From: a virus
Length of the DNA: 36,623 bases
IMG/VR virus record: IMGVR_UViG_3300042883_000343
Coordinates: 1-36,623 of that record
Reading direction: 5' to 3' (one strand)
The notes below the pieces were generated by a model. That model saw only the letters and a program-made list of their open reading frames with translations, had not been told where the DNA came from and ran no database searches. Both the position numbers and the translations under genes were made by a program. Positions 1 to 36,623 of the stretch are shown one piece after another. Numbering within the stretch: position 1 is the stretch's first letter; each line of letters starts with the position of its first letter.

Positions 1-141
1 AAACTCTTCAAACGAATCAGCTGTATTAATTTTATTATATGTATCATAAAGGTTTTGAGTATCTTCTATGAAGTCTTCCCAACCTTTTGTTGCCATAGTG
101 CTAAATCTATTTTCGTAGTAATCTTGTAATTCTCGTTCCAT
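1..141 (-). CDS. Partial copy of the 80-aa late gene (first 47 codons)
   Basis: This is the 5' part of the gene seen complete at 36185-36427, cut by the left end of the window. It starts at the ATG at 141-139 and is the first gene downstream of promoter P2. Compared with the complete copy it has silent changes in codon 8 (Tyr) and codon 27 (Asp). It is not a second gene once the contig is circularised. Confidence 0.85.
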   Translation of the reverse strand, partial: MERELQDYYENRFSTMATKGWEDFIEDTQNLYDTYNKINTADSFEEF

Positions 142-189
142 CTATTGCCTTTTTAATAAAAGTAGTGTATAATGAGAGTTTATATAACA

Positions 190-218
190 ATTATAGCATA
201 GAAATCTTAATTTGTCAA
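190..218 (-). promoter_or_regulatory. Late promoter P2 (sigma70 consensus)
   Basis: On the minus strand the -35 is TTGACA (218-213) and the -10 is TATAAT (195-190), with a 17-nt spacer; all twelve positions are consensus. The -10 continues as TATAATTGTTATATA, identical to late promoters P1 and P3. The -35 lies inside the last codons of the portal gene. It drives the 80-aa gene, zinc-ribbon protein, scaffold and capsid. Confidence 0.85.
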
Positions 219-2165
219 GGGTTTGTTACTAGATTGCATTTGTTGCTTGACAATCTCTAAGTTTTGATCCATATCAGCTTCTTTAAGCATTAATTCAGCT
301 ATTTTTACTCTTCTATCGAACTCTGCGGATATTTTATCATCCTCATTTGGTAGGTTTGTAGAGATAGCAGTCATCAATTTAGCTTGGGTTTCTTGTGGTT
401 TAGTCTGTATATCAACCACATTTTTAGCTGCCACAGTCTTATTAACTTGAATTTCTGACATAGTTTTCTCAACTTTAGACTGTGCATCTTGCATTTGTAA
501 CTGCATAGCCATTTGTTGCATTTGTTGTTGTTGTGGGTTAGGAGCAGTTGCTTGAGCAATTTGTTGCAACAATCCATTCTTATTAGGAAGGCTAGAATTA
601 GCAATAACACCTTGGATAAGGATTGGTGTAATTGGATTATCTGAGCCAAGAGTTTTAAGTAGGTTAATGATTTGAAGTTGTTCTACTTCTCTTGCTAACA
701 TACCTAGTGTTGAGGATGGAATAAATTTCCAATCTTTAACTGGGAACTCTTCAGGATTAAACTGCATAAATCTCCAAGCTGCCTTCTCAATGAATGGGAT
801 AAGGAATTGATCTTGGAAGTTTACTAGTGTGCGTTTATTTTTCTTGAGGATGCTAGAAAGCGTTACAGATAGTTCACCACCAGCAGGTTGTGTTTGCATA
901 GCTGCTGAATCTAATGTACCTGTAGCTTGTAATAGCATTGTTTCAAATGCTTGTGCAGTTTGAATGTTTCCACCATCTGTTTGACCAAATTTAAATGGCA
1001 TTAAAATCTCAGATGGATTACCATTAGTGAGAACTGATTTGCCAGGACGGATTTCAAATTTAGATCCACGAGGTAAACGAGTAGCATCCATACCCATCAT
1101 AGGTACAGTTGTAAGTGCTAGTGAGTCAAGATGGCTACGGAGTTGAGCATCAATAGCTTTTTGCATATTGTAGCCCTTCTCTGCAACACCCCTACCCCAA
1201 AATCTATTAGGAACTGTATCATCTTGATAAGCAATGACTGGACGATCCTTCATCATGTAAGGACTGCGTTCAGCTTTTAATAGTTTGCTGTCATTACCAA
1301 TAACAATAATAGCTTCTACTAAGTCACCATACTCTTCCATGAGGTCAGATTTTTCATCTTCACCTTCACCTAAGAGGTCAACAATCTCATCTTCTTTAGC
1401 GTCTAGTAGATAAGCAGGTACTAAACCATAGTAACGAATAAGTTTAATCTTATCGTCATTGTATTCTTCATCTAAGAAGGATGCTTCTAAATCGGGTTCA
1501 GGAGTTGCATCATCTTCAATATCTGTATCTTTATAGATGCCAGCTTTAACACCTTCAGCTACTTTATGTGCTGATACAAATTCTTCAATGGCTACACCAA
1601 GTGCATCATCAATAGATGTTGCTGTTGGGTCAATAAGAAAGTTTTGTGGAGAGATTGGTTTTAATCCAACTACTACAGATTCTTTTTCTTCTACGCCAAC
1701 TGCTACAGCATCCACTTCAGGCATTTGTCTTGTTGCTGGAACAAGTTCTTTAATTTTCTTAGTTGTAATCTCACCAATACCAGTACCATAGATAGAAGCT
1801 AAAAGAGTAATATCACCAACTGCTTTACGGATTTTATTCTTTTTAAATTTCTCTTTCATGTAGGCTTTAAGATATTCTACATCACGAGGATCTGTATCCA
1901 TCATGTCATCATCAATATCAAATAGATGGTCGCCTTGACCAAACACTGCTTCTTCAATATCAGCTGTATGGTTCTCAATAGCTTGCTGTAAAGCAGGAGA
2001 TGTTATACGGCTTCTTTCTGAATCTCTTAGACGATCCTCAGCAGCCCACTCACCTCTCCAAAGTCTCTCAAATTCTTTCCAGTCATTAAGATAATTAGTA
2101 TCTCGATGGAGTCTCCAATCTTCGACATATTCCATTACCCAGTCAACTAATTTATTTTGTGCCAT
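207..2165 (-). CDS. Portal (head-tail connector) protein, T7 gp8 type
   Basis: The product has 652 aa and would form the dodecameric ring at the capsid vertex through which DNA is packaged and ejected. The N-terminus (MAQNKLVDWVMEYVEDWR) and the body with DRPVIAYQDDTVPNRFWGRG resemble portals of marine T7-like phages. It is longer than T7 gp8 (about 536 aa), partly because of a glutamine/methionine-rich, probably coiled tail from about residue 540. The start has a good AAAGGAAA Shine-Dalgarno. It directly follows the large terminase gene, as expected for a packaging block. The assignment rests on order and general resemblance. Confidence 0.85.
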   Translation of the reverse strand: MAQNKLVDWVMEYVEDWRLHRDTNYLNDWKEFERLWRGEWAAEDRLRDSERSRITSPALQQAIENHTADIEEAVFGQGDHLFDIDDDMMDTDPRDVEYLKAYMKEKFKKNKIRKAVGDITLLASIYGTGIGEITTKKIKELVPATRQMPEVDAVAVGVEEKESVVVGLKPISPQNFLIDPTATSIDDALGVAIEEFVSAHKVAEGVKAGIYKDTDIEDDATPEPDLEASFLDEEYNDDKIKLIRYYGLVPAYLLDAKEDEIVDLLGEGEDEKSDLMEEYGDLVEAIIVIGNDSKLLKAERSPYMMKDRPVIAYQDDTVPNRFWGRGVAEKGYNMQKAIDAQLRSHLDSLALTTVPMMGMDATRLPRGSKFEIRPGKSVLTNGNPSEILMPFKFGQTDGGNIQTAQAFETMLLQATGTLDSAAMQTQPAGGELSVTLSSILKKNKRTLVNFQDQFLIPFIEKAAWRFMQFNPEEFPVKDWKFIPSSTLGMLAREVEQLQIINLLKTLGSDNPITPILIQGVIANSSLPNKNGLLQQIAQATAPNPQQQQMQQMAMQLQMQDAQSKVEKTMSEIQVNKTVAAKNVVDIQTKPQETQAKLMTAISTNLPNEDDKISAEFDRRVKIAELMLKEADMDQNLEIVKQQMQSSNKPLTN

Positions 2166-2176
2166 TTGGTTTCCTT

Positions 2177-3433
2177 TTAATATCCTGATATTACATCTAT
2201 TACTTGAAATTCTTCATCTTCATAATCTTGGAAATACTCTACTACTTGAATTTGGTCTATATAGGCTAAAGCATCCACCAAGTCATCATGTAGCAAATGA
2301 TTAGGAAAATTAACCAGCTGATCGATGAACTCATTGTTCCATTCTCCCATATTAAGTGTTACCTTGCCATGTTCAAATCTACCCTGTAAAGCCCATACAA
2401 TACGATCAGTTTTCTTTTGGTTTCCATGAGTAACATCATCTATTCTAAAATAGTGGTTATTTACTCTCATTAAATCTAATAGGTAAGGAAGTGCAGCATT
2501 CTTTAAGCTACCCTTTTCAATACCTACAGCAACTGGTTCATATTTTATCACTGTCTTAATAATCTGTTCGCAAGTCTGTTTAATATCCCAGCGACCATGA
2601 ATAATATCTGCTACCCACCAACCACCTTCGTGGACTTTAACAACAGCTATTGCTGTTTCATCCAGTTTGCTATTCTTATTGCCCGACTCTTTATCGACAT
2701 TAATGAAGCCAGCCAAGTCAACTGTAATAAAATAACGACCATCACTAGGTTCATCTTCATCTATTTTTATCCAGTCTTCTTTAAAAATATCTCTACTTGC
2801 TGCTTCAAATGATGCTAAGAACTCTTGCCTAAAAGCAAAACTAGACATTGACTGTTTAGCTGCTTCAATTTCTTTTGCAGGGATTAGTGGGTTATCATAA
2901 GATGAGTAATGGAATCCAGTCCACTCTACATCTTTACCACTCTCTGCATATTTATATAATTCGTAGAAGTGATTACGCCCTTTAGGGGTTCCTATGAACA
3001 TAGCTCCGCCCTGTACATCGGCAAGGGCTGGTCGTAAGATTTGTTCCCAAACATTTGGTTTAATGTCTGCGTACTCATCGATCACTACAAATGCTAGACC
3101 TACACCCCGAAGTGTGTCAGGTCTGTCTGCACCTTTTAAGAAAATCTTTCTTCCGTTCACTAATGTAAGAATAGAAGTGTTTTCATGTGCAGCTGCAATT
3201 ACTTCATGTCCTAGTTCTTTTAGCAACCCCCAAAGAATGTCTTTAGCTTGTTGGTAGGTTGGAGCAACATAGAACACATCTTTATTCTTACTCTTTAACG
3301 CTTCAATGAGAAGCATCCATGCAGCTAATCGACTCTTACCAAAGCGTCGCCCTGCAGCTACAACTTTAAACCTTGTTTTGTCATTAAAGACTTCTAGCTG
3401 CTTTTCATGCAGCTTTACTTGTAAATTAGCCAA
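2177..3433 (-). CDS. terL: Terminase large subunit
   Basis: This 418-aa motor ATPase/nuclease pumps and cuts phage DNA. A Walker A motif (AGRRFGKSRLA, about residues 27-37) and a Walker B with catalytic Glu (AFVVIDEYA) mark the ATPase. The C-terminal RNase H-like nuclease shows acidic residues in TVDLAGF and HDDLVDALAY. The start appears to be TTG, directly after the TAA of the upstream gene with no clear Shine-Dalgarno, so translation is probably coupled. There is no in-frame ATG before the Walker A motif. Portal follows 11 bp downstream. Confidence 0.93.
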   Translation of the reverse strand: MANLQVKLHEKQLEVFNDKTRFKVVAAGRRFGKSRLAAWMLLIEALKSKNKDVFYVAPTYQQAKDILWGLLKELGHEVIAAAHENTSILTLVNGRKIFLKGADRPDTLRGVGLAFVVIDEYADIKPNVWEQILRPALADVQGGAMFIGTPKGRNHFYELYKYAESGKDVEWTGFHYSSYDNPLIPAKEIEAAKQSMSSFAFRQEFLASFEAASRDIFKEDWIKIDEDEPSDGRYFITVDLAGFINVDKESGNKNSKLDETAIAVVKVHEGGWWVADIIHGRWDIKQTCEQIIKTVIKYEPVAVGIEKGSLKNAALPYLLDLMRVNNHYFRIDDVTHGNQKKTDRIVWALQGRFEHGKVTLNMGEWNNEFIDQLVNFPNHLLHDDLVDALAYIDQIQVVEYFQDYEDEEFQVIDVISGY

Positions 3434-3769
3434 TTAGAATTGTCGTATATAACTTAAATAAAGAGCTTTGTCCTCAGGACTAAGTTGGTTAAATTGTGCT
3501 TGTATTGTATTTGGACCTGAAGAATATGAAGCATCAATGCCAGTAGGTTTAAACTCACCCATTTTCATTTGAGGAACATAATAGCCTTGACCTGAAACTC
3601 CAACATTGAGGTTAGCATTATTCATAGGAATATCTACTCCTAGTCTAGCCCCACCACCTAAACCTGAAGAACCTCCATCTGCATTGATGGATAAATCAAG
3701 GCGAGGTTTTGGAATAATAGCATAAGGGGTAAACTTATCTTGTATGCTTGTGTCTTCGTTATTGTCCAT
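3434..3769 (-). CDS. Unrecognised 111-aa protein between the terminase genes
   Basis: I do not recognise this family. The middle is glycine/asparagine-rich (GGSSGLGGGARLGVDIP) and may form beta-hairpins; the C-terminus (LSPEDKALYLSYIRQF) looks helical. I chose the ATG at 3769 over an upstream ATG at 3814 because it overlaps the end of the small terminase gene by 11 nt and has an AGGA about 10 nt upstream. Its place inside the packaging operon suggests a structural or packaging accessory role, but nothing direct shows this. Confidence 0.65.
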   Translation of the reverse strand: MDNNEDTSIQDKFTPYAIIPKPRLDLSINADGGSSGLGGGARLGVDIPMNNANLNVGVSGQGYYVPQMKMGEFKPTGIDASYSSGPNTIQAQFNQLSPEDKALYLSYIRQF

Positions 3770-4268
3770 CTTGTTCGATTTCCTCGTAGTCGGCTTCTTG
3801 TATTTCATCTTCACTAGAATGTATCACTGTCTCACCCACACCCATAATCTGAATGCTAATATGATTGCTCTTACCTTTTACTTTTTCTAAATAGTCAGCT
3901 GGTAGTATTCTATCCATAACTATTTTAAGACAAGCCATCTGATCGTCATCTGTATCATCGAGTGCTTTGAACAGCACCTTCTCAACAATGTACTTACTTT
4001 CACGACCTAGCATCTCTGCTAAGATTTCTTGTGCTCTTGCTTTTTTAGAAACTGGGAGAATGGCATCACTCTTCCGTTTCTTAATGATTTTGTTCTTTTT
4101 GTATTCGATGGGTTCTAAACCCTGTTCCATCCGTTCTTTATTCAAACGAACTAAGGCTGGTCGTCCAGCACCAGGTCTTCTACCACCACGCTTAGTTTGG
4201 GTAGGAGCTTCAGAAGTTGGCTCTGCAAGAACAACTTCGATATCTACTGGTTTGAACTCTTCTGTCAT
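3759..4268 (-). CDS. Probable terminase small subunit
   Basis: The product has 169 aa and would recognise phage DNA to start packaging. The N-terminal segment has a basic arginine/glycine stretch (KRGGRRPGAGRPA, about residues 26-38) of the AT-hook-like kind common in small terminases and DNA-binding phage proteins. A helical charged middle (KKARAQEILAEMLGRESKY) and an acidic tail follow. It is the first gene of the packaging block, after promoter P1, with an AAAGGA Shine-Dalgarno, and it precedes the large terminase. The call rests on position and the basic motif. Confidence 0.65.
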   Translation of the reverse strand: MTEEFKPVDIEVVLAEPTSEAPTQTKRGGRRPGAGRPALVRLNKERMEQGLEPIEYKKNKIIKKRKSDAILPVSKKARAQEILAEMLGRESKYIVEKVLFKALDDTDDDQMACLKIVMDRILPADYLEKVKGKSNHISIQIMGVGETVIHSSEDEIQEADYEEIEQDGQ

Positions 4269-4323
4269 CTTTATCCTTTAAGGAGACTGGTATTTTCAGG
4301 CAAAGAAAATACTCTATATAACA

Positions 4324-4352
4324 ATTATATCACAAGAAGATTGGTTTGTCAA
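4324..4352 (-). promoter_or_regulatory. Late promoter P1 (sigma70 consensus), packaging block
   Basis: On the minus strand the -35 is TTGACA (4352-4347) and the -10 is TATAAT (4329-4324), with a 17-nt spacer. The 15-nt string TATAATTGTTATATA around the -10 and start site is identical to P2 and P3, while the spacers differ. It lies about 56 nt upstream of the small terminase start. Confidence 0.85.
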
Positions 4353-4455
4353 GAGGTTTCTTCATTACATTACAGAAACTGTAAGTTTCCCTGTAAAAGA
4401 AGATTGTTGATAAAATACAGGTAAAAACTATTTTCATTCAAATATAAGAAAGTAG

Positions 4456-4484
4456 TTGACAGAATGAAAACATTCTGCTATAAT
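4456..4484 (+). promoter_or_regulatory. Consensus promoter with palindromic spacer, reading toward and antisense to pqqA
   Basis: TTGACA (4456-4461) and TATAAT (4479-4484) are separated by exactly 17 nt. The spacer and the end of the -35 form a perfect inverted repeat, CAGAATG-AAAA-CATTCTG (4460-4477), placed where a repressor would block RNA polymerase. The transcript enters a 72-bp pure A/T tract, then the hairpins 3' of pqqA, then pqqA in antisense. It could be an early promoter with a long leader or make a short AU-rich RNA. Confidence 0.7.
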
Positions 4485-4490
4485 AAGATC

Positions 4491-4562
4491 TTTAATATAT
4501 ATAAATATATAATAATATATATAATATATAATATAATAATAATATATATATAATATAAATAA
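4491..4562. other. 72-bp pure A/T tract, candidate DNA-unwinding element
   Basis: Every base from 4491 to 4562 is A or T, mostly irregular TA/ATA/AAT units. It sits in the divergent intergenic region between the two transcription arms, the usual place for a replication start in small phages. A similar 69-bp tract lies at 10614-10682. An origin role is inference from composition and place only. Confidence 0.4.
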
Positions 4563-4564
4563 CA

Positions 4565-4587
4565 AAGCCAGCTTTAAGGGCTGGCTT
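4565..4587 (-). terminator. Hairpin terminator after pqqA
   Basis: On the minus strand AAGCCAGC and GCTGGCTT form a perfect 8-bp stem around a 7-nt loop, followed by T-rich TTTGTTATTTAT. It should end the pqqA transcript before it enters the A/T tract. In the plus direction the stem exists but the following T run is poor. Confidence 0.65.
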
Positions 4588-4600
4588 AGTTTATATCTAA

Positions 4601-4665
4601 GAACAATTACTTGTTCATTACAACAGGGCATAGCCCTGCGTGCATCAGAACAAGATTACTTGTTC
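4601..4665 (-). other. Three small hairpins in the pqqA 3' region
   Basis: Reading the minus strand, GAACAA-GTAATC-TTGTTC (4665-4648) spans the pqqA stop codon. CAGGGC-TAT-GCCCTG (4638-4624) follows, then GAACAA-GTAA-TTGTTC (4616-4601). The first and third share the 12-mer ATGAACAAGTAA, so the end of the gene looks partly duplicated. Together with the terminator this gives four hairpins in about 100 nt, which could stabilise the short mRNA. Confidence 0.6.
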
Positions 4666-4727
4666 ATGATGTACATTGTAACTTCGAAACCGAAACGCAT
4701 TTCAGTAGCAGCTGGTTTTGTCCACAT
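4656..4727 (-). CDS. pqqA: PqqA, coenzyme PQQ precursor peptide
   Basis: This 23-codon gene encodes the ribosomally made peptide from which pyrroloquinoline quinone is built. The peptide begins MWTKPA and ends [10 protein letters not shown]. It keeps the family signature: N-terminal W-x-K-P, a central R-x-G, and the E-V-T-x-Y core in which Glu15 and Tyr19 are the residues cross-linked by the radical-SAM enzyme PqqE. Length matches chromosomal PqqA (about 22-30 aa). The ATG has AGGAG 8 nt upstream, its own promoter and a terminator. No pqqB, C, D, E or F occurs in the window, so maturation would need host enzymes. PQQ serves periplasmic alcohol and glucose dehydrogenases, including methanol dehydrogenases. 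Boosting host PQQ supply during infection is inference. Confidence 0.93.
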
Positions 4728-4754
4728 GGTTATTCTCCTCGTTAAGTTTAATGT

Positions 4755-4776
4755 TATAGACTTTTCACAGTCTATA
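4755..4776 (-). promoter_or_regulatory. Perfect palindrome in the pqqA leader
   Basis: TATAGACT and AGTCTATA (8 bp each, loop of 6) lie just downstream of the pqqA -10 and about 28 nt before its ATG. It could be an operator overlapping the start site or a 5' stem-loop in the mRNA. Confidence 0.55.
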
Positions 4777-4781
4777 ATATA

Positions 4782-4810
4782 ATTATACTCCCTTTCTTAA
4801 CATTTGTCCT
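4782..4810 (-). promoter_or_regulatory. pqqA promoter
   Basis: On the minus strand AGGACA (4 of 6 to consensus, 4810-4805) is followed after exactly 17 nt by TATAAT (4787-4782). It does not share the extended -10 of the late promoters, so pqqA is probably controlled separately from late genes. Confidence 0.6.
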
Positions 4811-4837
4811 CAGTAAAACCATGATTCTGATAAGCGA

Positions 4838-4862
4838 GGATTCGGTCTCATTTTACCGATCC
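4838..4862. other. Imperfect inverted repeat upstream of the pqqA promoter
   Basis: GGATtCGGT and ACCGATCC pair over 8 bp with one bulge around an 8-nt loop. The segment 4811-4895 is less AT-rich than its surroundings and holds no gene I can support. It could be a regulator site or a structured RNA made from either strand. Confidence 0.4.
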
Positions 4863-4899
4863 GAGCTCATTCAAGCACCCTTACCATTAAAAATAAAAG

Positions 4900-4920
4900 A
4901 AAAGGGCTTCTAGCCCCCTT
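4900..4920 (-). terminator. Hairpin terminator of unknown minus-strand transcript
   Basis: On the minus strand GGGC-TAGAA-GCCC, extended by G-T and A-T pairs, is followed by a T-rich run (TTTTCTTTTATTTTT). No minus-strand gene is evident upstream of it, so either it insulates the pqqA unit or a short RNA is made from the 4.92-5.4 kb region. Confidence 0.55.
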
Positions 4921-5390
4921 AAAATAAGTTTAAACTATATGTTTGGTCTCTGAAGAGAATGCAGTATTCCTCCTTTTTTTAAAATTTAGTTATCGATGTT
5001 TGATAAGGTCCCTTTTTTACTTCTGATATATTTATTGTGTACCTATAAATATATTCCTACACAAAACTAACACCCCCCCCTATACTTAACATCTGATTAA
5101 ATAATAAGCAATGGTTAAGCTATCAATTAAGCTTATATTCATATATAAAGCCCTTAATACTATTATGGTTATATCATTGGGGTTAATACATGCTTTTATA
5201 ATTGGGGGTAATTTGGAAATTTATTATTTGAGTGAGTGGATATCTTTTTACTGGTACATATAAGATAAAACTATATATCCATGCGATAATATAAAGAATA
5301 GATATATAATATTGATTATCCTTAACAATTGCCTAAATAATTAGCAATTTTGAATATTACAAAATAATCAAAGAAAATTGATAAAATATC
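4921..5390. other. Intergenic region with nested inverted repeats
   Basis: I see no well-supported gene here. A perfect 10-bp inverted repeat (5026-5035 with 5045-5054) is interlocked with a 7-bp one, TTGTGTA/TACACAA (5035-5041 with 5058-5064), so only one hairpin can form at a time. A run of eight C lies at 5073-5080. TAAGCT/AGCTTA and AATTGC/GCAATT repeats occur further right. Such features fit a replication origin or regulatory region, but none matches a motif I know. Confidence 0.4.
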
Positions 5391-5418
5391 TTGACATTTT
5401 GAAAAATGTTGTTATTAT
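5391..5418 (+). promoter_or_regulatory. Early promoter of the accessory module
   Basis: TTGACA (5391-5396) and TATTAT (5413-5418) are 16 nt apart. A perfect palindrome ACATTTT-GA-AAAATGT (5394-5409) overlaps the -35 and spacer, the same arrangement as at 4456 but with a different sequence. The first gene starts 42 nt downstream. Confidence 0.65.
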
Positions 5419-5459
5419 TTGAATTGTACTATTTCATTAATCAAATAAAGGAAATTAAA

Positions 5460-5642
5460 ATGATGAATTATCAAGATGCTTTGAATGTTGCTATTGAAAC
5501 CTTAGAATATATTAAAAAGAATAATCCAGCTTATTTTAATGATGATAAGGATTATATTGCTAAGACTCAATTAGCTTTATCGGATATAAAGGATAATTGT
5601 ACAGTAAATAAAAAATTAAGCATTAACCAATATAATATTTAA
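5460..5642 (+). CDS. Unrecognised 60-aa early protein
   Basis: This is the first gene of the plus-strand arm. It starts at 5460 (MMNYQDALNVAIETLEYI) after an AAAGGAAAT Shine-Dalgarno. An upstream in-frame ATG at 5406 lies within the promoter and has no ribosome site. The protein looks largely helical (ALNVAIETLEYIKKNNPAY) and is rich in Asn, Asp and Lys. I do not recognise the family. Being first in the early operon suggests a host-takeover or accessory role, but this is only context. Confidence 0.65.
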   Translation: MMNYQDALNVAIETLEYIKKNNPAYFNDDKDYIAKTQLALSDIKDNCTVNKKLSINQYNI

Positions 5643-5656
5643 AAAGGGTATTCAAA

Positions 5657-5821
5657 ATGATTTATTTATCAATAATTAGTACATCGGTTATTATGTTATT
5701 TATATGGTGTATTAGCAAGGATCCTCAAATAAAAACACCTTTGGGATATGCAATAATAGCATTTTGGTATATTGTTTTAATGATTCAATTGATATGTACT
5801 TTTTCTATTTACTTTAATTAA
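5657..5821 (+). CDS. Small membrane protein, 54 aa
   Basis: Two hydrophobic segments (about residues 3-19 and 30-51, the latter with YAIIAFWYIVLMIQLI) flank a short polar loop (SKDPQIKTPLG), which suggests a two-helix inner-membrane hairpin. An AAGGG lies about 8 nt before the ATG. It sits between two early genes with no room for another promoter. The function is unknown; small early membrane proteins in phages often modify the host envelope or block superinfection, but nothing here shows that. Confidence 0.6.
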   Translation: MIYLSIISTSVIMLFIWCISKDPQIKTPLGYAIIAFWYIVLMIQLICTFSIYFN

Positions 5822-5831
5822 GGGGTATAAC

Positions 5832-6389
5832 ATGGAAGCTATAAAATCAGAAAATTATAAAAGATTTAAAATTGAATACTGGTATGATGAATTTAATGAT
5901 GATCCTAGAAATTGGGATGATTTAAGCGTTATGGTATGTTTTACTAGCAATAAATATGATTTAGGAAATAAGCATTCTTTTTCAAGCCCTGAGGATTTAT
6001 CAGAATTTTTAACCGATAATGATAAAAATATAGTTTATTTACCTATTTATATTTATGATCATGGAAATATTACAATTAAATCCAGCCCTTTTTCATGCCA
6101 ATGGGATAGCGGAAAAATTGGTTATATTTACGCTTATAAAGATAAATTATTGGAAGCGGGCTTCAAGGATGATGATGCTATGATAAATTATCTTGAATCA
6201 GAAATCAAAACTTATGATGATTATATAAGAGGCAATTGCTATGGGTATTCTATTTATAATGATGATAATGAAATAATTGATTCATGCGGCGGCTATTTGG
6301 GGGCTTTTTCTTATGTTGAAAAAGAAGCTAAAAATAATGCGGATTATTATGATAATAAGCTTCCGCTTCAATTATCTTTAAATTTTTAA
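5832..6389 (+). CDS. Conserved mobile-element protein of unknown function, 185 aa
   Basis: I recognise the family pattern but not a function: an N-terminal D-x-P-R-x-W-D-D-L-x-x-M-V-C motif, then LPIYIYDHGNI, then PFSCQWDSGKIGYIY, then a C-terminal YDDYIRGNCYGYSIY and a final aromatic/acidic segment. Proteins with this pattern are widespread in phages and integrative elements. The ATG has AAGGGGTATAAC upstream. The very acidic, aromatic composition would suit a DNA mimic or a partner-binding protein, but this is inference. Ser AGC and Gly GGC codons look more frequent than in the replication genes. Confidence 0.75.
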   Translation: MEAIKSENYKRFKIEYWYDEFNDDPRNWDDLSVMVCFTSNKYDLGNKHSFSSPEDLSEFLTDNDKNIVYLPIYIYDHGNITIKSSPFSCQWDSGKIGYIYAYKDKLLEAGFKDDDAMINYLESEIKTYDDYIRGNCYGYSIYNDDNEIIDSCGGYLGAFSYVEKEAKNNADYYDNKLPLQLSLNF

Positions 6390-6399
6390 GGGGTTTAAA

Positions 6400-6663
6400 A
6401 TGAGAGTTTCAATAAAACAATTACAAGCATTATGTACATGGATCAATGAATTAAAAAATACACCTATCAAGCCTTATGAAAATGTTGATGGAAAGTTTAA
6501 AGCTAACATTGGCAATTATCATTTATATCAAGCTTATGGGGCTGTTGCATTGCATCGCATGGTTAATGAAGGCGGCGGCGTTACTGAGATTTTAGGGTTA
6601 TCTACTAAAAAAGAATTATACGATAAAATCCATGCCTATATAAAAGGCGTTACTAATTATTAA
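6400..6663 (+). CDS. Conserved small phage protein, 87 aa
   Basis: The protein has an N-terminal helix (IKQLQALCTWINELKN), a proline-containing link and a conserved core ANIGNYHLYQAYG followed by LHRMVNEGGGV. This pattern occurs in many phages and mobile elements, often beside relatives of the preceding 185-aa gene, but I know no function. An AAGGGG box 7 nt before the ATG gives a clear start. It is co-oriented and closely spaced with its neighbours. Confidence 0.75.
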   Translation: MRVSIKQLQALCTWINELKNTPIKPYENVDGKFKANIGNYHLYQAYGAVALHRMVNEGGGVTEILGLSTKKELYDKIHAYIKGVTNY

Positions 6664-6735
6664 GATTATTCTTTAAGCCTCTTAGTATTTAAGGGGCTTA
6701 TGGGCTTAATTTTAAGCTATTTTAAGGATTATATT

Positions 6736-7257
6736 ATGATAAATACTAATATTAATTTTATGGGCTTTTATGAATCTATTCATAGCGGTTTCATTGATCA
6801 TGCTATTGAATCTTATTTTTCCGATGATGATGGAAATTTTATCGAAAAAGAAGCGGAAAATATAAACTATAAAAAAGTACATGATGCTTATATGAGTGAT
6901 TTTACCGATGATTTTGAAGGATGGATCAAGGATAATTATCCCTTAACACCTTCATTTTGTAATTTAAAGCTTATAAGCCCTAAATACTATAATTATAGTA
7001 CTGATATTATAAATTGTGACATGAATGAATCCGATGTAATTTCTATGAATAATTTCTTTAAAGATGATAAAGAATTTTTATCATATTTGAAGGATCGTAC
7101 AAAATCATCAAGCGGGTATATTTCCAATTATACTTTCGATCAAGCCCTAGGAAATAAAAATAACATTTTAATAGATTATATCCTTGAATTCTTAGTTCAT
7201 GAATTTGAATATGACTATTATCCTGATAATTTTGATTCTATCTATCAAGCCCTTTAA
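6736..7257 (+). CDS. Conserved accessory protein of unknown function, 173 aa
   Basis: I chose the ATG at 6736 (MINTNINFMGFYESIHSG), which has AAGGA 8 nt upstream, over one at 6700 that sits too close to an AAGGGG. The FYESIHS motif followed by a D/E/Y-rich helical body and a C-terminal FLVHEFEYDYY segment resembles hypothetical proteins seen with the two preceding families in other phages. It is strongly acidic. The function is unknown. Confidence 0.7.
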   Translation: MINTNINFMGFYESIHSGFIDHAIESYFSDDDGNFIEKEAENINYKKVHDAYMSDFTDDFEGWIKDNYPLTPSFCNLKLISPKYYNYSTDIINCDMNESDVISMNNFFKDDKEFLSYLKDRTKSSSGYISNYTFDQALGNKNNILIDYILEFLVHEFEYDYYPDNFDSIYQAL

Positions 7258-7270
7258 TTAGTTTAATCTT

Positions 7271-7312
7271 ATAAAGCCTTAATTTAGGGCTTTATAGGGC
7301 TTAAATTAAGCC
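7271..7312 (+). other. Two adjacent hairpins between accessory genes
   Basis: ATAAAGCC/GGCTTTAT (7271-7278 with 7288-7295) is a perfect 8-bp stem. A near-palindrome GGCTTAA-A-TTAAGCC (7298-7312) follows at once. The sequences share AAGCC/GGCTT arms, so alternative pairings are possible. No T run follows, so this is more likely a processing or regulatory structure than a terminator. Confidence 0.45.
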
Positions 7313-7338
7313 GTATATTAATTTTTAAGGGGTATATT

Positions 7339-7479
7339 ATGTTTATTGTTAGCTATTGGGATAATGATCCCATTGTAGGATCATTTTTAAATCATCGAAA
7401 ATTTGATGATAAAAAAGCCGCTAAACTATTTTCTAAAAAAGTAGATGGATCAATAGAAATAAAACTAGCGTTTCAATAA
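7339..7479 (+). CDS. Unrecognised 46-aa protein
   Basis: The ATG has AAGGGGTATATT upstream, the same box as its neighbours. The protein starts MFIVSYWDNDP, has a short basic middle (DDKKAAKLFSKK) and ends IEIKLAFQ. It is the last gene before a strong terminator and completes the accessory module. I do not recognise it. Confidence 0.55.
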   Translation: MFIVSYWDNDPIVGSFLNHRKFDDKKAAKLFSKKVDGSIEIKLAFQ

Positions 7480-7484
7480 ATAAT

Positions 7485-7509
7485 AAAGGGCTATAAAAAG
7501 CCCTTTTTT
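7485..7509 (+). terminator. Terminator closing the accessory module
   Basis: AAAGGGCT and AGCCCTTT form a perfect 8-bp stem with a 6-nt A-rich loop, followed by TTTTTT. It ends six nucleotides after the 46-aa gene and separates the module at 5.46-7.48 kb from the next early operon. Confidence 0.85.
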
Positions 7510-7560
7510 ATTTTATAAGTACTATTTTTGAAAAAGCTTTTTAGCTTTAAGGGGGTTATT

Positions 7561-7692
7561 TTGTCTAAACATTTTAAAAAGATAAATTTTAATAGGGGGA
7601 TAGCTTTACCCACTGTTACAATTTGTTACAATGTTTTCGTTAAAAAGTACTTGACAAAAACCAATTTTACCTGTAAATTTTTAAATGAATGA
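7561..7692 (+). CDS. Possible 43-aa protein with TTG start
   Basis: A TTG at 7561 has AAGGGGG six nucleotides upstream, like the start boxes of the preceding module. The frame stays open for 43 codons and gives a basic peptide (MSKHFKKINFNRG...). However, it overlaps the tandem repeat and promoter at 7614-7679 and has no recognisable family. It may be chance. Confidence 0.25.
   Translation: MSKHFKKINFNRGIALPTVTICYNVFVKKYLTKTNFTCKFLNE
7614..7633 (+). promoter_or_regulatory. Tandem 10-bp repeat upstream of an early promoter
   Basis: TGTTACAATT and TGTTACAATG lie head to tail, one helical turn apart, ending 17 bp before the -35 at 7651. That spacing fits binding of an activator or repressor on one face of the DNA. 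No regulator gene is recognised in the window. Confidence 0.45.
7651..7679 (+). promoter_or_regulatory. Early promoter of the second plus-strand operon
   Basis: TTGACA (7651-7656) is followed after 17 nt by TAAATT (4 of 6, 7674-7679). It lies 37 nt before the 62-aa gene and after the terminator at 7485-7509, so it can drive the small early genes and the replication genes behind them. Confidence 0.6.
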
Positions 7693-7715
7693 CTTTTCAA
7701 TTAAGGAGAAATAAA

Positions 7716-7904
7716 ATGAACTTAGATCAAGTGTGTACAATTGCAGATGGTGTTTACTGGGAAATACTAGAAAAGTTTGGGGTGTACGATGAAGCAATTC
7801 ATCAAAATGTAGATGGTTCAACCGAAAACACTGTCTATGGTGAAGACCTCTATTATTCGATAGAAGAGGCAGTTAAAAATGCTGTTAATTATAAGGAGGA
7901 ATAG
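7716..7904 (+). CDS. Unrecognised 62-aa early protein
   Basis: The start at 7716 (MNLDQVCTIADGVYWEILEKFG) has a good AAGGAG Shine-Dalgarno. An in-frame ATG at 7689 is inside the promoter leader. The protein is acidic and probably helical, ending EEAVKNAVNYKEE. It is the first gene of the second early operon. I do not recognise the family. Confidence 0.65.
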   Translation: MNLDQVCTIADGVYWEILEKFGVYDEAIHQNVDGSTENTVYGEDLYYSIEEAVKNAVNYKEE

Positions 7905-7905
7905 C

Positions 7906-8037
7906 ATGAAATCATTATTAGCTATAATCTTATTATCATTCACAATTAAAGCTTATGCCTGTCAAACTCAGACTTACATTATAGATGGGCGTATGCTAGT
8001 TTGCACTATTTGTGGTAATGTTACCACTTGCACTTAA
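7906..8037 (+). CDS. Small exported cysteine-rich peptide, 43 aa
   Basis: A signal-peptide-like N-terminus (MKSLLAIILLSFTIKAYA) is followed by a short mature part with four cysteines, including C-x-x-C in VCTICGNVTTC. The AYA-C junction fits signal peptidase I; it does not fit a lipobox well. The GGAGG Shine-Dalgarno lies inside the end of the upstream gene. I have the impression of similar small phage peptides ending in a C-G-N-V-T-T-C motif. The product would act in the periplasm, where the cysteines could form disulfides or bind metal. The function is unknown. Confidence 0.6.
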   Translation: MKSLLAIILLSFTIKAYACQTQTYIIDGRMLVCTICGNVTTCT

Positions 8038-8051
8038 CGGAGGAATTAAAA

Positions 8052-8219
8052 ATGAATTATGAATATGAATATAATAGAGAGAGAAGAACCTTTGATCTTT
8101 ATATCAATGATAGGCTTGTTTATGGGCTGACTTATTTAGATGAAATGACCGATCAAGAAGCTGAAAAACTTGCAGAAGATGTTTATATTGACTATTTAAA
8201 CAATAACGGAGGTGTTTAA
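8052..8219 (+). CDS. Unrecognised 55-aa protein
   Basis: The ATG at 8052 has GGAGGAATT upstream; the earlier in-frame start at 8028 has none. The protein is acidic and aromatic (MNYEYEYNRERRTFDLYIND) with a helical C-terminal half (DQEAEKLAEDVYIDYL). It lies tightly between the exported peptide gene and the SleB-like hydrolase gene. The family is not recognised. Confidence 0.6.
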   Translation: MNYEYEYNRERRTFDLYINDRLVYGLTYLDEMTDQEAEKLAEDVYIDYLNNNGGV

Positions 8220-8221
8220 AC

Positions 8222-8620
8222 ATGGTCTTTGACATAGAACAGGCTAACGCAGACTTAAATTGTATGGCTATGGCTATATATGCAGAGGCTCACACGCAAA
8301 GCGTAGAAGCTAAGCATGGGGTTGCACAAGTTATATTAAATCGCTTTAGAAATGGCAAGTATGGGGACTCAATTTGTGAAGTGGTGCTAAAGAAAGGACA
8401 ATTTCACGGAGTTTGGGACATTATGACAGGGAAGCACGAATATCCAAGCCACGAGGACTTATTAAAAGAGAAGTTAGTAGCCCATGAAGTTTATTTTCGT
8501 AAAGTGCCTAACCTTATAGGAAATACGACTTATTATTTCCATGATGATTCAATAAAAAAACCTCATACATGGGGAATAAAGACAAAGAAAACAAAATTAG
8601 ATAGACTTATTTTTTATTAG
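8222..8620 (+). CDS. SleB-like cell wall hydrolase (Hydrolase_2 family)
   Basis: The 132-aa protein matches the SleB/CwlJ catalytic fold pattern: CMAMAIYAEAHTQSVEAKHG with the likely catalytic Glu22, then VAQVILNRFRN, CEVVLKKGQFHG and a C-terminal TTYYFHDDSI segment. Relatives cleave peptidoglycan glycan strands. No signal peptide is seen, so it would need a holin or membrane leakage to reach the wall. It is encoded among early genes, far from the late lysis cassette at 27.8-29.1 kb. It may be a second endolysin or help wall remodelling. The start has GGAGG 9 nt upstream. Confidence 0.75.
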   Translation: MVFDIEQANADLNCMAMAIYAEAHTQSVEAKHGVAQVILNRFRNGKYGDSICEVVLKKGQFHGVWDIMTGKHEYPSHEDLLKEKLVAHEVYFRKVPNLIGNTTYYFHDDSIKKPHTWGIKTKKTKLDRLIFY

Positions 8621-8629
8621 GAGATAAAA

Positions 8630-8728
8630 ATGCTTTCAATTATTATAGCTTTTGTGGTAGGATTTATATTCGGTTATGTATTAGGCAATCGAGAAAAGAA
8701 CAACGAAACATATTTTGGAGATTATTAA
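8630..8728 (+). CDS. Single-span membrane peptide, 32 aa
   Basis: A hydrophobic N-terminal helix (LSIIIAFVVGFIFGYVLG) with G-x-x-x-G spacing is followed by a charged tail (NREKNNETYFGDY). AGGAGA lies 6 nt before the ATG, and the stop is directly followed by the next ATG. It sits immediately behind the SleB-like gene, so it could help lysis like a tiny holin or spanin partner, but this is inference from position and shape. Confidence 0.6.
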   Translation: MLSIIIAFVVGFIFGYVLGNREKNNETYFGDY

Positions 8729-9034
8729 ATGAAAAAATTTAGAGTAGAAGCTGAAAATATAAGTAATTTTTATATACTTGTAGAAGCAAAAAACATCACA
8801 GAAGCATATTTACAGGCAATTAAACTACCACAAAGCAATTTTAGACCCTCTTTTGAAGTGGATCAATGGCATGTATTTTCAAGTGATATTATTGAAGTGC
8901 CTACCTTTGAAAAGTGGATTATGGACAATCATCCTAGGAGGTTTAGTGTTGATTTGGTTGATGCTATGGAAGACACTGACTTACAAGAGGATTATTTATA
9001 CCAGTATGGACTTTCTGAAAAGGATATGTTATAA
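8729..9034 (+). CDS. Unrecognised 101-aa protein
   Basis: The protein begins MKKFRVEAENISNFYILVEAKN, a beta-rich pattern followed by a helix (ITEAYLQAIKLP). The C-terminal half is acidic (VDLVDAMEDTDLQEDYLYQYG). GGAG 9 nt upstream supports the start. It is packed between two small genes with no gaps. The family and function are unknown. Confidence 0.65.
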   Translation: MKKFRVEAENISNFYILVEAKNITEAYLQAIKLPQSNFRPSFEVDQWHVFSSDIIEVPTFEKWIMDNHPRRFSVDLVDAMEDTDLQEDYLYQYGLSEKDML

Positions 9035-9135
9035 TGTTAAGTGATACGCTACTTTATTATCGTAATGCACGAAGTTATTTAAAACTTTTGGAGAAACAAA
9101 AATGCAAACAAAAAACTTTGGTGAGTATAAAATAA
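9034..9135 (+). CDS. Possible 33-aa translationally coupled peptide
   Basis: The ATG overlaps the TAA of the 101-aa gene (TAATG), a junction used repeatedly in this genome. The frame gives a basic peptide starting MLSDTLLYYRNARSYLK and runs 34 nt into the next gene. It fills a gap of about 65 nt that is otherwise unexplained. There is no homology evidence. Confidence 0.35.
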   Translation: MLSDTLLYYRNARSYLKLLEKQKCKQKTLVSIK

Positions 9136-9296
9136 TTTACTTAACTAAAAATACTTTTAACTTCTTTTGGGGTTATGGTTGGGAATCACAAGCAAAGTTT
9201 AAACGAGATGGGAAATCTTTCACTTTACTTCAACGACCTACTCGAAGCCTACCAAGAGATGTTAATGAGATACTTTCTAAAATGATCGGAGTATGA
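9102..9296 (+). CDS. Unrecognised 64-aa protein
   Basis: The ATG has GGAG about 9 nt upstream. The protein is basic and aromatic (FNFFWGYGWESQAKFKRDG) and ends in a helix (DVNEILSKMIG). It looks like a small soluble early phage protein. The family is not recognised; the next gene starts one nucleotide after its stop. Confidence 0.6.
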   Translation: MQTKNFGEYKIIYLTKNTFNFFWGYGWESQAKFKRDGKSFTLLQRPTRSLPRDVNEILSKMIGV

Positions 9297-9297
9297 A

Positions 9298-9504
9298 ATG
9301 AGATGTATCGCCTGTAATGCTTTGTTATCAGATTATGAATCAACACGAAAAAGCCAAACGACAGGGGAGTACTTAGACCTATGCAATCATTGTTTAAACG
9401 ACATTAAGAATGATTTGCTTTACATGGAACGAGAAGACCTAGCTAGTAAAGAAACGCCCTCAGATGAAGATCATCATGACTTTATAGAATGGAAAGACCT
9501 ATGA
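9298..9504 (+). CDS. Small zinc-finger protein, 68 aa
   Basis: Two C-x-x-C pairs, CIAC at residues 3-6 and CNHC at about 29-32, flank a 22-residue spacer with SDYESTRK, consistent with one zinc-binding site. The C-terminal half is acidic. Small proteins starting M-R-C-x-x-C with the same spacer are common in T7-like phages, of unknown role. The stop overlaps the next start as ATGA. Confidence 0.7.
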   Translation: MRCIACNALLSDYESTRKSQTTGEYLDLCNHCLNDIKNDLLYMEREDLASKETPSDEDHHDFIEWKDL

Positions 9505-9731
9505 AAAAACCTGACGCATGGAGATATGAAGAGTTCGATACGAATGGGGAACTAAGATCAAGTCAGATTTGGACTTTCTTACCTTCTGATTTAAAACAAA
9601 CTATTAAACTTAAAGATGTTCATCATGTAGAACTTACACCGATGTATTTAGATTTAAAAGAAAAGCAAGTGTATAATAAAGAAAATAAATATGATAGTAA
9701 GAAAATCGTAGAGGCTTATTGTGGTCACTAG
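9501..9731 (+). CDS. Unrecognised 76-aa protein
   Basis: I chose the ATG at 9501, which overlaps the preceding stop as ATGA, over the in-frame ATG at 9489. The protein begins MKKPDAWRYEEFDTNGELR, a P-D-A-W-x-x-x-E-F-D pattern seen in other podophage hypotheticals. The rest is basic, with a His-containing strand (KDVHHVELTPMYL). The function is unknown. Confidence 0.65.
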   Translation: MKKPDAWRYEEFDTNGELRSSQIWTFLPSDLKQTIKLKDVHHVELTPMYLDLKEKQVYNKENKYDSKKIVEAYCGH

Positions 9732-9891
9732 ACGCTATGTTGTCTATGACGACTTTGGTGACTTACGAAGTTTTTATTCTCGTAAAGAAGCTCAATGGTT
9801 TTGTGAGAATAAACCTGAATTTAACATCAGGGTATTAGATAAACCTATTGAGACACCTTTGATTGATTTAGTTGGGGAATGTTTATTTTGA
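9721..9891 (+). CDS. Conserved small protein with GTG start, 56 aa
   Basis: GTG at 9721 has GAGG 6 nt upstream, inside the end of the preceding gene. The protein has YVVYDDFGDLRSFYSRKEAQ followed by VLDKP and a final DLVGECLF, a layout familiar from T7-like marine phage hypotheticals next to primase. Both ends overlap neighbours, so the three genes are probably translated as a coupled set. The function is unknown. Confidence 0.6.
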   Translation: MVTRRYVVYDDFGDLRSFYSRKEAQWFCENKPEFNIRVLDKPIETPLIDLVGECLF

Positions 9892-10610
9892 GTCACTTTT
9901 TATACAATGAGAGATGTCCTAAATGCAGTGCCAATGGTGCTGATAAGAGTGGTAATAACCTAGCAGTTTATTCTGATACGCATAAGTATTGTTTTGCTTG
10001 TGGTTATCATGATAGAGGGGACATTGTAGAGAAATACAAGGATCGTTTAAACACAATAGTAGAAAAGAAATCTTTCATGTCATTCAACAAAGCTCAGTTT
10101 ATGGATGCTAAGGGAATGACCTACCTTAAAAAATATGGACTAACAAACGATGAAATCAATAAAAATTATTTTTGGGATAGTGATGGCTATTTGGTATTTG
10201 ATGGTGGTAGCTATCAAAACGCTAGAAACTTCACTGGATTAGGTGCTAAGTATATGACTAGGGGAGTTATTCGCAATAATGAACCCATTATGCAGAATAC
10301 GCAAAATGATAGTGTAATTATTGTAGAAGACGCAATTTCTGCTATAAAAGTTAGTAGAGTACTACCAAGTGTTCCAATACATAACTCAATTATACCCCTA
10401 GAACTCATTTTAAGGCTCTCTAAACGCTTTAAAAAACTTTTTGTATGGCTCGATAAGGATAAAAGTTTATCGGCTCTTAAACAAGCAGGAAATGCGAAAT
10501 TACTTTTTGATGAAGTAAGAACAATTTGGACTGATCTCGATCCAAAATGTTATTCAGAAACAGAGATTAAAAAATATTTAAATGTTATTGACATGGAGAA
10601 ACAAGTATGA
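9888..10610 (+). CDS. DNA primase, T7 gp4 N-terminal half
   Basis: This protein makes RNA primers for lagging-strand synthesis. A zinc-binding domain has C10-x-x-C13 and C35-x-x-C38 (CPKC, CFAC). A TOPRIM domain follows with VIIVEDAISA (catalytic Glu, about residue 146) and VWLDKDKS (paired Asp). I chose TTG at 9888, overlapping the preceding stop, because GGGGA lies about 9 nt upstream. The ATG at 9879 abuts the GGGGA and has no room for a ribosome site. In T7 this domain is fused to the helicase; here it is a separate 240-aa protein overlapping the helicase gene as ATGA. Confidence 0.88.
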   Translation: MSHFLYNERCPKCSANGADKSGNNLAVYSDTHKYCFACGYHDRGDIVEKYKDRLNTIVEKKSFMSFNKAQFMDAKGMTYLKKYGLTNDEINKNYFWDSDGYLVFDGGSYQNARNFTGLGAKYMTRGVIRNNEPIMQNTQNDSVIIVEDAISAIKVSRVLPSVPIHNSIIPLELILRLSKRFKKLFVWLDKDKSLSALKQAGNAKLLFDEVRTIWTDLDPKCYSETEIKKYLNVIDMEKQV

Positions 10611-11827
10611 TAGAATTAATTATTATTAAATATATATTAAATAATATAATATATAATAAATATATAAATAATATTATAATAACAAACAAAGAACTTGTCA
10701 AGCTTCTTTATTGTGTTAAATCTTTACAGGAATCTTCTGATAAAGATCAATACACCATTGACGACCTAGAACTAAAATTCTTCTCTGACTATCCATTCTT
10801 GAAAGATGTTGAAAAGGAAATGTTCAATACAATCTTCGACAAGCTTCGTGGATTGGAAGTTGATGACACTCGGATTGAGGAATATCTCGACAAACAACGA
10901 TCAGCAGTTATGGCTCGTGAAGTTGCAGAGATGGCTCTTGAAGTCACAGAGGGCAGAAAAGACTTTAACGAGATTCTTGACAAAATCTCTAAGATGGACA
11001 TTGACAGACCTAACGAAGAAGAGATTACATTCGTCACAGATGACCTAGAGGAACTCTACGAGTCTCAAGTGACTACCAAGGGACTTAGATGGCGTTTAAA
11101 CTGTCTCAATCAATCTTTGGGTAGTCTTAGACAAGGGGACTTTGGTTTCTTATTTGCTAGACCTGAGACTGGTAAGACAACATTCTTGGCTAGTGAAGTC
11201 ACACACATGGCTACACAAGCAGAAGGCAATATTCTTTGGTTCAACAATGAGGAACAGGGCAGTAAGGTTATGATGAGATGTATTCAAGCCTCACTTGGCT
11301 TGTCTCTACCTGAACTCTATCAAAACATCAAGGCTAACAAGGAACGATTTATTGAGAAGACACAACACAAGATTAAAATCTTTGACCAAGCCTCAATTAG
11401 CTACAAAGATGTCAATAAGATTTGTGAGCAGATTAAACCTAGCTTAATTATATTCGACCAGATAGACAAGATTAAAGGGTTTGAGCAAGACAGGAATGAT
11501 TTAATGCTAGGATCAATTTACCAATGGGCTAGAGAACTTGCTAAAGACTATGCACCAGTGATTGCAGTGTGTCAAGCTGACGGATCAGGTGAAGGAGTTA
11601 AGTGGCTTAACATGGGTAATGTTGCTAATGCTAAAACATCTAAACAAGCGGAAGCAGACTGGATACTAGGCATTGGTAAGACGAATGATGAGGGCTTGGA
11701 GTATATGCGTCACTTCTGTATCTCTAAGAACAAACTTGTAGGCGATAATGATTCAATCCCTGACATGAGACATGGCAAGTTTGATTGTGTTATTAAACCT
11801 GATGTTGCAAGATATGTAGATGTGTGA
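10607..11827 (+). CDS. Replicative DNA helicase, T7 gp4 C-terminal half (DnaB-like)
   Basis: The 406-aa RecA-fold helicase would unwind DNA at the fork as a hexameric ring. It has Walker A in FARPETGKTTFL (about residues 183-190), WFNNEEQ after it, and Walker B in LIIFDQIDKI. It is split from the primase with a 4-nt ATGA overlap. The first 25 or so codons lie in a pure A/T tract and give an odd Ile/Asn/Tyr-rich leader (IIIKYILNNIIYNKYINNII), so the true domain may begin near ELVKLLYC. That leader may be a consequence of a DNA element rather than selected protein. Confidence 0.9.
   Translation: MIELIIIKYILNNIIYNKYINNIIITNKELVKLLYCVKSLQESSDKDQYTIDDLELKFFSDYPFLKDVEKEMFNTIFDKLRGLEVDDTRIEEYLDKQRSAVMAREVAEMALEVTEGRKDFNEILDKISKMDIDRPNEEEITFVTDDLEELYESQVTTKGLRWRLNCLNQSLGSLRQGDFGFLFARPETGKTTFLASEVTHMATQAEGNILWFNNEEQGSKVMMRCIQASLGLSLPELYQNIKANKERFIEKTQHKIKIFDQASISYKDVNKICEQIKPSLIIFDQIDKIKGFEQDRNDLMLGSIYQWARELAKDYAPVIAVCQADGSGEGVKWLNMGNVANAKTSKQAEADWILGIGKTNDEGLEYMRHFCISKNKLVGDNDSIPDMRHGKFDCVIKPDVARYVDV
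10614..10682. other. 69-bp pure A/T tract inside the helicase start
   Basis: All bases from 10614 to 10682 are A or T, in a coding region whose surroundings are clearly mixed. The composition and TA/ATA/AAT texture match the intergenic tract at 4491-4562. It could be a second DNA-unwinding element or an expanded low-complexity insertion tolerated at the helicase N-terminus. Confidence 0.45.
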
Positions 11828-11839
11828 TAGAATATAGAT

Positions 11840-12997
11840 ATGAACACAATAATCTTAGATGTAGAAACAACAATCCATGCTAATGGAAACCCATTCTCTG
11901 AAAGGAATAAACTTTGCTATGTCGGACTTCATCATAATAATGTTTCTAATATATTTGACATTGAATATAGTGGAAATCCGTACAGGGAAAAACTTAACGC
12001 TATACAGAATGTGCTTGACAATGACGCTATTCTTGTTGGCTTTAACATTAAGTTTGACTTGCATTGGATAAGAAAATATGGAATTAGTTTTGTGGATAAG
12101 CGTATTTGGGATTGTCAGCTGGTACATTTTATACTCACTAACCAACAGAATCCCTACCCTTCACTTAATGGTGTCGCTGAGTACTATGGTTTGGGTAGTA
12201 AGCTTGATGTTGTTGCTACTGAGTATTGGGGGAATGGGATAGACACACCTGATGTCCCTAAAGACATTCTTGAAGACTATTTGAAACAAGATTTGCTTCT
12301 TACAGAGGCAGTGTTTAAACGGCAGTATGAGGAAGTAATGGCTCTACCACAAGAAAGACAACGATTGATTAGTTTGCACAATCAGGACTTACTTGTTTTA
12401 GAAGAGATGGAGTATAATGGAATTTTATTTGATGAAGATAGGAGTTTAGAACTTGGTGCCTTATTGGAAAAGGAAGTCGGATTACTTGATGAAGAATTGG
12501 CTAAAACTTTTAATATTGATGGTTTTAACTTTAATAGCAAAGATCACCTCAGTTGTCTTTTGTATGGTGGAAGGATTACTATACCCAAGAAAGAAGTTAT
12601 CGGAGTTTATAAAACTGGCGAGAGAAAAGGGCAAGTAAAAGAAGGGTGGAAAGATCACACCTATGATATGCCTAGATTAATTGAGCCACTAAAAGGGAGT
12701 GAATTAAAAAAAGATGGGTACTATAGCACAGATGAACAAACGCTTAGAAGCCTTAGGGGCACAGGAGTTTCTAAAGGAATTATTCAACTTATCCTTAAAA
12801 GGAGTGGACTTGAAAAGCGTAGAGGGACTTACTATTCAGGACTCCCTGAACTCAGAGAAAATCAAGGTTGGAGTAAAGGTTCGCTACATGGACAACTCAA
12901 CCAGTGCGTTGCTAGAACTGGTCGCCTTAGTTCCTCAAAGCCGAATCTACAAAATTTTGATGGAGAAATAAAAGAACTATTTTATTCACGATACTAG
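11840..12997 (+). CDS. DNA polymerase A, N-terminal part (exonuclease and thumb)
   Basis: This 385-aa piece carries the DEDD 3'-5' proofreading exonuclease (ILDVETT at residues 6-12, then VGFNIKFDLHWI and a C-terminal YLKQDLLLTEAVF) and the first part of the polymerase domain. It ends with QCVARTGRLSSSKPNLQNF and then FYSRY, the point just before the catalytic palm Asp. The rest of the polymerase is a separate gene 527 bp downstream. The two must assemble to give an active enzyme. The stop is clean and the next gene has its own ribosome site. Confidence 0.9.
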   Translation: MNTIILDVETTIHANGNPFSERNKLCYVGLHHNNVSNIFDIEYSGNPYREKLNAIQNVLDNDAILVGFNIKFDLHWIRKYGISFVDKRIWDCQLVHFILTNQQNPYPSLNGVAEYYGLGSKLDVVATEYWGNGIDTPDVPKDILEDYLKQDLLLTEAVFKRQYEEVMALPQERQRLISLHNQDLLVLEEMEYNGILFDEDRSLELGALLEKEVGLLDEELAKTFNIDGFNFNSKDHLSCLLYGGRITIPKKEVIGVYKTGERKGQVKEGWKDHTYDMPRLIEPLKGSELKKDGYYSTDEQTLRSLRGTGVSKGIIQLILKRSGLEKRRGTYYSGLPELRENQGWSKGSLHGQLNQCVARTGRLSSSKPNLQNFDGEIKELFYSRY

Positions 12998-13006
12998 GAG
13001 AAAATT

Positions 13007-13330
13007 ATGAAGAAGAAAGATAGGATTAAACTATGTCTTCATTATGAAGAACTTCATGATGCTGTTAATAAAATAGCCCATGCTGTAATATTTAGACCTA
13101 AAACTCAAAAAGAGTATGATGAGATTTATGATAAAATACATAGTAGGGTTGACAAAGTAAAAGAAACCATAGATGATATGTTTGATGCTTTTGAGTTAGA
13201 AGAAACTTATTTTAAAGAAGTTTGTGACGAGCATATAGGGTGCTATTCTTACCCTAACTGTGATTTAAGTCCTACAGGTTGCACTGTAATGTATGGAAGT
13301 GATGCAGAACAATTTGGACATAAAGATTAA
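13007..13330 (+). CDS. Small phage protein inserted in the polymerase split, 107 aa
   Basis: The N-terminal two-thirds is helical and charged (VDKVKETIDDMFDAFELEE). The C-terminus has clustered cysteines in GCYSYPNCDLSPTGC and ends GHKD, which may bind zinc. The Y-P-N-C-D-L-x-P-x-G-C pattern is familiar from small phage hypotheticals. It is one of two genes separating the polymerase halves. It shows no homing-endonuclease or intein motif. AGGAG precedes the start. Confidence 0.65.
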   Translation: MKKKDRIKLCLHYEELHDAVNKIAHAVIFRPKTQKEYDEIYDKIHSRVDKVKETIDDMFDAFELEETYFKEVCDEHIGCYSYPNCDLSPTGCTVMYGSDAEQFGHKD

Positions 13331-13345
13331 TTAAAGGAGAAACTT

Positions 13346-13531
13346 ATGAATGACGAAATAGACTACGACTACGATGTACCTGATATGAACCCTTCAGAAG
13401 ATGAAGCATACTTCTATCATACTCTTGGAGACTTTGAGAGTTATGTTAAAGACCTAGGGGCTAAGTATGTTTTAACAGAGATGAACGAAGATGTTAGAAA
13501 GCTTTTAGAAGAAGCGTTTAAACAATGCTAA
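13346..13531 (+). CDS. Small acidic protein inserted in the polymerase split, 61 aa
   Basis: The N-terminus is strikingly acidic and Tyr-rich (MNDEIDYDYDVPDMNPSEDE). A helical segment follows (FESYVKDLGAKYVLTEMNEDVRKLLEEAF). AAAGGAG lies upstream of the ATG. Its last codons overlap the start of the C-terminal polymerase gene by 7 nt, so the two are probably translated together. The family is not recognised; a role in joining or modulating the polymerase halves is speculation. Confidence 0.65.
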   Translation: MNDEIDYDYDVPDMNPSEDEAYFYHTLGDFESYVKDLGAKYVLTEMNEDVRKLLEEAFKQC

Positions 13532-14244
13532 TTCAGGGTGATGCCTCTGCCCTTGAGTGGCGATGTGCTGCCTTTTTAAGTAAGGATAAAGTAGCCTATG
13601 AAGAGATATGGAACAATGTCGATCAACACACTGATAATCAGAATCGCTTTGGTTTGCCTAGTCGTCTTATTGCTAAGACATTTGTGTTCAGACTTATTTA
13701 TGGAGGAAGTGCTTACTCCTACGCTAATGATCCAAACTTCGCTGAGGTAAGTAAAAGTGAAAAGTTTTGGCAAGGTGTCATTGATGAATTTTATAGCAAG
13801 TATAAAGGACTTCATAAGTGGCACATTAAACTTATGCAAGAAGCTACAACGACTAAAATGGTTAAACTTCCTACTGGTAGAATCTATCAGTTTGAACCTG
13901 AATTAAGACGAGGGGAGAAGGTTTTCCCTCGCACCACAATTCTTAACTATCCTGTTCAAGGACTTGGTGCAGACTTAATGACACTGGCAAGAGTATCTTT
14001 ATATAACCGAATGAGGAAATTAAATTATGAAAAGGCGAGACTTGTTAATACAGTTCATGATTCCATTATCATTGATTGTGATAGTGGTTTTACTGATACT
14101 TTAGCTAAGACAATGTTAGATGTATTTGAAGATGTTCCTAAGAACTTTCAGAAGATGTTTGGGACTGAGTTTGACCTCCCAATGAAGGCAGAAGTACAGG
14201 TTGGAAATAATTGGAAAGATATGGAAATTTGGGTTGACAAGTAA
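13525..14244 (+). CDS. DNA polymerase A, C-terminal part (palm and fingers)
   Basis: This 239-aa piece holds the catalytic core. Motif A is LIQGDASALEWR (catalytic Asp near residue 6), the O-helix motif B is RLIAKTFVFRLIYGG, and motif C is VNTVHDSIIID. The first residues continue directly from where the N-terminal piece ends, with only a few residues missing at the junction. No ribosome site stands out; the ATG overlaps the preceding stop, which suggests coupling. All key residues look intact, so a functional two-subunit polymerase is likely rather than a pseudogene. Confidence 0.9.
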   Translation: MLIQGDASALEWRCAAFLSKDKVAYEEIWNNVDQHTDNQNRFGLPSRLIAKTFVFRLIYGGSAYSYANDPNFAEVSKSEKFWQGVIDEFYSKYKGLHKWHIKLMQEATTTKMVKLPTGRIYQFEPELRRGEKVFPRTTILNYPVQGLGADLMTLARVSLYNRMRKLNYEKARLVNTVHDSIIIDCDSGFTDTLAKTMLDVFEDVPKNFQKMFGTEFDLPMKAEVQVGNNWKDMEIWVDK

Positions 14245-14261
14245 TATGGATGTGGTATAAT
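14234..14261 (+). promoter_or_regulatory. Internal promoter before the SSB-like gene
   Basis: TTGACA (14234-14239), in the last codons of the polymerase gene, and TATAAT (14256-14261) are 16 nt apart. The SSB-like gene starts 43 nt downstream. It would boost SSB, nucleases and nucleotide metabolism independently of the upstream genes. Confidence 0.75.
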
Positions 14262-14304
14262 ATATGTATAGTCTTAGTAAAAGACTAATTTTAAAGGAGT
14301 ATTT

Positions 14305-14799
14305 ATGATTATAGAAATTATTGATGTAGGTTCACCTGAGTCAGTGAAGACTGGTAAAGGACAATATCAGACATTACAAGTTAGTTTCAAGAATGAACAG
14401 GGGCAAGTACAAGGTAAGAAGCTTATGTCATTCAGCAATCCTACAGTGTTTAAAGACATTCAAGGGTATGCTAAAGGTGATCGTATAGATGTTCTTACTG
14501 TTAAAGAAGGTGATTACTGGCAGTGGAAAGCTATTGACAAAGAAGGTGAAGCTCCTCCAAGAGCAGAAGCCCCTAAGTCAACTGGTGGCGGTGGTAAGGT
14601 CATTGGTAGCAACTATGAGACAGCAGAAGAAAGAGCTAGACGACAAGTGTATATCATTCGTCAATCTTCTCTAGGTACTGCGGTGGAATTGTTAGGTCAA
14701 GGTGCATCAGTTGATGCTGTAGTAAAGACCGCAAAACAGTTCGAGGCTTATGTCTTCTCTAAAGAAGCTGAACTAGCAACGGAAGAATCTCCAGCATAA
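14305..14799 (+). CDS. Single-stranded DNA-binding protein (phage type)
   Basis: The 164-aa protein has an N-terminal beta-rich part (QYQTLQVSFKNEQGQVQGKK, GDRIDVLTVKEGDYWQW) fitting an OB-fold. A Pro/Gly linker follows, then SNYETAEERARRQVYIIRQS and a C-terminal acidic tail. I recognise this overall pattern from SSB-like proteins of marine podophages. It sits behind a strong internal promoter, as expected for a protein needed in large amounts, and before the gp6-like exonuclease. AAAGGAG precedes the ATG. Confidence 0.75.
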   Translation: MIIEIIDVGSPESVKTGKGQYQTLQVSFKNEQGQVQGKKLMSFSNPTVFKDIQGYAKGDRIDVLTVKEGDYWQWKAIDKEGEAPPRAEAPKSTGGGGKVIGSNYETAEERARRQVYIIRQSSLGTAVELLGQGASVDAVVKTAKQFEAYVFSKEAELATEESPA

Positions 14800-14810
14800 T
14801 GGAGGCTTTG

Positions 14811-15476
14811 ATGGATGGCGATATTTACGCATTTAGAGTAGCTTGTACTACCGAGAATGATAACGAAGCTATCGCTGTCTATCGTGTCAATGAGATGATT
14901 GAGAATACTCTAGCTGAGGTGGAAGCATCTGAGTATAAATTATTCTTGACATCTCCTGACAATTTCAGGAAGCACATCTATCCTGAATACAAGGCTAATC
15001 GTACTGCAACCAAACCTAAGCACCTACAATTCCTTCGAGACTATCTAGTAGAGAGTTGGCAAGGAACAGTTGCTGAAAAGATGGAAGCAGACGATTATCT
15101 TGGTATCAATCAAAATGAATCTAGCATCATCTGTTCTATAGATAAAGACTTGTTGCAAGTGCCTGGAAAGCACTACAACTTCGTTAAAAAAGAATTCTAT
15201 GAAGTAGATGAAGAAACTGGATTTAGAAACTTCTACACACAACTTCTCACAGGTGATACTTCTGATAACATAAAAGGTATAGCAGGTATTGGACCAGTTA
15301 AGGCTAAGAAAGCTTTGGCTGAGTCTTTCACTGAACAAGAAATGTTCTCTGTAGTTAGAGATATGTATAAGAATGATGAATGGATGATAATGAATGGAAG
15401 ATGTTTACACATTCTCAGATCATTAGACGATGATTGGACAAATCATTTTGAAAGGTTAGCACTTGGCGACAAATAA
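14811..15476 (+). CDS. 5'-3' exonuclease, T7 gp6 / FEN type
   Basis: This 221-aa PIN/FEN nuclease would remove RNA primers and degrade host DNA. Metal-binding acidic residues appear in the N-terminal DGD, in KMEADDYLG and in CSIDKDLLQVPG. PEYKANR marks the arch, and GDTSDNIKGIAGIGPVKAKK is the helix-hairpin-helix. I chose ATG at 14811 because GGAGG lies 5 nt upstream; the ATG at 14799 overlaps the preceding stop but has no nearby ribosome site. Confidence 0.9.
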   Translation: MDGDIYAFRVACTTENDNEAIAVYRVNEMIENTLAEVEASEYKLFLTSPDNFRKHIYPEYKANRTATKPKHLQFLRDYLVESWQGTVAEKMEADDYLGINQNESSIICSIDKDLLQVPGKHYNFVKKEFYEVDEETGFRNFYTQLLTGDTSDNIKGIAGIGPVKAKKALAESFTEQEMFSVVRDMYKNDEWMIMNGRCLHILRSLDDDWTNHFERLALGDK

Positions 15477-15843
15477 GGAATGGACTGAAGGTCGCTACAA
15501 ATCATTTATAACTTCTACCCTAAGGGGTGGATTTAGAAGGTACCCCCCAAAATATGAATCTCTTAAAGAAGCTCAAGTTGGTAAGAAAATTAACGACAAA
15601 TCTCAACGCTTGGCTATGCACTATGAATGTTGTGGATGCAAAGGGCATTTCCCTGCTAAGGAGGTTCAGGTGGATCACATACTTCCTGTGGTGTGCCCTA
15701 AGAAAGGATTCGAGTCGTGGGATATATTTATTGCACGGCTTTTTTGTTCATCGGATAATTTACAAGTACTCTGCAAAAGTTGCCATGACACCAAAACCAA
15801 AGCAGAAAGGGTAAAGCGTGTTAGTAAAAGGACTAAGACCTGA
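15463..15843 (+). CDS. HNH endonuclease
   Basis: The 126-aa protein starts at TTG (15463), with AAAGG 7 nt upstream, overlapping the exonuclease gene. A zinc-binding HNH motif is clear: YECCGCKGHF, then VQVDHILPV (catalytic His), then NLQVLCKSCHDTKTKAE. The basic N-terminus (YKSFITSTLRGGFRRYPP) could bind DNA. It sits inside the replication operon and may process replication intermediates in place of T7 endonuclease I, or could be a free-standing homing nuclease. I favour the first because of gene overlap on both sides. Confidence 0.85.
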   Translation: MATNKEWTEGRYKSFITSTLRGGFRRYPPKYESLKEAQVGKKINDKSQRLAMHYECCGCKGHFPAKEVQVDHILPVVCPKKGFESWDIFIARLFCSSDNLQVLCKSCHDTKTKAERVKRVSKRTKT

Positions 15844-16009
15844 TGGCTCTTTTGAAAGTGTAGAGATAGATGAACAAGAAGAAGAAATATTATTAAAGAT
15901 GGTAGCAAATTATGTAGTAAGAAATTGTGTACTAGAACAAACGGAAGCTGGGCATGAGATTCATTTGCACTACCTTCCTGATTGGGTATTTGAAGGGAAG
16001 ATACAATGA
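15818..16009 (+). CDS. Unrecognised 63-aa protein with GTG start
   Basis: GTG at 15818 has AAGGG about 7 nt upstream and overlaps the HNH gene by 26 nt. The protein is acidic in the middle (ESVEIDEQEEEILLKM) with a C-terminal beta-like HEIHLHYLPDWVFEG. It overlaps the next start. The family is not recognised. Confidence 0.55.
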   Translation: MLVKGLRPDGSFESVEIDEQEEEILLKMVANYVVRNCVLEQTEAGHEIHLHYLPDWVFEGKIQ

Positions 16010-16227
16010 GTAAGAATGATATAACAGGTGATTCAATTAGAAGTAAACCCCTGTCTAAAGAAGCAGAAGATAACTGGGATAAGATATTTGGTAAGCGTAT
16101 TAAAGAGCAAAAACTCTCTAATGAGGACATGCTTCCTTCATACGAGTTAGACAAGTCAACTGGAGAAGTCTCTCGAATTGATGTAATAGGACAAAATGGA
16201 AATGACGGAGAACACTATGACGAGTAA
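16006..16227 (+). CDS. Conserved small phage protein, 73 aa
   Basis: The N-terminus MSKNDITGDSIRSKPLSKEA followed by DNWDKIFGKR resembles small hypotheticals found in many T7-like phages before nuclease genes. The rest is polar and probably partly disordered. It overlaps neighbours at both ends (4 nt and 11 nt), so translation is coupled. The function is unknown. Confidence 0.65.
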   Translation: MSKNDITGDSIRSKPLSKEAEDNWDKIFGKRIKEQKLSNEDMLPSYELDKSTGEVSRIDVIGQNGNDGEHYDE

Positions 16228-16969
16228 GATATTATTATTAGATATTGAAACAAGTCCTAATACAGCTCATGTATGGGGTATATGGGATCAGAACATTGGG
16301 TTAAACCAATTGCTTGAATCCTCTTATACTTTATGTTATGCTGCTAAATGGCTAGGTAAGAAAGAAGTTATATTTGATTCTGTGAATAAGTCGTCACAAA
16401 AGAAGATGCTACAAGGTATCCACAAACTTCTCGACGAGGCTGATGCAGTCATTCACTACAATGGTGCTAGGTTTGACATACCTACACTTAACAAGGATTT
16501 TATTCTTAATGGACTAACACCGCCTGCTCCGTTTAAACAGATTGATTTACTACAAGTAGCTAAGAGACAGTTTAGGTTTGTATCTAATAAACTAGACTAT
16601 GTTTCTCAAGCCTTGGGACTTGGTAAGAAAACTGCACATGAGGGACATGAGCTTTGGATTAAGTGTATGAACAAAGACCCACAAGCTTGGAAGACAATGG
16701 AGAAGTATAATAAGAATGATGTAATCTTATTAGAGAATGTCTATCAACGCTTTAAGCCTTGGATTAAGAATCACTTGAATCTATCTGTCTTATCTGAAGA
16801 TGGTTTAGTCTGCCCTAATTGTGGTGGAAAACATCATCAGAAGAGAGGGTATGCAGTCACAGCTAGTGCTAAGTATCAACGCTTCCAATGTCAAGGATGT
16901 GGTAATTGGTTTAGAGGTACTAAGAGTATTAGTCATAAAACAGGAGAGAAATATGTCAACATCACTTAG
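16217..16969 (+). CDS. RNase H-like DEDD exonuclease with C-terminal zinc ribbon
   Basis: The start at 16217 (MTSKILLLDIETSPN) has GGAG 7 nt upstream and is better placed than the frame's earlier ATG at 16196. The DEDD nuclease residues are visible in LLDIETS, VIHYNGARFDIPTL and YNKNDVILLENVY. The C-terminus has two cysteine pairs (CPNCGG, CQGCGNW) forming a zinc ribbon. Similar 240-260 aa proteins occur in many marine T7-like phages. The likely role is DNA or RNA 3'-5' trimming in replication or repair. Confidence 0.8.
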   Translation: MTSKILLLDIETSPNTAHVWGIWDQNIGLNQLLESSYTLCYAAKWLGKKEVIFDSVNKSSQKKMLQGIHKLLDEADAVIHYNGARFDIPTLNKDFILNGLTPPAPFKQIDLLQVAKRQFRFVSNKLDYVSQALGLGKKTAHEGHELWIKCMNKDPQAWKTMEKYNKNDVILLENVYQRFKPWIKNHLNLSVLSEDGLVCPNCGGKHHQKRGYAVTASAKYQRFQCQGCGNWFRGTKSISHKTGEKYVNIT

Positions 16970-17159
16970 TAAACAAATTGGAGGGGATCATTATAAGAAA
17001 TTTACTATACAACCGATTGAGTTCATAACTAAAAACAATATACCTTTTATAGAGGGAAACATAATTAAGTACATCTGCAGATGGAAAGACAAGGGTGGTA
17101 AAGCTGACCTAGATAAAGTCATTCACTATGTAGAGTTGCTAAAAGAATTGAAAACATGA
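16953..17159 (+). CDS. DUF3310 protein (T7 gp1.7-related)
   Basis: The 68-aa protein carries the DUF3310 signature QIGGDHYKKFTIQPIEF, GNIIKYICRW and GGKADLDKVIHYVELL. The family includes a region of T7 gp1.7, a nucleotide kinase, and is common in phages; whether this short form is active is unknown. The start at 16953 has GGAG upstream and overlaps the preceding nuclease gene. An ATGA junction links it to the next gene. Confidence 0.85.
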   Translation: MSTSLSKQIGGDHYKKFTIQPIEFITKNNIPFIEGNIIKYICRWKDKGGKADLDKVIHYVELLKELKT

Positions 17160-17335
17160 TAACATTAACAGAATTACAAGAAAAGATTATTGAACAAGTT
17201 TCAGAGGTAGATTTAATTGACCTTCTCGGACTTACTACTGAGGATTTAGTCTATGCTTTCCAAGACAAAATTGAAGATAAGTACGACAAGTTGGTCAATG
17301 AACTGGAACTTGGAGATAGTTCTTCCTCCGATTAA
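17156..17335 (+). CDS. Conserved small phage protein, 59 aa
   Basis: The ATG overlaps the DUF3310 stop as ATGA. The protein is acidic and helical: LQEKIIEQVSEVDLIDLLG, then TTEDLVYAFQDKIEDK, ending in a serine-rich tail. Very similar L-I-D-x-L-x-x-T-x-E-D-L-V/L layouts occur next to replication or nucleotide genes of other T7-like phages. The function is unknown. It falls just under the usual 60-residue cut-off. Confidence 0.65.
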   Translation: MITLTELQEKIIEQVSEVDLIDLLGLTTEDLVYAFQDKIEDKYDKLVNELELGDSSSSD

Positions 17336-17366
17336 TTTATATAACTACGCTATAAGAAAGAAACCA

Positions 17367-19217
17367 ATGGATAAAAGTCAAAAGATATTAAGTGACATAA
17401 CCATATTTAATAAATATGCTAAGTATGTTCCTGAAGCACAAAGAAGGGAAACTTGGGAAGAGTTAGTCAGTCGCAACATGGTAATGCACATGAAGAAATA
17501 CCCACAACTGAAAGAGGAAATTAAAGATGTTTACAAATATGTTTACAATCGTCAAGTACTGCCTTCAATGCGTAGCCTTCAATTTGGAGGTACTCCTATT
17601 GAACTTAGCAATAATCGTATGTTCAATTGTGCTTATTCCCCTGTCGATCATCCTGCCGTTTTCAGCGAGACCATGTTTAACCTACTTGGCGGAAGTGGCG
17701 TGGGCTTCAGCGTTCAACGCAGACACACAGATAGACTCCCTACTATCCTTGGTCCATCCTCTAAACAACGACGATTCTTGGTAGGAGATTCTATTGAGGG
17801 TTGGGCTGATGCTGTTAAAGTAATTATTAAAGCCTATACGCTTGGTAAATCTGAGCCAGTATTTGACTTTAGAGATATTAGACCTAAGGGTTCTCGACTT
17901 ATTACTTCAGGTGGCAAAGCCCCTGGTCCTGACCCATTACGCATTTGCTTAGATAAGCTTCGTAGTGTGCTAAACAATGCTGTTGGTCGTAAGCTAGAGC
18001 CTATTGAAGTGCATGATATGATCTGCCATATTGCTGATGCTGTTCTATCAGGTGGTATTCGTAGAGCTGCTCTAATCTCTTTATTTGATAAAGATGACAT
18101 GGATATGATGGCAGCTAAGAGTGGTACATGGTATGAACTTAATCCACAACGAGGTAGAGCTAACAACTCAGTAGCTTTAAATCGTGAAGAGATTACAGAA
18201 GAAGAATGGTTCTCTATTTGGAGACGAGTAGAACAATCAGGTGCAGGTGAACCTGGCGTGTTTTGGACTAATAACTATGATGTGGGTACTAACCCATGTG
18301 CTGAGATTAGTTTAAGACCTAACTCCTATTGTAACTTAGTTGAGGTCAATGTATCAGATGTAGATACTCAAGACACACTTAATGCTCGTGTTAGAGCTGC
18401 TACATTCATTGGTACACTACAAGCTGGCTACACTGACTTCCATTATCTAAGAAGTGTATGGAAAGAAACTTCAGAAGAAGATGCTCTATTGGGTGTTTCT
18501 ATGACTGGTATTGCTTCAGGTGGTGTTCTTAAATTAAACTTAGCGGAGGCTGCAGGTGAAGCTAAAGAAGAAAATAAACGAGTGGCTAATATCATTGGCA
18601 TCAATGAATCTGCCCGAATCACTACAGTTAAGCCTGCTGGCACTACTTCTCTTGTACTTGGTAGTAGTAGTGGTATTCATGCTTGGCATAATGACTATTA
18701 TATTCGTAGAATGCGTGTAGGTAAGAATGAACCATTATATAGATATATGACATCAACAGTACCTAGTCTAATAGAAGACTGTGTATGGAAACCCCACTTA
18801 GAAGCTGTAATGAGTTTTCCTCAGAAAGCTCCTGAAGGTTCTATCCTTCGCACTGAAAGTTATAAAGACATCTTAGAAAGAGTTAAGAAGTTTAACTTAG
18901 AATGGGTAGCTTATGGTAATAATAGAGGTGATAATCAACATAATGTATCATGCACTATCTCTCTAAAGAATGATGAGTGGGATGAATGTGGTAAGTGGAT
19001 GTGGGAGAATCGTTATAACTATACTGGTATCTCTGTACTACCTTATGATGGGGGCACTTATGTTCAAGCTCCATTTGAAGATTGTACTAAAGAAACCTTC
19101 GAGGAAATGTTTAAACATCTCCAAGAGATAGACTTAACGAAAGTAATTGAAACTGACGACCATACGGAAGCTAAAGATAATTTGGCTTGCAGTGGCGGAA
19201 CTTGTGAGGTAAACTAA
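17367..19217 (+). CDS. nrdJ: Class II (adenosylcobalamin-dependent) ribonucleotide reductase, monomeric type
   Basis: This 616-aa enzyme reduces ribonucleotides to deoxyribonucleotides to supply phage DNA synthesis. Key residues are present: first active-site Cys in FNCAYSPV (about residue 87), the radical-site motif NPCAEISL (Cys near 311 with its partner Glu), the second active-site Cys in SYCNLVEVN, and the C-terminal redox pair C608-SGGT-C613. The layout fits the monomeric RTPR type, though shorter than the lactobacillus enzyme (about 739 aa). The start at 17367 (MDKSQKILSDI) has only a weak AAGAAAG box; in-frame sequence upstream overlaps the previous gene and is a shadow. It needs vitamin B12 from the host. 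Confidence 0.9.
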   Translation: MDKSQKILSDITIFNKYAKYVPEAQRRETWEELVSRNMVMHMKKYPQLKEEIKDVYKYVYNRQVLPSMRSLQFGGTPIELSNNRMFNCAYSPVDHPAVFSETMFNLLGGSGVGFSVQRRHTDRLPTILGPSSKQRRFLVGDSIEGWADAVKVIIKAYTLGKSEPVFDFRDIRPKGSRLITSGGKAPGPDPLRICLDKLRSVLNNAVGRKLEPIEVHDMICHIADAVLSGGIRRAALISLFDKDDMDMMAAKSGTWYELNPQRGRANNSVALNREEITEEEWFSIWRRVEQSGAGEPGVFWTNNYDVGTNPCAEISLRPNSYCNLVEVNVSDVDTQDTLNARVRAATFIGTLQAGYTDFHYLRSVWKETSEEDALLGVSMTGIASGGVLKLNLAEAAGEAKEENKRVANIIGINESARITTVKPAGTTSLVLGSSSGIHAWHNDYYIRRMRVGKNEPLYRYMTSTVPSLIEDCVWKPHLEAVMSFPQKAPEGSILRTESYKDILERVKKFNLEWVAYGNNRGDNQHNVSCTISLKNDEWDECGKWMWENRYNYTGISVLPYDGGTYVQAPFEDCTKETFEEMFKHLQEIDLTKVIETDDHTEAKDNLACSGGTCEVN

Positions 19218-19372
19218 TGTTTTATTTTGGATCAGAACTAATCAGTGGTGTTAATTTAGGTATTGAGCACATGAGTTATAGACAGATAGGCAGGAAAGGT
19301 AAAGGTTGGATACTCTTGCTTGATCTTCTAATCATTCGATTAATGATTGAATGGGATGAAGAAGGGGAATAA
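19217..19372 (+). CDS. Conserved small phage protein, 51 aa
   Basis: The ATG overlaps the nrdJ stop (TAATG). The N-terminus MFYFGSELISGVNLGIEHM is followed by a basic patch and a hydrophobic helix WILLLDLLIIRLMIEW, then an acidic end. Similar short proteins starting with a G-V-N-x-G-I-E pattern occur in many phages with unknown role. It is the last gene of the plus-strand arm, four nucleotides before the terminator. Confidence 0.65.
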   Translation: MFYFGSELISGVNLGIEHMSYRQIGRKGKGWILLLDLLIIRLMIEWDEEGE

Positions 19373-19375
19373 AAC

Positions 19376-19398
19376 AAAGGGGCGGTTGCCCCTTTTTT
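19376..19398. terminator. Bidirectional terminator between converging arms
   Basis: AAAGGGGC-GGTT-GCCCCTTT is a perfect 8-bp stem with a 4-nt loop, followed by TTT on the plus strand and by TTTGTTTTATT when read on the minus strand. It lies between the last early gene and the last late gene and should stop both. Confidence 0.9.
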
Positions 19399-19399
19399 A

Positions 19400-21202
19400 T
19401 TATAGTGGCATTACTGGGGCTACTTTTAATTTCTCTTGTTGAGTGCCTGCTAATCCTGAACTAATTCCAGTAACAATAGCATCTTTAAGAGCTACACCAG
19501 CCAAAGCACCAGCTTTAGCAAAAGGACTCTTAGCTAAGTTGATACCTTTTTTAATAGCATTAATTTCATCCATAGGAACTATCCTAGTCTTAGTAAGAAT
19601 AGGCTCTAAACGATTAAACTCTTCAATAAGTTTACTTTCGGGAAGAGTCTTAAAGTAACTACCTATAGCTATTTTAAAGTCTTGTGTTCCACTTGCACTT
19701 CTTTTAATATTAAACATAGCTCTTTCAGCTACATCACTAGGAAAACCTCCCTTAATTAGGGTAGGAATACTATCACGAGCTTCAGCAGTAAATCTGTCTG
19801 CCTCAACTTTCTTTAATGTAGAATATAATGGCTTATTTGTGTAAGTCATAAAATAGTTATCTAAATGCTTAGTTAAAAGTTCTTGTGCTCTTTCTCCAAG
19901 AGGTATTTTAGAATAAGGTCCTTTAGATTGTTGAGCAATATTTAATAAGTCAGAACTAAATCTTGTAGCATCTTCTGCTAAATCTGTAGATTGTGATGAA
20001 ACAAACTTACGAAGATCTACATACTCTTGACGAGAGACAGATTTATTATCAACTGCTTTTTTTAATTCAACTAACAATTCATCTTTTTCTTTACTTTTGT
20101 AGAAACCAACACCTGCTTTATAGTAGTCATCAACTTCTTTTTTAAGTGTATTACGGACAGCAGTAGAAGCAAGCTCATCTTTACCTACTTGAATACCCAT
20201 ATCACTTAAATAAGCTCTATTTGCATTCTCAGTACCAATTCTAAATGTATTAGTAGAAGTACCACCTTTAATTGTTTGAGGACCAAATGCTATGTTTTTA
20301 AGCCATGTCTCAGCTTCTGTAGCACCACCTGTAACTGTTTTTAAAGCTCCAGTGATCTTAGATACTCCAGGAATAAAATTAAGTACTGCAGGAGCTCTTT
20401 TAACAGCTTCTGTACCTAAAGATAATCCACCACTAGCTACTAACTCTACACCTAAAGCTGCTAAGTCTGTTTCAGCATTTTCAGGTTGTCCAACTTTAAA
20501 TGATTCACCTGCATAGGCACCAAATCCTGAAGTAACACCACCACCAAAAGCTCTTTTAATAACATTACCTATAACATCTACACCAAGTTTACCAGCTCTT
20601 AATTCAGGAGCTAAAATAGTAGTAAGACCTGCACCAATAGAGGTAGCTAATGCAATTTTATCAGGGTCAATTTCACCATAAGTAGAAAGTTTAAATTTAT
20701 CAGAATCAGATGGAGTATACCCTCCTGGTGTTGTTTGAGTAGGTTGCTCTGCTTGAGGAGTTTCTGTAGGAGTTACATTTACTGTAGGAGTATATAAATC
20801 ACCTAATTTAGAGACATAATTAACTGTCTCTGCAGGAAGAATAGATGGGTCTTTAGATGCAAAAAATTTATCAGCAACGCTAGGACCAGCATTATAAGCA
20901 ATAGCAGTTAAATAAGGATCTTTATATTTATCATAGTTTTGTTTAATATACTTGATACCGCCAGTGATGTTTTGATCTAGATCATTAGGGTCAACATTAA
21001 GGTCTTTAGCAGTTCCTGGCATTAATTGCATGACACCAATAGCACCTGCTGAAGATTTAGCAGACTGACTATAGTTACTTTCAATGTTAGCAAAACTTAA
21101 AGCAAGGCTAGGGTCAACTCCTTGTTTTTCTGCTTCCATAACAACTTTTTCAGCTATGTTAAGCTGATCTAGACTTAGCTTAGACCAATCAATTGCAGCC
21201 AT
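19400..21202 (-). CDS. Internal virion protein with lytic transglycosylase domain
   Basis: This 600-aa ejection protein has an SLT domain at residues 15-130: the catalytic Glu is in FANIESNYSQSA (about residue 41), followed by GAIGVMQLMPGTA and AYNAGP. The rest is Pro/Thr-rich then helical, as in T7 gp16-like proteins that enter the cell envelope and locally cut peptidoglycan for DNA entry. T7 gp16 is about twice as long. It is the last gene of the minus arm; its start overlaps the upstream stop by 1 nt. Confidence 0.85.
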   Translation of the reverse strand: MAAIDWSKLSLDQLNIAEKVVMEAEKQGVDPSLALSFANIESNYSQSAKSSAGAIGVMQLMPGTAKDLNVDPNDLDQNITGGIKYIKQNYDKYKDPYLTAIAYNAGPSVADKFFASKDPSILPAETVNYVSKLGDLYTPTVNVTPTETPQAEQPTQTTPGGYTPSDSDKFKLSTYGEIDPDKIALATSIGAGLTTILAPELRAGKLGVDVIGNVIKRAFGGGVTSGFGAYAGESFKVGQPENAETDLAALGVELVASGGLSLGTEAVKRAPAVLNFIPGVSKITGALKTVTGGATEAETWLKNIAFGPQTIKGGTSTNTFRIGTENANRAYLSDMGIQVGKDELASTAVRNTLKKEVDDYYKAGVGFYKSKEKDELLVELKKAVDNKSVSRQEYVDLRKFVSSQSTDLAEDATRFSSDLLNIAQQSKGPYSKIPLGERAQELLTKHLDNYFMTYTNKPLYSTLKKVEADRFTAEARDSIPTLIKGGFPSDVAERAMFNIKRSASGTQDFKIAIGSYFKTLPESKLIEEFNRLEPILTKTRIVPMDEINAIKKGINLAKSPFAKAGALAGVALKDAIVTGISSGLAGTQQEKLKVAPVMPL

Positions 21203-22533
21203 TATTTAGCTTCCTTATTCTTTTTAGCACCTCTAATAATACTTAAATAATCTGAGTCACCAGTTTGTGCAGGAGCACTTTCTTTAGGTGGGGTAGCTAA
21301 AGATTCTCTAGGAGAAGGAGTTAATCCAGCTTGTTTTGCTTGAGCAGTTGTTAATTCATCATCAAGAGCTTTTAAAAATCCCTCATAATGTTTCTTAACT
21401 TTATTTAAATTCTCAATAAGTTTTGGACCACCTAAACCAGGTTCAAGAGCTCCTAAAGAGTTTTGTAAGTATTTTAACTCTTGCACAGCTACTTGACCTA
21501 ATGCACCACCAGTAGGACTATTTTGTCTCATTTCTTGAAGCTCACCAAAACCAATCTTAGCTTTTAATTCTGTTAAATCACCTTCTGTTAAAGTATATCC
21601 TGGAGTTCCTGGAATAAATCCAGTTAGTTTCCCAACAACCCCAGTAGCATAAGGTTTTCCAGCTGAAGTAATAGCAGTGTCAATAGTTAAAAGTGTTTCA
21701 GATAAGGTATTTTGTCTTGATTTAACTAAATTAATTCCTTTTTGTAAAGCTGTAGATCTTTTTTCATATTCAATAGAACCTGGCATAGGTTTAACAACCT
21801 TATTTCCTTTATCATCAATTTCTATATCATAAGAACCTTGATTAGTTACTTTAGGAAGTAACATACCATAAACATTCTTAGCTCTAGCTTTATCTTGTGG
21901 AGTAGCATTAGGATTATTTAATGTAGCAACTGCTTGTGAGAATTGAGCATCACTAGAAAGTTTAGTAGCAATTTCATTATTAACTTCTTGTAAAGCCCTA
22001 TCTTTTTTATCTTTTAAAAGACTATTTGTAGGTTCAGCATCAAACTCTTTAGTCACTTCAGCTAAATACTCTTCTTTAATTTGAAGAGGTGATTTCTTTT
22101 CTTTATTAGCTTTAATAACTTCAGCTTTAGCTTGCTCATTAAGTTTATTAATTTCAGCCTGTTGTTTTTTCCAATCACCCATTTTATCATAACCTTCTAA
22201 CATAACTTTAGAAGCCATTTCAGGGAGGTTAGCATCAGAGAATCCTTTAGCTAATGCAGGATAAAGTAAAGTTGGATCGTTAATATCTGTACCTAACTCT
22301 TCTTGTACTCTTTGTATTGTAGCATAAACATCTGTAGCCTGTTTAATTGCAGGGTCTTCTAACCCAAATAGTTTATTAGCACCTCCAGCTAAAGCAGTGC
22401 CAATAGCAGCTCCTAAAACAGCTCTTCCACCAGCAGGGGCATAAGAAGCTATGGTCTTTGCTTGTTCTTGTTTCCTGAGAGACATTAACTCTTCAGGAGT
22501 TGGTCCAAATAAACTAGGTACGATTCCAGCCAT
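21202..22533 (-). CDS. Internal virion (ejection) protein, T7 gp15-like by position
   Basis: The 443-aa protein has a Gly/Ala-rich hydrophobic N-terminal segment (AVLGAAIGTALAGGANKLFG), then long charged helical stretches (QQAEINKLNEQAKAEVIKANKEKK). No enzymatic motif is visible. It sits between a Gly-rich virion protein and the transglycosylase protein, the place of gp15 in T7-type genomes. The assignment is by position and composition. Confidence 0.65.
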   Translation of the reverse strand: MAGIVPSLFGPTPEELMSLRKQEQAKTIASYAPAGGRAVLGAAIGTALAGGANKLFGLEDPAIKQATDVYATIQRVQEELGTDINDPTLLYPALAKGFSDANLPEMASKVMLEGYDKMGDWKKQQAEINKLNEQAKAEVIKANKEKKSPLQIKEEYLAEVTKEFDAEPTNSLLKDKKDRALQEVNNEIATKLSSDAQFSQAVATLNNPNATPQDKARAKNVYGMLLPKVTNQGSYDIEIDDKGNKVVKPMPGSIEYEKRSTALQKGINLVKSRQNTLSETLLTIDTAITSAGKPYATGVVGKLTGFIPGTPGYTLTEGDLTELKAKIGFGELQEMRQNSPTGGALGQVAVQELKYLQNSLGALEPGLGGPKLIENLNKVKKHYEGFLKALDDELTTAQAKQAGLTPSPRESLATPPKESAPAQTGDSDYLSIIRGAKKNKEAK

Positions 22534-22547
22534 GATTTTTCCTTAAA

Positions 22548-23447
22548 TTAATATCCGATTCTTAATCCACCTGAGGATGGAGCAGTACTTGTCATAGATC
22601 CACCATAACCACCTGTGGAGTAACCCCCTGCAGCAGGAGCAGAACTAAATAAACTACTTAAACCACTAGAAGCACTAGCAAATGGATTAAGAGCACTAAA
22701 ACCTGATCCAATGAGACCACCCCAAAAGCCAAGTTTATTTGCTTGGTTTTGAGCTTCAATTTGTGCATTCTGTGTATTAACATTAGTAACCATTTGACCA
22801 CCTTGTAATGATGGAGCAATTAATGGATTATTAATTTGACCAAGTTGCACACCTGTACCAAATAATGATGTAGGTAGAGCATACCCTGCTGTTTTAAGTT
22901 CATTACCTAAACCTACAAAACCAAGTCCACTTTGTAATTCTTGATTTCTAATTGCTCTAGCTCTGTCTTCAGCTGTTAAATAGATACCAGCATTAGTTTG
23001 TTCTCTTGCTTTCAATAAAGCAAATTGTTCAGGATTAATATAACCACCAGCAGTACCAGCACCATACCCAGTACGACCTTGTGAGAAAAGTGTATTAGCT
23101 AAAGAAACATTTTCTTCTTGTCTTTGTGGATCTAACCCTGCTAACACTTGATTATAATAGTTAGAGGTCATTTGACCTGTATCAAGATTAGCTGCTTGAC
23201 CAAACAGTCCTTGACCATACTTAGATACTTGATTAGCAAAGGCTTGATCTGCCCCAGTAGGGAGGTTCTTTCTAGCTTCATTTAAATAGAAGTCATAGAA
23301 TTGTTGAAGTTCAGGAGATAAAGAAGTAGTTACTGATCCTCCAGCACCACCCACAGCACTACCTGTAGTTGTAGTAATATCTGATGCCCGATAGGGGGCT
23401 ATTGTAGGAGCATCACCACCACCGAATAAATCTGAGAAAAAACCCAT
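22548..23447 (-). CDS. Internal virion protein, gp14-like by position
   Basis: The 299-aa protein begins MGFFSDLFGGGDAP, is Gly/Ser/Ala-rich, has a central Gln/Asn-rich helical region (NTQNAQIEAQNQANKLGFWG) and a low-complexity Gly/Ser tail (AAGGYSTGGYGGSM). Such short ejection proteins form part of the trans-envelope channel in T7-type phages. There is no catalytic motif. Position between the acetyltransferase-like gene and the 443-aa protein supports the call. Confidence 0.6.
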   Translation of the reverse strand: MGFFSDLFGGGDAPTIAPYRASDITTTTGSAVGGAGGSVTTSLSPELQQFYDFYLNEARKNLPTGADQAFANQVSKYGQGLFGQAANLDTGQMTSNYYNQVLAGLDPQRQEENVSLANTLFSQGRTGYGAGTAGGYINPEQFALLKAREQTNAGIYLTAEDRARAIRNQELQSGLGFVGLGNELKTAGYALPTSLFGTGVQLGQINNPLIAPSLQGGQMVTNVNTQNAQIEAQNQANKLGFWGGLIGSGFSALNPFASASSGLSSLFSSAPAAGGYSTGGYGGSMTSTAPSSGGLRIGY

Positions 23448-23448
23448 A

Positions 23449-23808
23449 TTAAACCTCTGTCTTTATAAAATTAATAATATTTTCATTTCTACTTACTTCC
23501 TTAAACCCAAGTCTTTCTACAAACTCTTTTGTTTCAGGAAAAGTAGATGTTTCAACTCTTCCATATTTTAATACTATATTCTTAACCAACCTCTTGTACA
23601 TCTTCATTGGAAACCACTTACCTTTATACTCAGGAAGACATCCACATTGTATTCTATTACCTTTTATTACAAATAAAGCAATTGTTTCATTATTACGATA
23701 AACTGGGTAATATTCCCAAGTTAAAGCTTCTTCTAAAAACTTCTTTTTACCTTCTTTAGGACTTCCATATATTCTATATAGAAGATTTACATACTCTATC
23801 TTACTCAT
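23449..23808 (-). CDS. GNAT-like protein in the virion block, 119 aa
   Basis: The C-terminal RVETSTFPETKEFVERLGFKEVS matches the end of GNAT acetyltransferases, and ETIALFVIKGNRIQCGCLPEY resembles their central beta-strands. The classic acetyl-CoA P-loop (R/Q-x-x-G-x-G/A) is not evident, so activity is doubtful. T7-type phages often carry a small gp13-like gene at this place. I chose ATG at 23808 (MSKIEYVNLL), which overlaps the collar-protein stop, over one at 23829 without a ribosome site. Confidence 0.6.
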   Translation of the reverse strand: MSKIEYVNLLYRIYGSPKEGKKKFLEEALTWEYYPVYRNNETIALFVIKGNRIQCGCLPEYKGKWFPMKMYKRLVKNIVLKYGRVETSTFPETKEFVERLGFKEVSRNENIINFIKTEV

Positions 23809-24467
23809 TAACTCTTCATAATGTAACATAAAGCATAGTACGGAGGTAAGTTAGCATTAGTTCCGCTTACACCTTCTGTACTATTTGCTACAGTAATTCC
23901 TGTAGTTGCTGAACCAATAGTTAAAGTATCATTTCTCCAGTTTGAACCAGAATTACTACCATTTGCACCAGCAGTAGCTCTCAAGAAACTTGTGCTTGGT
24001 GTTGGTGTATGAGTATGACCAGGGTCTGTAACAGTAGCAGTATGAGTATGACTTACAACAACTGCATTTGCACTACCACCTGTTGCACCTACAGCATAAG
24101 TAGAACCAGCACCTATAACAAACCTATCTCTTAAATCAGGAGTACCACTTGTACCATTACATAATAACCAACCACCTGGAATAGTAGCTGAAGATCCTGA
24201 CCAAATAATAATACCACCTGATGGAAAAAGAATATTATTAACAAAAGCAGTTGTTGCAAGTTGAGTTGTATTAGTTCCTGCTGTTGCTGTTGGAGCTGTA
24301 GGAACACCTGAAAAAGCAGGAGAAGCTAAATCAGCTTTAGTATTTACAGCAGTTTGTAAGGCATTAAACTCAGTATCAAACTCTGAACCTTTAATAATCT
24401 TTCCTGAATCAGTTTCAGGTAAAGAATCTTTAGCAAGAAAGTTGGTGGTTTTGGTATAGTTAGACAT
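23808..24467 (-). CDS. Phage tail collar domain protein
   Basis: The 219-aa protein has an N-terminal segment (KIIKGSEFDTEFNALQTAV), a stem with APTATAGTNTTQLATTAFVN and a collar domain (PSGGIIIWSGSSATIPGGWL then TPDLRDRFVIGAG). His-x-His pairs in VSHTHTATVTDPGHTHT probably bind metal at the fibre tip. It ends NLPPYYALCYIMKS, the usual collar-domain end. It may be a short tail fibre, possibly host-binding. Its start and stop overlap both neighbours. Confidence 0.85.
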   Translation of the reverse strand: MSNYTKTTNFLAKDSLPETDSGKIIKGSEFDTEFNALQTAVNTKADLASPAFSGVPTAPTATAGTNTTQLATTAFVNNILFPSGGIIIWSGSSATIPGGWLLCNGTSGTPDLRDRFVIGAGSTYAVGATGGSANAVVVSHTHTATVTDPGHTHTPTPSTSFLRATAGANGSNSGSNWRNDTLTIGSATTGITVANSTEGVSGTNANLPPYYALCYIMKS

Positions 24468-26506
24468 TATAAAATTTTCCCTGTTTTAAGATAGACATCT
24501 ATTTTTTGTATTGACACTGGATTATCATTTACTGTAGCTTCAACTCCAAATTGAATTACTTTGCCTGATCCTGATAATGGCATAGAAATTGAATTAACAC
24601 CAATACCTGCTGAGGCATATTTACTAATATTATATTTAGCTGTTGTATTAAATTTGGAAAATGTTTTAGTACCTAAGTTTTGTACAATAGTGACTGACTG
24701 AGGATTTAATGTATAGTCATATCCATACTTAAATACAAAGTCTTGATCTCCACTACCAATAACAACTAAGTTAGCTTTTTTAAGCATTTTCTCTTGTGTT
24801 GGTGCACCTAAATCTGAGTTAGATGTATAATAACTAAATGTATAACTAGCAGTGTTATCTAAATAACCTGTATATTCTGCCATACCATTTGCTACACCTA
24901 GAATAAGTTTTCTATCTTCTGTACTACAAAACGCTTTATAAGTTATACCAGCATTATTATTCCAAATAGTAGTTCTTGCTGCCCCATTTTGTAATATGTT
25001 TCTAAGATCAAAATAAACCATTGTCTTAGAACCTGGAAAAGTAATTAGATAAAAAGCATCTCTTTCAAAATAAATACTCTTTACATTAGTTAAAGTTTCT
25101 ACAGTAAGAAAGCTAACTAAGTCATCTCTAATATTAAGAGAGAGTTCACGCAGTGGCATAGAGTTCTCTTGTACAGTTCTATTGAAACTTCTAACACCAC
25201 TCTTAGATAAGAACACTAAGTCATTACCTGTATTTTGTACTGAATCTCTAGCAATACATCCAACACCTTTAATAGTATCAGCTAATGTCATTGTTGTAGG
25301 GTCATTAGCACCTTGATAAACTACAATGTTATTCTTACAGAATATAACTAAATATTTATTATGTTGAGCAATAGATACAATTTCATCATTCTGTCCAACA
25401 ACACCACCAATATCTAATAAACCACTTCCTGCTCCTGTAAAATGAGCACCATCTAGTAGTTTACTATAAAATACAGTTGTTTTATTATCTGTTAGTCCAC
25501 CAACCCATATTCTACCAAAAGAGGCTAATACACAATCAGGGTCAAATGTAGTTACTCCAGTTGGAGCAGTTCCATAATCTGTGCCAACTCTTTGGAATAC
25601 AAAAGGACCACTATGACCACCTTCTCTATATACAAGGAAAGGATTACCTGACTGAGCAGCAAAAGCATAAGATTCTGCAGCTGCACCACTACCTTCAGGA
25701 AGAGCAGCCCACTGCCATCTATTTCCTGTAAAGTTAGGTTGAGTACTTAATGCTACAGGACCACCTGAATCTGCACCAAATACATATTTTCTAGTAAGGC
25801 TAGTTGTTGTACTACTAGCATATAATTTACCATCACCTGATGATAAATAACTAATAGATCCACCAATTGTTTTAAATTCAAATATAGACTCTAAATAACT
25901 ACCTGTAGTAAGATCATTAGAAGCAGTTGTTGGTCTATATATTGTTACATTACCACTAGTAGTTCCACTAGTTCCATGAGTAATTGTAAATGTATTTGCT
26001 GTAACTGCTGTAATTGCAAAGGCACCATCTGCAGCAGTACCTGAAGTAAAGTCTAAATAAACTGTATCACCTACTGATAGACCATGTGCAGTTGCTGTTA
26101 CTGTAACTACTGCCGCTGCTCTAGCATAAGTACCTGAGATACCATTTCTTGTTTGTGATGCACTAACAGTATATGTACCAGTTCCACCAGTACCTGTACC
26201 TAAAGCTGTAATTGTAGTTCCTGCAGTAATACCAGTACCTGACAATATAGTACCAATAGATAATGTACCTGAGGTAATTGAATGTACAGTCATTGTAGTA
26301 GTAGTAATAGAAGCTGTAAATACAGCATTAATAGGATCTGTTAAAAGATCCCAACCTTTTCTAGCACCTAAACGACCATATTTGTCAATAATACAGTTAT
26401 TAGCAACAGTAGCATAACCACTCTCAAGAGTAACCCCTGAATCTTGGGTATTTAAACCCATGAATCCAGGAGCTGTTATACTAGTGGTTTTTAATGGACC
26501 AGCCAT
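24467..26506 (-). CDS. Tail tubular protein B (nozzle), T7 gp12 type
   Basis: The N-terminus ([20 protein letters not shown]) and [15 protein letters not shown] are typical for gp12-type nozzle proteins of marine T7-like phages. An inserted Thr/Gly-rich region at about residues 60-190 ([20 protein letters not shown] and similar) looks like an added beta-domain. [20 protein letters not shown] and [20 protein letters not shown] are beta-propeller-like repeats. The 679 aa compare with 794 in T7. It follows tail tubular protein A with a 1-nt overlap. Confidence 0.85.
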
Positions 26507-27147
26507 TAACTAGGGTACCAAACTGTTTCGTCAGGTCTATGCCCTGCTTCTATAGCAATATAGTCAGCAAGCATACTTCTGAAGCGTTGTTCTTGTTCCA
26601 TAAATCCACCATCTTCACCTCGTTCAGAGATAGCCCTAGCTAGTGTTCCTTCAATAACTAAAGGTGCAGGAATTTGTAAAACATCAGTAGCAAGTACTAA
26701 ATCAGCTTGTGGAAGGATAACATTAAATCTTAAATCATAAATACCATCAGGTATAGGGAATACATCAACTTGTGTGTCACCATTTGCATCTACACCATTA
26801 AAGTTGTAGTAAGCTGGAGCAGCTTTTTGGACAGTAGCCATAAGAAACTGTCTATCAAACCAAGAACCTGGTCTACTTTCTATATAAGTATTAGTTGTAT
26901 CATTAATAACATCTAATACTCTAAATCTAGTTCCAGTGCCAGTTAAGACATAATTAAATAAGTCAGGGGCAGTGGTAGCAGTTAAAGTTGTACGAAGAGC
27001 ACTCCAATTCCATGAGTTTTCAACATCTCGTTTAACTTCATTAACTAAGTCTGCAATAAGCGTAGAATAGGTATTAACAGTAAGAGATTCAACCTCTTGC
27101 TCCCTAAGCCTTCTTAAAACCCTATTGACAATTTGTAAGTAAGTCAT
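26506..27147 (-). CDS. Tail tubular protein A (gatekeeper), T7 gp11 type
   Basis: The 213-aa protein begins [19 protein letters not shown], then [19 protein letters not shown], a pattern characteristic of gp11-type adaptor proteins that link portal and nozzle. Length is close to T7 gp11 (196 aa). It is the first gene after promoter P3, with GGGAA upstream of the ATG. Confidence 0.88.
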
Positions 27148-27173
27148 GTATTATTTTCCCAGTGTATATAACA

Positions 27174-27202
27174 ATTATACCATAAGAATGGCTATTTGTC
27201 AA
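27174..27202 (-). promoter_or_regulatory. Late promoter P3 (sigma70 consensus), tail block
   Basis: On the minus strand the -35 is TTGACA (27202-27197) and the -10 is TATAAT (27179-27174), with a 17-nt spacer. It shares the 15-nt string TATAATTGTTATATA with P1 and P2, while the spacer is unrelated. It starts transcription of the tail and ejection genes. Confidence 0.85.
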
Positions 27203-27210
27203 CTAATTTA

Positions 27211-27480
27211 TTACCATTTAACCTTATCAGCCCAATATGCTGCACTCATCTTACCTTTAGCTATATTCTTAGCGTGCCTTGCTTTAAAAGACTTCTGTCT
27301 AGCTTTCTCTGCATCTGTTTTAGGGGCAGAACCTGCACCACTAACACCTTGCTGACCAAACCTAATAAGCTTCTCTGTTTCACCTACTTTAGCTAATACA
27401 GCATGGCTCTTTGTAGGATGAGAGGGAGTCTTCTTAGGTTTGTTATAACCAGCAAATGTTTCTTTACCTTTTTTAATCAT
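27211..27480 (-). CDS. Conserved small phage protein, 89 aa
   Basis: The protein is basic, with KPKKTPSHPTKSHAVLAK, KLIRFGQQGV and a C-terminal FKARHAKNIAKGKMSAAYWA. This pattern is widespread in marine phages; I know no function, but abundance near structural genes suggests a virion or DNA-binding component. The start overlaps the upstream stop as ATGA. Confidence 0.75.
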   Translation of the reverse strand: MIKKGKETFAGYNKPKKTPSHPTKSHAVLAKVGETEKLIRFGQQGVSGAGSAPKTDAEKARQKSFKARHAKNIAKGKMSAAYWADKVKW

Positions 27481-27629
27481 TTCTTTTTAGCCGTCTTTAA
27501 TGATTGTTTAAACGCTTTAGCAGTAGGAGCACCTTTAGCCCCTACCTTACGCATCTTTTCACCTGAACCCGCTTTAATTCGGGCTCGTTTAGCATTAATG
27601 TTAGCGTATAATCCTAGTTTAGTAGCCAC
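27477..27629 (-). CDS. Small basic phage protein with GTG start, 50 aa
   Basis: I place the start at GTG 27629, giving MATKLGLYANINAKRARIKA and then GEKMRKVGAKGAPTAKAFKQ. The longer in-frame ORF upstream is a shadow of the 44-aa gene in another frame. The G-L-Y/W-A-N-I-x-A-K-R layout is common in small structural-region genes of T7-like phages. It is extremely Lys/Arg-rich, so DNA binding or packaging with the genome is possible. It overlaps neighbours by 11 and 4 nt. Confidence 0.65.
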   Translation of the reverse strand: MATKLGLYANINAKRARIKAGSGEKMRKVGAKGAPTAKAFKQSLKTAKKK

Positions 27630-27753
27630 GCTTTGCACCAGCTTTTTTAACAGGCTTAGCAGCCATTTTTTTACCAGTTTTCTTTGCATATTCTTTAGCT
27701 TCTTTTTTACCTTTTGAAGTGTAAGCAAACTTCTTCATTCCGACCATTGGCAT
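27619..27753 (-). CDS. Small Lys-rich phage protein, 44 aa
   Basis: The ATG at 27753 has AAGGA 8 nt upstream. The protein starts MPMVGMKKFAYTSKGKKEAK and continues EYAKKTGKK; the M-P-x-V-G-x-x-K-F-x-Y-T pattern occurs in many podophages. A frame-shifted longer ORF hides it. It is a likely minor virion or DNA-associated protein; the function is not known. Confidence 0.7.
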   Translation of the reverse strand: MPMVGMKKFAYTSKGKKEAKEYAKKTGKKMAAKPVKKAGAKRGY

Positions 27754-27765
27754 AATATTTTCCTT

Positions 27766-28200
27766 TTAGTTAAAGTTTCTTTTACCTTTATTATCTATAA
27801 TTAAGGCTTGTTTCCTTGGGGTACTGCCTTTAACAGTTGGAATAGATATGTGTACCCAACTATCAAATTCTAATATGACCTGATCGTAAGGAAGATCAGC
27901 AGTAACAATGGCTCTAACCACAGCATCAGGAGACATTCCTTTGACATTAAAGTCAGCTGCACACCCCTCACAATGTTGAGATGTTTTAGATCCGCCCACT
28001 GATTCATTAACTTCCTTTGATCTATATCCTGAACTTATGGATATGGGTTTATTAACTACTTTACGGACTTGTTCTAAAAATAAAGCAAGTCTTTCTAAAT
28101 TATCTTTTACTTTAGCAGAGGGTGTATTATCTACTCCTCTTCTTGATGCTACTTGACTAAATGTAAGTTCTTCTAAACTAAAGTTAGGAGTTAGTTTCAT
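27766..28200 (-). CDS. Endolysin, M15-type D-Ala-D-Ala carboxypeptidase
   Basis: The 144-aa zinc peptidase shows the M15 metal ligands in SGGYR-like SISSGYRSKEVN, SQHCEGCAADFNV (His and Asp) and WVHISI (His). It would cleave peptidoglycan cross-links at lysis. No signal peptide is seen, so it depends on the holin encoded just upstream; the genes overlap as ATGA. Length is typical for phage M15 endolysins. Confidence 0.88.
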   Translation of the reverse strand: MKLTPNFSLEELTFSQVASRRGVDNTPSAKVKDNLERLALFLEQVRKVVNKPISISSGYRSKEVNESVGGSKTSQHCEGCAADFNVKGMSPDAVVRAIVTADLPYDQVILEFDSWVHISIPTVKGSTPRKQALIIDNKGKRNFN

Positions 28201-28562
28201 TTCTTCTTAATATAGAACAAACTGCGTTCTCCAAAGAGATAGAATCCAACTGCACTAGCAAAGTTATCTACTTCAGGAGTTGCTGTACCATTAAGGTGCA
28301 TAATAACCCATGTAGAAAGCACAAGAAGCCCTATGATAGGTCGCATTAATCTAACTATGGCTTCTACCCAAGGGTAAGATGGATTACCTCCACCTGCTTC
28401 ATTCATTACTTTAAAGAACTCTAAGTCAATAGATTTCATTTGAGCATATTGTTCTATAGTAGCTGGTTTAAACACATCAGGAGCTATAAACTTATTGATT
28501 AGGGATTTACCTAAGTCAACAGCTAAAGGTCCTAATGCTGCTAATAGTGTAATTGGATCCAT
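28197..28562 (-). CDS. Holin, Holin_3TMs family
   Basis: The 121-aa protein has an N-terminal amphipathic/hydrophobic segment (ITLLAALGPLAVDLGKSLIN), a polar helix, then YPWVEAIVRLMRPIIGLLVLS and a last segment FASAVGFYLFGERSL. The W-x-E-A-x-x-R-x-x-R-P motif and layout match the three-helix holin family. It would open the inner membrane for the M15 endolysin encoded by the overlapping gene. Confidence 0.8.
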   Translation of the reverse strand: MDPITLLAALGPLAVDLGKSLINKFIAPDVFKPATIEQYAQMKSIDLEFFKVMNEAGGGNPSYPWVEAIVRLMRPIIGLLVLSTWVIMHLNGTATPEVDNFASAVGFYLFGERSLFYIKKK

Positions 28563-28900
28563 TAAAATTCCTCTAAATTAAAGTTATACTCTTCACAAAC
28601 TATTTTAGAATATTTTTTAAACTTAACTGAGTGCTTATCATAATCTGTATGTCCACTATTCCATAGCATACAATGGACCATTTCGTGCATAAGGGTCTCA
28701 GATACTTTTAAAAAAGAATCATTAGCAACATCTACTTCTATTCTTGTAGGGTAAGTGTGAAAGTACCCTAACACTTCTCCCTTTGTATCCATAACTCCAA
28801 AGCCCACTTTATGAGGTGCTGGCATTGGGTACAGATTAAAGGGTGGTAGTTTAACAAAACAGGCATAGAGTTTACGCAAGTTTTGTTTAGTTAATAACAT
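28562..28900 (-). CDS. SprT-like zinc metalloprotease, 112 aa
   Basis: A zinc-protease motif H-E-x-x-H is clear in LMHEMVHCMLW (about residues 77-87), followed by a downstream His-containing HTDYDKHSVKFKKY, as in SprT-like proteins. The N-terminal half is beta-like. It lies between the small coiled-coil membrane protein gene and the holin gene, overlapping the latter by 1 nt. A role in lysis or in processing virion proteins is suggested by context only. Confidence 0.75.
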   Translation of the reverse strand: MLLTKQNLRKLYACFVKLPPFNLYPMPAPHKVGFGVMDTKGEVLGYFHTYPTRIEVDVANDSFLKVSETLMHEMVHCMLWNSGHTDYDKHSVKFKKYSKIVCEEYNFNLEEF

Positions 28901-29068
28901 TTACTTAGCTAAATGTACAAACTGGGTTAAAAGAAATATAATAACAAAGCCTGCTGTACCTAAAAGAATTTGTTCTAACCTTTTAAGACGAGCATTAATC
29001 TGTTCATAACGAAGGGCACAAACCTCTTCATGTGTTGATAGCCTTGCTTCTACATCTGTCTTAACCAT
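28901..29068 (-). CDS. Coiled-coil membrane protein of the lysis cassette, 55 aa
   Basis: An N-terminal heptad-like helix (ARLSTHEEVCALRYEQINAR) is followed by LKRLEQ and a C-terminal membrane span (AGFVIIFLLTQFV). The layout matches small XhlA-like or haemolysin-type phage lysis accessories. The stop is directly followed by the SprT-like start. It could tune holin timing. The gene is too short for usual ORF cut-offs but fits exactly between its neighbours. Confidence 0.7.
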   Translation of the reverse strand: MVKTDVEARLSTHEEVCALRYEQINARLKRLEQILLGTAGFVIIFLLTQFVHLAK

Positions 29069-29070
29069 TA

Positions 29071-29535
29071 CTAACTCCAATTTTGATTATTAAGCACTGT
29101 AATTAGTTCTTCTACAGTTGTTGTACCATTAATGTCAACTTCTAATCTATTTGACTCTGTGACAATTTGTGTGCGTTTTAGAGTGATTTCTGAAGGTATT
29201 TCTACATTACGTTCAGCTTTACGAATAATATACCAATCTGTAGCGTTAAGTAGTTTACCTGCTGTGTCTTTAACTTGAGCTACAAATTGACTTTTAAGTC
29301 CTTTAGTTGTAGAACCATCTTCTTCAAGTTTATCTTCAAGGGCTTTAGGGTTGTTTATATCACCATCCCAATAGAATCTATCATCAGCACGAACAACATC
29401 TGCTACCCATGTGATACCAATAGCTAGTTTTTGTTCTTCTGTAGAAGTGTTAAGCCATTGTGGTGGGTATTGTGTTCCATTAGCATCATAAAAGGAGGTA
29501 CCCTCTGCTAATCTATTTCCGTTTAGTAAAAACAT
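29071..29535 (-). CDS. Probable tail fibre accessory/structural protein, 154 aa
   Basis: The N-terminal part has ANGTQYPPQWLNTSTEEQKLAI, a pattern found in structural or fibre-assembly proteins of marine phages. The central part reads ADDRFYWDGD. The C-terminal half contains KDTAGKLLNATDWYIIRKAE, a layout typical of tail-fibre chaperone-like (DUF4376-type) proteins. It directly follows the 790-aa fibre gene, which supports a role in fibre assembly or as an attached subunit. Confidence 0.65.
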   Translation of the reverse strand: MFLLNGNRLAEGTSFYDANGTQYPPQWLNTSTEEQKLAIGITWVADVVRADDRFYWDGDINNPKALEDKLEEDGSTTKGLKSQFVAQVKDTAGKLLNATDWYIIRKAERNVEIPSEITLKRTQIVTESNRLEVDINGTTTVEELITVLNNQNWS

Positions 29536-29547
29536 AGTTTTCTCCTG

Positions 29548-31920
29548 TTATCTTGCGTTACTATTTTTAAATGGGTTTTCTGCAAATGCCATGTATATGT
29601 AAGTTTGTGCTGCGTTTATTCCTGCGTATGTGCCTCTTAATTTAAAACCATTAGATAATAAATCTATATTAACCGTAGAAGTCGTATCTTCTGCTAATGA
29701 TTGGTCGGCATATAAATTTGCATTTGCTGTGTTATATAAATTTCTTGATGTATCTTTAATTACCCATACACCATTTGTGGCACTTGAAGAACATTTAATC
29801 ATCACAAATTTAGGTCTAAATCCTGTGTATATAAAAGGTCCATCTGTAGAAGCATTCCCTGTGTAAGAACCAAACTTACTAAACCCTGCTATTTCTGCCC
29901 AAGCATAAATTAATTGACTTGCACCACTAGCATTTACAGTAATATTTGTGCCTAAAGTAATAACACTAGAACTAGGTGCTGTGCTTTGAAATAATGTAGA
30001 TGCACTTGCTTGTGCGGCAGTTGTATTTAAATTTAAATAATTAGCTGCACTTGTTAATCCTGTGTGCCAAACAATCCATTCATAAGCATTAGTGCGTGAC
30101 TTACAAATTATCATTTTTGGTGCAACACCTAAACCATGAGTTACTGTTCCATTAGAACCTGAACCTGTATAAGTTACAATACTAAATCCAGCAGTTGCAT
30201 TTACAGACTGTGTAACACTTGTAATACCACCTGTTCCTGTTCCTGATGATGTTGAACCTTGACCAGCTTGCCATTGCCAACCTACAGCAGTAGATCCATT
30301 TGTAAAGTTTGAATTATCTTGGTTTCCAAGTGTATACCCATTGCTGTTAAATGATGTTAAAGATCCAACTAAGGTTGTTTCTGTGCTTGTGTTATTAGAT
30401 TGTAAAAATTTGTTTACACCACTTATTGAATTATACAAATTATGTTGGTAGGCATTTGCTCTACTTTTTGTCCAAACAAAATCAGGTTTAAATCCTGCTG
30501 CATTGGTAATGGTTTGTGTAGAAGCATTACCAGTATATGTAGTTGCATCCATCACAGTATTACCTTTTTTGATAGTGCTATCAGGTAGGTTATATGTGTT
30601 TAGTCTGTTAAAGCCTGTAGGTGGTGTGTATGTAAAAGGTCTTTGTCCAAAGTTAATAGCACCTATATGATTAGCAGAATTATTTCCTGTTGCAAAAAAA
30701 TAAGGTCCAGAAGTTAAACTTGAAAACGCAGTCCCTTGACTTGTATTGTTTTTATAAAATGTAAGCGTTCCTGCATCAGCATCAAAAGCAATTCCAATTA
30801 CATCATTAGTTGTATAAGTTGCACCATAAGCTGTAATTGACCCAGCATTATATTTATTTCCTGTTCTATAATATCCCCAACTACTTGATGCAGAACCAAT
30901 ATAACTACTTGATGATAAATTAAAAGCATTTGCAAGCCCAACCATTACATCTGTGCCAAGAACTGTAACTTCACAATACCATTTTCCAGTAGTCATTCCA
31001 ATAGTTGAATATGCATTACTACTTGTTGATGTTCCCGCTGATGCAAATCTTAAATTTGCTTCAGAAATAGTAACACCACCGCTTAATGAACTAATAGGAT
31101 TTAGTGTTGGATAATTAGCCACAGTTGCACTTGTAAGTGTAGGCACATCTGTCATAGCATCATAGGTTGTGCCAGCAGTTACAGATATGTTATTAGTATT
31201 CCAAAAGTTTCCGTTACCAGAGAAGTCTTTACCTAGACCTGCGTTAGAACCTGATGTAGTAGCTATGTCAGAGAATTTAAGATAGAAGCCATTAGTTCCA
31301 TAAGTGCCTGCGTAGGCTTTAGGTTTCCATACACCTGTAGTTGTATCTGTTTCGCCAAAGTCTGAAGCTGCTTTAGCAGAGCCGTCAATGAAGTGACTTT
31401 CAGCCATATAACCATCAAATGTTTGACTGCTTCGAGTGAAACCAATTCTATGTGAGGTAGCTGTATTAGTATCTGTATCCGCATTTTGAGTAGGATAAGT
31501 AGCAGTAGAAAATGCAGTTACTTGAGAACCGTTTATATATAGTTTTGCTCTATTTGCTGCTGTTGCTTGAGTTGTATCTACAGCTAAAACAATATGATAC
31601 CAAGCCGATGGATCACGAAATACTTGTGTTGTTGTAAGTGTCCCTGTTGCAGCACCATTTATAAAATAGGTAAATGTATTATCAGTATTAAATCGAATTT
31701 CATCACCACCACCAGTTGCATTATCAGCATCTAAAATTGCTTGAATTGCTCCTGAATTTCCTCGCTTAACCCAACAACTCCAAGTCCAAGTCTTTCTATT
31801 ACCAGCACTTGCTGGTGTTCTATTTAGATAAGCAGACGCACTACTTCTAAAGCGAAGTGAGTTATTAATGTCATAGCCACCAGTAGTACTAATAGCATTA
31901 CTATTATTAAGAACAGCCAT
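29548..31920 (-). CDS. Tail fibre/adhesin with LamG and SPRY-like domains
   Basis: The N-terminal 230 residues form a concanavalin A/LamG-like lectin domain (WTWSCWVKRGNSGAIQAIL, WYHIVLAVDTTQ, AKLYINGSQV). A SPRY-like domain follows at about 290-430 (GKWYCEVTVLGTDVMVGLAN, VIGIAFDADAGTLTFYKN). The C-terminal 330 residues hold three copies of a repeat: GFKPDFVWTKSR, GVAPKMIICKSR and GFRPKFVMIKCS. The protein probably binds glycans on the host surface. It follows the Ala/Ser-rich fibre with a 1-nt overlap. Confidence 0.8.
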   Translation of the reverse strand: MAVLNNSNAISTTGGYDINNSLRFRSSASAYLNRTPASAGNRKTWTWSCWVKRGNSGAIQAILDADNATGGGDEIRFNTDNTFTYFINGAATGTLTTTQVFRDPSAWYHIVLAVDTTQATAANRAKLYINGSQVTAFSTATYPTQNADTDTNTATSHRIGFTRSSQTFDGYMAESHFIDGSAKAASDFGETDTTTGVWKPKAYAGTYGTNGFYLKFSDIATTSGSNAGLGKDFSGNGNFWNTNNISVTAGTTYDAMTDVPTLTSATVANYPTLNPISSLSGGVTISEANLRFASAGTSTSSNAYSTIGMTTGKWYCEVTVLGTDVMVGLANAFNLSSSSYIGSASSSWGYYRTGNKYNAGSITAYGATYTTNDVIGIAFDADAGTLTFYKNNTSQGTAFSSLTSGPYFFATGNNSANHIGAINFGQRPFTYTPPTGFNRLNTYNLPDSTIKKGNTVMDATTYTGNASTQTITNAAGFKPDFVWTKSRANAYQHNLYNSISGVNKFLQSNNTSTETTLVGSLTSFNSNGYTLGNQDNSNFTNGSTAVGWQWQAGQGSTSSGTGTGGITSVTQSVNATAGFSIVTYTGSGSNGTVTHGLGVAPKMIICKSRTNAYEWIVWHTGLTSAANYLNLNTTAAQASASTLFQSTAPSSSVITLGTNITVNASGASQLIYAWAEIAGFSKFGSYTGNASTDGPFIYTGFRPKFVMIKCSSSATNGVWVIKDTSRNLYNTANANLYADQSLAEDTTSTVNIDLLSNGFKLRGTYAGINAAQTYIYMAFAENPFKNSNAR

Positions 31921-33917
31921 TATGCCATTATCCCACCAGTAGTTACATATACATTAGTTCCATCACTAAAGTATGATAGTAAGTATGTACCTGCTGCACT
32001 TACTGTAGTTAAGAATGATGTGTTTACTTTAGTAGTAGCTGCTGCTGTAACTGCATAACCACCAGTATTAATTAAGAGGACATAACCTGATTGACCTGCT
32101 GTAATATTAGTGAATGTTAGAGCAAATGTACCTGTAGGTGTGCATGAGAAGTTGTTAGTAACAGACATATCAAATGAACCATCATTGTCTGTAGTCACTG
32201 TACCTCTTTGTGATGCTGACCATGTAGATGCTGTAGTAGGAACTGCATAATCTGTTCCTGCTGTAGCATTGGCTAAAGCACCACCTGAGTTAGCTTTAAG
32301 AATTGCTGTACCTGAAGGTGGAGCTAAATAGTCTGTACCAGCAGTAGCTGCTGTAAATGCTGAAGTGCCATTACCTTTAAGTACACCTGTAAGAGTAGTT
32401 GCTCCAGTACCTCCTGATCCTACTACCAATGTTGCTGATAATCCAGCAGCTGTTCCAGTTGTATTTTGGTTTAAAGTAGGGAAAGTACAATTAGTTAGAT
32501 CACCTGAAGTTGGAGTTCCTAATATTGGAGTAACAAGAGTAGGTGAAGTAGCAAATACTAGAGCACCAGTCCCTGTTTCATCTGTAACAGCACTTATTAA
32601 ATTAGCACTAGATGGTGTTGCTAAAAATGTAGCTACACCAGTACCAAGTCCACTAACACCTGTTCCTATAGGTAAGTCTGTACAAGAAGTTAATGTTCCT
32701 GAACTAGGTGTACCTAATACTGGTGTTGTAAGTGTTGGTGATGTAAGAGTTTTGTTTGTAAGTGTTTCAGTACCTGCTAAAGATACTAAGTCAGCATCTG
32801 TAACTGCTGTGTTGAATTGTGCTAAAGTACCACTAACTGTGTTAGATCCTAAAGCAACTGTCTTGTTTGTTAATGTCTGAGTATCTGATGTACCTACAAC
32901 TGTGCCAGCAGGAGCTGCAGCAGTAGCAATAGTACCTAAACCTAATGTAGTTCTTTGTGCAGAAGCATCTACATCATCTAGCAATGCTTTACCAGCTGTT
33001 GTTAGATCAAATGTTGCAGCAGTGCCTGCACCTGTAAATTGAATACCTTTATCAGCAGCAGAAGTTAATCCAGCTATAGCACCTAAATCAGCGTCATAAG
33101 CTTGTACTGTTGTACCAATTGCTGATGGTGCTAATGGTGTATAAGTTAATGCTCCAGTAACATCGCCACTTGTTAATGTAACTGAACCTGTTCTTGTATT
33201 AAAAGCAGTTACTGCTCCTGATGCAGAGAAAGCAGCTGGGTCCCAAGCACCACCATTTCTAATAAATAAAGAACTAGAAGTTGTATTCCAATAAAGAGAC
33301 CCTGTTTGTAAAGCATTACCATCATTATCTAGTGTAGGAGCTGTTGCTTTAGCACCTAAGTAAATGTCATCAAAACTATCAAATGAAGCAGCAGCAGCCG
33401 TTGCACTATTAGCTGCATTAGTTGCAGATGTACTTGCATTAGAAGCTTGTGTAGTAGCAGTTGAAGCAGAGGATGAGGCATTGCTTGCAGAAGTTGAAGC
33501 ATTAGACGCAGAAGTTGATGCTAAAGAAGCATGATATTTAGCTGAGAATTCTCCACCTGCAACAGCACCTGAAGTTTTTGTAGCCCAATCATTAGCTAAA
33601 ATAGCACTAGCAGTGGCGTTTGTTTCAGCTGTTTCTGCATTAGTTTCTGCAGTTTGAGCTGCAGTTGCTGAATTAGAAGAATTTGTAGCTTGAGTAGTTG
33701 CTGTAGAAGCTGAACTAGCTGCACTAGATGCAGAACTAGATGCTGCACTTGCACTTGCAGATGCAGTAGAAGCACTTGCAGCAGAACTTGTAGCACTTGT
33801 AGAAGCAGCAGCAGCACTAGCTGCAGCAGCCGTAGCTGCGTTAGAAGCAACTATACCTTCACTGGTTGCATCTGTTGTAGCATCCCCTGAACCACCTGCC
33901 CCACGAAAAATTGCCAT
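31920..33917 (-). CDS. Tail fibre stalk with Ala/Ser/Thr-rich coiled coil
   Basis: The 665-aa protein begins [20 protein letters not shown], a typical podophage fibre N-terminus. A region of nearly pure Ala/Ser/Thr (about residues 25-190) follows, probably a trimeric coiled stalk. Then come repeats with TLTNKT and [18 protein letters not shown] and a C-terminal beta-domain ([19 protein letters not shown]). It likely links the tail to the lectin-bearing 790-aa fibre encoded next. Confidence 0.8.
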
Positions 33918-33925
33918 GATATTCC

Positions 33926-34117
33926 TTAATTAAAGAGTTTACTTAAAATACTTTCTTTTTTCTCTTTAGTTGCTTTTGGCTTTTCTGTTACTTCCTCTTT
34001 AGGAGCTTTAACAGTTTCCTTTATAGCTTCCCAAGCTTGAGATGCTTGATATGTCTTTACTTCATCTTTTGTTAAAGCTGAATGGATTTCACCTGATACT
34101 TTATTGATAAATTGCAT
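33926..34117 (-). CDS. Unrecognised 63-aa protein downstream of capsid
   Basis: The N-terminal half ([20 protein letters not shown]) looks folded. The C-terminal half is Lys/Glu-rich and low-complexity ([20 protein letters not shown]) ending LSKLFN. It follows the capsid terminator and precedes the fibre genes. GGAG precedes the ATG. The place suggests a minor head or decoration protein; no motif proves it. Confidence 0.6.
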
Positions 34118-34166
34118 TGTGGTCTCCTAAGTTATATTTATGGATACTAATTAATACCCATAAAAA

Positions 34167-34188
34167 TAGCCCCTCTTGCGAAGGGCTA
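34167..34188 (-). terminator. Terminator after the major capsid gene
   Basis: On the minus strand TAGCCCTT and AGGGGCTA pair over 8 bp (one G-T) around CGCAAG, followed by TTTTTA. It begins 7 nt after the capsid stop and would give capsid and scaffold more transcript than the fibre genes behind it, which probably rely on read-through. Confidence 0.8.
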
Positions 34189-34195
34189 AGTTGCA

Positions 34196-35107
34196 TTACG
34201 CAGGAACTGCTAATGGAATACAAGCACCATCTCTAAGTTCTTTAACACCATAGAGAGTATCTGCAGTGTATAGAGTACCTAAATATTCTTGTTTGTATTG
34301 TGTTTGTGAACGAACACCAACTTGTTCAACTAACACAGCAGCGTCTTTATGACCCATAAGGGCAATACGAGCACCACCAGTTGCAGTATCCACATTTGAA
34401 GAGACAAATACTGGAATACCATATAATGAACCAATTTCACCATTACGGATTGTGTTACCAGCACCAACTTCACCAACGAAAGATTGAGCTGTATATTCAC
34501 TAATACCCATTAATGTGTTTCTTGCTGAAGGAGGAATCAAGAAGAAACGACCTTCCATTGGAACATCATTGTCATCTAAGCGTTGTACAGTTCTACGGAT
34601 ACCAGCAGATGTCAATGCAGAAGCATTTGATGAACCTGATGTGTAAGCAGTAGTACCATCGCCACCGATGTATGCGTTACCATAAGTTACAGCTGTTCCA
34701 CCATTAAATGTACGACCTAATTGGATTAATGATGTGTCAACTTGTTTAGCTAAAGCATAACCAGCGTCATCTGTATAGAAACGACGGAGTGATGATAGAG
34801 CTTGTACTTCAACCATGTCTTCAATTAATCTTGAATATTCATAGTGTTTGTCAATTAAAACAGCAATATCTGTTTCAGTTGCTGCTTGAAGAGTTACTTG
34901 TGTGTTTATTGCTTTAACAGCTGCAACACCTCGTGCTGGTACAGGAATACGAACTGTATCACCCTTTTTACCAACGAAAGACATTTTTTTAAATAAATTT
35001 GCTGCAACTAAGTTCTTTTTGTACGCAGCTACAATCTCGTCACTCCAAATTTCGGGAATAAAGGTTGCTGCTGTGGTAATACTTACTTGATCGGTACCTA
35101 AAGCCAT
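34196..35107 (-). CDS. Major capsid protein
   Basis: The 303-aa protein fits the HK97-fold coat proteins of marine podophages: FIPEIWSDEIVAAYKKNLVA at the N-terminus, a region with GDTVRIPVPARG, and RFFLIPPSARNTLM and GEIGSLYGIPVFVSSNV in the A-domain. It is preceded by a scaffold gene and followed by a strong terminator, the arrangement expected for the most abundant virion protein. AAAGGA precedes the ATG. Confidence 0.9.
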   Translation of the reverse strand: MALGTDQVSITTAATFIPEIWSDEIVAAYKKNLVAANLFKKMSFVGKKGDTVRIPVPARGVAAVKAINTQVTLQAATETDIAVLIDKHYEYSRLIEDMVEVQALSSLRRFYTDDAGYALAKQVDTSLIQLGRTFNGGTAVTYGNAYIGGDGTTAYTSGSSNASALTSAGIRRTVQRLDDNDVPMEGRFFLIPPSARNTLMGISEYTAQSFVGEVGAGNTIRNGEIGSLYGIPVFVSSNVDTATGGARIALMGHKDAAVLVEQVGVRSQTQYKQEYLGTLYTADTLYGVKELRDGACIPLAVPA

Positions 35108-35130
35108 GATAAAAATCCTTTTCTAAAAAG

Positions 35131-35928
35131 TTAAATTACACGACCCTCTCGATATGCTGACATAATCTCTTCGGACATAGCATCATATTTATCAGGATCG
35201 GACTGCATGAGTTTAATAATATCGCTTCGACGATATTTCTTCTTTGCAACAGACTCAGTAGCTCCTTGGCTTCCAACATCAGCAGCTTTTAATTGCTGGT
35301 CTCGGTCAACCTTAGATGTTTGTGCTACTTTTTTAGTGATAGACTGTTTATCATTCCATGTAGAGAGAAGTTCTTTAGCAGAATCATAGTCAAACTGTGT
35401 CTCTGCTCTAGCAAATAGCTCTGTACGGACTCTTGAACTCTTAATCCACTCAGCAAACTCAGGAGATTGTACAACTTCACCTACATTAGGAAATTCAGAT
35501 TTAAGCTGAGAAAGAGTTTGTTCTCTCCTCATCATTAATGCTTGATTCTGTGCTTCTTTAATTGCAGGGTGGTTATCAATTGCCCTTTTTACTGCAGATT
35601 TAGGTTCAATGAAAAAATCATCGTCACTTTCTGTTACTTCTTGTGTCTTGGATTCCTTAGCTGTTTGAGTCTTAATAAAGTCGTCCACTACTTGTCGCAG
35701 TTCACCTACTTCACTGCCTTGACGACCTATTAGCTTTTCAGCTTCTTGGTGCATCGAAACAATTTCTTTTAGTGATTTACCACGATATTTTTCAGGGACA
35801 TCATCTACTGGTTTAGTCTCTACTTTCTCTTCAACTTTGGGTTCTTCGACTGGTAAGTCTTGAGCCTTGTCTGTGAGATTAGAAGCTTCCAAATCATTTA
35901 CTAACACTTCATCTATTAATCCTGCCAT
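35131..35928 (-). CDS. Capsid assembly scaffold protein
   Basis: The 265-aa protein is highly charged and mostly helical or disordered, with an acidic N-terminal third (VEEPKVEEKVETKPVDDVPE), then KYRGKSLKEIVSMHQEAEKL, and a basic C-terminal end with KKKYRRSDIIKLMQSDPDKY. Such C-terminal basic helices bind coat protein in known scaffolds. It lies 24 nt upstream of the capsid gene, as in T7 (gp9-gp10). Confidence 0.8.
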   Translation of the reverse strand: MAGLIDEVLVNDLEASNLTDKAQDLPVEEPKVEEKVETKPVDDVPEKYRGKSLKEIVSMHQEAEKLIGRQGSEVGELRQVVDDFIKTQTAKESKTQEVTESDDDFFIEPKSAVKRAIDNHPAIKEAQNQALMMRREQTLSQLKSEFPNVGEVVQSPEFAEWIKSSRVRTELFARAETQFDYDSAKELLSTWNDKQSITKKVAQTSKVDRDQQLKAADVGSQGATESVAKKKYRRSDIIKLMQSDPDKYDAMSEEIMSAYREGRVI

Positions 35929-35967
35929 ATTATTTCTCCTGTGCGTTTAGCATTTTAGGAAAGAATT

Positions 35968-36201
35968 TCAAGCGGCATTCTGCTTTCGTTCTTCAGCCAA
36001 TTTTTGTTTACGCTTTTTATCCCAAGCATCGGCTGCACCTGGAAAGCTTCCTGACCAACCCTCTAAGCTAACTCTAGGTGCACTGATAATTTTATCAGCG
36101 TTAGAATTGCATTTAGGGCATGGAAAAGTTTGTGTGTACTCCGTTAATTCCTCAAAGTGATTATCACAAGTGGAACAATGGAACTCAAACAACTTCTTCA
36201 T
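35968..36201 (-). CDS. FmdB-like zinc-ribbon protein, 77 aa
   Basis: Cysteine pairs CSTC (about residues 9-12) and CPKC (about 28-31) with F-E-F-H-C at the start match the FmdB/regulatory zinc-ribbon family. After the ribbon comes VSLEGWSGSFPGAADAWDKK and a basic tail. Such proteins occur next to capsid genes in several T7-like marine phages, with unknown role. The start overlaps the preceding gene by 17 nt. Confidence 0.75.
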   Translation of the reverse strand: MKKLFEFHCSTCDNHFEELTEYTQTFPCPKCNSNADKIISAPRVSLEGWSGSFPGAADAWDKKRKQKLAEERKQNAA

Positions 36202-36427
36202 TCTTTAACTCCTCATAGGCTTGCTCTGAAGCACCTTTAAGCGACAGAATCCATTGAAGTATATCTATTTGACCTTTTCGTTTATGAAACTCTTCAAACG
36301 AATCAGCTGTATTAATTTTATTATATGTATCATAAAGGTTTTGAGTGTCTTCTATGAAGTCTTCCCAACCTTTTGTTGCCATAGTGCTAAATCTATTTTC
36401 GTAATAATCTTGTAATTCTCGTTCCAT
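36185..36427 (-). CDS. First gene of the capsid block, 80 aa, unrecognised
   Basis: The protein is acidic and helical: MERELQDYYENRFSTMATKG, then EDFIEDTQNLYDTYN, then an aromatic helix QIDILQWILSLK. The central part resembles short proteins next to portal genes in other podophages that regulate packaging or head assembly, but I cannot name it. It is directly downstream of promoter P2. The first 47 codons are repeated at the left contig end with silent differences. Confidence 0.7.
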   Translation of the reverse strand: MERELQDYYENRFSTMATKGWEDFIEDTQNLYDTYNKINTADSFEEFHKRKGQIDILQWILSLKGASEQAYEELKNEEVV

Positions 36428-36475
36428 CTATTGCCTTTTTAATAAAAGTAGTGTATAATGAGAGTTTATATAACA

Positions 36476-36504
36476 ATTATAGCATAGAAATCTTAGTTTG
36501 TCAA
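36476..36504 (-). promoter_or_regulatory. Late promoter P2, second copy in the end overlap
   Basis: Same element as at 190-218: TTGACA-N17-TATAAT with the shared extended -10. One spacer base (36496) differs from the left copy; the hexamers do not. Confidence 0.85.
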
Positions 36505-36623
36505 GGGTTTGTTACTAGATTGCATTTGTTGCTTGACAATCTCTAAGTTTTGATCCATATCAGCTTCTTTAAGCATTAATTCAGCTATTTTTACTCTTCT
36601 ATCGAACTCTGCGGATATTTTAT
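36493..36623 (-). CDS. Partial portal protein, C-terminal end (overlap copy)
   Basis: These are the last 42 or so codons of the portal gene, cut by the right end of the window. They match the end of the complete copy at 207-2165 except for a silent Asn codon change just before the stop. It is not a second gene. Confidence 0.85.
   Translation of the reverse strand, partial: KISAEFDRRVKIAELMLKEADMDQNLEIVKQQMQSSNKPLTN

Follow-up and report, generated by a model that had tools for sequence, protein, structure and literature searches.

In PQQ synthesis, PqqD presents the peptide PqqA to PqqE, a radical-SAM enzyme that links a Glu and a Tyr of the peptide. Proteolysis, PqqB and PqqC finish the cofactor, and one PqqA peptide is used per PQQ. 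A familiar viral parallel is cyanophage psbA, which derives from the host and sustains one of its energy pathways in infection. Unlike psbA, pqqA encodes a consumable cofactor substrate, not an enzyme or a turnover-prone subunit. Phage pqqA has already been reported and is not new as such: the Lake Baikal T4-like phage population VP_266, a freshwater case, carries pqqA together with methanol dehydrogenase (2020; PMC7678222). In a 2026 reservoir study, pqqA was placed among viral phosphorus-cycle genes (PMC13188868). On the host side, a single pqqB-E set with multiple pqqA genes has been documented in Methylophilaceae (PMC4109929). No phage pqq gene was found in the openly readable main texts on OM43 phages and methylophages, so that the suggested earlier notice of pqqA in marine Methylophilales phages has no match there. 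The breadth of pqqA across cultured methylophages, the rule of one copy without enzymes, the anatomy of its cis-elements and the apparent replacement of its allele by a host type appear unreported.

The window, that is, the whole stretch of DNA that was analysed, is an entire IMG/VR virus record of 36,623 bases. It encodes portal, large terminase, primase, DnaB-type helicase, split DNA polymerase and exonuclease, together with ribonucleotide reductase, tail genes, an M15 peptidase and a weak capsid-like match, and no tRNA or Rfam family was found in it. The features discussed here are as follows.

207 to 2165, minus strand: portal protein, a viral hallmark (PHROG phrog_1216, 5.6e-35)
2177 to 3433, minus strand: terminase large subunit, a viral hallmark (PHROG phrog_2, 6.4e-45), which served to collect related phages
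4565 to 4587, both strands scored: predicted intrinsic terminator, AAGCCAGC CCTTAAA GCTGGCTT with a T-rich tail
4607 to 4621, minus strand: second copy of the pqqA 3′ end, GTA ATG AAC AAG TAA, reading VMNK and stop (sequence comparison)
4609 to 4654, minus strand: long hairpin right after the stop codon, partly formed from the duplicated 3′ end (RNA fold)
4656 to 4727, minus strand: pqqA (PF08042 and TIGR02107; conservation)
4735 to 4739, minus strand: Shine-Dalgarno AGGAG, 7 nt before the ATG
4754 to 4777, minus strand: 5′-leader hairpin just after the promoter, with a stem of 7-9 bp and the loop GTGAAA (fold)
4782 to 4810, minus strand: predicted sigma-70-type promoter into pqqA, AGGACA-17 nt-TATAAT (10/12 matches)

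The original prediction was of a complete pqqA ORF in this place, and this was borne out; the ORF lies on the minus strand (ATG 4727-4725, TAA 4658-4656), a point that had been omitted. It encodes a full peptide of 23 aa, within the usual length of ~22-30 aa, and the claimed AGGAG is present as a ribosome-binding site (4739-4735). The site is intergenic, as had been said, between a leftward gene at 3759-4268 and rightward genes from ~5111. Its identity as PqqA also holds, both curated models being passed above their cut-offs: PF08042 with 42.4 bits and E = 6.4e-11 (cut-off 21.1), and TIGR02107 with 40.4 bits and 1.8e-10 (cut-off 20). Since PF08042 gave no match in 14 control genomes, the match of the window is far above chance. 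The peptide has E15 and Y19, the Glu-x-x-x-Tyr pair, which we take to be the residues cross-linked by PqqE that become the PQQ skeleton. The observation of a phage pqqA in the window is thus confirmed, and the gene resides in a genuine viral genome, as the hallmark genes and its presence in cultured phage genomes indicate. No other pqq gene or PQQ enzyme was found by Pfam and PHROGs scans of most of the larger window ORFs, in agreement with the claim that pqqA stands alone, and pqqB-E were not seen next to it among the larger window ORFs scanned. Solo pqqA copies of hosts likewise have no adjoining pqqB-E, so that adjacency is common but not defining.

Like the window, VP_266 is a Methylophilaceae virus with a phage PqqA precursor that was proposed as an auxiliary metabolic gene (AMG) for methanol oxidation. 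However, VP_266 is T4-like and its pqqA is one AMG beside methanol dehydrogenase, whereas in the window pqqA is the sole PQQ-related gene found, in a genome of 36.6 kb whose helicase is DnaB-like and whose polymerase is split. The window terminase has no match at ≥60% identity in the phage collection. The polymerase matches are divided over two plus-strand ORFs (11840-12997 and 13525-14244), with small ORFs at 13007-13330 and 13346-13531 between them and an HNH endonuclease-like ORF further along (15463-15843); an intron or a split gene is possible in this region.

The gene is widespread among phages. When the 23-mer was searched by tblastn against 50,697 phage records, 12 records matched, ten of which are P19250A, Venkman, MEP301, MEP401, MEP402, four Melnitz isolates and the Manatee Spring phage MW202481. 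All cultured methylophage types examined carry pqqA. The PqqA of P19250A, Venkman, MEP301, MEP401/402 and Melnitz is 82-91% identical to that of the window and likewise comes in one copy, where tested, and with no pqqE, but its genome position and neighbours are different. There was no tblastn match for MEP431-434, HIM624-A and Venkman EXVC038S, which are known from NCBI taxonomy and whose records may themselves be absent; the Venkman query matched only EXVC282S. In the phage records inspected pqqA is unannotated, and the cultured methylophage records among them show no annotation for it on the right strand; the feature that overlaps it in the Melnitz and Manatee Spring records is an antisense 'hypothetical protein'. 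The other two of the 12 matches are 'Acinetobacter phage' records. 'Acinetobacter phage MD-2021a' was rejected as a carrier: in the record inspected, CAKLQF020000010.1 (L127), the match falls on a bacterial pqqBCDE operon, and this contig appears to be mislabelled as phage. The second record, under the same name, is a short contig.

In IMG/VR, a DNA pattern scan found at least 119 contigs with pqqA; among the matches listed, all have open ORFs and none has pqqB-E in the available DNA. With a second pattern, confined to the N-terminal part, 119/119 among the matches listed are open, encode 23 aa and keep E15 and Y19. Each of the 40 whole phage records tested has exactly one pqqA, and in none of these 40 did PqqE score above the cut-off. 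Five apparent two-copy contigs (L163, L100, L097, L157 and L128) were set aside, since in each of them two hmmsearch stretches had picked up the same gene. A PQQ-dependent alcohol dehydrogenase occurs in one of the 40, IMGVR_UViG_3300025120_009955 (L042; 72,356 bases), where pqqA is accompanied by a PQQ-dependent alcohol/methanol dehydrogenase in a 628-aa frame. This pairing is a second case beside that of Baikal VP_266. A divergent type of phage PqqA was seen at five loci (L018, L024, L028, L004 and L013), and its carriers may infect PQQ users other than Methylophilaceae; L024 and L028 carry phage head or portal genes, while the viral origin of L004 and L013 is unsure. The surroundings of the gene vary: immediate-neighbour pairs are of 104 distinct kinds in 155 loci, an upper bound because the ORFs were crudely called, and single-linkage clustering of neighbour genes was uninformative, as it chained 158 loci together.

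Across 158 distinct copies among the matches listed, W2, P5, R11, G13, F14, E15, T17 and Y19 are unchanged. For the same copies, again among the matches listed, dN/dS is ~0.09 overall (Nei-Gojobori with Jukes-Cantor), a rough ratio, as are those that follow, with synonymous sites near saturation (pS about 0.5-0.74). The scans had partly selected on sequence, and dN/dS was therefore re-estimated on the unselected parts. It is 0.016 for residues 12-23 in the set selected on the N-terminus, 0.22 for residues 2-12 in the set selected on the C-terminus, and 0.09 for 15 distinct copies that were found only through a nearby related terminase. These values indicate purifying selection on the peptide, which appears strongest on the half that becomes PQQ. 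Three outcomes had been named beforehand as speaking against the gene, namely no HMM match, frameshifts and dN/dS near 1, and none of them was seen: both models match, the 119/119 IMG/VR copies among the matches listed are open, and the ratio is about 0.09.

These data bear on two other explanations. One is that pqqA is a neutral passenger, or a piece of host DNA contaminating metagenome contigs. Such cases do exist, as the bacterial pqqBCDE stretch filed under 'Acinetobacter phage MD-2021a' illustrates, but cultured phages carry pqqA in their complete genomes, no pqqB-E lies near the IMG/VR copies among the matches listed, and relatives keep the gene under strong purifying selection. Over the whole set, the cultured phages and this selection refute the explanation, which is hardly credible. 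The other is an inhibitory, decoy or regulatory action of the peptide on host PQQ synthesis, or a part as precursor of some other modified peptide that serves in signalling or exclusion. Position 4 is not K in many phage copies (T/S/Q in 70/158 among the matches listed), as such a role might predict. However, T4 and Q4 forms also occur in host genomes. E15 and Y19, the two residues that PQQ synthesis uses up, never vary, and a single conservative change (V20I) separates the window peptide from that of Methylotenera. We regard this explanation as very improbable. T/S/Q at position 4 was also rejected as a mark of phage versus host, because host copies that had not been selected at that position have T4 and Q4 too.

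In the clade of the window, pqqA forms its own predicted transcription unit. The promoter boxes lie on the minus strand at 4810-4805 (AGGACA) and 4787-4782 (TATAAT), and TATAAT is unchanged across 8 aligned sequences of the clade. The leader hairpin folds with -11.6 kcal/mol when flanking bases are included. It is convincing in the window, with equally convincing counterparts, bearing some paired changes, at L168, L170, L179 and L185, and weak ones at L169 and L173; RNAalifold on five sequences gave marginal support for the hairpin. The 3′ region of pqqA folds with -38.6 kcal/mol over 110 nt, and the terminator is retained in L168 and L170. Similar elements accompany pqqA elsewhere. Among the matches listed, an SD-like motif precedes 151/163 phage copies, and a strict perfect-stem terminator follows within 150 nt in 79/163, against 0/166 shuffled sequences that preserve base composition only. 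By the same terminator test, 91/130 host pqqA copies are positive. Next to the unit, the plus strand has at 4456-4484 a sigma-70 promoter of perfect consensus, TTGACA-17-TATAAT, its -10 box preceded by TG. It points into ~70 bases of near-pure A/T (4490-4560) and then into the terminator that it shares with pqqA, and similar A/T stretches follow pqqA in the sister phages L168, L170 and L363. This region of 4456-4560 is possibly an early promoter, an origin or a short RNA.

The gene of the window is of Methylophilaceae origin. Its coding DNA differs from three Methylotenera-type genomic pqqA genes in 2/72 bases, both in codon 20, with an identical run of 57 bases; together with the cultured methylophages that carry pqqA, this upholds the predicted link to a Methylophilaceae host. 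The sister phage L168 differs from the window in 7/72 bases of pqqA, though its terminase is 95% identical in DNA. Downstream of pqqA, the second 3′ end (4621-4607) runs into CTTAGATATAAACTAAGCC, the DNA that lies downstream of pqqA in L168. Read most simply, the resident phage allele would recently have been exchanged for one of host type, with its old 3′ end remaining as a remnant; this reading is drawn from these two distances and the leftover 3′ end in one genome. The solo copies of Methylophilaceae hosts resemble that of the window in that they encode a 23-aa peptide within one residue, often have a strong terminator and come in several per genome, but the window copy sits on a phage, and its promoter and leader are common to sister phages and not to the host. 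pqqA is present in 120/120 Methylophilaceae genomes sampled, with 1-12 copies and a median of 4, so an extra solo copy matches how these hosts themselves are built. Methylophilales LSUCC0135 (G019) has twelve in one 2.1-Mb genome, and a second genome, G138, also has twelve.

Among phages the position of pqqA shifts. It is ~0.9-2.3 kb upstream of terL in the clade of the window (84-98% terminase identity) and ~3.4 kb downstream of the terL start in a clade of 71-75% terminase identity, and it is absent in the available DNA of some terminase- or portal-related phages (~61-82% identity). Venkman and the Manatee Spring phage have in common only an 85-bp stretch around pqqA, 90.6% identical (megablast with a 10-kb query). 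That shared stretch, the several pqqA copies of hosts, and a window allele that looks replaced by a host-type copy with its 3′ end left over would suit an element that acts as DNA or RNA, a recombination anchor or integration site in which the peptide is incidental. However, synonymous sites are near saturation while the amino acids are held, which argues for selection on the peptide and not on the DNA, and this explanation is disfavoured as highly improbable.

We therefore favour, with a probability of about 0.76, the reading that phage-borne pqqA serves as an auxiliary metabolic gene and provides host PqqB-E with the consumable precursor of PQQ. A viral genome, a host-derived metabolic homologue (2/72) and selection (dN/dS ~0.09) are features of such a gene, and the predicted promoter and terminator are consistent with expression. 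From the sequence we infer that it is expressed in infection, that host PqqDE process its product and that PQQ is affected to the benefit of the phage. The phage would transcribe pqqA from its own small promoter-hairpin-terminator unit to yield the 23-aa peptide, which host PqqD and PqqE would bind, cross-linking Glu15 to Tyr19. Host PqqF/G, PqqB and PqqC would then complete PQQ, which would load the XoxF/MxaF methanol dehydrogenases of the host. Because one peptide is destroyed per PQQ, supplying the substrate alone could suffice; it would relieve a precursor bottleneck, or keep PQQ flowing as host transcription falls, with no enzyme needed. This metabolic premise finds independent support, since PqqA supply is described as rate-determining in Methylovorus sp. 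MP688, in a passage of PMC11317620 citing Ge 2015. On the other hand, M. extorquens AM1 is reported to be independent of its operon pqqA, in work that did not look at orphan copies; PqqA may thus not be limiting in all hosts. As about four host copies are already present, the gain from one more would depend on its expression level. The related phages whose available DNA lacks pqqA also count against this reading, although they may infect other hosts.

A narrower form of the supply reading, and one compatible with it, is that the phage peptide maintains PQQ rather than boosts it: it would replace host pqqA mRNA that is lost as the phage silences or breaks down the host chromosome, and PQQ would merely fail to fall. 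The unit is small, with its own predicted promoter and terminator, and most carriers have no dehydrogenase or enzyme, as expected if the enzymes of the host last and only the consumable runs out. Existing PQQ, however, could outlast a short infection. Maintenance and boosting are inseparable by sequence, and we hold maintenance tentatively, at rather less than even odds.

The provision of precursor alone may be a near-universal and repeatedly acquired strategy of phages of aquatic methylotrophs, which we judge slightly more probable than its opposite. It would extend over several families in marine and freshwater habitats; each phage would carry a single copy, host alleles would have replaced it repeatedly, and the strategy would have been overlooked because 23 codons fall below the limits of gene callers. 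In OM43, LD28/Methylopumilus and Methylotenera, all abundant aquatic methylotrophs, carbon from methanol enters through PQQ-dependent methanol dehydrogenases. If most methylotroph phages bring the used-up ingredient of PQQ, viruses would directly sustain methanol oxidation in infected cells. This raises testable questions, such as whether PqqA supply is a bottleneck and what effect a 23-codon gene has on phage yield. The gene also exemplifies tiny precursor peptides as a class of viral metabolic genes overlooked by standard gene callers and AMG surveys.

Follow-up and report, generated by a model that had tools for sequence, protein, structure and literature searches.

The window analysed here, which is the entire 36,623-base viral record, very probably encodes a genuine two-subunit family A replicative DNA polymerase of the MEP401 type. 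The gene would have been cut once, before the motif A strand, and left unrepaired in the clade as sampled, with the two subunits translated separately and associating with each other, and with replaceable cargo between their genes. The halves are separate ORFs, the split is conserved among relatives, some of which carry no insert at all, both halves are under selection, and their predicted folds are complementary. The split type itself has already been published; what is new is the comparative case for an enzyme made from two genes, how widely the split occurs, the second fission of independent origin and a link to endonucleases.

Results

Organization of the polymerase locus

The features of the locus are summarized in Table 1. 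The N piece terminates in TGRLSSSKPNLQNFDGEIKELFYSRY followed by a stop codon (that is, ...FYSRY), and the C piece begins with MLIQGDASALEWR. The 527 nt between them hold two small genes, each with its own ribosome site as the first-pass annotation had described: TAGGAG precedes the 107-aa ORF and AAAGGAG the 61-aa ORF. The order is N stop, TAGGAG, 107-aa gene, AAAGGAG, 61-aa gene and an overlapping C start, the stop of the 61-aa gene sharing the string ATGCTAA with the start of the C piece. The C piece is without a strong ribosome site of its own and, on account of this overlap, looks translationally coupled to the 61-aa gene.

Table 1. Coordinates of the split polymerase and neighbouring genes in the window
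Feature	Position	Strand	Description and basis
DnaB-like replicative helicase	10607-11827	+	Directly upstream, replication module context; Pfam
N-terminal polymerase subunit, 385 aa	11840-12997	+	3'-5' exonuclease, thumb, first palm part; ORF call, Pfam, relative alignments
Break point, N-half end (SRY-stop)	12980-12997	+	Junction alignment
107-aa ORF	13007-13330	+	Function unassigned, nearly window-unique, cargo at break; ORF call, tblastn
61-aa acidic protein	13346-13531	+	Family common in type A junctions; ORF call, clustering
C-terminal polymerase subunit, 239 aa	13525-14244	+	Motif A strand, fingers, remaining palm with motifs B and C
5'-3' exonuclease	14799-15476	+	Downstream, separate gene; Pfam

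Profile searches also place a B12-type ribonucleotide reductase near the split polymerase. The N-terminus of the helicase (10607-10690) is AT-rich, repeat-like and rich in Ile, Asn and Tyr, and the real start may be further downstream. An HNH-domain protein (15463-15843) overlaps the end of the 5'-3' exonuclease; it is probably the endonuclease conserved in MEP401-type phages, and not a mobile element.

No DNA-level relatives of the first 25 kb of the window were found among 50,697 phage records. The top tblastn matches in these records were Methylophilales phages MEP402 and MEP401, two Manatee Spring phages and Alcaligenes phage vB_Af_QDWS535 (OK172329), and the window is a relative of the OM43 phages MEP401 and MEP402. 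All five are annotated as split (four from their records, MEP401 according to excerpts of PMC10580990). The break and the gene order are shared with MEP402, at 55% identity for the N half and 59% for the C half. As in the window, a small ORF belonging to the 61-aa family separates the halves in the MEP401/MEP402 polymerase, whereas the 107-aa gene is an addition of the window. QDWS535 has the same break but no insert, and its stop and start overlap in TAATG. The excerpts of PMC10580990 report a split polymerase in MEP401, MEP402 and most group I metagenomic genomes, where an intron was suspected and the question left open. Among titles and abstract openings, drawn mostly from journals without subscription, no paper was found that settles whether MEP401-type phages have an intron or a two-chain enzyme.

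The two pieces form complementary parts of one family A polymerase

The Pfam model DNA_pol_A (PF00476) matches both pieces above the gathering score (N piece, 5.8e-17, profile positions 50-132; C piece, 1.3e-27, profile positions 154-381), and a weak match to a 3'-5' exonuclease domain is present in the N piece. In the alignment of relatives, D7/E9, D73 and D151 of the N half and D6/E11, R47/K51 and H178-D179 of the C half are invariant or nearly so; we take these to be Exo I-III and motifs A, B and C, respectively. The catalytic motifs thus appear to be intact, as had been proposed. The break lies 5 residues before the motif A Asp, in agreement with the initial description of a split just before the palm Asp. 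The junction alignment places it in the turn before the motif A strand, a segment that reads SRF-DGG-K in the intact polymerase of HMO-2011.

AlphaFold2 models were obtained with a mean pLDDT of 86.7 for the N half, in which residues 357-369 fall under 50, and a pLDDT of 93.8 with pTM 0.89 for the C half modelled alone. Superposition with VIA-align places the N model on residues 313-642 of Bst Pol I (Z about 17.5, rmsd 2.8-3) and the C model on residues 648-876 of the same chains (Z 24, rmsd 2.1). NrnC-type exonucleases rank slightly above polymerases for the N-half model, which is expected from its exonuclease domain. The predicted folds of the halves are complementary on one Bst chain with about five residues between them, so that the early estimate of only a few missing residues holds. 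NG86 estimates of dN/dS between the window and relatives were 0.09-0.24 for the N half and 0.01-0.17 for the C half where computable; these are crude figures, several pairs being saturated at synonymous sites, including the one that gave the lowest value, and some pairs having no value. Judged by these ratios, both halves are under purifying selection.

The break is conserved across relatives with and without inserts

Relatives were retrieved from IMG/VR as the best 80 of 363, the best 80 of 520 and the best 80 of 361 candidates, plus 41 loci. We define type A (MEP401-type) by two ORFs whose break falls between SR(Y/F) and the motif A strand, and by monophyly with MEP402; the window falls within it both by break position in the junction alignment and by its clade with MEP402 in the tree. 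A first survey pass covered 94 distinct junctions. The combined set comprised 137 loci with both halves, reduced to 127 by removing 10 ICP2-type or intact reference phages and to 125 by removing repeats.

This comparison of polA loci, which the first-pass annotation had suggested, returned an intact polymerase gene in 0 of the 125 distinct type A junctions among the best-ranked relatives retrieved, a sample (the best 80 of each candidate list) that a rare intact member could escape. The halves overlap or abut (gap of at most 1 nt) in 55 junctions, and the others have gaps of 2-60 nt (4 junctions), 61-1000 nt (61) and more than 1000 nt (5). Where there is an insert, it consists of 26-3598 nt of unrelated genes. 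With the seven lesion loci described below omitted, the C half is in phase 1 relative to the N half in 51 junctions, phase 2 in 42 and phase 0 in 25. The proposal of a two-subunit polymerase is well supported by these counts of intact and insert-free junctions, by the varying frame relation and by the purifying selection on both halves.

A sequencing or assembly error, or a polymerase in decay, is of practically negligible probability as an explanation. Seven loci do carry further frame lesions, but the break recurs in 125 distinct junctions, including the isolate genomes MEP402 and QDWS535, and is therefore not a product of chance or misassembly; the selection on both halves likewise opposes decay. 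The concern that unrelated fragments had been joined can be set aside on the same grounds.

It is also very improbable that the 527-nt gap is a self-splicing intron, or the remnant of one, that carries ORFs and is excised to give a single polymerase mRNA. Group I introns do occur in phage DNA polymerase genes, an intron was raised for MEP401 and MEP402 by the authors of PMC10580990 (in the excerpts), and RefSeq joins the pieces of the ICP2 polymerase as one CDS around the HNH gene between them. The 55 insert-free relatives, however, have nothing to splice out, and an intron cannot explain them. The frame relation of the halves differs among relatives, inserts start and end as ordinary coupled genes, and exact removal of the gap would still leave about five residues missing. 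Rfam gave no match at the gathering score on the whole window, and hence recognised no group I intron core in the gap, although a divergent intron in the window's own insert could lie below its sensitivity. On the junction, with E up to 10, it returned three chance-level matches, none of them intron-like, and on 12 related loci nothing but a tRNA in L003. Splice joins of the upstream and downstream copies of the C-half start in two endonuclease-bearing loci (L146 and L222, by eye) did not restore the polymerase frame. The insert-free relatives refute RNA splicing as a general explanation; for the window itself, these comparisons make splicing very unlikely.

A junction with a 17-nt overlap and constant phase is found in 37 of the 125, and could conceivably mean that programmed frameshifting or bypassing connects the halves, in the overlapping class at least. 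We regard this as extremely improbable, and a programmed frameshift in that class was rejected, as other classes are in other phases, with up to 3.6 kb of genes between the halves, and the mixture of phases allows no common frameshift. The C half, moreover, retains its own start codon. In the insert-free overlap class its ATG lies within the SRY-A codons and is preceded by GGGAG in the G-S codons, so that a ribosome site is embedded in the coding sequence of the N half. A Shine-Dalgarno-like word is found upstream in 54 of 68 junctions with ATG at the Y codon versus 17 of 57 without it (Fisher 2.8e-8, a statistic that ignores the relatedness of loci). In junctions with an insert, the first insert ORF often starts where the C-half ATG sits in the insert-free class.

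In 16 relatives whose C halves reach at least 90% identity, the halves are separated by anything from 179 to 876 nt. The spacing from the C half to the next gene varies in the relatives of the window as well (59-673 nt), and the N/C junction as sole hotspot is thus unsupported. Between the helicase and the N half, L011 and L023 have a distance other than 12 nt.

Small proteins between the halves

Across all retrieved loci, the window's own record aside, the 107-aa ORF has one other tblastn match (L269, 40% identity), which is also next to the end of the N half. It has no Pfam or NCBIfam match, and PHROG 154 is hit only at E 0.009. The 61-aa protein has no Pfam, PHROG or NCBIfam match; its family accounts for 26 of the 70 insert ORFs in one single-linkage cluster, the others comprising two families of 14 and 7 and smaller groups. 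Judged from these distributions, the 61-aa family is commoner than the 107-aa protein, yet dispensable in the clade.

The first-pass annotation had proposed that the inserted proteins help assembly, which is not supported by the survey. The 107-aa ORF was rejected as a conserved subunit, and its near-uniqueness to the window argues that it is not an assembly factor. In its broader form, the proposal that the small intervening proteins, and the 61-aa family in particular, serve the polymerase as structural or assembly subunits seems improbable. The 61-aa family does recur beside the C half, and overlaps its start in the window and nearest relatives, but many relatives have no insert and other junctions are occupied by a methyltransferase, an R67-type DHFR (L003) or endonucleases. 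In a Manatee Spring phage (L002:2403-6000), the polymerase halves are held apart by 3.6 kb that include genes for a C5 cytosine methyltransferase and a stomatin-like protein.

Homing endonucleases and frame lesions at the junction

HNH or endonuclease VII genes are found in the type A junctions of L146, L170, L222, L291, L285 and L059, and endonuclease remnants in those of L129 and L223 (the latter by eye), giving eight endonuclease-bearing loci (two as remnants) listed by hand. In L146, L129, L170, L222 and L291, inspection by eye showed the C-half start to be present twice: upstream of the endonuclease as a truncated copy, and downstream of it as a copy that is coded differently and has a new start.

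The C half is frame-broken a few codons past the motif A Asp in L146 (3697-3770), L129 (7415-7480), L170 (3010-3080), L222 (1957-2000), L223 (C0 2980), L291 (2968-3010) and L003 (5056-5100). Such a lesion is present in 6 of the 8 endonuclease loci versus 1 of the 117 others (Fisher p 4e-8, which overstates the association, as the lesions amount to about four independent events). The lesions are of four different kinds, being one base short in L129, L146 and L170, a stop with a frame change in L222 and L223, an in-frame TAG in L291 and one base extra in L003, and may represent recoding, a scar or error. L285 and L059 carry an endonuclease without a lesion, which counts against a strict rule linking the two. 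No second copy of the C half was found in the seven lesion records, several of which are fragments. Proteins related to the HNH protein of L146 are encoded close to polA-like ORFs in further viral contigs (L180, L182, L188, L193-L197, L201, L214, L215, L171 and L172), and in L172 the endonuclease is between two polymerase fragments.

The window itself has neither a lesion nor a junction endonuclease recognised by Pfam, PHROG or NCBIfam, consistent with the original remark that the gap holds no intein or homing motif.

An independent fission in ICP2-type phages

Vibrio phage ICP2 and its relatives (Zobellviridae) also encode a family A polymerase in two genes divided near motif A. Their break follows LQNISN, with a restart at MSDIKRC, about 17 residues upstream of that in the window, and their junctions hold variable or no cargo, including the HNH gene of ICP2. 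A tree built from 42 polymerases recovers type A (23 rows) as one clade at 100/100, and likewise the ICP2 type (4 rows). The ICP2 type is joined by five intact enzymes at 100/99; with several long reference branches in the tree, deep placements are unsure. Since the ICP2 type groups with intact enzymes apart from the type A clade, at least two fissions are needed. The second is represented by the vibriophage loci L150, L151, L152 and L157. In L151 and L157 the halves share a frame with a stop between them, and they were assigned as split from junction reading, annotation and alignments. Three other Zobellviridae, SIO1, PA11 and CVT22, have an intact polymerase.

Discussion

We envisage that a single ancestral polymerase gene was cut once, in a turn on the protein surface immediately ahead of the motif A strand, and that the break was never mended in the type A clade as sampled. 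The N subunit (exonuclease, thumb and first palm strands) and the C subunit (motif A, fingers and motifs B and C) would be made from neighbouring coupled genes and would have to associate non-covalently; both association and activity are what we infer from the comparisons above. Contact with the C subunit probably orders the last 28 or so residues of the N subunit. The genes between the halves would be replaceable cargo, and the break a tolerated insertion site visited by HNH and endonuclease VII genes.

Split phage enzymes are known to work. In excerpts of PMC2988022, gp43A and gp43B of Aeromonas phage 25, likewise a split phage replicative polymerase, co-purify as active subunits, although this is a family B enzyme of a T4-like phage. 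Aeh1 NrdA (mobE) and T4 genes 39/60 (mobA) are essential genes that were split by free-standing homing endonucleases and are still functional (PMC2988022, PMC5009743; excerpts). These are enzymes other than polymerase, and the window retains no endonuclease at the break.

The first-pass annotation had offered a relic of an intron or of a homing event, and of these the homing part is plausible. HNH and endonuclease VII genes in eight type A junctions (two as remnants) and in ICP2 make a homing origin of the split likely on sequence evidence, and we infer homing as its first cause; the window carries no such gene, and the ancestral event is not seen. In T4, a homing endonuclease split gene 39 to give gene 60, where the bypassed insert protects the site, and in 'stop-hops' matched codons flank a stop (PMC5009743, PMC2988022; excerpts). 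The endonuclease-linked lesions after motif A recall T4 gene 60. It is possible, if on balance unlikely, that HNH cassettes repeatedly insert in the motif A region of phage polA, where they split the gene and supply a recoded C-half start. Several cassettes would leave a frame-breaking scar after the catalytic Asp that protects from re-cutting, the ribosome would slip or hop (for example at CTT TAG CTA in L291), and the split in the window would be an old product that has lost its endonuclease. If true, a replicative polymerase would harbour a whole family of small systems resembling T4 gene 60. Both homing-driven fission and recoding can be tested directly on the endonuclease-linked frame lesions.

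For annotation, polA in these phages should be entered as two genes where it is now called as joined or 'fragmented'. The choice between an intron and a two-chain enzyme in MEP401-type phages, left open in print, is answered here by comparison. In the type A polymerases, a family A enzyme has been divided naturally within the palm and has long stayed so. ICP2-type phages add a second and independent case about 17 residues away, and the two natural fissions together provide two evolutionarily tested sites for split-polymerase engineering.
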